Shown piece by piece: positions 1-36,303 of a stretch of 36,303 nt of DNA (positions are counted from its first letter, which is position 1; every line of letters begins with the position of its first letter). Origin of the DNA: Gemmatimonadota bacterium (lineage in GTDB: Bacteria; Gemmatimonadota; Gemmatimonadetes; Gemmatimonadales; GWC2-71-9); contig QHUY01000065.1 in assembly GCA_003223415.1 (NCBI GenBank), forward strand, positions 10,805 through 47,107, in the 5' to 3' direction. The notes under the pieces were generated by a model. The model was not told the origin of the DNA. It searched no databases and saw nothing but the letters and a program-made list of their open reading frames with translations. Position numbers and translations under genes: made by a program.

Positions 1-66
1 CGAAATCGCGGTCCAAACGGCCACCACCACTCCAAGACTCAGCCCTCGGGCGGTCATCGCGTTCAT
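1..66 (-). CDS. Truncated exported or membrane protein, N-terminus only
   Basis: Only the first 22 codons are inside the window. The start ATG overlaps the TGA of the upstream NagB/PIG-L gene as ATGA, and an AAAGGAG ribosome site lies just before it inside that gene, so the two are probably co-translated. The visible peptide (MNAMTARGLSLGVVVAVWTA) has one basic residue followed by a hydrophobic stretch, as in a signal peptide or first membrane helix. The function cannot be read from this. Coupling to an amino-sugar gene makes a transporter or sugar-related enzyme possible, but that is inference. Confidence 0.6.
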   Translation of the reverse strand, partial: MNAMTARGLSLGVVVAVWTAIS

Positions 67-2027
67 CGCTCTGACTCCTTTGGTAAGAGTGTACGGTAGG
101 CTTCCATCGCTTGGTACTCCGACAGCCCCAGCCGGTCCGCATGCGCGGCGGTCTCGAGGTTCCGCGCTTCCACCCGCTGCCAGAACTCGCGGTCGTCGTG
201 TCCCCCAGGGAACTGCGCGGTGTCCTTCTGCGACTGGTGCTTGAAGATGGCCAGGATCTTGGCCCGCAGCTCGTCCTGGGACAGCGGCACCAGCACGTCG
301 GCTTCCGTGATCGACCACTCCTGCCACGCCCCGCGGTACAGCCACACCTGGGGGCGTGGGCCCCCCCCCCCCGCGGAGGGGGCGGACAGCGCGCTGTCGA
401 TCGCCTGTTTGCACATGCGGTGCGTGCCGTGCGGGGCGGAGAGATCGCCCGCCACGAAGACGGTGTCGGGCCGCACCTCCTCGAGCAGCCGCCGCACGAT
501 GGCCACGTCCGCTTCGCCGATGGGGCGCTTGAGGACCTCCCCCGTACGATAGAACGGCAGGTCGAGGAACCGCGCCGCCGTCCGCGGCAGGCCCACCGCC
601 TCGAGCGCCGCGATCGCTTCGGATTCGCGGATGTAGCGCTTCAGGTCCTGGACCACCGGCAGGTCTGCCGTGCCCGGCTGCTTGCGCTCGAAGCTCGCTT
701 CGACGGTTTGCCGCGCTCGCTGCGCGGCCGCGGGATCGAGTCCCAGCGCGCCGGCCGCCCGCTCGACGAAGTCGAGGTGCCGCTCCACGTCGTGGTCGAA
801 GACGGCGATGTTGCCGCTCGTCATGTAAGCCACGACGATCGCGTTCTCGTTCTCCCACAGCTTGCGCAGGATGCCGCCCATCGAGATCACGTCGTCATCG
901 GGGTGCGGGGAGAACACCAGCACGCGCGTCCGCGCAGGCAGGCGCGCGCGGCCACGGATCTTGTCACGCAGGCGGTTGAAGACTTCCCCGTTGATCGGCC
1001 CCGGGGCGCCGTACTTGGCGAGCAAGGGACTCAGATGGTGCTCGCTGTAGTCTCGGGCCGTGAGCTTCAGGATCGCCTTGCCAGCCCGCTCGGCGAGCCA
1101 GACGACGGCGCGCTCGGTCAGCTCAGGCGTCCAGGCCACGCTCTCCAGTACCCACGGCGTTTGGATCCGCGTCAGCTCGGCCGCCGCGGCGCGGTCGAGG
1201 TAGACGGTGGCGTGGCCGTGGCGCTGCAGGAACGTGGCGGCCACGTCCGGGGTCATCTCGCCCTCGACCGCCTGCTGCACGATGGCGGCCTTGTGCTCGC
1301 CGGTGGCGATCAGGGCGATCTCCCGCGCCTCCAGAATCGTGGCCACGCCCATCGTGATCGCCTCGCGCGGCACGTTGTCCACGCCGAAGAAGTCCGCAGC
1401 CGCGTCCTTGCGCGTGATCGTGTCGAGCGTGACCAGCCGCGTGCGCGAGTCCGGCGACGATCCCGGTTCGTTGAAGCCGATGTGCCCGCTCTTTCCGATG
1501 CCGAGGATCTGGAAGTCGATGCCGCCGAGCTCGGCGATGGCGCGCTCATAGGCGGCGCAGTGCTCCGTCAGACGCTCCCGCGCGACGCTGCCGTCCGGGA
1601 GGTGGACGTTCTCCGGGGCGATATTCACGTGGGCGAACAGATTCTCCCGCATATAGCGCCGGTAGCTGTGCGGGTTGTCCGGCGCCATCGGATAGTACTC
1701 GTCGAGGTTGAACGTCACGACGCGAGAGCAGTCCACCTCGCCCGCCTGGTGCCGGCGGATCAGCTCGCGGTAGATGCCGATCGGCGTGCTGCCCGTCGCC
1801 AGCCCGAGGACGCACCGCCCCTTCGCTGCCGTCTCGCGGCGAATGACCTCCACGATGCGGTCCGCGAGGAGCAGCGCGAGGTCGTCGTGGTCCGCTACGA
1901 CGACCGTGCGGATCCGCTCCCGCTGGCGGGGTCCCTCCAGCGTGGTGACAGGCCCGTGCTGGACCCGGGGAGAGGGGGCGACCACTTCCGGCTGTGTCAC
2001 TGGCATCCCTCGGCGAATGGGGACCAC
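63..2027 (-). CDS. nagB: Glucosamine-6-phosphate deaminase fused to PIG-L/LmbE deacetylase-like domain
   Basis: A two-domain cytosolic protein of 654 residues. The N-terminal domain (about 40-300) is NagB-like, converting glucosamine-6-phosphate to fructose-6-phosphate and ammonia: GLATGSTPIGIYREL (phosphate loop), FNLDEYYPM, and GKSGHIGFNEPGS with the active-site His. The second domain (about 370-600) starts with VLVFSPHPDDDVISMGG, the PHPDDD zinc motif of PIG-L/LmbE N-acetylglucosamine deacetylases. The fusion is known in Bacteroidetes-type NagB proteins, so a coupled deacetylation/deamination role is plausible but inferred. The start is GTG at 2027, with TATGTT six bases upstream; an ATG at 2006 (647 residues) is the alternative. 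A C12 run at 361-372 encodes a glycine stretch inside the second domain without breaking the frame. Confidence 0.9.
   Translation of the reverse strand: MVPIRRGMPVTQPEVVAPSPRVQHGPVTTLEGPRQRERIRTVVVADHDDLALLLADRIVEVIRRETAAKGRCVLGLATGSTPIGIYRELIRRHQAGEVDCSRVVTFNLDEYYPMAPDNPHSYRRYMRENLFAHVNIAPENVHLPDGSVARERLTEHCAAYERAIAELGGIDFQILGIGKSGHIGFNEPGSSPDSRTRLVTLDTITRKDAAADFFGVDNVPREAITMGVATILEAREIALIATGEHKAAIVQQAVEGEMTPDVAATFLQRHGHATVYLDRAAAAELTRIQTPWVLESVAWTPELTERAVVWLAERAGKAILKLTARDYSEHHLSPLLAKYGAPGPINGEVFNRLRDKIRGRARLPARTRVLVFSPHPDDDVISMGGILRKLWENENAIVVAYMTSGNIAVFDHDVERHLDFVERAAGALGLDPAAAQRARQTVEASFERKQPGTADLPVVQDLKRYIRESEAIAALEAVGLPRTAARFLDLPFYRTGEVLKRPIGEADVAIVRRLLEEVRPDTVFVAGDLSAPHGTHRMCKQAIDSALSAPSAGGGGPRPQVWLYRGAWQEWSITEADVLVPLSQDELRAKILAIFKHQSQKDTAQFPGGHDDREFWQRVEARNLETAAHADRLGLSEYQAMEAYRTLLPKESER
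361..372. repeat. C12 homopolymer inside nagB fusion
   Basis: Twelve consecutive C on the plus strand, read as glycines (SAGGGGP) in the minus-strand protein. The frame is intact on both sides. It is one of many G/C homopolymers in this window. Confidence 0.9.
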
Positions 2028-2033
2028 GTTGGC

Positions 2034-2039
2034 AACATA
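2034..2039 (-). promoter_or_regulatory. Candidate -10 element for nagB fusion
   Basis: On the minus strand this reads TATGTT, followed by six bases and the GTG start at 2027. The spacing would give a leaderless or nearly leaderless transcript. No convincing -35 was seen. Confidence 0.35.
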
Positions 2040-2066
2040 CGTCGAGGGAAGGCGTCGAGGAAAGAC

Positions 2067-2699
2067 TTACACCTTCACTTCAATCGTCGCCCCGCGCTTG
2101 TAGCGGATGTACAGCCAGGCCATCGGCACCACGAGCATACCCGCCGCCAGCACCGTGAGGGCAAGCAGCACGGCCGACAGCAGCACCGCCCGCTGGGACG
2201 CCTGCGCCGCATCGAACATCCGGTCGTCCTGGCGCGCCAGCAGCACGATCATCGCCTGCCGCGCCTGGGTGCCGACGCCGACGTCGGTCGTGGCGAGCCC
2301 GCCTAGCACCGTCTGCACCAGCTCCTGGTCCGCGGGGTCGGTGATCGTGGCGGCGAGTCGCGACAGCTGGGACTGCAGCGCGTGGCGGATGCTGTCGCGC
2401 TGCGCGATGACCTCGGGCCGTTTGTACGCCGGGTCGGTGCTGGTCGCCATCTGGCGCCAGACTTCGAGGCCCGCGTTGTAGCGGTGCAGCGTCTGCACGG
2501 TGCGGGCGCCGCGGTCCACGGTCGTGGACGCCTGGCCCAGGGAGCGGATCAGGACGATCCCGATGAGGAGCGCGGCGATGAGCGTGACGGCGCTGACCGA
2601 TACCGCGATGCCGGGCCGGATGAAGGTGTAATCCTTCATCGCGATGGCGAACGACGAGCGGCCGATGGATGGGCGCGGCGGCAGCGGCGGGGTGGTCAT
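2067..2699 (-). CDS. Two-TM membrane protein with extracytoplasmic helical domain
   Basis: Unrecognised protein of 210 residues. After a proline-rich N-terminus comes a membrane helix (about residues 34-54, SVSAVTLIAALLIGIVLIRS), then about 115 residues rich in charged and Ala/Gln helices. A second membrane helix follows (AVLLSAVLLALTVLAAGMLVV), then a short basic tail. This TM-helical bundle-TM layout resembles sensor modules of chemoreceptors and kinases, but no signalling domain follows. The start is ATG 2699; ATG 2639, just before the first helix, is an alternative. It ends 39 bases from the nagB fusion start on the same strand and may share its transcript. Confidence 0.6.
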   Translation of the reverse strand: MTTPPLPPRPSIGRSSFAIAMKDYTFIRPGIAVSVSAVTLIAALLIGIVLIRSLGQASTTVDRGARTVQTLHRYNAGLEVWRQMATSTDPAYKRPEVIAQRDSIRHALQSQLSRLAATITDPADQELVQTVLGGLATTDVGVGTQARQAMIVLLARQDDRMFDAAQASQRAVLLSAVLLALTVLAAGMLVVPMAWLYIRYKRGATIEVKV

Positions 2700-2838
2700 G
2701 GGGCGCAGGCCGTCCGGGGTTGTGGGGTGCCAGAGCGTATCCGCCGCCCGGGGGCGTGTCAATACGCCCGGTGCCCCCACTTGCTGCGGGTCGCGCGGCG
2801 CCGCTAGTTATCCGTCGGTCACCTCTCGGGAGGGAGCG

Positions 2839-3336
2839 ATGCGCCGTCCAATGCTCAACACCGCGCTCCTCGTCGTCGGGCTCGCCGCATGCGGCGGCAC
2901 GGAGCCGATCAACGACCCGCGTCTGCTGGGCGAAGTGCACGACCGCTTCGACGCGTGGGTGAAGGCCTGGAACGACCACTCTGCCACCGCGTTGGAGCCC
3001 TTCTACCTGCACACGTCGTACCTGACCTTCTCCTGGCCGAACGGCGAGCGTACCCGCGGCTGGGCGGAAGAGTCCCGCTCGCAGCAGCAGTTCTTGCCCA
3101 CGGTGACGCTGGTGAACCTCGTGCCGCGCGAGCCAGCTGTGCTCTTGGTCCGCAAGAACCTCGCGCTGATCAGCTTCGAGTTCTCGCTCGACCTGACCAC
3201 GGGCGGCAACCGGCAGATCGGGCCGGGGCAGGGGATCATGCTGTGGCAGCGGGGCGACCGCGGCTGGCAGATCTATGCCGCGCAGCTGTCCTATACGAAG
3301 GCGGTGGAAAGCAAAGTCGCGCCCCGCCCTCGTTAG
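2839..3336 (+). CDS. Lipoprotein with NTF2-like (SnoaL/DUF4440-type) fold
   Basis: A 165-residue exported protein. ATG 2839 follows a GGGAGGGAG ribosome site, and residues 1-20 form a lipoprotein signal ending LVVGLAAC, so Cys is the likely lipidated residue. The mature part starts with a helix holding W-x3-W-N (AWVKAWNDHSATAL), then FYLHTSYLTFSWPNGE and a C-terminal VLLVRKNLALISFEF...GRWQIY-like sheet. This is the pattern of DUF4440/SnoaL-like cone-fold proteins. Those often bind small ligands or have unknown roles, so no reaction is assigned. Its TAG overlaps the TAA of the convergent M28 peptidase gene. Confidence 0.72.
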   Translation: MRRPMLNTALLVVGLAACGGTEPINDPRLLGEVHDRFDAWVKAWNDHSATALEPFYLHTSYLTFSWPNGERTRGWAEESRSQQQFLPTVTLVNLVPREPAVLLVRKNLALISFEFSLDLTTGGNRQIGPGQGIMLWQRGDRGWQIYAAQLSYTKAVESKVAPRPR

Positions 3337-5442
3337 CGCAGCGCCGCCTCCAGCCCCGCGGTCGCGCGGCGGACCACATCGCCGAGCCGGTCGAGCGCCT
3401 GGGCGACCCGCGCCGTCTGCGCCTGCGCTTCCGCGGGCCGTCGCTCCTCCACCGCCTCCCGGATCCCTGGCATCGTCTTCACCCCGTACCCCGTGTAGAA
3501 GCCGGGCGCGTAGATCAGGTGCGCGAACCACGGCCGCCGCGGCAGTCCGGCCGTGTCGGCCAGTGCCTGCTCGCTCCTGGCCAGCAACACATTGACGTCG
3601 CGTAACGCGCGCCGCCGCGCCGGCGTCACCGCCACGCCGTCGAGCCGGCTCGCGACGGCCTCGTAAGCGCGGGCGGCGGTATCGAGCCGCGCGAGCGCGG
3701 CCCGCACGGCCGCAAGGTCGAGCCCCTTGGTCGTGTCGCTCTTCTTGGCCAGCTTCTCGATCTCGTCGGCATAGCGGCGGTAGGTGCGGGTCACGGCCCC
3801 GAACTCGTAGGGCAGCAGCGGCGCGTCCGCCATCCGGAGCACGGCCGTCGCCATCGTCTGGGCCTCCGCCACGCCATAGACGAAGGAGGTATCGAGAAAG
3901 CGCTCGTAGAACGTGTAGCTGTCGTAGATGGAGTGGTAAATCCCGTCATCCACCGCGCCGCCGTACGCCACGTTGGCCGACGCTAGCCCCAGATGGTCGA
4001 GGAAGGCGGTGTAATCCGACCCCGAGCCGAGCGCGCCGAGGGCGAAGACGCTGTCAACGGTCGTATCGCGGGCGCGCCGCTCCCGCTGGCGCGCGAGCAG
4101 GGCGTCGAGGACGCTCTTGCCCGAGGCGGGATCGGTCACGTCGCGGGCCACCTGCGACAGGAACAGCTCCAGGGAATGGGACCCCGCGGCGCCGAGCCAG
4201 CCTTTGGCGTTGGTGTCGGAGTTGTAGTACACGACGGCCTTCGTGCGGAGCTCGTCGGCATGCGCTTCCGCCCATTCCGTCGAGCCCAACAGCCCCCACT
4301 CCTCGCCGTCCCAGGCGGCGAAAACGATGGTGCGCGCCGGCCGCCACCCGGTCTTGAGCAGGGCGCCGAGCGAGCGCGCCGTTTCGTCGAGGGCCACCTG
4401 GCCGGAGATCGGGTCGTCCGCGCCGTTCACCCAGGCGTCGTGGTGGTTACCGTAGATCACCCACTGATCGGGGTCGGTGGCCCCGCGGATCGTCGCGATT
4501 ACGTCGTACAGCGGCCGCGTCTGCCAGTCGAACTTCAGCGCGAGGCGCACCCGCGCCGGCCCGCCGCCCACGTGGTAAGTGATCGCCAGCGCGCCGCGCC
4601 ACGCCTCGGGCGCGACCGGCCCGCCCAGGTTCCGCAGCAGCGGCAGCGCGTCACCGTAGGAGATCGGCAGCACGGGGATCGGCTCGATCGTCTTCGCCTC
4701 GCTGACGGCAAGGCGCTTGGCTCCGGGCACCGCCCCCCAGCCTGGAGAGAGGGGGTCGCCGGGATACGTGGGCATGTCCATCACGCTGCCGCGCTGCACG
4801 CCCTGCCAGGGCCGCATCGGCCCCTTGGGATAGACGTCGTTGCCGAAGTACCCGTCGTCGCGTGGGTCCGAGTAGACCAGGCAGCCGATCGCGCCGTGCT
4901 CGGCCGCCACCTTGGGTTTGATCCCCCGCCACGACTGTCCGTAACGCGCGATCACGATCTTGCCCCGCACGCTGATCCCCAGGCTGTCGAGCACCCGGTA
5001 GTCCGCCGGCACGCCGTAATTCACATAGACCAGCTCGCCGGTGACCTCGCCGTCGGGGGAGTACGCGTTGAAGGTGGGGAGCTGCTGGTCTTTCTGGCCC
5101 GAGGTGGGATCTTCCGCCAGCGTCGGCTCCTGCAACGCTGCCGTGTAGCGCTCGGGAGCCAGCAGCTCGAGCGTGCGGCTCACCGGCCGCGGCATCAGCG
5201 CCTCGAACTGCTCGATCTTCGCGTCCAGCCCGAAGGAGCGGAACCGTGCCAGGATCAGCTCGGCCACGTGGCGCGAGCGCTCGGTACCGGCTTCGTGGGG
5301 CACCGCGGCGAGCAGCCGCATCTGCGCCCGCAGGGTGTCACGCGAGGGCACCGCGCGGGCAAGCCGCTCGCGGGGGGGGGGGGGGGGCGGGGGCGGGAGC
5401 CTGGAACGACGCAACGGTGGCGAGGGCGAGGACGGTCAGCAT
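3333..5442 (-). CDS. Secreted M28 metallopeptidase (glutamate carboxypeptidase II-like), start out of frame
   Basis: Body of about 690 residues with the transferrin-receptor/PSMA layout. A PA-type insert (about 130-290, VRGKIVIARYGQSWRGIK, AIGCLVYSDPRDDGYFG) precedes the M28 zinc domain. Likely zinc ligands are His/Asp in YGNHHDAWVNGADDP, Glu-Glu in AAWDGEEWGLLGS, Asp in VYYNSDTN, and His in DDGIYHSIYDS. A C-terminal dimerisation-like helical domain follows. The body opens only from a TTG at 5414. The ATG at 5442 gives a good signal peptide (MLTVLALATVASFQAPAPAP) in another frame. The frames meet at a G16 run (5372-5387), and a run of 15 or 18 would join them. I therefore annotate one gene from 5442, with a sequencing error or true slippage at the tract. 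Confidence 0.85.
5372..5397. repeat. G16-C-G5-C-G3 tract at frame break
   Basis: Sixteen G, then C, five G, C and three G. On the coding (minus) strand it encodes the Pro/Ala linker after the M28 signal peptide. Its length decides whether signal peptide and enzyme are in one frame. Confidence 0.92.
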
Positions 5443-5477
5443 GACGGTTCCCGGTAAGAGGCGGCGTTAACGATACC

Positions 5478-5548
5478 CGGGAAACGCGAAAGGGGAAACG
5501 GACACGACCTGCGTTCGTCGTTTCCCGTTTCTCGTATCCCGCTTCCCG
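5478..5548. repeat. Inverted pair of heptamer arrays, CGGGAAN type
   Basis: The left arm (5478-5501) contains GGGAAAC, GCGAAAG and GGGAAAC units. The right arm (5516-5548), on the opposite strand, reads CGGGAAG, CGGGATA, CGAGAAA and CGGGAAA. A 14-base centre separates them. The element fills the gap between the DUF1259 gene and the M28 start. The same units occur at the 3' end of hemD (35318-35345). Confidence 0.75.
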
Positions 5549-5552
5549 AATG

Positions 5553-6449
5553 TTATCGAGCGCTGTCGATCGCCGCCCGGAGTTCGCGCGCGAGGTCGAG
5601 CGGATCCCCCTCGCCCCAAAAGTGCACGAAGAAGACGCGCGGCTCCTCGCCCACCATGTGGTTGTGTACCGCCGTGACGCGGATCGAGGCGGTGGTGAGC
5701 GCCCGCAACACGCCGCGGAGGTGATCACCCGTGAGCACGAAATCGCCCGCCGCCGCCGCGCGGCCCGGAGCGAACGGCTCGAGGTTGATCGCCGTGTTCA
5801 TGCCGAGCGCGGCGGGGATCGGCCGTCCGGCGAGAGCGACCTGGCTCCCGGAAGTCGGAATGCTGACCTGGGCGACATCGCCCGCCAAGCGACCGTGCAC
5901 GCCGAGCGCGGCGAACACCGCGGCGGTGTCGAGGCTCGCCCGCGTGGGCGCGGCGGACGTCGACGGGGGAGTGGTCCCGAGCGGCGTGGCCGTAAGTGCC
6001 AGCGCCGCATGGAGTTTCGCCGCCAACTCTGCGGCGGCGCCGCGGCCGTGGAAGTGGACGTAGAAGACGCGGGGAGTCTCCCCCAGCAGGTGATGGTGGA
6101 CCGCGGTTACGTCGATGCCGCGATCGAGCAGCGCCGCAATGACCAACGGTACTTCCCGCTCGCCGAGCACCAGGTCCCCCATCACGTCGCAGGAGTCGGG
6201 ACTGCCGGCGAAGCCCATCCAGGACGTGAGGGCGAGCGCCGGCTCGACCGCCACGGTACCGACGCGGACGTGGAGGTCCGAGCGGGGGAACGTCGCCCGG
6301 TATGTCTTCCCCGCGGCGGGGACCGGCTTGCCGAGCGAGCGAGCGACGGCGTCCCAGGCGCCGCCGGGTTGTTGGGCAGCCAGCCCGGAAGCAGCGAGCA
6401 GCAAGATGAAAGTAAGGACGAGGCGCAAGAAGACGGCTCCTTTCGTCAT
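5553..6449 (-). CDS. Exported tandem DUF1259 (LppY/LpqO-like) protein
   Basis: A 298-residue protein with a signal peptide (MTKGAVFLRLVLTFILLLAA, cleavage near LAAQQ). Two DUF1259 repeats follow. Each has a matching core: VTAVHHHLLGETPRVFYVHF near residues 115-135 and VTAVHNHMVGEEPRVFFVHF near 265-285. The paired His residues (HHH, HNH, then VHF) look like a metal or ligand site, but the family function is not established. The ATG overlaps the TGA of the upstream cupredoxin lipoprotein (AATGA), so translation is probably coupled. No independent ribosome site is visible. Coupling to a predicted copper protein hints at a shared role in metal or redox handling outside the cell, which is inference. 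Confidence 0.8.
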   Translation of the reverse strand: MTKGAVFLRLVLTFILLLAASGLAAQQPGGAWDAVARSLGKPVPAAGKTYRATFPRSDLHVRVGTVAVEPALALTSWMGFAGSPDSCDVMGDLVLGEREVPLVIAALLDRGIDVTAVHHHLLGETPRVFYVHFHGRGAAAELAAKLHAALALTATPLGTTPPSTSAAPTRASLDTAAVFAALGVHGRLAGDVAQVSIPTSGSQVALAGRPIPAALGMNTAINLEPFAPGRAAAAGDFVLTGDHLRGVLRALTTASIRVTAVHNHMVGEEPRVFFVHFWGEGDPLDLARELRAAIDSAR

Positions 6450-7720
6450 TGCACTGTAATGGTGCCGGTCATCCCTGACGCGAAGTGGACGTCGCACTGG
6501 TAGGTATAAGACCCCGCCGTCGTGAACGTGAAAGAGAACGTCGTCCCGTTCACAGCTGTCGTGTTACCGGAGTTGAATGAGGCTGGCCCACTTGTCGAGT
6601 GGACGTTGTGTGCATTGCACGGATTGCAGTTCCAGGTCCACGTGACGGTGGTCCCTGACGCGATCGTCAGGCTACTTGGGCTGAAGGAGTTGTTGACTAA
6701 TGACACGGCCGCCGCGGGTGGGGTGGCGGTCGCCGTGAACACCACCGGCGAGCCGGTGAGACCGTTCACCCTGGCGGTGTCGGTGTTCGTGCCGGCGCTC
6801 GGCCCAAGCGTGCGCATTACCGAGGCCACGCCGTTGCCCCCCGTGACCGGTGACGTGGACGAAACCGTGCCGCCGCCGTCGCCTACCGCCCACGTCACGG
6901 TGACCCCGGACTTGGCGTTGCCATGCCCGTCGCTCACGAGCACGCTCTGGGGGGTGGCGAGAGCGGTGTTGACCGAGCCCGTCTGGTTGTTGCCGCCGTT
7001 CAGAGCCATTTGGGTCGCGTTGCCGGCGGTTGCGGTCGCGCCCAAAGTGATCGGGGAGCCCACGAGCCCTGAGACCGTGGCTACCGTGCTTTGCGACCCT
7101 GCGGTCGCGCCCAGCGTGCGGGAGACCGATCCGATCCCACCCGCACCAGTCGTGGTCGCCGCCTGACCCACCGAGCCTCCGCCGGTCACCGACCAGTTCA
7201 CACTCACCCCGGCGACGGGCACGTTCTTGTAGTCGCGCACGATCACGGACATCGGCGTCGCCAGGGTCGCGAGTACGGTGTCGCTCTGACCGCCGCCACC
7301 GTTCGCCTGGATCGATGTCGCGCCCTGGATCTGGGAGAAGCTGGTGAAGGTGACGGGGGAGCCGGATAGGCCGTTGTGGGTGGCCGTGGCGCCCTGGGTG
7401 CCGGCGTTAGGGCCCAGGGTGAGAGTCCCGGTGGAGAGCCCGCTCGCGTCCGTCAGGCCGGAGGAGGCAATGGAGCCGCCGCCTGCGACGACGGCCCAGG
7501 AGACGGTGGCGTTGGCGACCGGACTGCCATTCGCGTCTTTCACCACCACGGAGAACGGGGTCAGGGTGACCCCCCCCGCGCCGACCTGGCTGTCTCCGCT
7601 CACCTTGGCCATCTGGGTCGGCGTGGGCCCGGGTGGGGTGCCTGAATTCCCGCCGCCACATGCCACACCTGCCAGGGTCGCTGACACCCCGAGAACGGCG
7701 ATCCAACGAATGTGGTGCAT
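6446..7720 (-). CDS. Lipoprotein with three Ig-like repeats and C-terminal plastocyanin-type cupredoxin
   Basis: A 424-residue protein beginning with a lipobox signal (LAGVACGGG). Three repeats of about 95 residues follow (near 38-130, 135-225 and 230-330). Each has a PxSVxVxDxxGxPVAGxxVxW start and a LGPxAGTxxxTAxVxGLxGSPVxF end, as in bacterial Big_1/invasin-type folds. Residues about 340-424 are a cupredoxin: His371, Cys409, His412 and Met417 match the plastocyanin order, with C-x2-H-x4-M spacing. A CNPC motif (Cys365, Cys368) three residues before the first copper His is unusual. The start is ATG 7720 with GAGGTG upstream. The layout suggests a surface-displayed electron carrier or copper-binding protein on Ig-like stalks. 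Confidence 0.85.
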   Translation of the reverse strand: MHHIRWIAVLGVSATLAGVACGGGNSGTPPGPTPTQMAKVSGDSQVGAGGVTLTPFSVVVKDANGSPVANATVSWAVVAGGGSIASSGLTDASGLSTGTLTLGPNAGTQGATATHNGLSGSPVTFTSFSQIQGATSIQANGGGGQSDTVLATLATPMSVIVRDYKNVPVAGVSVNWSVTGGGSVGQAATTTGAGGIGSVSRTLGATAGSQSTVATVSGLVGSPITLGATATAGNATQMALNGGNNQTGSVNTALATPQSVLVSDGHGNAKSGVTVTWAVGDGGGTVSSTSPVTGGNGVASVMRTLGPSAGTNTDTARVNGLTGSPVVFTATATPPAAAVSLVNNSFSPSSLTIASGTTVTWTWNCNPCNAHNVHSTSGPASFNSGNTTAVNGTTFSFTFTTAGSYTYQCDVHFASGMTGTITVQ

Positions 7721-7907
7721 GGCACACCTCGCGCTAGGGAACGGGGATAGGGGGAAGCCGCATCTTTCCTAAGGTACGCCTCCGTGGTACTTGACGGTTC
7801 GCGGGTAGTTCCCCAAGGTTGTGCGCGCCCATTTCTCTGCAGGAACTGAACGACGTGGCGGAGGCTCGCGCCCGTAGCGGGGTCGCGGCGGCACGGAGGG
7901 TGGGGAA

Positions 7908-9038
7908 TTGGGTGCACTGGAAGGGTTTCGCGAGCAGGCGGCGGAGATCCTGCGGCAGGCGAGCATCGCGCTCGGCGGCCGCACCGTGACCCTGTACGAA
8001 GTATCGCCGGAGCCGTCCCTCACCCCGGTGATCTCGAGCGAGCCCCACCCGGGACACCACGCCACGAAGGTCGATCTCGACGCCACCCTCAATCGCTGGG
8101 GCATCCCGATCCGCTTGGGGAGCTTCTGGCTCGGTCTCCGGGCCGACCCGGAAGGCCACTGGGTGTTCGCGCCGGTGCGCACCCGGGCGCCAGCTCCGCC
8201 GCCCGGCGGGGTGGAGCGGCGCGGCCGGGAGCGGCTCACGCTCGAGCTCGCCGGCCTGTGCGTCGGGCTCGTCGACCGTCGTGAGTCTCCCGCGGCGCCG
8301 TTCACCGGCGGCGGACCCGATCCGCTCCACGAGCTGGTCATGTTGCCGGGTGTCATCGCCCACGAGGCGCGCAATCCCCTCAGCGCGGCCCGCGCCGGAC
8401 TGGAGCTCGTCGTCGAGTCTGTGGGCAAAATGTCCAACATCGGGGCCGACCAGCGGGTCGAGCTGCTGGGCGAGCTCGCGGACGTGGGGGAAGCGGTGGA
8501 CCGCGCGCTCGACTTCCTGCGCGCCGTCAGTGATCGAGTCCGCGGTGCGAGCCAGGGCCGGAGCCGCTTCGATGCGGTCCGCGCCGTCCGCTCCTGCGTG
8601 GAGCTGGAGCGCCGCCTGCTGGGGAATCGCGGCATCGGCCTCGAGCTCGAGGCGACAATGGAGCCTACCTTCCTGGACGGGGACCCCAACCTCCTCTACG
8701 AGCTGCTGCTCAACCTGATCCGCAACGCCTCGGACGCGTCCGCCAGCCGCCGCACGCCCGTGCGGGTGGATCTCGCGCGGGACGGGGAGGCGCTGCGCCT
8801 CACGGTGCGGGACGAAGGGCCGGGGATTCCCGTGCACCTGCATCAGCGGATCTTCGAGTCGGGCTTCACGACCAAGGTTGAGGGCTCGGGGACTGGGCTC
8901 GCGGTGGTGCGCACCGTCGCGGAAAAGGAATTCGGCGGCGCGGTGCGCGTCGAATCCCAGCCTGGGTCGGGCGCGGCGTTCATCATCACCCTGCCGGCTC
9001 CGGCGCAGCGGGGTGCCCGCGCCACAGATGCGGCGTAG
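7908..9038 (+). CDS. Orphan sensor histidine kinase
   Basis: A soluble 376-residue kinase. The first 130 residues carry no recognised domain and may be a degenerate GAF-like sensor. The dimerisation/phosphoacceptor box is VIAHEARNPLSAARAGLELV (His152). The ATPase core shows ELLLNLIRNASDAS (N box), VRDEGPGIP (G1), IFESGFTTK (F box) and GSGTGLAVVRTV (G2). All catalytic motifs are present, so it should phosphorylate a response regulator. No regulator gene is adjacent; the only one in the window is at 31396. The start is TTG 7908 behind GGAGGGTGGGG. No membrane helix was seen, so it probably senses a cytoplasmic signal. Confidence 0.85.
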   Translation: MGALEGFREQAAEILRQASIALGGRTVTLYEVSPEPSLTPVISSEPHPGHHATKVDLDATLNRWGIPIRLGSFWLGLRADPEGHWVFAPVRTRAPAPPPGGVERRGRERLTLELAGLCVGLVDRRESPAAPFTGGGPDPLHELVMLPGVIAHEARNPLSAARAGLELVVESVGKMSNIGADQRVELLGELADVGEAVDRALDFLRAVSDRVRGASQGRSRFDAVRAVRSCVELERRLLGNRGIGLELEATMEPTFLDGDPNLLYELLLNLIRNASDASASRRTPVRVDLARDGEALRLTVRDEGPGIPVHLHQRIFESGFTTKVEGSGTGLAVVRTVAEKEFGGAVRVESQPGSGAAFIITLPAPAQRGARATDAA

Positions 9039-9128
9039 GAGGCCGGAGAAGGGGGGGAGGAGAGTGGACTAACGAGTCGACCCGCCGCCGCGTACACTCT
9101 GGGTAGACACCTTTCCGAGGTCCCCTGC

Positions 9129-10682
9129 ATGAACCGGATGCTCCCCCCCCCCCCCCCTTCCCCCGCGCTTGCCGCCATTGTGGCCCTCTCGCTCGCCGCC
9201 GTCTCCATCCCCGTCCGCGCCCAGGATCTGCGGGTGGACACGACAGGCGTCAGCACGCTCATCGATCAGGGCATGAACCACTCGCAAGCGATGCAGAACC
9301 TGCAGCATCTGACGGACGTCATCGGGCCCCGGCTGACGGGCTCGCCCGCCGCCCGCGCCGCCAACGACTGGACGATGGTGAAGTTCAAGGAGTACGGTCT
9401 GGACGCGCACCTCGAGCAATGGAATTTCGGCGGCACGTGGCAGCGGGGGCCGATGTGGGTGCGGATGACGGCCCCGCGCGCGCACGACATCGTGGCCGCG
9501 AGCTGGGCCTGGGCGCCCGGCACGGGCGGCAAGACCGTGACCGGCCCAGCGGTGCGCATCGACGCCAGTACGGCAGAGAGTCTCGAGGTCTATAAGGCCA
9601 AGGCCAAGGGGGCGTTCGTGATGCTGCGCGCGCCTTCCTTCGTATGGAACAACGATGGCCCGCCGATGACCGCGGCGGACACCGAGCGGATGCGGGCTGG
9701 GTTCCGGGGCTTCCTCGGCGGCGGGCAGCGCCTCGATTCCGCCGCCCGCGCGCGGATCACGCAGTTCAACAACGACCAGCCCTTCCTGCTGCGGAACGCC
9801 GGGGCGCTCGGCATCCTGCTCGACGCCGGCAAGGAGCAGGACCTCCTCAACATGAGCGGGTCGCCGACGCGCGTCCTGCCGCTGCCCCAAGTCGTGGTGG
9901 CGCACGAGGACTACGCGCTGGCGGCGATTCAGCCTCGCCTCGAGGTGAACGTCCAGAACACCTTGACCATGAAGGACTCGGTGCCGCAGAGGAACACCGT
10001 GGCGGAGATCAAGGGGACGGAGCAGCCCGGCCAGGTGGCGATCGTGGGAGCCCACCTCGACTACTGGGACCTGGGCACCGGTGCGACGGATAACGGCACC
10101 GGCGCCATGGCCACCCTCGAGGCCGCGCGCATCATCGCGCAGTCGGGGCTCAAGCCCAAGCGCACCATCCGCTTCATCCTCTTTACCGGGGAAGAAGAGG
10201 GTCTGCTGGGTTCGCGCAAGTATGCGGAGGCGCACGCCGCCGAAGCGGACTCGATCCAGGCCGTGATCGTCCTCGACAACGGCGCCGGCGCGGTCACCGG
10301 GCAGGCGCTGCAAGGACACCTGGAGACGTACGCGCTGTGGCGGGGGCTGCTCGCCCCTGTGCACCGCCTGAACGCCGACACGATCACGGATAACCAGAAG
10401 GGCGGCACCGACCACCTGTCGTTCATTCCCTACGGCGTGCCGGGGTTTAACTTCAATCAGATCACCCGCGGCTACAACCACACCCATCACTCCCAGTCGG
10501 ATACCTGGGACAAGGCGATCCCCGCCGACCTGATGCAGGCCTCGACGGTAATGGCGGTAGCAGCCTACGAGCTGGCGAATCTGCCGGGATTGCTCGCGCG
10601 CTGGGAGAAGCGGCTGCCGGTGCCGCCGATTCTGGCGGCGCAGGTGTCACCGGAGGTGTTGCGCGGTGGCCGGAACAGATAG
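9129..10682 (+). CDS. Secreted M28-family aminopeptidase-like metallopeptidase
   Basis: A 517-residue exported peptidase with a signal peptide ending AVSIPVRAQ. A PA-like insert (about 120-260, VTGPAVRIDA, KGAFVMLRAP) is followed by the zinc domain: His in VGAHLDYWDLGTG, Asp in GATDNGTGAM, Glu-Glu in LFTGEEEGLLGS, Asp in VIVLDNGAG, and His in YNHTHHSQSDTWD. All five M28 ligands appear present, so it should be an active di-zinc exopeptidase. A C15 tract right after the start codon (9143-9157) puts five prolines into the signal peptide n-region, which is unusual for Sec signals. The gene is separate from the M28 gene at 3333 and has a different domain layout. Confidence 0.88.
   Translation: MNRMLPPPPPSPALAAIVALSLAAVSIPVRAQDLRVDTTGVSTLIDQGMNHSQAMQNLQHLTDVIGPRLTGSPAARAANDWTMVKFKEYGLDAHLEQWNFGGTWQRGPMWVRMTAPRAHDIVAASWAWAPGTGGKTVTGPAVRIDASTAESLEVYKAKAKGAFVMLRAPSFVWNNDGPPMTAADTERMRAGFRGFLGGGQRLDSAARARITQFNNDQPFLLRNAGALGILLDAGKEQDLLNMSGSPTRVLPLPQVVVAHEDYALAAIQPRLEVNVQNTLTMKDSVPQRNTVAEIKGTEQPGQVAIVGAHLDYWDLGTGATDNGTGAMATLEAARIIAQSGLKPKRTIRFILFTGEEEGLLGSRKYAEAHAAEADSIQAVIVLDNGAGAVTGQALQGHLETYALWRGLLAPVHRLNADTITDNQKGGTDHLSFIPYGVPGFNFNQITRGYNHTHHSQSDTWDKAIPADLMQASTVMAVAAYELANLPGLLARWEKRLPVPPILAAQVSPEVLRGGRNR
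9143..9157. repeat. C15 homopolymer in signal peptide
   Basis: Fifteen C, then TT and five C, encoding PPPPPSP at residues 6-12 of the M28 peptidase. The frame is kept. Confidence 0.9.
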
Positions 10683-10684
10683 CG

Positions 10685-10744
10685 GTCAGCTGTCAGCTGT
10701 CAGCCAGCAGTGAGCGACTCCCTGACGGCTGATGGCTGATGGCT
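10685..10744. repeat. Inverted heptamer array, AGCCATC type, between convergent genes
   Basis: The left arm (10688-10710) repeats AGCTGTC. The right arm (10722-10744) read on the minus strand repeats AGCCATC. I count 17 of 23 matching positions between arms, with several mismatches allowing G-U pairs in RNA. It fills the space between the M28 stop and the VOC stop and could act as a bidirectional terminator or RNA-stability hairpin. The same family lies upstream of the VOC gene. Confidence 0.75.
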
Positions 10745-11223
10745 CAAGACTTCTCCTGCATTAGACCTTCCACGTCAAGCGGCCGCGTGTACATGACGAG
10801 TTGCCCATCGGGTGCGCGCGGCCACTCGGCTTCCGGCCGGTCGCGGTAGAGCTCCACGCCGTTGCCGTCGGGGTCGCGCAGATAGACGGCCTCGCTCACG
10901 CCGTGGTCGGTCGCGCCCTCGAGCGGAATCCCGGCGTCAACTACGCGCCGCACGGCGGCCCCAAGGGCGCGCTGGTCGGGAAACAGGACGGCGAAGTGGT
11001 ACAGCCCGGTCGTGCCCGGCGCCGGCCGCCGCGCGCCCTTGCCTGCCCAGGTGTTAAGCCCGATGTGGTGGTGATACCCACCGGCCGACAGAAACACGGC
11101 GTCCTGCCCGTACCGCGTGGTGACCTCGAAGCCGAGCACGTCGCGGTAAAACGTGAGCGCGCGGTCCAGGTCCGATACCGTGAGGTGGACGTGGCCGATG
11201 CGGGTGCGGGGATCGATGCTCAT
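10744..11223 (-). CDS. VOC superfamily (glyoxalase/dioxygenase-like) metalloprotein
   Basis: A 159-residue protein of the vicinal oxygen chelate fold with two beta-alpha-beta-beta-beta modules. The likely metal ligands are visible: His in RIGHVHLTVSDL, His in GGYHHHIGLNTWAG and Glu in DPDGNGVELYRDRPEAEW. The sequence resembles CatE/YfiE-type catechol-2,3-dioxygenase-like proteins in its YHHHIGLN and GVELYRDRP motifs. The substrate cannot be told. The gene stands alone on the minus strand. Related heptamer inverted repeats lie on both sides, and the downstream one touches its stop codon. Confidence 0.83.
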   Translation of the reverse strand: MSIDPRTRIGHVHLTVSDLDRALTFYRDVLGFEVTTRYGQDAVFLSAGGYHHHIGLNTWAGKGARRPAPGTTGLYHFAVLFPDQRALGAAVRRVVDAGIPLEGATDHGVSEAVYLRDPDGNGVELYRDRPEAEWPRAPDGQLVMYTRPLDVEGLMQEKS

Positions 11224-11252
11224 CTCGTAAGTAACAGCTTCCGGTTCCCGAG

Positions 11253-11325
11253 AGCCATCAGCCGTCAGCCATCAGGCATCAGTGTGGCGACGACTGAAGG
11301 CTGACGGCCGATGGCTGACGGCTTA
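11253..11325. repeat. Inverted heptamer array, AGCCATC type, in divergent promoter region
   Basis: The left arm (11253-11282) holds AGCCATC, AGCCGTC and AGCCATC units. The right arm (11294-11325) on the minus strand reads AGCCGTC, AGCCATC and GGCCGTC. I count 24 of 30 matching positions, so a strong hairpin can form. It lies between the divergent VOC and pruA starts and ends about ten bases before the pruA ATG, so it may affect expression of both. Confidence 0.78.
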
Positions 11326-11329
11326 GTTT
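11324..11329 (+). promoter_or_regulatory. Candidate -10 element for pruA
   Basis: TAGTTT followed by six bases and the pruA ATG. It overlaps the end of the repeat arm. The match is weak and rests mainly on the same spacing being seen at other genes here. Confidence 0.25.
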
Positions 11330-11335
11330 TCAGGC

Positions 11336-12964
11336 ATGAACACCATCCCCAAGATCCCGACCCCTGTCAATGAGCCCATCCTGTCCTACGTCCCCGGTAG
11401 CGCCGAACGGGCTGACCTGAAGCGTGCGCTCAAGGAGATGTCGGGGCAGCCCGTCGAGATCCCGATCGTGATCGGGGGGCGGGAGATCCGCACCGGCAGG
11501 ACCGCCTCCGTCGCAATGCCTCATTGTCACCAGCACATCCTCGCGACCGTGCATCAGGCGGGCCCGGCGGAGATTGAGGCGGCGATCGCGGCGGCGCGCG
11601 AGGCTTGGCGGGACTGGTCGGCATGGCCGTTCGAGCGCCGGGCCGCCGTCTTCCTCAAGGCCGCCGACCTGCTGGCGACGCGGTTGCGCGCGGTGGTGAA
11701 CGCGGCCACGATGCTGGGCCAGTCCAAGACGGCTCACCAGGCGGAGATCGACGCGGCGTGCGAGCTGGTCGATTTCTGGCGCTTCAACGTCCACTACGCC
11801 GGGCGCATCCTCGCCGAGCAGCCGCTCTCCGCCCCGGGCGCCTGGAACCAGCTGGACCACCGCCCGCTCGAAGGGTTCGTGTACGCCATCACGCCATTCA
11901 ATTTCACCTCGATCGGCGGCAATCTGCCGACCGCGCCTGCGATCATGGGGTGCACCGTCGTGTGGAAACCGGCGGCGACCGCGGTCTACTCCAACTATTA
12001 CGTGCTGAAGGTGCTCGAGGCCGCGGGCCTGCCGCCCGGGGTCGTGAACTTCGTTCCCGGCCCGTCGGCACAGATCAGCGAGCGCCTCCTGGCCGACCGC
12101 CACCTGGGCGGCATTCACTTCACCGGCTCGACGGACGTGTTCCAGTCTCTCTGGAAGCAGGTGGCGCAGAACCTGACGGGCTACGCGGACTACCCGCGAC
12201 TGGTTGGGGAGACGGGCGGCAAGGACTTCATCGTCGCGCACCTGAGCGCCGACGCCGACGCGCTCGCCACCGCGCTCGTCCGCGGCGCCTACGAGTACCA
12301 GGGCCAGAAGTGCAGCGCCGCGTCGCGCGCCTACGTGCCGGACACCCTGTGGCCGAAGGTGCGCGACCGCGTGCTGGGGATGCTGCGGGAAATCCGTGTG
12401 GGCGACCCGTGCGACTTCCGGAACTTCATGGGCGCGGTGATCGACCGGAAGGCGTTCGACAAGATCAAGGGTTACGTCGAGGGGGCGAAGGCGGACCCCA
12501 AGGTCAAGATCCTGTTCGGCGGCGGGTGCAACGACACGGACGGTTATTTCGTGCAGCCCACGCTGATCCAGGTGGAGGATCCGACCTACCGGACGATGTG
12601 CGAGGAGATTTTCGGCCCGGTGCTGTCGCTCTACGTCTATCCCGCCAAGCAGTGGGCCGAGACGCTGCGGCTCGTGGATCGCACGTCGCCCTACGCGCTC
12701 ACCGGCGCGGTGTTCGCGCAGGACGCGCACGCGGTGGCCGAGGCGCACGCGGCGCTGCGCTACGCGGCGGGCAACTTCTACGTGAATGACAAGCCGACCG
12801 GCGCCGTGGTAGGCCAGCAGCCGTTCGGCGGCGCGCGCGCCAGCGGCACCAATGACAAGGCCGGCTCGCTCGTCAACCTGCTGCGCTGGGTGTCGCCGCG
12901 CACGGTGAAGGAGACGTTCACCCCGCCGCGGGACTTCACCTATCCGTTCATGGCCGAGCAGTGA
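11336..12964 (+). CDS. pruA: 1-pyrroline-5-carboxylate (glutamate semialdehyde) dehydrogenase
   Basis: A 542-residue NAD-dependent aldehyde dehydrogenase that oxidises glutamate-5-semialdehyde to glutamate, the second step of proline catabolism. The N-terminus (NEPILSYVPGSAERADLKRA, I-GG-EIRTG) and length match the stand-alone PruA/RocA group. Key elements are FNFTSIGGNLPTAPAIMG, the Rossmann-binding FTGSTDVF, the Glu in LVGETGGKDFIV, the catalytic Cys in YEYQGQKCSAASR, and CEEIFGPVLSLYVY. No proline dehydrogenase gene is in the window. The stop overlaps the GTG of the HmuY-like gene (GTGA), so the two are translationally coupled. Confidence 0.93.
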   Translation: MNTIPKIPTPVNEPILSYVPGSAERADLKRALKEMSGQPVEIPIVIGGREIRTGRTASVAMPHCHQHILATVHQAGPAEIEAAIAAAREAWRDWSAWPFERRAAVFLKAADLLATRLRAVVNAATMLGQSKTAHQAEIDAACELVDFWRFNVHYAGRILAEQPLSAPGAWNQLDHRPLEGFVYAITPFNFTSIGGNLPTAPAIMGCTVVWKPAATAVYSNYYVLKVLEAAGLPPGVVNFVPGPSAQISERLLADRHLGGIHFTGSTDVFQSLWKQVAQNLTGYADYPRLVGETGGKDFIVAHLSADADALATALVRGAYEYQGQKCSAASRAYVPDTLWPKVRDRVLGMLREIRVGDPCDFRNFMGAVIDRKAFDKIKGYVEGAKADPKVKILFGGGCNDTDGYFVQPTLIQVEDPTYRTMCEEIFGPVLSLYVYPAKQWAETLRLVDRTSPYALTGAVFAQDAHAVAEAHAALRYAAGNFYVNDKPTGAVVGQQPFGGARASGTNDKAGSLVNLLRWVSPRTVKETFTPPRDFTYPFMAEQ

Positions 12965-13581
12965 ACGCCCGGCGGGGCGGTGCCCGCCCGCCGCTGCTGG
13001 TGCTCCTGCTCGGCGCCGCGTTCCTGCTGCTGGTCGCGGCCCTGCTCATCGGCTCGTTCACCAGACCGGAGTTCCCCCCCTACCGACTCTCGGTGCCGCT
13101 TCCGACTCGCGTGGGGGACTCCCTCGTCGGGCCGGCCACCTACACCCTCGACGCCTCCGCGACCGACCGCTGGCGCACGTTCGCCTTCGCGCGCAACGCG
13201 GTGGTGGAGCCACCGGGAGCGTGGGACATCGCCTTCCGGCGCTTTCATCTCATTGCGGCTGACGGGGCGGGGATCCTGGACCTGGGGCCAGTCCCATTCG
13301 ATTCGGTGCGCGAGCTTCCCCCCCCCGCCGCGGGCTACCGCGGCAACACGGTGGCAGGCGAGGACACCACCAATCCGGGAGTCGGCAAGTGGTACCAGTA
13401 CAGCATGCTCAGCCACCTGCTCACCTCGAAGCACCACGTGTACGGCGTGCGCACCGCGGACGGGCACTACGCCAAGCTCGAGCTGCTCGCCTACTATTGC
13501 GCCGACGCCGGCACCGCCTGTATCACCTTTCGGTACGTCTACCAAGGGGGCGGAGACCGCAGCCGCCGGGTGGCGCGCTGA
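12961..13581 (+). CDS. Membrane-anchored HmuY-like protein
   Basis: A 206-residue protein with a single N-terminal membrane anchor (about residues 10-33, PPLLVLLLGAAFLLLVAALL), then an extracytoplasmic beta domain. The features TYTLDASATDRWRTFAF, AWDIAFRRFHLIAADGAG, GKWYQYSMLSHLLTSKHHVY and ITFRYVYQ follow the HmuY family pattern, which in Porphyromonas binds haem. Whether this one binds haem is not shown; possible axial His residues lie in KHHVYGVRTADGHY. The GTG start overlaps the pruA stop. A 7-C and a 9-C run (near 13075 and 13318) encode prolines in the mature domain. A strong terminator follows. Confidence 0.7.
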   Translation: MNARRGGARPPLLVLLLGAAFLLLVAALLIGSFTRPEFPPYRLSVPLPTRVGDSLVGPATYTLDASATDRWRTFAFARNAVVEPPGAWDIAFRRFHLIAADGAGILDLGPVPFDSVRELPPPAAGYRGNTVAGEDTTNPGVGKWYQYSMLSHLLTSKHHVYGVRTADGHYAKLELLAYYCADAGTACITFRYVYQGGGDRSRRVAR

Positions 13582-13593
13582 GCCAAACGAAAA

Positions 13594-13615
13594 CCCCCGG
13601 CCGCTCGGCCGGGGG
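13594..13615. terminator. Bidirectional intrinsic terminator between convergent genes
   Basis: Perfect ten-base-pair GC stem (CCCCCGGCCG / CGGCCGGGGG) with a two-base loop as written. On the minus strand it is followed by GTTTTCGTTTGG, a good U-rich tail for the DUF5679 gene. On the plus strand the tail is weaker (CTGAATGTCTTTC) but may also end the HmuY-like transcript. Confidence 0.85.
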
Positions 13616-13642
13616 CTGAATGTCTTTCGCGATGTCGACGAC

Positions 13643-13822
13643 TCACTTCGACGGCGGCAGGATCTTGAACATCCCCGTCCCGCAGACCGGGCACACGCCC
13701 TTCAAGGCCGGGCGACCGTTCGCCATCTTCACCTGCTGCGCGTTCGAGATCTTCCGCTTCGCCTTGCACTTCACGCAGTAGCCTTCGTCAGCAGCCATCG
13801 GAGCCTTGCCAGCCTTCGCCAT
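13643..13822 (-). CDS. DUF5679-type small zinc-ribbon protein
   Basis: A 59-residue protein starting at ATG 13822 behind a perfect GGAGGAG ribosome site. It has two CxxC knuckles (GYCVKCKAKR and GVCPVCGTGM), a basic middle and NGRPALKG between them. This matches the DUF5679 family of short bacterial zinc ribbons, whose function is unknown. Four cysteines fit binding of one zinc ion. It ends just before a strong terminator and has its own promoter-like hexamer upstream, so it is probably a single-gene unit. Confidence 0.85.
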   Translation of the reverse strand: MAKAGKAPMAADEGYCVKCKAKRKISNAQQVKMANGRPALKGVCPVCGTGMFKILPPSK

Positions 13823-13888
13823 GTCGCTCCTCCGTTGGGGGGCAGGGGCAGGACGCCCGTGCCGGGGCGCCCAAAACCGGCCTCCAAC

Positions 13889-13894
13889 ATAATA
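13889..13894 (-). promoter_or_regulatory. Candidate -10 element for DUF5679 gene
   Basis: TATTAT on the minus strand, about 66 bases before the ATG, in an AT-rich patch of the 80-base gap after the CDGSH gene. No -35 match was seen at the expected distance. Confidence 0.35.
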
Positions 13895-13902
13895 CGCCCC
13901 GC

Positions 13903-14130
13903 TCAGTTCGTGGGAGCGGGGGCGTCCGTGAAGCCGTTGCGCTTGTGAGTGCCGTCACAGAACGGCTTGTTGGCCGACCCTCCACAGCGGCACAGGACAA
14001 CGACTTGCGCGGGCGAGCCGTCCTTGCGGGGGGGGACCGGGATCTCCGTCCCGTCGGCCCGCAGGATTCGTACGGGCCCCTCCACAATCAGCGGCCCATT
14101 GGCTTTGGGGGTGATGGTCGTGGCGCTCAT
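13903..14130 (-). CDS. CDGSH-type iron-sulfur protein
   Basis: A 75-residue protein containing the single CDGSH signature, CRCGGSANKPFCDGTHK, with three Cys and one His as expected for a [2Fe-2S] cluster. The preceding part (PLIVEGPVRILRADGTEIPV) is the usual small beta lead-in of bacterial CDGSH proteins. The role is probably electron transfer or cluster handling in the cytoplasm, but no partner is evident. ATG 14130 is chosen because TATGAT ends seven bases before it, which suggests a leaderless mRNA; four extra upstream codons are possible. Confidence 0.9.
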   Translation of the reverse strand: MSATTITPKANGPLIVEGPVRILRADGTEIPVPPRKDGSPAQVVVLCRCGGSANKPFCDGTHKRNGFTDAPAPTN

Positions 14131-14137
14131 GCGGCGA

Positions 14138-14143
14138 ATCATA
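14138..14143 (-). promoter_or_regulatory. Candidate -10 element for CDGSH gene (leaderless)
   Basis: TATGAT on the minus strand, seven bases before the ATG at 14130. Transcription from it would start at or next to the start codon. Confidence 0.5.
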
Positions 14144-14196
14144 ACACGCCGCCGGGCGCGGCGGTGAAGGGGGGAACGGCGGACCGTCCCCCAGGG

Positions 14197-14202
14197 TATC
14201 TT
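14197..14202 (+). promoter_or_regulatory. Candidate -10 element for DUF255 lipoprotein
   Basis: TATCTT, twelve bases before the ATG at 14215, so a leader of only a few bases is predicted. No clear -35. Confidence 0.35.
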
Positions 14203-14214
14203 GGGGCGGCATTC

Positions 14215-15756
14215 ATGCGCACCTGGTCGGTCCTCCCCCTCTCTCTGTTCACCATCGCCTGCGTCTCGGAGCGCGGACCGCTGACGAACCGGATGGCCCA
14301 GTCAACCACCCGATACCTCGCGCGCGCCGCGCGGCAGCCGGTCGGCTGGCAGCCGTGGGGGCGGGAGGCGTTCGCGCTGGCGAGCCGGCTCGACCGGCCG
14401 GTCCTGCTCTACATCGGAGCGGACGAGTGCCGCCGGTGCCTGCAGATGGACCGCGAGGTCTACGCCGATCCCGCCCTCGGCGCGCTGATCGATTCCTTCT
14501 TCGTGCCGGTGCGCGTGGACCGCGACGAGCGGCCCGACGTGGCCGAGCACTATCAGGCCGCCGTGCAGGCGCTCGCCGGGCTGCACGGCTATCCCCTCAC
14601 GGTGTTCCTCACCCCTGAAGGCGCCGCCTTCTTCGGGGGCACCTATTTCCCGGCGGACGACCCGGTCACCGGCCGGGGCCTGAAGCAGATCGTTCCCGAA
14701 ATCGCGCGCAGTTATCGGGACCAGCGGGCGTCCATCGTGCAGCACGCGGCGCTCGTGCGGCAGCTGGCGCTCGGCCAGACCGGCCTGGCGCACGGTGTGC
14801 TGCAGCCGCAGGCGCTGCGCCGCGAGGTCGGCAACGTGCGCGCCGCGCTCCAGGTGCTGCTCCAGGCGAACCAGGGGCTGGGCGCCTTCACCCACACGCA
14901 GGCCGTGTGGCTGCTGCTCGCCGAATTCGCCCGCACGGGGGACTCCGCATCGCTCGCTGTCGCGCGCGCTGCGGTGGACGTGCTGCTGGACTCCGGCGCC
15001 GTCGCGGCCGCGCTCGACGACCCGCTCGCCGTCGTGCGGGCGGGGCTGGCGCGCGACCTCGCGCTTGCCTGGGTGCTCACCGCCGACCCGCGCTACCGCG
15101 AGACGGCGGAGCGCGAGCTGCATGCGCTGGCGCGCGGCCTCGACGCCGCCGGAGAAGACGATCGGCCGCTGTTCGCCGACCGCGAGGCCTACGTGATCGG
15201 CTCGATGCTCGAGGCGGCCGGCGCGGTCGCCGACTCGCTCGTCGAGCGCCGCGGCGTCGCTGCGCTCGATACCCTGCTGCGGCGGGTGTACGCGCGGGGC
15301 TTCGGCGTGCGGCACTCGGCGACGCGGGGGGGAGGCGGGGGAGCGGGCGTGCACGGCCTGCTGCAGGACCAGGTGCAAGTGGCCGCCGCATCACTCACGG
15401 CGTTCGCGATCACCGGGCGGGTCCGCTACCTGGAGGTCGCCGAAAACCTCGCCGCCGTGCTGGACCGCGACTTCGCCGACCCGCAGGGTGGCTACTTCGA
15501 CGCCGCGACCGCCGACCCGCCGCCGGCGGTGCCGGGCGACCGCACGAAGCCGGTGTTCGACGACCTGCTCCCGGGCGCCAACCCGTGGGTCGCGCGCGTG
15601 TTCCTCCAGCTGGCCGCGTGCACGGGCGACGCGCGCTACCGCCGCCGTGCGCAAGCCACCCTCGAGGCATTCGCCGGCGCGATCGGCGGGGAAGGTCTGC
15701 GAGCGGCCAGCTACCTGGCGGTGGCCCGCGACGCCGTATCGGCCGCTCCCCACTAG
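14215..15756 (+). CDS. DUF255 thioredoxin-fold lipoprotein (YyaL/SPATA20-like)
   Basis: A 513-residue protein with a short lipoprotein-like signal (MRTWSVLPLSLFTIAC). The thioredoxin-like DUF255 domain (about 45-160) shows VGWQPWGREAFALA, IGADECRRCLQMDREVYAD with a CxxC pair, VPVRVDRDERPDVAEHYQ and GYPLTVFLTPEGAAFFGGTY. The rest is an alpha/alpha-toroid-like helical region as in YyaL, but the protein is shorter than the 600-700 residues usual for the family. The common CHWCH motif is here CRRC. Export of this usually cytosolic family is notable. A G-rich stretch at 15327-15340 encodes a glycine loop. Confidence 0.78.
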   Translation: MRTWSVLPLSLFTIACVSERGPLTNRMAQSTTRYLARAARQPVGWQPWGREAFALASRLDRPVLLYIGADECRRCLQMDREVYADPALGALIDSFFVPVRVDRDERPDVAEHYQAAVQALAGLHGYPLTVFLTPEGAAFFGGTYFPADDPVTGRGLKQIVPEIARSYRDQRASIVQHAALVRQLALGQTGLAHGVLQPQALRREVGNVRAALQVLLQANQGLGAFTHTQAVWLLLAEFARTGDSASLAVARAAVDVLLDSGAVAAALDDPLAVVRAGLARDLALAWVLTADPRYRETAERELHALARGLDAAGEDDRPLFADREAYVIGSMLEAAGAVADSLVERRGVAALDTLLRRVYARGFGVRHSATRGGGGGAGVHGLLQDQVQVAAASLTAFAITGRVRYLEVAENLAAVLDRDFADPQGGYFDAATADPPPAVPGDRTKPVFDDLLPGANPWVARVFLQLAACTGDARYRRRAQATLEAFAGAIGGEGLRAASYLAVARDAVSAAPH

Positions 15757-15802
15757 CGCCGTCGCAGAGTGCGACTGGTGTTGTGCCTCCGTCCGCATTA
15801 GC

Positions 15803-16381
15803 GTGACCGCCCCTCCCAAGCTCAGGTCATACGTGCAGGCGCCTGAAGAACCGCCGGACGCCACCGTCGTCGCGCGCGTGCTGAGCGGCGACGCAGAGGC
15901 GTTCGGGATCCTCATCCGCCGCTACGAGCCCGCGCTGCATCGCTTCGCCACGCGGATGCTCGGGAGCGCCGACGCCGCCGCCGACGCGGTGGCCGAAGGC
16001 TTGGTGCGAGCGTACCGGCACCTGCGGAGTTGCCGGGAGCCCGCCCGGTTTCGGACGTGGGTGTATCGCATCGTGGCGAACCGGTGCAAGAGCCATCTGG
16101 CCCGGCGACCGTCGAGCGACCTGTCCCTCGACGACCTGCCGCCGCTGCCCGATCCCGCGGACAACGCGACGGCGCTGGAGCGGGCCGAGCAGCTGATGCT
16201 GGTGACGCGAGCGCTGGGAGGGCTCTCCGCGGAGAAGCGAGAGGCGTTCGTGTTGAAGCACGTCGAGGGTCTGAGTTATGAGGAGATGGCCGCCGTCACC
16301 GGCGCTCGGATCCCGACGTTGAAGATGCGCGTCCACCGCGCGCGCGAAGCGCTGCTGGACACGCTGAAGGAGTACCAATGA
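15803..16381 (+). CDS. ECF-type RNA polymerase sigma factor
   Basis: A 192-residue sigma-70 family factor. Region 2 covers about residues 20-85 (GDAEAFGILIRRYEPALHRF, then FRTWVYRIVANRCKSHL). Region 4 is LSAEKREAFVLKHVEGLSYEEMAAVTGA, with a helix-turn-helix ending TLKMRVHRAREAL. It should direct polymerase to promoters under control of the coupled downstream membrane protein. GTG 15803 is chosen; a GTG at 15833 would also keep region 2. Its TGA overlaps the ATG of the next gene, as usual for sigma/anti-sigma pairs. Confidence 0.88.
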   Translation: MTAPPKLRSYVQAPEEPPDATVVARVLSGDAEAFGILIRRYEPALHRFATRMLGSADAAADAVAEGLVRAYRHLRSCREPARFRTWVYRIVANRCKSHLARRPSSDLSLDDLPPLPDPADNATALERAEQLMLVTRALGGLSAEKREAFVLKHVEGLSYEEMAAVTGARIPTLKMRVHRAREALLDTLKEYQ

Positions 16382-16989
16382 GTCTCATCGATCCCCGGAT
16401 TCACCAGGTGCTGGACGGCGAGCTGTCGCGCCAGTCGCTACCGTCCGAGCTGCGGCCCGCGCTGGAGCGGCTCGAGGCAGCCGCCGGAGTCTTGCGCTCG
16501 GCGATGGCCCGGCGCAGCGTGGCCGCCTGGGTGCTGGCCGAGATCCGCCGGCCGCGCCCGGGGCCCATGGCCCGGCTAGCGCGCTGGCTCATCGAGCGCC
16601 ACGCCATCACCGTCAGCCTGCGCCCGACCTGGAGCTTTGCGGTCGCCGTACTGGTCGCGGCGGTCGTGCTGGTGCCCTCGCACGGCACCGAGGGCCCGAT
16701 CCTCTCGGCTCAGGAGGGCATCGCCCAGTTCGTGGGGCGCTTCCCCGGCGCGCGCTCCGTCGAGGTCGTCGGGTCGTTTACGGACTGGCGCTCAGGGGCC
16801 ATTCCCCTCCAGGACGACGACCACGACGGCGTGTGGCAGACGGAGGTCGTCCTCCCCGCGGGCGAGCACGAGTACATGTTCGTGGTGGATGGGGAGCGGT
16901 GGGTGGCCGATCCGTTGGCGGGCCGCTACGTGGACGACGGGTTCGGCCGCCAGAACGCCATCATCATCGTCCGGCCGGGCGACCGGTGA
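16378..16989 (+). CDS. Probable anti-sigma factor with extracytoplasmic CBM48-like domain
   Basis: A 203-residue protein. The N-terminal 70 residues are helical and probably hold the sigma factor, though no HxxxCxxC zinc motif is present. A single membrane helix (about 84-100, WSFAVAVLVAAVVLVP) follows. The outer part (about 115-203) reads SVEVVGSFTDWRSGAIPLQ, GVWQTEVVLPAGEHEYMFVV and DGERWVADPLAG, the pattern of CBM48/AMPK-beta glycogen-binding domains. The ATGA overlap with the ECF gene and GTGA overlap with the next gene support one operon. A carbohydrate-sensing anti-sigma is the natural reading, but sugar binding is inferred. Confidence 0.78.
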   Translation: MSLIDPRIHQVLDGELSRQSLPSELRPALERLEAAAGVLRSAMARRSVAAWVLAEIRRPRPGPMARLARWLIERHAITVSLRPTWSFAVAVLVAAVVLVPSHGTEGPILSAQEGIAQFVGRFPGARSVEVVGSFTDWRSGAIPLQDDDHDGVWQTEVVLPAGEHEYMFVVDGERWVADPLAGRYVDDGFGRQNAIIIVRPGDR

Positions 16990-17657
16990 GGCCGAGCCTG
17001 GTGCTGCTACTCGCCGCGGCGGTCGCCCCGCTCGCCGCGCAATCGATGCGGGCGCGGCTCGCCGGCCGGGTCCCGGCCGCCGCGGTCGCGCCGGTCGACT
17101 CGATCGTGCGCGTGGCCGAGGTCGACGGCCTGCCGACGGATCCGCTCGTGAGAAAGGCGCTGGAGGGCGGCGCCAAGCAAGCCTCCCCCGACCAGATTGT
17201 CGCCGCCGTGGCGCAGGTCGCGAGCGAGTTGCGCGAGGCGCGCGCGCTGCTCCTGCGCGGCGGGGGCGGCGGACCGGTACCGCCCGCCGAGGTCATGGCC
17301 GTTTCCGCCGCGCTGGTGCGGGGGCTCCCGGTCCCGCTGGTGCAGCGGCTCGTCGCCGTTCTCCCCGGCGAGCCGACCGGCCCCGCGTTGCACGCGGTCG
17401 CCGACATGGTCGGACACGGGTTCGCGCAGGACTCGGCTGTGGGCTTGGTGGTGGAGGCAGTGGGGCAGGGCCTGCGCGGGCTGCGCCTGCTCGACGTGGC
17501 CACGTCTGCCGTGCACGAGCTCCAGCGCGGCCGCACCCACGCCCTGGCGCTTGCGGAAGTGCGACGGCGGCTGCCCGACGTGCCGACGCCTCCCACCCCG
17601 CCGCCGGCCGCCGTCACCCGCGCGCGCCGGCCCGTGGCGGATACCACCCAGCCCTAG
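16986..17657 (+). CDS. Exported helical protein of sigma-factor operon
   Basis: An unrecognised 223-residue protein with a signal peptide (MRPSLVLLLAAAVAPLAAQ). The mature part is alanine-rich and helical, with a glycine run (LLRGGGGGPVPP) near residue 95 and a proline-rich tail (PDVPTPPTPPPAAV). The phrase ADMVGHGFAQDSAVGLVVEA suggests a packed helical repeat. The GTG start overlaps the stop of the CBM48 anti-sigma gene, so it is the third gene of the operon. It may help the signalling pair or be its target, but nothing in the sequence shows which. Confidence 0.65.
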   Translation: MRPSLVLLLAAAVAPLAAQSMRARLAGRVPAAAVAPVDSIVRVAEVDGLPTDPLVRKALEGGAKQASPDQIVAAVAQVASELREARALLLRGGGGGPVPPAEVMAVSAALVRGLPVPLVQRLVAVLPGEPTGPALHAVADMVGHGFAQDSAVGLVVEAVGQGLRGLRLLDVATSAVHELQRGRTHALALAEVRRRLPDVPTPPTPPPAAVTRARRPVADTTQP

Positions 17658-17685
17658 TGCCGTTCCAGCTTGTGGGGAAACGGCA
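17658..17685. terminator. Hairpin between convergent transcripts
   Basis: TGCCGTT (17658-17664) pairs with AACGGCA (17679-17685), and CC/GG pairs extend the stem around a one-base bulge. A second TGCCGTT copy follows at 17692. No strong U tract is present, so it may be a Rho-dependent end or a shared RNA-stability hairpin for the sigma operon and argJ. Confidence 0.45.
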
Positions 17686-17730
17686 ATCGGGTGCCGTTGC
17701 AGGGAAAAGTCCAGTTGGAGCGCTACTAGC

Positions 17731-19011
17731 TCAGGACGTGTAGTCGGCGTTGATCCGGACGTACTCCGGGCTCAGGTCGCACGTCCATACCACCGCCTCC
17801 GCCCGGCCCAACCCCAGGTCCAAATGGAGGCGGAGGCGCTTCTGCTGGAAGGTCGCGCGCGCGCGCGCCGGGTCGGCGTGCGCGGTGGCGCCGCCCTGCG
17901 CCAGGGTGATCCACTCTGATTCGCTCCCGCCCCCGCCGGCTTCCTCCCTCCCCCCCCCTGCTTCCCCATCGGCGGCGGCCGCCAGGCTCAGCTTGTCGGG
18001 GTTGATCCCCACGCCGGCGGCGCCGGCCGCCGCCAGGATCCGCCCCCAGTTCGGATCCGCCCCGTACACCGCCGTCTTCACCAACGCCGAGCGGGCGATC
18101 GCGCGGCCCACCTCGCGGGCCGCCGTTTCGGTCGGGGCGCCGGTCACGTGGATCTCGACGAACTTGGTCGCGCCCTCACCGTCCGCGACGATCGCGAGCG
18201 CCAGCGTGCGCGCCACCTGCTGGACCGCATCCTCGAACACCTGTGCCAACGCCCCGTCATGGGAGGGATCGATCCCGGCGGCGCCGTTGGCGAGCAGCAG
18301 CACGGTGTCGTTGGTGCTGGTGTCGCCGTCCACCGAGATCGCGTTGAAGGTCCGGTCCGCGACGCGCCGCAGCATCGGCGCCAGGATCGCCGCCTCGCCT
18401 GCGGCGTCCGTCGTCAGCACACCGAGCAGGGTGGCGAGGTCGGGGTGAATCATTCCCGCGCCCTTGGCGATCCCGCCGACGAGGATCGCCCCGGCGGGTG
18501 TGTCGATTCGCACGGCGCAATGTTTGGGCCGGGTGTCGGTCGTCATGATCGCCCGAGCCACGTCCGGGCCGCCGTCGGCGGAGAGCCGGGCGGCGGCCGC
18601 TCGTAGCCCCGCGGCGATCTGGTCTACCGGGAGCGGGACGCCGATCACCCCGGTGGACAACACCAGGGCGGTGCGCGGCGGGAGCCCTGCCGCTTGCTCG
18701 GCGGCCTGGGCCATGGCGCGGGCGGCGGCGAGTCCTTCCGCGCCGGTGCAGGCGTTGGCCACCCGGGCGTTCATCGCCACGGCGCGAATGCGGCCGGGCC
18801 GCTCACTCAACAAATCGGAGTCGTACAGCACCGGCGCGGCGCGAACGGCGTTCCGGGTGAAAAGGCCGGCGGTGGCGCAGCTGGTCGCGCTCACGAGCAG
18901 CGCGACGTCGCTCACCCCGCCAGCCTTGAGCCCGGCGTGCGCGGCGGCGGCGGTGAAGCCCAGCGGCGAAGTGACGGAGCCGCCCTCGAGTGGGGCGATG
19001 GTCGCGGTCAT
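17731..19011 (-). CDS. argJ: Arginine biosynthesis bifunctional protein ArgJ
   Basis: A 426-residue ornithine acetyltransferase (EC 2.3.1.35), possibly also an N-acetylglutamate synthase, in the cyclic arginine pathway. The self-cleavage site is KGAGMIHPDLATLLGVLTTD; Thr194 would become the N-terminal nucleophile of the beta chain. Other family blocks are TRNAVRAAPV, STGVIGVPLP, SVDGDTSTNDTV, YGADPNWGRI and the C-terminal WTCDLSPEYVRINADYTS. Residues 346-366 are a Gly/Glu/Ser-rich insert made by a C9 tract and neighbouring repeats; ordinary ArgJ is shorter there. The start is ATG 19011 with TATCTT eight bases upstream. No other arg genes are nearby. Confidence 0.95.
   Translation of the reverse strand: MTATIAPLEGGSVTSPLGFTAAAAHAGLKAGGVSDVALLVSATSCATAGLFTRNAVRAAPVLYDSDLLSERPGRIRAVAMNARVANACTGAEGLAAARAMAQAAEQAAGLPPRTALVLSTGVIGVPLPVDQIAAGLRAAAARLSADGGPDVARAIMTTDTRPKHCAVRIDTPAGAILVGGIAKGAGMIHPDLATLLGVLTTDAAGEAAILAPMLRRVADRTFNAISVDGDTSTNDTVLLLANGAAGIDPSHDGALAQVFEDAVQQVARTLALAIVADGEGATKFVEIHVTGAPTETAAREVGRAIARSALVKTAVYGADPNWGRILAAAGAAGVGINPDKLSLAAAADGEAGGGREEAGGGGSESEWITLAQGGATAHADPARARATFQQKRLRLHLDLGLGRAEAVVWTCDLSPEYVRINADYTS
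17950..17958. repeat. C9 tract in argJ insert
   Basis: Nine C within a longer pyrimidine-rich stretch (17941-17967), read as the glycine/glutamate-rich insert in ArgJ. Confidence 0.85.
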
Positions 19012-19019
19012 GGACGGTC

Positions 19020-19025
19020 AAGATA
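19020..19025 (-). promoter_or_regulatory. Candidate -10 element for argJ (leaderless)
   Basis: TATCTT on the minus strand, eight bases before the argJ ATG. It implies a leaderless argJ mRNA. Confidence 0.45.
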
Positions 19026-19040
19026 CTGGGCGGCGCGCGC

Positions 19041-19069
19041 TTGTGTAACCGCCCGCTGTTTCTTATCAT
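19041..19069 (+). promoter_or_regulatory. Sigma-70-like promoter for TPR gene
   Basis: TTGTGT, a 17-base spacer and TATCAT, then 28 bases to the ATG at 19098. The leader would contain GGGGG as ribosome site. It is divergent from the argJ promoter within an 86-base gap and is the best -35/-10 pair seen here. Confidence 0.55.
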
Positions 19070-19097
19070 AGCACAACTTTCCCGGGGGTCCCGTTCG

Positions 19098-20255
19098 ATG
19101 TCGGATCCGTTCCTCAGCTCCGACGACTACGACGAACGCGCTCATCAGCTCTACAACGAAGGACAGTACGACGACGCCATCGACGCCCTGCGCGAAGGCC
19201 TGGGACTCTATCCCCACGCCGTCGAACTGCACGTCGGCATGGGCTACGCCCGCCTGGCGCGGGAGGAGTATGCCTGGGCGCGGCGTGCCTTCGAGGAGGC
19301 CGTCGCCCTCGATCCCGACCACGAGGACGCCCTCGCGGGACTGGGCGAGGTGCTGCTCAAGTGCGGCGAGCGTCCGCGTGCCGTGGGGTGCTACGAGCGC
19401 ATCCTGTCGCTCGGCTTCCGCGACGACCACGACCTGATGCTGCAGATCGGCCGGGCGCTGTTCCGCGAGAGCGTGCTCGACCAGGCGCGGCGGTTCTTCG
19501 AGCTGGCGATCACCGCGCACCCCGATTCCGCCGAAGCGGCCGCCTGCTCGGGATACGCGGCGCATCGGTTGGGTGACGAAGGCGGCTCCCTCTGCTGGCT
19601 GCGGCGGGCCCTGGAGCTCGACCCGGCTCACGGCGAGGCGCGCATCTACCTGGCCAACCTGCTCTATGACCGCGGCGAGTATGAGGCGTCGCTGTTTCAC
19701 CTCGAGCGCACCGACCCCGAGGAGCACTTCGACGGCTTGGCGATCTGGCGGCTGCTGGAGCTGAAGAAGAGCGTCTACCGGCTGCCGGAGGACGACCCCG
19801 AGCTCATCCCCTGGCACCGCCGTCTGAGCGAGCTGGCTGGTGAGGCGAGCCCGGACGACCTCTTCCTCGCCGAGATCGAAGCGATGGGGCCGGACGGCCA
19901 GGTGCGCGACCCGCGGCAGCTCGAGCTCTTCGGGACGCTGCTGACCGAGTTGCAAGGGATGAAGAACCGCGGGGGCGTCTCGGCGGGCGCCGGGGTCGGA
20001 GGGGGAGGGGGGGGGATTGGCGAGCCGCACCGCGTGACGATGCCGTCCGGGGTGATTTACATCGGCACGTGGGAGCAGATCGTGCGTCAGATGAAGGACG
20101 CCGCCGCCGAGTGGGCCGGCGGGTCGATCGAGGAGTACATGGCCGCGAGCGCCCAGCGGAGCCGCCGGCAGACCGGCGTCGCGATCCCGACGACGGACGC
20201 GGAAAGCTTCATCCGGGGCAGCGCGGACGCCGGACTGCTACGCATCCTTCACTGA
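19098..20255 (+). CDS. Tetratricopeptide repeat protein
   Basis: A 385-residue cytoplasmic protein without a signal peptide. Residues about 12-215 hold six TPR-like helical pairs, for example AHQLYNEGQYDDAIDALREG, GYARLAREEYAWARRAFEEA, GEVLLKCGERPRAVGCYERI and LANLLYDRGEYEASLFHLER. After an acidic region and a glycine loop (GAGVGGGGGGIG, from a G9 tract), a conserved-looking C-terminal part (MPSGVIYIGTWEQIVRQMKD) follows. TPR arrays bind proteins. The C-terminal part is unknown to me. Not clearly in an operon. Confidence 0.82.
   Translation: MSDPFLSSDDYDERAHQLYNEGQYDDAIDALREGLGLYPHAVELHVGMGYARLAREEYAWARRAFEEAVALDPDHEDALAGLGEVLLKCGERPRAVGCYERILSLGFRDDHDLMLQIGRALFRESVLDQARRFFELAITAHPDSAEAAACSGYAAHRLGDEGGSLCWLRRALELDPAHGEARIYLANLLYDRGEYEASLFHLERTDPEEHFDGLAIWRLLELKKSVYRLPEDDPELIPWHRRLSELAGEASPDDLFLAEIEAMGPDGQVRDPRQLELFGTLLTELQGMKNRGGVSAGAGVGGGGGGIGEPHRVTMPSGVIYIGTWEQIVRQMKDAAAEWAGGSIEEYMAASAQRSRRQTGVAIPTTDAESFIRGSADAGLLRILH
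20007..20015. repeat. G9 tract in TPR gene
   Basis: GGGGG-A-G9 at 20001-20015, read as a glycine linker before the C-terminal domain of the TPR protein. Confidence 0.85.
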
Positions 20256-20281
20256 CGACGCTTCCCCTCGACGTCGTTTGG

Positions 20282-20668
20282 TTATTGCCCCTTCTTGAAG
20301 TAAATCCCCACCGAGAGCGGCCCGTCGCCGAGCGCCACGAGCGCCAGTGCGCCCGCGAGCAGCAGGCCTTCCAGCTCGGGCGTATGGCCGCCGGGAAGTA
20401 CCACGGCGAGGATGGCGACCACCATGTTCACGACCATGAGCGCCGCCACCGGCCGCGTGAGGATGCCGAGCACCACGCACACTGCACCGATGGTTTCGAC
20501 GGCGATCAGGTACGCGGCGGTGGGCGTGGCGAACGGGATGCCGGCGCCGTGCAAGAAGGCGGCGACTCCGGCAACGCCGGTGTGGAACTTCTGCAGGCCG
20601 TGCCGCAGAAACACGCCGCCGACGGCTAGGCGCAGCACGAAGGTGGCGTACGGCGCGTACTGGTTCAC
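20282..20668 (-). CDS. DoxX family membrane protein
   Basis: A 128-residue integral membrane protein with four predicted helices. The family pattern is clear: FVLRLAVGGVFLRHGLQKFH, an extracellular FLHGAGIPFATPTAAYL, ETIGAVCVVLGILTRPVAAL, and PLSVGIYFKKGQ at the end. DoxX proteins are linked to quinone-dependent oxidation and oxidative stress, but the role of this one is unknown. GTG 20668 is the start, behind GGAGG, and overlaps the stop of the SpeD-like gene as GTGA. Last gene of a three-gene coupled operon. Confidence 0.85.
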   Translation of the reverse strand: MNQYAPYATFVLRLAVGGVFLRHGLQKFHTGVAGVAAFLHGAGIPFATPTAAYLIAVETIGAVCVVLGILTRPVAALMVVNMVVAILAVVLPGGHTPELEGLLLAGALALVALGDGPLSVGIYFKKGQ

Positions 20669-21042
20669 GAGGCCTCCTCGGAACGGATGGGGTTCGGGGG
20701 TGGGAGAACAGGCCCGCGGCGGCGCGCATCGGTGCGCACTTGGCGGGCGCCCAGGCGCTTGATGATGACGTCGAGCCCGCGCTGCGGGTGCGCCGCGGCA
20801 ATGCCGGCGACGTCCGCGAAGCACAGCCCCGCCGCCGGGACGGCGTGCAGCGCCACGTGCCCGCCGTGGCACACCAGGACCGCGGCGACGCCCTGGGGCC
20901 CCGTTAGCACGGTCGGCGGCCCCGCCGCGTTCATGCCGGCCGCGTTGGCGGCCGAGAGCAGCAGGCCGGAGAGCGCCTGCGGATCGGCGAGCCGGCCGGT
21001 CGGAATGCCACCCAGATCAGCGAAGACATGCTCGAAGGTCAC
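20665..21042 (-). CDS. SpeD-like (AdoMet decarboxylase fold) protein lacking catalytic residues
   Basis: A 125-residue protein resembling bacterial S-adenosylmethionine decarboxylase. The family signature ESHxxxHTxPExGYxxxDxFTCG is here GGHVALHAVPAAGLCFADVAG. The self-processing Ser, which makes the pyruvoyl group, corresponds to Gly61; the Cys of FTCG is also lost, while His62 and His66 remain. It should not self-cleave, so ordinary AdoMet decarboxylase activity is not expected. A basic, proline-rich tail follows. It overlaps both neighbours as GTGA, so it is tightly coupled to an Ig-like lipoprotein and DoxX. The family assignment rests on motif and length only. Confidence 0.6.
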   Translation of the reverse strand: MTFEHVFADLGGIPTGRLADPQALSGLLLSAANAAGMNAAGPPTVLTGPQGVAAVLVCHGGHVALHAVPAAGLCFADVAGIAAAHPQRGLDVIIKRLGARQVRTDARRRGPVLPPPNPIRSEEAS

Positions 21043-22151
21043 GATGTGCAGGGCGAGGTGTCGGTGATCAGGGGAGCGACGAACGTGCCGCGGATCGGCA
21101 AGACGCCGAGCGGGTCGTAGTACTCGTCGGTGCGCTGGGCGGAGAAGAAGTACCGACCGCTGATCGCCTGTCCGTTCGCCACCGGGACGACCTGTGTGAT
21201 GCTGACGGTGCCGCCGTAACGCGACAGGCCGCTGAGTGTCACGCCGTTACTCAGCAGCCGTGACCAGACGCCCCAGTTGCGGAGCGGTTGGCAGATCGGA
21301 TCGTAGCCGTAATTGCGGCCGTAGGCCTCGAGCGGCGAGAGCGAGTCGATAATGAAGGGGCTCGCGCTGGCTCCGAGCACCGGCTGTCGGACGGTGAGCA
21401 CGACCGCTTCGATGGTGGTCGATCCGCTCGAGAGAAACGTGCGCAGCCGGAAGGTGGCGGTGTCGCCGCGGCGCAGGTAGTTGAGGCCGCGAGCGGCGAC
21501 GCTGCGGTGGGCGATGTAGGTGCCGAGGATGGTGTAGTAGGCCTTGCCACCAGTAGTGTCCGAGAGGGTCACGACTGTCACGGCGCCTGTGTCGACGAGC
21601 GAGTCCGCGTGGGCGAAGAAGGGTAGGGGCCCGCCCTCGGCCGTAGCCGTGATGAGTCCCGTCGCCGAATCGATGGTGAAGACCGCATTGCTGGGGACGG
21701 TCTTGAACCAGGCAGGCGGCGCGCTTCCGCCCTTCCTCTTGACGTCCACCGGCACGGTGAAGGTGTCGCCCGGCATCAGGTAAACCGTATCGAGCAGCAG
21801 CTGCAGGTCGAGGGTCTTCGCGACCACGACCAGCGCCTGGCCCACGGTGCTGCCGATCTGAGCTGAGAGCACGGCGGCTCCCGGGCCGACGGCCGTCAAC
21901 GCACCGGTGCTGTTGTTCGCCTGGACGACGGCAGGTTGAGAGCTGGTCCAGCGCACGCCCACAGGGGCGACGGTGTCGCCGCGATCGTTGATGTAGATGA
22001 GGTTGCGCGCGGGAGCGTTGTCCCCGACGAACAGCGAGTCGAGAATCGGGTACACGATGAGGTTGGCGAAGCCAACGTTCGTGCTATCCTGGCAGGCGGC
22101 GAGCACGGCGGCGAGGGCGCCCAGACGACACAGACGTCGCATACGTGGCAT
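21039..22151 (-). CDS. Lipoprotein with Ig-like (Big_2-type) domain
   Basis: A 370-residue protein starting with a lipobox signal (LGALAAVLAACQDS). Residues about 35-115 form a Big_2-like domain, with VRWTSSQPAVVQANNSTGAL followed by TAVGPGAAVLSAQIG. A second beta-rich region (about 115-200) repeats TIDSATGLITATAEGG. The remainder (about 200-370) is unrecognised beta-rich sequence ending CTS. Probably attached to the outer membrane and facing the surface or periplasm. ATG 22151 has AGAGG upstream; ATG 22142 is possible. The stop overlaps the next gene's GTG start. Confidence 0.75.
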   Translation of the reverse strand: MPRMRRLCRLGALAAVLAACQDSTNVGFANLIVYPILDSLFVGDNAPARNLIYINDRGDTVAPVGVRWTSSQPAVVQANNSTGALTAVGPGAAVLSAQIGSTVGQALVVVAKTLDLQLLLDTVYLMPGDTFTVPVDVKRKGGSAPPAWFKTVPSNAVFTIDSATGLITATAEGGPLPFFAHADSLVDTGAVTVVTLSDTTGGKAYYTILGTYIAHRSVAARGLNYLRRGDTATFRLRTFLSSGSTTIEAVVLTVRQPVLGASASPFIIDSLSPLEAYGRNYGYDPICQPLRNWGVWSRLLSNGVTLSGLSRYGGTVSITQVVPVANGQAISGRYFFSAQRTDEYYDPLGVLPIRGTFVAPLITDTSPCTS

Positions 22152-22353
22152 TAAGTGTAAAACCTCTTAGGTTAGCGCAGCCAGAGCGCCGTGATAGCCT
22201 TCGGGGACGCCCACGTCGTGACAGGCGACCGGCCCCGCGCTCGCCCTTCCCGGCCAGCGCGATGATCTGGAGCAAGCCCTCGGCCCCCGGCTCGTGCACC
22301 CGACGCACGCGGCCGCGTCCTCCGAAGCATTGGCACGACGGATTGGAACGGCC

Positions 22354-22812
22354 CTAGAACATGGACATGGCGAGGAACGACCGCAGGTTGTCGTTCGTCA
22401 CCCGGAGCCGGGCCGAGAGCAGGCGCACGACCGACCAGAGGACCTTGTAGGCGATGTCGCGGTTGAAATCGAGCAGCAACTCGAAGTCGGACCGCGAGAT
22501 GGTGGTGAGCGTGCAGGAGGTGTTGGCGATCGCGTCCGTGGAGCGCTCGGAGCGGTCGAAGATGGACATCTCGCCGAAGCAGGCCCCGGGCTTGAGGACG
22601 GCCAGCGCCTCTTCCCCGGAGCCGGGAATGGTCCGCGAGATGCGGACCTCCCCATCAGAAATGATGAATAGCCGATTGCCGGGCTCGCCTTCCTTGAAGA
22701 CGTACTGCCCGACCGTGTGTTTCTGCTCTCGGCAGACCTCCGCGACGCGGGCGAGCTCGCCGTCGTCGAGGTCTTGAAAGATCGCGGCCTGCTTCAGCAG
22801 CTTGAGATCCAC
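22354..22812 (-). CDS. Cyclic nucleotide-binding domain protein
   Basis: A 152-residue single-domain protein of the CRP/cNMP-binding fold. Landmarks are IFQDLDDGELARVAEVC, the beta-roll GQYVFKEGEPGNRLFIISDG and the phosphate-binding cassette FGEMSIFDRSERSTDAIA, with the Glu and Arg that contact cyclic nucleotide retained. A C-terminal helix follows, but there is no DNA-binding helix-turn-helix, so it is not a classical CRP regulator. It probably acts through a partner. GTG 22812 is the start, with TAGCTT six bases before it. It is divergent from the phosphatidyltransferase gene 35 bases away. Confidence 0.83.
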   Translation of the reverse strand: MDLKLLKQAAIFQDLDDGELARVAEVCREQKHTVGQYVFKEGEPGNRLFIISDGEVRISRTIPGSGEEALAVLKPGACFGEMSIFDRSERSTDAIANTSCTLTTISRSDFELLLDFNRDIAYKVLWSVVRLLSARLRVTNDNLRSFLAMSMF

Positions 22813-22818
22813 GCGGTG

Positions 22819-22824
22819 AAGCTA
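22819..22824 (-). promoter_or_regulatory. Candidate -10 element for cNMP-binding gene
   Basis: TAGCTT on the minus strand, six bases before the GTG start. A weak match, supported only by the recurring spacing. Confidence 0.25.
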
Positions 22825-22847
22825 CGCGGCCCGCGAAGGGGGCACAA

Positions 22848-23396
22848 GTGAAACCGTGGGTGACACCGGCCGATGTGCTTACGTCACTTCGGGTTCCCCT
22901 GGCGATTGTGTTTCCGTTCGTACACGCGCCCGCCTGGCAGCTCGCGATCGTGGGCGTGGCCGCCGCGTCGGATTTTTTCGACGGCATGCTGGCGCGCCGC
23001 TTCGGCGCTTCGCGGACCGGGGCAATTCTCGATCCGCTGGCCGACAAGCTGTTCATGGCCTCGGCGTTCCTCACCGTGGTGCGCGGCGGGCGGCTGCACC
23101 CCCTGGAGGTGGTCGGGGTACTCTTGCGGGATATCGTCGCCGCACTCGGCTTCGCCGGCTCCTGGCTGCTGCGGCGGCCGGTCGCCCTCCCGGCCCGGGC
23201 GGGCGGCAAGGCCGTGACCGTCGGTCAGGTGCTCACGCTGGTGGCGTTCATCGCGGAGTCGCCGCTGGTGCGGCCGCTCGCCTGGGCCACCGCGGCGGTC
23301 GCCTGCTACGCGATCTGGGACTACGGTCGGGCGGCGGCGCGGGTCACCGCGCAGGCGCCACCCCCCCCTCCCCCCCCCTCCCACAAGGAGAGTTGA
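22848..23396 (+). CDS. CDP-alcohol phosphatidyltransferase (PgsA-like)
   Basis: A 182-residue integral membrane enzyme transferring a phosphatidyl group from CDP-diacylglycerol to an alcohol. The family motif is complete: SDFFDGMLARRFGASRTG followed by ILDPLADKL, with Asp42, Asp45, Gly46, Arg50, Gly58, Asp62 and Asp66. Five to six membrane helices surround it. The acceptor is most likely glycerol-3-phosphate, but inositol-type acceptors cannot be excluded. The C-terminus is a polyproline tail (QAPPPPPPPSHKES) made by two C tracts. It is coupled to the next gene by a TGATG overlap. GTG 22848 follows GAAGGGGG. Confidence 0.85.
   Translation: MKPWVTPADVLTSLRVPLAIVFPFVHAPAWQLAIVGVAAASDFFDGMLARRFGASRTGAILDPLADKLFMASAFLTVVRGGRLHPLEVVGVLLRDIVAALGFAGSWLLRRPVALPARAGGKAVTVGQVLTLVAFIAESPLVRPLAWATAAVACYAIWDYGRAAARVTAQAPPPPPPPSHKES
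23361..23378. repeat. C8-T-C9 tract at 3' end of phosphatidyltransferase gene
   Basis: Two C runs separated by T, directly upstream of the AAGGAGAG ribosome site of the next gene. They encode the polyproline tail. Confidence 0.9.
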
Positions 23397-23917
23397 TGCG
23401 AGGCGCGTGGATGACGGTGGGGACGGCGCTGCTCGCGGCGCAGCTCGGGGCCCAGGAGTTCAAGCCGCCGCGCGTGAGCGGCACCCCGTCGGGCACTCGG
23501 ATCGGATTGTTCGGCTTCGGGGTGCGCGGCGGCGTCGACCTGGGCAACGGCCAGCTCCTGGTCGGCACCGCGCTCGATCTCGGCGACCTCTTCACGGCGC
23601 GCGTGCGGCTGCGCCCCTCGGGGGAGATCGGGGCGTTCAGCGGCGGCAACAACTCCTATGTGGCGAGCCTCGAAACGCTGTACCGCTTCACCGACGACGA
23701 TCAGGTGGCCATCCCGTACGTCGGCACCGGGCTCTCGATCGCCGGCCATGATCACTGCGGGGTGGACCCCGACTGCCCGGCGGTGTGGGTCAACCTGGTG
23801 TTCGGCTTCGAGCTTCACTACAAGTCGACCTTCAACTGGCTGGTGGAGTACCACGGCATGGACGCGATGCGGCGACATCGGCTGTACGTCGGTCTCACCA
23901 CCCGGCGGGGGAATTGA
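23396..23917 (+). CDS. Outer-membrane beta-barrel-like exported protein
   Basis: A 173-residue exported protein. The signal peptide is MRGAWMTVGTALLAAQLGAQ. The mature part alternates aromatic/hydrophobic and polar residues in strands such as GTRIGLFGFGVRGGVDLGNG, ARVRLRPSGEIGAFSGGNN, AIPYVGTGLSIAG and NLVFGFELHYKSTFNWLVEY, ending RHRLYVGLTTRRGN. This resembles small eight-stranded OmpA/OmpX-like barrels. A two-Cys loop (HCGVDPDCP) may form a disulfide. The start follows AAGGAGAG and overlaps the previous stop by one base. Confidence 0.68.
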   Translation: MRGAWMTVGTALLAAQLGAQEFKPPRVSGTPSGTRIGLFGFGVRGGVDLGNGQLLVGTALDLGDLFTARVRLRPSGEIGAFSGGNNSYVASLETLYRFTDDDQVAIPYVGTGLSIAGHDHCGVDPDCPAVWVNLVFGFELHYKSTFNWLVEYHGMDAMRRHRLYVGLTTRRGN

Positions 23918-23918
23918 C

Positions 23919-24327
23919 GTGGCGCCGACGGCCGCCGTCTCGCTGCGCTGGCGCGAGGGAAGGGGGGGGGGGGAAGCGGGGGGGCTCGTCTTCGAGGGCG
24001 GTGGAGCCGGACGGCCACCGATGGTCGTGGACGGCGGTCGAGCTGCTGCTGCTCGCCGCCGGCACTTGCACGGCCTCGGACGTGGTCCTGATTCTGCAGA
24101 AGCAGCGCGTCAAGCTGCGCGCGCTCGAGGTCGCGGTGGAAGGGACGCGCCGCGAGGAGCAGCCGCGCCGCTACACCGCGATCCACTTCCGCTTCACGGT
24201 GACGGGCGTGGGTGCCGACGAGGCCAAGGCGCGCCGCGCCATCGACCTCTCGCTCCAGAAATACTGCTCCGTGGTCGCCTCCCTGGCCTCCGACATCACG
24301 ATCACCTACGACGTCACCATCGCGTAG
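23919..24327 (+). pseudogene. OsmC-family peroxiredoxin-like gene, frame broken
   Basis: The two halves of one OsmC protein lie in different frames. The N-terminal half starts at GTG 23919, one base after the previous stop: APTAAVSLRWREG, then GGLVFEGGGAGRPPMVVDGG. The C-terminal half continues in another frame from about 24033: TAVELLLLAAGTCTASDVVL, RRYTAIHFRF, and RAIDLSLQKYCSVVASLA. Both family cysteines (GTC and KYC) are present. OsmC proteins usually have a GPSPVE-like segment at the junction, so about 20 bases seem to be missing near 24025-24035. This may be an assembly error or a true mutation. A G12 tract (23962-23973) lies in the first half without obvious effect. Confidence 0.75.
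23962..23973. repeat. G12 tract in OsmC-like gene
   Basis: Twelve G, then AAGC and seven G, encoding the stretch RGGGEAGG near the N-terminus of the OsmC-like protein. Confidence 0.9.
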
Positions 24328-24334
24328 CACGGCG

Positions 24335-24767
24335 TTGCTGCTCGGTGTGCTCGCCGCGGCGCCTCCCACGGGCGTGGCGGGCGCGCAGTCGCCCGCGCTG
24401 GGCGAGACCTCCCTGGGTGCGGTGTGCCTGCTCGCCCGCGCGGGTTTCTGGGGTGCTGAGGCTGGCCTCGCCCGCCGCGCGGGGCAGGGCCGCGTGGCAG
24501 TGACGGGCGCCGGCGGATGGCAGGACGGCGCCATGGCGCTCCGTACGGAGGCGCGGGCGCAGTTTCTCCTGCTGCCGGCGACGCGGCCTGGGCCTCGCGT
24601 TCGCCGGTGCGGAGCGGCGGCACGGCGCCGCTTATCTCACGGCTGTAATCGGCGTCGAGACGGCGGCTTGGCGAGCGCGGGGAGTGTACGCCGAGGTGGG
24701 GCTCGGCGGCGGGGTGCGGGTGGCGGCGGGACTGCGGTGGCGGCGCGTGCCGGCGTGGTGGCCCTGA
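24335..24767 (+). pseudogene. Exported beta-barrel-like protein gene, frame broken
   Basis: The 5' part, from a likely TTG at 24335, gives a signal peptide (LLLGVLAAAPPTGVAGAQS). It continues through GAVCLLARAGFWGAEAGLAR and AVTGAGGWQDGAMALRTEAR to AQFLLLPA. The sense then moves by one base near 24580-24595 into a frame reading LGLAFAGAERRHGAAYLTAV, RGVYAEVGLGGGVRV and AAGLRWRRVPAWWP before TGA 24765. Together they make a protein of about 140 residues, with alternating strands and an aromatic C-terminus as in outer-membrane barrels. Unbroken, it would follow OsmC by eight bases. The break may be a sequencing or assembly error. Confidence 0.62.
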
Positions 24768-24777
24768 AAAACGCTGC

Positions 24778-25044
24778 TCAGGCGCTCGCGCCGACGGGAA
24801 CGTGCCGCGCGACCGGCTGGCAATAGCGCTCACCCAGAACGCGCAGCTGCGTGATCTCGTCCTCGCTCAGGTCTGCGAACCGGTCCCCCAAATACAGCAT
24901 TGTGTCGTCGAACCACTCCTTCTGGTGCTCGGGGCTGGCTTCGAGGACGCCGCAGCGGAGGATGTGGGAAAACAGCTCGTCGCGTGCCTGCTCAAAGGTC
25001 GTGGGGGTCTGCGTTTTGCGGGGCTCGCTACGTTTCTTGGCCAT
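24778..25044 (-). CDS. Small acidic hypothetical protein
   Basis: An unrecognised 88-residue protein. A basic N-terminus (MAKKRSEPRKTQ) precedes a helical acidic body, TTFEQARDELFSHILRC and HQKEWFDDTMLYLGDRFADL, with two cysteines (one in HILRCGV, one in ERYCQPV). There is no signal peptide or membrane segment. ATG 25044 has GAGAGGAG upstream, so it is probably real. It is convergent with the broken barrel gene and ends eleven bases after that gene's stop. Confidence 0.62.
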   Translation of the reverse strand: MAKKRSEPRKTQTPTTFEQARDELFSHILRCGVLEASPEHQKEWFDDTMLYLGDRFADLSEDEITQLRVLGERYCQPVARHVPVGASA

Positions 25045-25149
25045 GCGGGGCGGCTCCTCTCCTGGGCTGGGGCACTGGGAAATCGGCCGCGCAATCTAAC
25101 AGCGCCGCGCTCCGGAGGCAAACCGGAGCCCGGTTGGGCGCGATCGTAG

Positions 25150-25155
25150 TATAAT
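25150..25155 (+). promoter_or_regulatory. Consensus -10 element for the DsbA-VKOR operon
   Basis: A perfect TATAAT, twelve bases before the ATG at 25168. No -35 at 16-18 bases was found. The predicted leader is about five bases or less. Confidence 0.5.
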
Positions 25156-25167
25156 CATGGGGTCCTC

Positions 25168-25479
25168 ATGAGCGACGAAACCTACGGTCCGGAGCGTGCC
25201 GAGCGGCTGGTCGCGCTGCTGCGCGCCCTAGCCGAGCGGATTCAGGAGCTGGACCGCGCCGGGGGAGGGCGGTTGCTCGACGCCGCCCCGGAGCTGCAGA
25301 AGCTGTTCGGCAACGCCCGGAGCGAGCTGTTCCATTACGAGGTCCGGCAGACCTACGACACGCCGGAGATCGCCGAGAGCCGCCGCATCGTCGAGGAAGC
25401 GGAGCGCCGCTTCCGCGAGCTGGACCTTGACGAGCCCGGCGACGACGAGGGGCCCTGGCGCAAGGACCCGGACGCATGA
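25168..25479 (+). CDS. Small helical hypothetical protein, first in DsbA-VKOR operon
   Basis: A 103-residue soluble, highly charged protein with long helices: ERAERLVALLRALAERIQEL, LLDAAPELQKLFGNARSELF and ESRRIVEEAERRFRELDLDE. It ends in a very acidic stretch (DEPGDDEGPWRKDPDA). There is no known domain or signal peptide. The spacing of hydrophobic residues could support a coiled coil. Its TGA overlaps the ATG of the DsbA-like gene, so it is part of that operon. The function is unknown. Confidence 0.68.
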   Translation: MSDETYGPERAERLVALLRALAERIQELDRAGGGRLLDAAPELQKLFGNARSELFHYEVRQTYDTPEIAESRRIVEEAERRFRELDLDEPGDDEGPWRKDPDA

Positions 25480-26144
25480 AGCCCTTCTATGCGCTGCTCG
25501 GCGTCGTGGTCGTTGTTGGCGGCGGTTGGCTGGTGTGGGCGTCGCGCACGACACCGGCCCCCGCGCCGGCCGCGAGCCGCCCGGTGCCAGCGGCGGCGGA
25601 CGGCTTTCGGGGGTACACGCTGGGCAGCGAGGCGGCGCCGGTCGAGGTGGTCGAGTACGCCGACTTCCAGTGCCCGCACTGCGGCGAATTCGCGGTGCTG
25701 CAGCTGCCGACCATCCGCGAACAACTTATCGCGACCGGAAAGGTACGGTGGCGGCTGCGCGACTTCCCTCTCGGAGGGTTTCCGTGGTCGCGCGTTTCGG
25801 CCCTGGCGGCGCAGTGCGCCGGCGAGCAAGGGAAGTTCTGGCCCATGGCGGACACGCTCTTCCTCACGCAGAGCGAGTGGGGTCGGAGCTCGCGCAACCC
25901 CTCCGGCTTCTTCCGTGACCTCGCCCGCGGGCTCGGCCTGGATCGGGACAAGTACGACGCTTGCGTGGCGAGCCAGCGTTACGCCGGCCGGATCGAGGCC
26001 AGCTACCAGGAGGGCATCGCCCTGGGGGTCCAGGGAACGCCGACGTTCTTCGTGAACGGCCGGCTTAAGACGGACAACAACGCCAGCTCGGACCGCTTCA
26101 AGCAGGTCGTGGACAGCGTCATCGCGGCTCAGCACAAGCGCTGA
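25476..26144 (+). CDS. DsbA/thioredoxin-fold disulfide oxidoreductase, membrane-anchored
   Basis: A 222-residue protein. An N-terminal hydrophobic anchor (FYALLGVVVVVGGGWLVWAS) and a Pro/Ala linker lead to the catalytic domain. This starts with SEAAPVEVVEYADFQCPHCG (CPHC at Cys66-Cys69), has a helical insert (about 105-170) and the cis-Pro loop LGVQGTPTFFVNGRL. The CPHC site is the oxidising DsbA type, so it likely introduces disulfides into exported proteins. The VKOR gene starts two bases after its stop, a known arrangement in which VKOR reoxidises the thioredoxin-fold partner and passes electrons to quinone. Confidence 0.9.
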   Translation: MKPFYALLGVVVVVGGGWLVWASRTTPAPAPAASRPVPAAADGFRGYTLGSEAAPVEVVEYADFQCPHCGEFAVLQLPTIREQLIATGKVRWRLRDFPLGGFPWSRVSALAAQCAGEQGKFWPMADTLFLTQSEWGRSSRNPSGFFRDLARGLGLDRDKYDACVASQRYAGRIEASYQEGIALGVQGTPTFFVNGRLKTDNNASSDRFKQVVDSVIAAQHKR

Positions 26145-26145
26145 G

Positions 26146-26613
26146 ATGCGTCACCGGCAGGCGATCGCGCTGCTCGCGCTGATCGGCTTCTTCATCGCGT
26201 TGTACCTCTGGCTCTACAAGATCGGGGCTATCGGCGAGCTGAAGTGCGGCACCGGCGCCTGTGAGGCTGTGCAGACGAGCCGCTGGGCCGTGTGGTTCGG
26301 CGTGCCGGTCGCCTTCTACGGCGTCGTGGGCTACGCGGCGCTGTTCCTCGTCGCGCTCGTGGGGGTCCAGCCCGCGTTCGCGATGCGTCGCGCCCCGACG
26401 CTCCTCCTCACCGCGCTCGCGAGCGGTGGTCTGCTGTTCACGCTGTACCTCACCTACCTCGAGGTGTTCGTCATCCACGCCATCTGCCGGTGGTGCGTGG
26501 GGAGCGCGGTGGTCATCACCGTGATCTGGGTGGTGTCGATGATCGGACTGAAAACGTGGGGAGAGGGCAGTGGGGAGTGGTTCGATGCTGGAGTTGGGAG
26601 CTCCCCACCTTGA
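26146..26613 (+). CDS. Vitamin K epoxide reductase (VKOR) family protein
   Basis: A 155-residue membrane protein with four helices. Loop cysteines Cys34 and Cys39 (ELKCGTGACEAVQ), conserved Ser45 and Trp47 (TSRWAVW), and the quinone-side CxxC Cys114-Cys117 (HAICRWCVGSA) are all present. It should reoxidise the upstream DsbA-like protein and reduce quinone, replacing DsbB. The last 18 or so residues (from Trp138, TWGEGSGEWFDAGVGSSPP) are encoded by the left half of a heptamer-type inverted repeat (26556-26641). The natural C-terminus may therefore have been altered. Confidence 0.92.
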   Translation: MRHRQAIALLALIGFFIALYLWLYKIGAIGELKCGTGACEAVQTSRWAVWFGVPVAFYGVVGYAALFLVALVGVQPAFAMRRAPTLLLTALASGGLLFTLYLTYLEVFVIHAICRWCVGSAVVITVIWVVSMIGLKTWGEGSGEWFDAGVGSSPP

Positions 26614-26641
26614 CGATGAGTACCACTCCCCACTCCCCACG
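26556..26641. repeat. Inverted GTGGGGA-type repeat overlapping VKOR 3' end
   Basis: AGTGGGGAGTGG (26569-26580) pairs perfectly with CCACTCCCCACT (26623-26634). Further GTGGGGA and GAGGGCA units flank the left arm, and a GGGAGCTCCC palindrome (26596-26605) sits between. The left arm is inside the VKOR reading frame and provides its last codons. No tRNA-like or IS features. Confidence 0.75.
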
Positions 26642-26706
26642 CCGGCCTATCGCGTTGCGTGGTGAGCGCTTCCACGTCGGCGTTGCACGAGCGGACCGCC
26701 TCCCTG

Positions 26707-26712
26707 TATCGT
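26707..26712 (+). promoter_or_regulatory. Candidate extended -10 element for kup
   Basis: TGTATCGT, ending ten bases before the kup ATG. No -35. No ribosome site lies between it and the start, which fits a leaderless mRNA. Confidence 0.35.
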
Positions 26713-26722
26713 TACCGCCGCC

Positions 26723-28621
26723 ATGACCTCACGAGCGGAACCTGTGGCTTCTCCGCGCGGCCGCTACCTCGCGACGCTCGCCCTGGCCGCTCTGGGCGTG
26801 GTGTATGGTGACATCGGGACGAGCCCCCTGTACGCGATCCGCGAATCCTTCTATGGGACCCACGGGATCGCCGTCAGTCCCGGCAACGTGCTCGGCGTCC
26901 TCTCGCTCGTGTTTTGGTCGTTGATCCTCGTTGTGACGATCAAGTACCACGTCGTGATCATCCGCGCAGACAACAAAGGAGAAGGGGGTGTGCTGGCCCT
27001 GATGGCGCTCGTCAACGGCACCCGCCTCGCCCGGGGGCTTTCGCCCCGCCGCCTCATGATCGTGCTGGGCATCTTCGGGTCGGCGCTGCTGTACGCGGAC
27101 GGCGCCCTGACGCCTGCCGTCACGGTCATGAGCGCGGTCGAGGGCCTCGAGATCGCGACGCCGGCGCTCGCGACGTGGGTGATTCCGGTGACGCTGATGA
27201 TTCTGGTCGGCCTGTTCTTGTTGCAGAGTCGCGGGACGGCGCGCATCGGCGCGCTCTTCGGACCGGTGATGCTGGCCTGGTTCGCCACCATCGGCGTGCT
27301 GGGGTTGAGTGAGATCGTCCGCCAACCCGGAGTGCTGGCGGCGGTTTCCCCCTACCACGCCGTGCTCTTCTTCGGCGAAAACCTGCGGCGCGGGTTCGTG
27401 GTGCTGGGCGCCGTCTTCCTCGTCGTCACGGGCGGCGAGGCGCTGTACGCGGACCTCGGCCACTTCGGGCATCGCGCGATCCAGATCGCCTGGTTCAGCA
27501 TCCCGCTGCCCTGCCTGTTGCTCAACTACTTCGGGCAGGGAGCGCTGCTGCTGCGGACCCCGGCTGCGGCCGAAAACCCCTTCTATCACCTCGCCCCGCA
27601 CTGGGCCCTGTACCCCCTGATTGTGCTTGCCACGGCGGCGTCGGTCATCGCCTCGCAGGCCGTTATCTCGGGCGCCTTCTCCCTCACCCGCCAGGCGGTA
27701 CAGCTCGGCTACAGCCCGCGGCTCAACATCGAGCACACCTCCTCGCGTGAGATCGGTCAGATCTATGTCCCGTCGGTCAACTGGGGCCTGATGCTGCTCA
27801 CGTGCATGCTGGTGCTCGGCTTCCAGACGTCGAGCAACATCGCCGGTGCCTACGGCGTGGCTCTGTCGACGCTGATGCTCATAACGACGCTCATGTTCTA
27901 CGTGATGAGCCGCGAGGTGTGGCGCTGGAGCATCCCGCGGGCGGCGCTCGTCGTGGGACTCTTTCTCTTGATGGACGTCCCGTTCTTCGCGGCCAACATG
28001 CTGAAGATCCGTTATGGCGGCTGGGTCCCCCTAGTCATCGCCGCGGCGGTCTACGCGCTGATGAGCACGTGGAAGCGCGGCCGGGAGGTCCTCGCCAAGC
28101 GCATGCTGGAAAAGACCGTGCCGCTCAAGATGCTGCTCGCCGATTTGGCGGCGGAGCCGCCGGTCCGCGTGCCCGGCACGGCGGTTTTCATGTACGGCAC
28201 CGCCGACGGCACGCCTCCGGCGCTCGTGCACAATCTGGCCCACAACAAGGTATTGCACGAGAGGATCGTGTTCCTGAACGTGGTGACGCTCGACATCCCT
28301 CACGTCCCGCCTGCAGAGCGGGTGACGGTGAAGCGCATCGGCAAGGGGTTTCACAGCGTGGTCGCCCGCTACGGATTCATGGACGATCCCCACATCGAGG
28401 ACGTCCTGGCAGCCTGCCGGGCGAAATCCCTCGACATTCGGATCGAGGGAACGACATTCTTCCTGGGTCGTGAGACCCTCGTCGCCTCCGAGCGGCCCGG
28501 CATCGCCGAGTGGCGCGCGAAACTGTTCGCGTTCATGTCGCGCAATGCCCTGCGGGCGACTGCCTTCTTCAAGATCCCGCCGAACCAGGTGTTCGAAGTC
28601 GGAGCCCAGGTCGAGCTGTAG
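26723..28621 (+). CDS. kup: Kup-type potassium uptake permease
   Basis: A 632-residue proton-coupled potassium importer of the KUP/HAK/KT family. The start GVVYGDIGTSPLYAIRESFY is diagnostic. Other family blocks are IIRADNKGEGGVLALMALV, GGEALYADLGHFG, NYFGQGALLL, IASQAVISGAFSLTRQAVQL and HTSSREIGQIYVPSVNW. Twelve membrane helices fill about residues 15-430. A soluble C-terminal domain (about 455-632) ends in HSVVARYGFMDDP and FFLGRETL, as usual. Length and motifs are complete. It stands alone, flanked by repeat-like hairpins on both sides. Confidence 0.96.
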   Translation: MTSRAEPVASPRGRYLATLALAALGVVYGDIGTSPLYAIRESFYGTHGIAVSPGNVLGVLSLVFWSLILVVTIKYHVVIIRADNKGEGGVLALMALVNGTRLARGLSPRRLMIVLGIFGSALLYADGALTPAVTVMSAVEGLEIATPALATWVIPVTLMILVGLFLLQSRGTARIGALFGPVMLAWFATIGVLGLSEIVRQPGVLAAVSPYHAVLFFGENLRRGFVVLGAVFLVVTGGEALYADLGHFGHRAIQIAWFSIPLPCLLLNYFGQGALLLRTPAAAENPFYHLAPHWALYPLIVLATAASVIASQAVISGAFSLTRQAVQLGYSPRLNIEHTSSREIGQIYVPSVNWGLMLLTCMLVLGFQTSSNIAGAYGVALSTLMLITTLMFYVMSREVWRWSIPRAALVVGLFLLMDVPFFAANMLKIRYGGWVPLVIAAAVYALMSTWKRGREVLAKRMLEKTVPLKMLLADLAAEPPVRVPGTAVFMYGTADGTPPALVHNLAHNKVLHERIVFLNVVTLDIPHVPPAERVTVKRIGKGFHSVVARYGFMDDPHIEDVLAACRAKSLDIRIEGTTFFLGRETLVASERPGIAEWRAKLFAFMSRNALRATAFFKIPPNQVFEVGAQVEL

Positions 28622-28656
28622 AGTAACACATCGAACTCATGCGGCGAGGGCTTCTC

Positions 28657-28680
28657 CGACTGTTCGACTGTCCGACAGTC
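28657..28680. repeat. Octamer repeat with hairpin after kup
   Basis: Three octamers, CGACTGTT, CGACTGTC and CGACAGTC. The last two form a GACTGT-CCG-ACAGTC hairpin. No U tract follows, so it is not a typical intrinsic terminator. It resembles the 7-nt inverted elements elsewhere in the window. Confidence 0.55.
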
Positions 28681-28717
28681 AGACCACGGGATATGTTCTA
28701 GCTGGGAGGCAAATCAC

Positions 28718-30823
28718 ATGGCAAGGCCGATCAAGTCGGACGAGCTAACCGAGGTCAGCGAAGCGCAGATCGCCGTGCATTGGAAGGAAGAGGGGTACTA
28801 TCATCCTTCCGAGAAATTCACAGCACAAGCAAACATGCGAGACCCGCACATCCTAGACAAGTTCGGCCTCGACAAGTTCCCCGACTGCTTCAGAGAATAT
28901 GCGGATATGCTGACCTGGTTCGAGCCCTATCGCACTGTTCTCGATACCAGCGACGCACCGTTCTGGAAATGGTTCGTCGGCGGCAAGATCAATGCGTCGT
29001 ACAACTGCGTGGACCGCCATCTGGCCAAGTACGCCAACAAAGCCGCTTTCATCTTCGTGCCCGAACCGGAAGGCGAGCCGGACGTGGCAATCAAGTATCA
29101 GGAGCTGTATACCCGCGTGAATGAATTGGCGGCGCTGCTCCACGGCTTGGGACTCAAGGCAGGAGACCGCGTCACGTTCCACATGCCGATGGTCCCGGAA
29201 CTGCCGATCACGATGCTGGCCTGTGCGCGACTAGGAATCATCCACTCGCAAGTCTTTGGTGGGTTCAGCGGTCAGGCGTGCGGCTCGCGCATTCAGGATT
29301 CGGGCAGTCGTGTGCTGATTACGATGGACGGCTACTGGCGGAGTGGCACGCTGATCGATCACAAGGCGAATGCCGACATCGCGGTGCGGGCGGCGAAAGA
29401 CTTGGGGCAGGATGTAGATAAGGTCTTGGTGTGGCAGCGGTATCCCGGAAAATATTCTGCTCAAACGCCGATGGTTCCGGGTCGCGATTTCTTCATGAAC
29501 GACCTGCTCAAGGATTACAGAGGACGGAACGTGGACCCGGTTGCCCTGCCGTCGGAGGGGCCACTGTTCCTGATGTACTCCAGCGGCACGACGGGCAAGC
29601 CCAAGGGCGCACAACACAGTATCGCGGGCTATTTGTCCTACGTCACCGCCACGTCCAAGTGGATTCTCGACATTCATCCAGAGGATACCTATTGGTGCAT
29701 GGCGGACATCGGCTGGATCACTGGGCATTCCTACATCGTCTATGGTCCCCTCGCGAACGCGGCGACGAGCGTGCTGTACGAAGGCGTGCCGACGTTTCCC
29801 GACGCGGGGCGGCCCTGGCGCATTGCCGAGCGTTTGGGCGTGAACATTTTCCATACCGCGCCGACGGCGATTCGGATGCTGCGCAAACTCGGTCCCCAAG
29901 AACCGCGCAAGTACAACTACCATTTCAAGTCGATGACGACGGTGGGCGAGCCGATCGAGCCGGAGGCGTGGCGCTGGTATTACGACGAGGTCGGCAAACG
30001 CGAAGCCGTGATCACCGATACGTGGTGGCTGACCGAGACAGGCGGCTTTCTCGGCACCACCGTTCCGGCGATTCATGCGATGAAGCCGGGCAGCTGCGGT
30101 CCCGGCGCGCCGGGGATTCATCCGGTCATTTACGACGAGACCGGCGCAGAACTTCCCAAAGGTTCCGGCAAGGCGGGCAACATCTGCATCCGCAATCCGT
30201 GGCCTGGCCTCATGCAGACGCTGTGGGGCGACCGCGACCGCTATATCAAGACCTATTTCGCCAAGTACAACAAGCATCCCCGCAGCAAGGACTGGCGCGA
30301 CTGGCCTTTCATGTGCGGTGATGGCGCGGTGCAGGCGGCGGATGGCTATTACCGCATCCTCGGCCGCATTGACGACGTGATCAATGTTGCCGGTCACCGC
30401 CTCGGCACGAAGGAGATCGAGTCCGCCTGTCTCACGGTCCCGGAAGTTGCTGAGGCCGCCGTCGTCCCCGTCCAAGATGAGGTCAAGGGACGCGTACCCG
30501 AAGTGTACATCGCCGTCAAGCCCGGCGTGCACCCAAGCCAGGACGTCATCGACCGCGTGATCAGGGCAAACGAAGAAGTGATTGGCAAGATCGCACGACC
30601 CAAGCACGTGTATATCGTGCCCGATATGCCCAAGACGCGCTCCGGGAAGATCATGCGCCGCGTGCTCGCGGCGATCTCGAATCGCCGGGATGTCGGTGAC
30701 GTGACGACACTCGCGAACCCGGACGTGGTCGAGCAGATCCGCGCGTTGGTGCAAGGCAAGGAAGCAATAGCAACCAAGCAAGAATTGCCGGAAGACATCG
30801 CGAAGTTCGGCGAAGCTGAATGA
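28718..30823 (+). CDS. acs: Acetyl-CoA synthetase-like acyl-CoA ligase (AMP-forming)
   Basis: A 701-residue ligase activating acetate (or propionate) to acyl-CoA with ATP. It has the ACAS N-terminal region (FWKWFVGGKINASYNCVDRH), the P-loop-like YSSGTTGKPKGAQH, TDTWWLTETGG, the hinge GRIDDVINVAGHRLGTKEIE, and PKTRSGKIMRR with the Lys that is acetylated in Acs. It is some 50 residues longer than typical Acs. Base composition differs from neighbours: I count 48% G+C at 28801-28860 and 58% at 29041-29100, against 73% in kup at 27001-27060, so recent transfer is likely. Start ATG 28718 follows GGGAGG. Confidence 0.9.
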   Translation: MARPIKSDELTEVSEAQIAVHWKEEGYYHPSEKFTAQANMRDPHILDKFGLDKFPDCFREYADMLTWFEPYRTVLDTSDAPFWKWFVGGKINASYNCVDRHLAKYANKAAFIFVPEPEGEPDVAIKYQELYTRVNELAALLHGLGLKAGDRVTFHMPMVPELPITMLACARLGIIHSQVFGGFSGQACGSRIQDSGSRVLITMDGYWRSGTLIDHKANADIAVRAAKDLGQDVDKVLVWQRYPGKYSAQTPMVPGRDFFMNDLLKDYRGRNVDPVALPSEGPLFLMYSSGTTGKPKGAQHSIAGYLSYVTATSKWILDIHPEDTYWCMADIGWITGHSYIVYGPLANAATSVLYEGVPTFPDAGRPWRIAERLGVNIFHTAPTAIRMLRKLGPQEPRKYNYHFKSMTTVGEPIEPEAWRWYYDEVGKREAVITDTWWLTETGGFLGTTVPAIHAMKPGSCGPGAPGIHPVIYDETGAELPKGSGKAGNICIRNPWPGLMQTLWGDRDRYIKTYFAKYNKHPRSKDWRDWPFMCGDGAVQAADGYYRILGRIDDVINVAGHRLGTKEIESACLTVPEVAEAAVVPVQDEVKGRVPEVYIAVKPGVHPSQDVIDRVIRANEEVIGKIARPKHVYIVPDMPKTRSGKIMRRVLAAISNRRDVGDVTTLANPDVVEQIRALVQGKEAIATKQELPEDIAKFGEAE

Positions 30824-31066
30824 GGCAACTCACGAGAACCTTCGCGCCCGCCTGCCAGTCGCCGTCGCGGTCCTTCCGCTTCTGAGCCTCTGTGTTCCTC
30901 GGTGCCGCAGTTTGCGCCGCTCCCTTCGGCCTGCGGCGGCGCGTCACGTGAGGATCGTCACACGCTTTTGACAAGCACTTGATTTGGTTGACCTTAGGTA
31001 CATGGCACCAAAGTGGCATTGGGACGGGCGGCGCAACTGGAGCCGCACATGGAGGAGTCGTTCCTG

Positions 31067-31378
31067 ATGTCCACGCCGCAGACGGAAAAGGTGCTGGGCG
31101 CCCCTGAGGCGCTCGGCCTGGAGACCCGCACGGCCTTCCGCCGCGCCGCCACGGAGCTGCTGGAGCAGCTCGCTGAGGGCGCGGGACGCCTAGTCATCGA
31201 CCTGAGCGCCACCCGGCAGGTGGATAGTGCCGGGCTGGGGGCCCTGATGCTGATCCAGCGCAAGGCGGCCGAGCGTCGCCAGATCGTGTGCTTGCGCGGC
31301 GCGAACGAGGAGCTCCGCTTCCTGCTGGTGCTCACCAAGCTGGACGACCTCTTCGAACTGGAGAGCGCGGACGCCTAG
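31067..31378 (+). CDS. STAS-domain anti-anti-sigma-like protein
   Basis: A 103-residue single STAS domain of the SpoIIAA/RsbV type. The phosphoacceptor loop is LSATRQVDSAGLGALM, with Ser54 as the expected kinase target, followed by RRQIVCLRGANEELRFLL. The start is ATG 31067, because a GGAGGAG site lies nine bases upstream; that site itself falls inside an alternative longer frame from 31013. Such proteins release a sigma factor or other partner from a kinase. No cognate RsbW-like kinase is in the window. A response regulator gene follows after 17 bases. Confidence 0.87.
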   Translation: MSTPQTEKVLGAPEALGLETRTAFRRAATELLEQLAEGAGRLVIDLSATRQVDSAGLGALMLIQRKAAERRQIVCLRGANEELRFLLVLTKLDDLFELESADA

Positions 31379-31380
31379 GA

Positions 31381-31386
31381 TATATT
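31381..31386 (+). promoter_or_regulatory. Candidate -10 element for response regulator
   Basis: TATATT, nine bases before the ATG at 31396 and two bases after the STAS stop. It would give a leaderless transcript independent of the STAS gene, carrying the regulator and ccm genes. Confidence 0.4.
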
Positions 31387-31395
31387 AGTTCCATC

Positions 31396-31764
31396 ATGCC
31401 GGACCAGCCGCCGCGACGGAAAGTACTCTTCGTCGAAGACGAGCAGGCGCTCGTGGCGTCCTACGAGCGCTACTTCGACACCCGCTACGAGATGGCGTTC
31501 GCGCGCACCGGGGCCGAGGCGCTGAAGCTACTCGTTGCCTTCCACCCCGACGTGCTCGTGCTCGACCTCCGGCTCCCGGACACCGACGGGATCGCGTTGC
31601 TGCAGCAGATCCGGCAGGGCCACCGCGACCTGCCCGTCGTGGTGACGACCGCTTACGTCAGCATGGAGCCGCTCATGAGCGTCCTGGATCTCGGGCATAG
31701 CGGCTATCTGGTCAAGCCGTTCGACCTGAGCGAGCTCGGCGCGCGGATCGATGCTGTCGGCTGA
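31396..31764 (+). CDS. Single-domain response regulator
   Basis: A 122-residue receiver domain with no output domain. The acidic pair is in VLFVEDEQAL, the phosphoacceptor is Asp57 in DVLVLDLRLPDTDG, with Thr84 (VVTTAY) and Lys107 (GYLVKPFD) complete. It probably works as a phosphorelay or protein-binding switch. Its last 14 bases overlap the ccmA start, so it is translated together with the cytochrome c maturation genes. The kinase is not adjacent; the orphan kinase at 7908 is the only one in the window. Confidence 0.88.
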   Translation: MPDQPPRRKVLFVEDEQALVASYERYFDTRYEMAFARTGAEALKLLVAFHPDVLVLDLRLPDTDGIALLQQIRQGHRDLPVVVTTAYVSMEPLMSVLDLGHSGYLVKPFDLSELGARIDAVG

Positions 31765-32437
31765 AGGCCTGACCCACGCCTTCGGCTCCCCCCCTGTCCG
31801 CGCCCTCGACGGCATCTCCTTCCGGCTCGAGTCCGGTCGCACCCTCGCCGTCTTCGGCCCGAACGGGGCCGGGAAGACCACCCTCCTGAAGGTGCTCGCC
31901 GGTCTGATCCGCCCCCAGGCCGGGCACGCTCACGTGCAGGGCGGTCGCCGCGCCATCGGCTGGATTGGCCACCAGTCGCACCTGTACTCCCATCTCACCG
32001 TGCGCGAGAACCTGCTCTTCTGGGCGTCGCTGTACGGTGTGCCGGAGCCGCAGCGCGGCGCCCGCGCCGACGACCTGATGCAGCGGCTCGGCCTCGGCGA
32101 CCGCGCGACACAGCCAGTGGCCGCCCTGTCGCGTGGCTTGGTGCAGCGCGCCGCCATCGCGCGCGCCCTAGTGCACGAGCCGGGGGTGCTGCTGCTCGAC
32201 GAGCCGTTCACCGGGCTCGACCTCGCCGCGGCGGGCGAGTTTCGCCGGCTGATCGCCGAGCTCGCGCGCGGGGGCCGCGCCGTCGTGCTCGCGACCCACA
32301 ACGTCGACGAGGGGGTGGAGCTCGCAACCGAGATCGCCTTCCTGCACCGCGGCCGCTTCGTGGAGGTCGCGCCGCGCGGCGCGCGCGGGCCGGCCGAGAT
32401 CGCCGCAGCCTATCGTCGGGCGGTGGCCGGTGGCTGA
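31751..32437 (+). CDS. ccmA: Haem exporter ATP-binding protein CcmA
   Basis: A 228-residue ABC ATPase of the cytochrome c maturation system I. Walker A is GPNGAGKT (36-43), the signature region is ALSRGLVQRAAIARAL, Walker B is GVLLLDEPFTGLDLAA, and the switch His is in VVLATHNVDEG. CcmA with CcmB drives release of holo-CcmE from the CcmC complex in the inner membrane. The gene overlaps the response regulator by 14 bases and ccmB by 8, and shares their transcript. The identity relies on the ccmBCD neighbours, since the ATPase alone is generic. Confidence 0.92.
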   Translation: MLSAEGLTHAFGSPPVRALDGISFRLESGRTLAVFGPNGAGKTTLLKVLAGLIRPQAGHAHVQGGRRAIGWIGHQSHLYSHLTVRENLLFWASLYGVPEPQRGARADDLMQRLGLGDRATQPVAALSRGLVQRAAIARALVHEPGVLLLDEPFTGLDLAAAGEFRRLIAELARGGRAVVLATHNVDEGVELATEIAFLHRGRFVEVAPRGARGPAEIAAAYRRAVAGG

Positions 32438-33110
32438 GCTGCTGCGGCACGCGTGGGCCATCGCCCGTAAGGACCTGCTGCTCGAGTTCCGCACGCGCAC
32501 CGCGATCCTGTCCGCCGCGGTGTTCACAGCCCTGGTCCTCGTGGTCTTCAACTTCGGCCGCGATCCGACTGCCGTGCCCACACTGACGATCGCGCCCAGC
32601 ATCCTGTGGGTGACCTTCAGCTTCGCCGGCATGGTGGCGCTGAACCGCGCCTTTCAGCTCGAGCTCGAGAACCAGGCGCTCGACGGCCTACTACTGGCGC
32701 CGATGAGTCGGTACAGCCTCTACCTGGGCAAGCTGGCGGCGAACCTTGTCTTCGTCGCGGCGGTGGAGACGATCGGCCTATTCTTGTTCGCGCTGTTCTT
32801 CGACGTCCCGATCTGGCGCGTCCTGGAGCCGCTGGTCGGGGTGATCGCGCTGGCGACCGTGGGGTTCATCGCCGTGGGCACGCTGTTCAGCGCCATGGTG
32901 ATCCGAACGCGCTTCGCCGAGCTGATGCTGCCGGTGCTGCTCTTGCCGTTCCTGATCCCGCCGCTCGTGTGGGCGGTGCAGGCCACCGGCGCCCTGCTCG
33001 CCGCGCGTCCCTTGAGCGAGGTGACGGGGTCCCTTAAGTTGCTAGCGGCCTACGACATCGTCTTCGTGGCGCTGGCGACGTTCCTCTTTCCCGCGACGGT
33101 GGAGCAATGA
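32430..33110 (+). CDS. ccmB: Haem exporter membrane protein CcmB
   Basis: A 226-residue protein with six predicted membrane helices. Family features include HAWAIARKDLLLEFRTRTAI, FSFAGMVALNRAFQLELEN, LDGLLLAPMSRYSLYLGKLA and PVLLLPFLIPPLVWAVQATG. It is the membrane partner of CcmA. GTG 32430 starts inside the end of ccmA, and its stop overlaps the ccmC ATG (ATGA). Length matches known CcmB proteins. Confidence 0.93.
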   Translation: MAELLRHAWAIARKDLLLEFRTRTAILSAAVFTALVLVVFNFGRDPTAVPTLTIAPSILWVTFSFAGMVALNRAFQLELENQALDGLLLAPMSRYSLYLGKLAANLVFVAAVETIGLFLFALFFDVPIWRVLEPLVGVIALATVGFIAVGTLFSAMVIRTRFAELMLPVLLLPFLIPPLVWAVQATGALLAARPLSEVTGSLKLLAAYDIVFVALATFLFPATVEQ

Positions 33111-33781
33111 CCCTCGCGCAGCGCGGGCGGCGGGTAACCCTGGTCGGCCTAGCCCTGCTGGCGGGCGTATACGTGCGCGCCCTCGTGTACACTCCGGTGG
33201 AGCTGCACCAGGGCCCGGCCCAAAAAATCTTCTACGTGCACGTGCCGGCCGCCTGGTCCGCGATGCTCGCCATGGGTCTGGTCGGCCTGACCAGTATCCT
33301 CTACCTGTTGGTCAAGGACCCGCGCTACGACCGCTTCGCCGCGGCGAGCGCCGAAGTCGGCACCGCGTTCTCCCTTGTGATGCTCACGACCGGCCCGATC
33401 TGGGCGAAGCCGATCTGGGGCACCTGGTGGACCTGGGATGCCCGGCTGACCCTGACCCTCTTCCTGTTCTTCATCTTCCTCGGGTACCTGCTGCTGCGGG
33501 GTGCCGTGGGGGAGGCGGGGCTGCGGGCCCGGTACTCGGCCGTGCTCGGCATCTGCGGACTGGTGCTGCTGCCTTTCATTCATCTCAGCGTCTACCTGTT
33601 CCGCACGCTGCACCCACAACCGATCGTGCTGAAGCCGAGCGCGCCGTCGCTCCCCGGCTCCATGCTAGCGACGCTGCTGCTCTCGTTCGGCGTGTTCACC
33701 GTACTCTACCTGGGGTTCGTGATGCAGCGCTACGCCATCGGGGATGGGGGGGGCGGGGGGGGGGACGCCGGCAGTGCCTGA
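33107..33781 (+). CDS. ccmC: Haem-handling protein CcmC
   Basis: A 224-residue six-helix membrane protein that loads haem onto CcmE. It has the tryptophan-rich WGTWWTWD motif (104-111) and two haem-coordinating His candidates, His45 in FYVHVPAAW and His159 in PFIHLSVYLFRTLHP. The C-terminal tail is glycine-rich (GDGGGGGGDAGS), created by G8 and G10 tracts at 33746-33764 just before the ccmD start. The stop lies inside ccmD by eight bases. Apart from the tail, length and motifs are normal. Confidence 0.95.
   Translation: MTLAQRGRRVTLVGLALLAGVYVRALVYTPVELHQGPAQKIFYVHVPAAWSAMLAMGLVGLTSILYLLVKDPRYDRFAAASAEVGTAFSLVMLTTGPIWAKPIWGTWWTWDARLTLTLFLFFIFLGYLLLRGAVGEAGLRARYSAVLGICGLVLLPFIHLSVYLFRTLHPQPIVLKPSAPSLPGSMLATLLLSFGVFTVLYLGFVMQRYAIGDGGGGGGDAGSA
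33746..33764. repeat. G8-C-G10 tract at ccmC 3' end
   Basis: Two G runs split by one C, ten bases before the ccmD GTG. They encode the glycine tail of CcmC and may affect translation of ccmD. Confidence 0.9.
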
Positions 33782-33881
33782 GACCGTTCCTCAGAACGCG
33801 CCCTACATGGTGGCGGCCTACACCGTGGCCGCGACGATCCTGCTGCTTTACACCGTCACCCTTTGGCGCCGGGGCCGGAAG

Positions 33882-33890
<9 letters not shown>
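33774..33890 (+). CDS. ccmD: CcmD-like small haem exporter subunit, 3' end unresolved
   Basis: From GTG 33774 the peptide reads PETVPQNAPYMVAAYTVAAT and ILLLYTVTLWRRGRK: one membrane helix followed by a basic end, the CcmD pattern (YMVAAYxxA...LW-RR). CcmD stabilises the CcmABC complex. After Lys36 the frame enters the C tract (33882-33940) and would run as polyproline to a stop at 34199, which is unlikely to be the native end. The position after ccmC, overlapping it by eight bases, supports the call. The real stop has probably been lost or distorted by the tract. Confidence 0.75.
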
Positions 33891-33940
<50 letters not shown>

Positions 33941-34470
33941 ATCCCGTCCGGCACCTGGGTGGCCCACAGGGCGAGCGCATCGTCCGCAGCGTGATGGTCG
34001 CCGGCCTGGAACAGCGCCTGCGCGTTCTCCCACAGGGCGCTGGCGCCGCCACCCGCGGCGTACGCTCGCGCGAACCGCGCTGCTGCCTCGGCCGCTTGGC
34101 CGGCACGCCGATACAGCTGGCCCGCGGCCATCGCCGCGTCGGCGCGATCCTCCAGCGCCAGCACCTGCTCGTAGGCGTGCAGCGCCTCCTTCTGCTTGAA
34201 CACCATGAGGTAGGCGTCCCCCAGCAGCATCCACGCGTCGGGGTTCCCGGGGAATCGCACCGCCCCCTCCTGTGCCGCGGCCAGCGCGCCGAACCGGTCC
34301 TCGAGCGTGCGGCTCAGCGCCACGAGGGCGGGATAGGACTCGGCGAAGGAGGGCGTGAGGCTGCAGGCGAGCCGCAGCCACCGCGCGGCGCGACGCGGGG
34401 CGTGGCCCTGACAAGCGGACGCGCGCCGCACCGCGAACCGGGCGAGCGCGGCGCGGAAGGATCGCCACAT
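33941..34470 (-). CDS. TPR protein, C-terminus lost in poly-C tract
   Basis: At least 176 residues from ATG 34470. TPR-like helical pairs include SYPALVALSRTLEDRFGALA, DAWMLLGDAYLMVFKQKEAL, ADAAMAAGQLYRRAGQAAEA and LWENAQALFQAGDHHAADDA. No signal peptide is obvious; the N-terminus is arginine-rich (WRSFRAALARFAVRRAS). The frame then enters poly-G (as glycine) and would end at 33856 inside ccmD, so the true end is unknown. It is convergent with ccmABCD and divergent from hemD 43 bases away. TPR proteins are common near cytochrome c maturation genes (CcmH/CcmI), but this link is speculative. Confidence 0.72.
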
Positions 34471-34513
34471 TGCTTGATTATGGTTTTGCGGCCGGTGAGA
34501 TTGCAACCTCGTC

Positions 34514-35350
34514 ATGGCTAGAGGGGGTTGGGGCGAACCGTTTCGGTCGCCGCTTGCCGGGCGGCGCATCGTGGTCACCCGCGCGCGCGAGCAAGGGGGC
34601 GACCTGGTGCGCGCGCTGCAGGCCCTCGGCGCCGACGTCCTCCACGCGCCGACGATCCGCATCGAGCCCCTGGCTGACCTGGAGCCCCTGCGCCGCGCGC
34701 TGTCTCGCCTTGCGGAATACCGCTGGACCGTCTTCACCAGCCAGACCAGCGTCCAGGTCGTCTTCGAGCACCTGCCAATCTGGGGACTCTCCGCCGTTCA
34801 CTTCGCCAAGACGCGCATCGCGGCCATCGGTCCGGCGACGGCGGCTTCCCTCACTGCGCGCGGCGTGCGCGTGGAGGTGCTCCCCGACGGCTTCGTCGCG
34901 GAATCGCTGGTCGACGCGATCGCGTCCCAGGGCGATCTCCAGGGGGCGCGCATCCTGCTCCCCCGTGCCGAAGCCGCGCGCGACGCGCTGCCCGAAGGAC
35001 TGAGCGCCCTGGGAGCCGAGGTCGAGGTCGTCCCCGTGTATCGAACGGTCTCCGCGCTGGAGGGACGGGATGGCGAGGCGCTCGCGGCAGAGATCCTCGC
35101 CGGCCGGATCGACGTCATCACCTTCACGTCATCGTCCACGGTCCACCACTTCGTGCAGGCCGTCGGCGCGGGGACGGCATGCTCCGGACGGTTCGGCGCG
35201 GCGGTCATCGGCCCGATCACGGCGGCCACGGCACGGCGTTACGGCCTGCCGGTGAAGATCGAGGCGGCCGAATTCACTACCGCCGGCCTCGTGGACGCCC
35301 TGGTCGGATACTTCGGTCGGGAATCGGGAAGCGGGAAGCGGGAGACGTGA
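34514..35350 (+). CDS. hemD: Uroporphyrinogen-III synthase
   Basis: A 278-residue enzyme closing hydroxymethylbilane into uroporphyrinogen III. Though poorly conserved, HemD features are present: GRRIVVTRAREQGGDLVRAL, VFTSQTSVQVVFEHL, IAAIGPATAASLTARGVRVE, ILLPRAEAARDALPEGLSAL, DVITFTSSSTVHHFV, and AAVIGPITAATARRYGLPV. The last ten residues (RESGSGKRET) are encoded by four CGGGAAN heptamers, so the natural tail was probably extended by a repeat. The stop overlaps the hemC GTG (GTGA). Neighbouring hemC and hemB support the call. Confidence 0.9.
   Translation: MARGGWGEPFRSPLAGRRIVVTRAREQGGDLVRALQALGADVLHAPTIRIEPLADLEPLRRALSRLAEYRWTVFTSQTSVQVVFEHLPIWGLSAVHFAKTRIAAIGPATAASLTARGVRVEVLPDGFVAESLVDAIASQGDLQGARILLPRAEAARDALPEGLSALGAEVEVVPVYRTVSALEGRDGEALAAEILAGRIDVITFTSSSTVHHFVQAVGAGTACSGRFGAAVIGPITAATARRYGLPVKIEAAEFTTAGLVDALVGYFGRESGSGKRET
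35318..35345. repeat. Four tandem CGGGAAN heptamers at hemD 3' end
   Basis: CGGGAAT, CGGGAAG, CGGGAAG and CGGGAGA in exact 7-base register. The same family forms the inverted element at 5478-5548. Here only one arm exists, inside the coding region immediately before hemC. Confidence 0.85.
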
Positions 35351-36267
35351 GGAGCCTGAGGCTCGGAGCCCGGGGCAGCCGGCTCGCGCGGTGGCAAGCG
35401 GAATGGGTGCAAGGCCGGCTCGCCGCGCACGGCGTACCGAGCGAAATCGTGATCATCAAGACGCGCGGCGACGCCGAAGTGGACCGGCCGCTGCAGCAGC
35501 TGGAGGGCAAGGGGTTCTTCACCAAAGAGATCGAGGAGGCGCTGCTCGAGGATCGCATTGACGCCGCGGTACACTCGATGAAGGACCTGCCCACCACCCT
35601 GCCGGCCGGGCTGGAGCTGGGGGCCGTGCCCGAGCGCGCCGATTGCAATGACGTGCTCGTAGTGCGGGCGGCGGAAGTGACGAGCCTGGCGCAGCTGCCG
35701 GCGCACGCGCGGCTCGGCACCTCCAGCCTGCGGCGCGTGGCCCAGGTAAAGTACCTGCGGCCCGATCTCGAGTTGGTCTCCCTCCGTGGCAACGTGCCGA
35801 CGCGAGTGGAGAAAGTGAAAGCGGGCGGGGCGCTCGATGCCGCCCTGCTCGCCTTCGCAGGGCTCAGCCGGCTGGGGCTCGGGGAAGCGATCGCGGCAAA
35901 GCTCGATCCCCTCGAGGTGATGCCGGCGCCGGGGCAGGGGGCGCTGGGGCTGGAGCTGCGCGCCGGGGACCGGGCCGTGCGGGATGCCCTGCGGCCGCTC
36001 GAGCACGCCCCGAGCGCGCAGGCGGTCGCGGCCGAGCGGGCCATGCTCGCGGCGCTGGGAGGCGGCTGCCAGGCGGCGATCGCGGCGTATGTGGGCCCAC
36101 GGAGAACGGAAGACGGACAACGTCTCTATGGGCGGGTCATGGCTCCGGATGGGACGGTCCAGCTCACCGCCTCGGCGGACATCGATCCGGCCCGCCCCGC
36201 GGAGGCCGGCGAAGCGGTCGCCCGCTTGCTGGAGACACTCGGGGCGCTAGAGTTACTCGCGCGATGA
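35347..36267 (+). CDS. hemC: Hydroxymethylbilane synthase (porphobilinogen deaminase)
   Basis: A 306-residue enzyme joining four porphobilinogens into hydroxymethylbilane. Family blocks: LRLGARGSRLARWQAEWVQ, IKTRGD, LEGKGFFTKEIEEALLE, AVHSMKDLPTTLPAGL, LGTSSLRRVAQ, LRGNVPTRVEKV and MPAPGQGALGLELR. Cys241 in LGGGCQAAIAAY is the attachment site of the dipyrromethane cofactor. GTG 35347 starts within the hemD stop, and the TGA overlaps the ATG of hemB. All known catalytic residues are present, so it should be functional. Confidence 0.96.
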   Translation: MRSLRLGARGSRLARWQAEWVQGRLAAHGVPSEIVIIKTRGDAEVDRPLQQLEGKGFFTKEIEEALLEDRIDAAVHSMKDLPTTLPAGLELGAVPERADCNDVLVVRAAEVTSLAQLPAHARLGTSSLRRVAQVKYLRPDLELVSLRGNVPTRVEKVKAGGALDAALLAFAGLSRLGLGEAIAAKLDPLEVMPAPGQGALGLELRAGDRAVRDALRPLEHAPSAQAVAAERAMLAALGGGCQAAIAAYVGPRRTEDGQRLYGRVMAPDGTVQLTASADIDPARPAEAGEAVARLLETLGALELLAR

Positions 36268-36303
36268 GCCCCCCCCCCCCCCCTCAGTTCCCGATCGTCC
36301 GGA
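36264..36303 (+). CDS. hemB: Truncated delta-aminolevulinic acid dehydratase, N-terminus
   Basis: Only 13 codons are in the window. ATG 36264 overlaps the hemC TGA as ATGA. The peptide MSPPPPPQFPIVR ends in the FPxxR start typical of HemB proteins (normally followed by RRLR), and hemC-hemB is a common gene order. The five prolines come from a C15 tract directly after codon 2. If the tract length were wrong, the frame into FPIVR would be lost; as written it is intact. Confidence 0.65.
   Translation, partial: MSPPPPPQFPIVR
36269..36283. repeat. C15 tract at hemB start
   Basis: Fifteen C beginning at the third base of the second codon, encoding polyproline. Confidence 0.9.

Follow-up and report, generated by a model that had tools for sequence, protein, structure and literature searches.

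A CBM48 domain on the membrane anti-sigma-like protein of an ECF sigma factor operon from Gemmatimonadota and several further phyla

Three overlapping genes on the forward strand of the window (i.e. the whole stretch of 36,303 nucleotides that was analysed), between 15.8 and 17.66 kb, encode an ECF sigma factor, a 203-amino-acid membrane protein and a 223-amino-acid exported protein. That this trio is a true ECF/anti-sigma system, with CBM48 as its input domain, is almost certain. A probability of about 0.5 is given to the reading that it forms an envelope-sensing ECF switch whose CBM48 domain reads a glycan-type ligand, which need not be an alpha-glucan. What was computed here comprises the domains of the proteins and their predicted topology, the conserved occurrence of the trio, the clustering of its sigma factors on a tree and the promoter motif. 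The module is widespread and apparently undescribed, as no account of an anti-sigma factor with CBM48 was found in the open-access literature searched.

Gene organization

The source is a metagenome-assembled genome (G000) of the Gemmatimonadota, described as a soil bacterium. The trio is flanked by a gene with DUF255/thioredoxin domains and by argJ. Translational coupling is visible as an ATGA overlap between the sigma and anti-sigma genes (16378-16381) and a GTGA overlap between the anti-sigma and third genes (16986-16989). An earlier note on this DNA had proposed coupled genes with a third exported protein, and both the overlaps and the conservation of the trio across phyla uphold this proposal. 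Elsewhere in the window, a gene for an HmuY-domain protein (12961-13581, +; 3.4e-10) overlaps the 3' end of a gene for aldehyde dehydrogenase, and ABC-transporter ATPase, CcmB and cytochrome c assembly genes lie in a row (31751-33781, +) as a cytochrome c maturation cluster.

Table 1. Features of the sigma operon in the window and short ORFs at related loci
Feature	Position	Strand	Detail
ECF-type promoter of the sigma gene	15803-15830	+	-35 GTGACC 15803-15808, 16-base spacer, -10 GGTCAT 15825-15830; kept in orthologues of the window's clade
ECF sigma factor with sigma2 and sigma4; 182 aa if started at the likely GTG 15833	15833-16381	+	Pfam; HMM core starts at 15833
Anti-sigma factor of 203 aa with one membrane pass and a CBM48 at the C-terminus	16378-16989	+	ATG overlaps sigma stop codon
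Anti-sigma-like domain at the N-terminus (residues 6-72); four helices and no zinc ligands	16393-16593	+	AlphaFold helices 6-12, 26-44, 48-56 and 63-72
Transmembrane helix (residues 83-98)	16624-16671	+	Hydropathy 2.0; N-in/C-out by positive-inside rule
Predicted periplasmic CBM48 domain (residues 113-198)	16714-16971	+	PF16561, phmmer, Foldseek, conservation
Third gene of the trio; all-alpha exported protein of 223 aa	16986-17657	+	Start overlaps anti-sigma stop codon
Small ORFs with sigma region 2 only, SusCD layout	L040 1728-2051 (+); L041 7477-7770 (-); L043; L044 3588-3932 (+); L046		L044: Pfam Sigma70_r2 3e-6

The sigma factor and its promoter

The sigma protein of the trio is as short as ECF factors (182-192 aa) and contains only sigma2 and sigma4. 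Pfam matches of the window protein (P0001) were to Sigma70_r2 (9e-18) and Sigma70_r4_2 (2.8e-13), and the best Pfam and NCBIfam matches were to ECF families. By the same two databases the pair is not a SigI-type sigma with an RsgI N-terminal domain.

The start of the sigma gene had previously been placed at 15803, which is very probably wrong. The conserved promoter motif GTGACC/GGTCAT sits at 15803-15830, so that GTG 15803 is part of the -35 element and very probably not a start codon. In most orthologues of the window's clade a stop codon at the -35 element closes the sigma frame, which opens downstream. A two-block motif (i.e. GTGAC or GTTAC, 16-18 bases, GTC[T/A]) was present before 28 of the 94 sigma genes of the family as compared to 1.9% of random 320-base stretches, and the placing of GTGAC-N17-GGTC before its own operon would fit autoregulation. 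Candidate sigma start codons at L058, L066, L076 and other loci often lie only ~5 bases past the -10 element, a spacing that suggests leaderless sigma mRNAs.

The anti-sigma protein carries a CBM48 domain

Pfam searches, an AlphaFold model and Foldseek comparisons all agree with the proposal of an ECF sigma factor next to an anti-sigma-like protein with a CBM48 domain. The membrane protein (P0002) matched AMPK1_CBM (PF16561; 4.6e-12, residues 124-200) with 46.4 bits against a cut-off of 26.8, and CBM_48 (PF02922; 2.1e-6) also above its curated cut-off. AMPK beta subunits were the nearest solved structures by sequence, with a phmmer match to AMPK beta2 at 1e-7. An AlphaFold2 model built with 55 sequences consisted of a helical N-domain, the membrane helix at 83-98 and a beta sandwich at 113-198 with pLDDT ~95. 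The best PDB matches of this model in Foldseek were AMPK-beta CBMs, the highest being 4yee_N (TMt of 0.84 on the module). The structure predicted is thus of the CBM48 type, as the earlier note had anticipated.

Three K/R residues precede the membrane helix and none follow it, and one such helix was present in 54 of 55 homologues. From this helix and its flanking charges, the CBM48 sandwich is predicted to lie outside the membrane, in line with the topology first suggested. The accompanying statement that CBM48 is normally cytoplasmic was too strong, as CBM48s also occur on secreted CE1 esterases (PMC8040265). No significant Pfam match was obtained for the N-terminal domain, and a zinc motif (HxxxCxxC) is present at this position in the homologue L096. 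With the domain otherwise unrecognised by Pfam, the anti-sigma label rests on its position, its helices and this single zinc-motif homologue. Four predicted helices and a coupled gene would be in keeping with a putative sigma-binding class I anti-sigma (ASDI) domain.

The putative sugar site was compared with that of AMPK, in which beta-cyclodextrin is contacted by W100, K126, W133, L146 and T148, residues whose mutation weakens the binding of glycogen (PMC2642990). The equivalents in P0002 are W137 (W100), M167 (K126), W175 (W133) and N193 (N150). Among 55 homologues, W137 was conserved in all, N193 in 45 and W175 in 43, whilst no homologue had kept the K126 equivalent (M in 28, A in 24). A sugar platform is hence plausible but altered. 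F134, Y166 and D178 may be conserved for the fold alone, and W137 perhaps likewise. The fold by itself is no proof of sugar binding, since the CBM48s of two secreted CE1 esterases bound none of the tested glycans (PMC8040265). From the residues kept, carbohydrate sensing by the anti-sigma CBM48 is plausible.

The third protein

AlphaFold predicted eleven helices for the third protein (pLDDT 92.8, pTM 0.82). No significant Pfam match was obtained for the window protein (P0003) and no consistent one among 37 members, nor was there a significant sequence match in the PDB or a fold match at E<=0.001. A motif, P-x-x-PL-x-x-K-x-x-EG-x-x-K, is shared by these proteins, with G61 and K64 invariant across phyla and P50 and E60 nearly so.

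Distribution of the trio

The survey of relatives for the same trio proposed in the earlier note found it again in the same genome, in other Gemmatimonadota and in several further phyla. A second set lies on contig C243 of the same genome, its third gene being cut off by the contig end, and contig C157 encodes a barrel-like protein with a C-terminal CBM48 together with a truncated sigma gene. The nearest named relative is Gemmatimonadetes isolate AG13, with 66% identity in the anti-sigma protein. The order of sigma, anti-sigma and third gene was found in most of the relative loci fetched. Neither of the outcomes named beforehand as counting against the proposal, i.e. a structure unlike CBM48, or missing aromatic residues together with a missing conserved trio, was observed.

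A scan of one genome per species across 84,980 species yielded 80 loci. An ECF sigma gene lay directly upstream of the CBM48 anti-sigma gene in 56 of these, and the third gene was detectable in 39 of the 56. The anti-sigma family was present in 95 of 150 Gemmatimonadota genomes (63% of those sampled). Hosts, named as in the database records and mostly metagenome-assembled genomes, comprise Gemmatimonadota, Nitrospira, Desulfobacterota (including two apparently cultured strains, Desulforhabdus sp. TSK at L100 and Pseudodesulfovibrio pelocollis at L107), Acidobacteria, Myxococcales, Thiobacillus and other Pseudomonadota, Bipolaricaulota, Lentisphaerae and a metagenome-assembled Clostridia genome. 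The named loci and those with G handles are partly the same contigs (e.g. L077 and L037), so that the two surveys overlap.

In an IQ-TREE phylogeny, 43 of 47 CBM48-linked sigma factors fell in one supported clade, which included none of 16 other ECF-like sigma factors of this genome. The label of CBM48 linkage needs two changes on this tree, and the CBM48-linked sigma factors may have a single origin.

Second CBM48 proteins and outer-membrane barrels

Many loci encode a second CBM48 protein, either as a barrel-CBM48 fusion or as a CBM48 lipoprotein beside a separate barrel. In Gemmatimonadota this protein is exported, 330-390 aa long and has its CBM48 at the C-terminus. The N-terminal part of the fusion exhibited beta-strand alternation (mean z of 2.6 against shuffles, as compared to -0.3 for a helical control), a pattern from which it is predicted to be an outer-membrane barrel. 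In Nitrospira, Thermodesulfovibrionales, Acidobacteria and others the CBM48 protein is small and in several cases has a lipobox-like signal peptide (judged by eye), and there is a separate exported barrel-like gene nearby (Phenol_MetA_deg in L103). Fusion in one phylum and occurrence as separate parts in others link the barrel with CBM48. No second CBM48 partner was found near the trio of the window's clade within the stretch examined. Directly before the sigma operon, the Nitrospira loci L103 and L118 have genes for a DUF5666-like lipoprotein, a RREDRR-type charged-repeat protein and a Phenol_MetA_deg-type barrel.

Neighbouring genes and the possible regulon

An alpha-glucan regulon was considered and rejected, as Pfam searches of 90 neighbouring ORFs at 26 non-Gemmatimonadota loci found no recurring glycoside hydrolase. 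An apparent GH57 gene lies next to one locus (L105), the set on C243 neighbours an amino-acid permease gene, and in one layout the genes next to the trio are SusC/SusD-like.

Target promoters had been expected upstream of carbohydrate genes; the promoter-linked genes encode surface lipoproteins and exported proteins instead. An opposite-strand copy of the promoter was present in 10 relatives, mostly facing a divergent gene, and in G030 this back-to-back pair constituted the only two sites of the searched pattern. The divergent genes encode DUF4382 lipoproteins (L050, L055, L057, L068 and L073), a DUF4397 protein (L066) and a putative barrel (L060). In L053 a serpin gene (7000-8232, +; 1.2e-110) diverges from the sigma operon, and the shared region has an ECF-type motif on both strands. 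With promoter copies facing divergent surface genes, the regulon would apparently be small, comprising the operon itself and nearby exported proteins.

A genome-wide search of four genomes of the window's clade produced 17 promoter sites as compared to 2 in reversed-pattern controls. Several sites were inside coding sequence and, besides the sigma gene, the only well-placed sites in this genome preceded L161 (a 108-aa exported protein) and L171 (a 291-aa exported, barrel-like protein); no firm wider regulon is therefore proposed. In eight other genomes the pattern was not above control everywhere, with as many control matches in G035 and G033.

Proposed mechanism and alternative explanations

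In the mechanism that we favour, the helical N-domain of the anti-sigma protein would hold the sigma factor at the inner membrane and the periplasmic CBM48 would act as the input. Gain or loss of a ligand, most likely an envelope glycan or glycoconjugate, would alter the anti-sigma protein, either proteolytically or in its conformation, and so free the sigma factor. The exported helical protein may be a periplasmic partner or co-regulator, perhaps as RseB is for RseA. In many relatives, the second CBM48 on an outer-membrane barrel or lipoprotein could present the same ligand or compete for it. Once freed, the sigma factor would transcribe its own operon, with probable autoregulation, and a few exported or surface proteins. 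In its widest form, for which the odds fall somewhat short of even, the proposal is of a kind of transmembrane signalling that is new and found in several phyla. An envelope glycan would be read by the periplasmic CBM48 of an ECF anti-sigma protein, acting jointly with a helical periplasmic co-regulator whose fold is new and, in many hosts, with a further CBM48 held at the outer membrane.

A credible if rather doubtful alternative is that the CBM48 is a protein-protein module, which binds the third protein, the co-encoded CBM48 barrel or lipoprotein, or both, and signals the progress of outer-membrane assembly or the state of surface lipoproteins. Co-encoded second CBM48 proteins and barrels, the loss of K126, the promoter-linked DUF4382 and DUF4397 proteins, serpin and putative barrel, the lack of recurring glycosidases nearby and the existence of CBM48s without measurable glycan binding (PMC8040265) are all consistent with such docking. 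It fits less well with the aromatic platform (i.e. W100 and W133) and N150, whose equivalents are largely kept across very divergent members, or with the window's clade, which has no CBM48 partner nearby.

Sensing of a starch- or glycogen-type alpha-glucan at the envelope, with control of alpha-glucan use, was the reading of the earlier note and is now unlikely. The closest fold is indeed a glycogen-binding domain, that of AMPK, with the W100 and W133 equivalents kept, and the SusC/SusD-like layout and the apparent GH57 gene beside L105 would agree with it. However, the equivalent of K126, a residue whose mutation in AMPK lowers glycogen binding (PMC2642990), is never kept, alpha-glucan genes do not recur among the neighbours and a neighbour on C243 is a permease for amino acids.

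Ig folds resembling CBM48 are common, and a fortuitous fusion in which the CBM48 is a mere structural spacer on an ECF/anti-sigma pair for an unrelated signal could be imagined, but this is very improbable given that the domain and its site residues are kept over many phyla and multiplied in co-encoded proteins.

Relation to known systems

Bacteria monitor their envelope to a large extent through ECF switches, many of which have no assigned signal. Envelope sensing by the trio would come with an input domain that can be recognised, a conserved partner that has no fold match, a promoter motif and a wide spread that includes many little-studied soil and sediment phyla, making the signal of this ECF group directly testable with one soluble domain. 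It would also extend regulation by CBM48 from AMPK to bacterial transmembrane signalling. An ECF catalogue number for this group may already exist.

The glycogen-binding domain of AMPK-beta (PMC2642990) shares the fold, the W100, W133 and N150 equivalents and a regulatory instead of catalytic role, whereas the domain described here has K126 replaced, is predicted to be extracytoplasmic and is coupled to a sigma factor in place of a kinase. CBM48s of secreted CE1 esterases (PMC8040265) are likewise outside the cytoplasm but are attached to catalytic domains, had no measured glycan binding and are not regulatory. The anti-sigma systems of PMC7406223 have coupled genes, a helical N-domain with or without a zinc motif, one membrane helix and a variable sensory C-domain; they differ in that no CBM48 sensory domain was found on them in the literature searched, and in that the operon described here also encodes a third protein, for which no fold match was obtained. 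SigI/RsgI of cellulolytic clostridia (PMC6056542) resembles the trio in its operon of sigma and membrane anti-sigma genes, its extracytoplasmic CBMs (CBM3 among them) and its autoregulated sigma factor; in contrast, SigI is not an ECF factor, the anti-sigma domain and CBM families are others, the hosts are Gram-positive and the targets include glycosidases. SigI/RsgI with its other CBMs is the nearest functional parallel, with a different type of sigma factor. To our knowledge, it has no third helical exported protein.

SusCD-linked ECF/FecR systems occur in Bacteroidetes, and the layout with SusC/SusD-like genes recalls them. The anti-sigma protein differs in having CBM48 instead of a FecR domain, and no signalling domain was found by Pfam in the neighbouring SusC homologue. 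At the loci of this layout the GTGAC motif is absent and TTGCC-N17-TAGCAT was read by eye in its place, perhaps a promoter of the housekeeping type. These loci also have an ORF of ~97-114 aa that resembles sigma region 2 only (Table 1), flanked on one side by the divergent sigma operon and on the other by the barrel-CBM48 gene.
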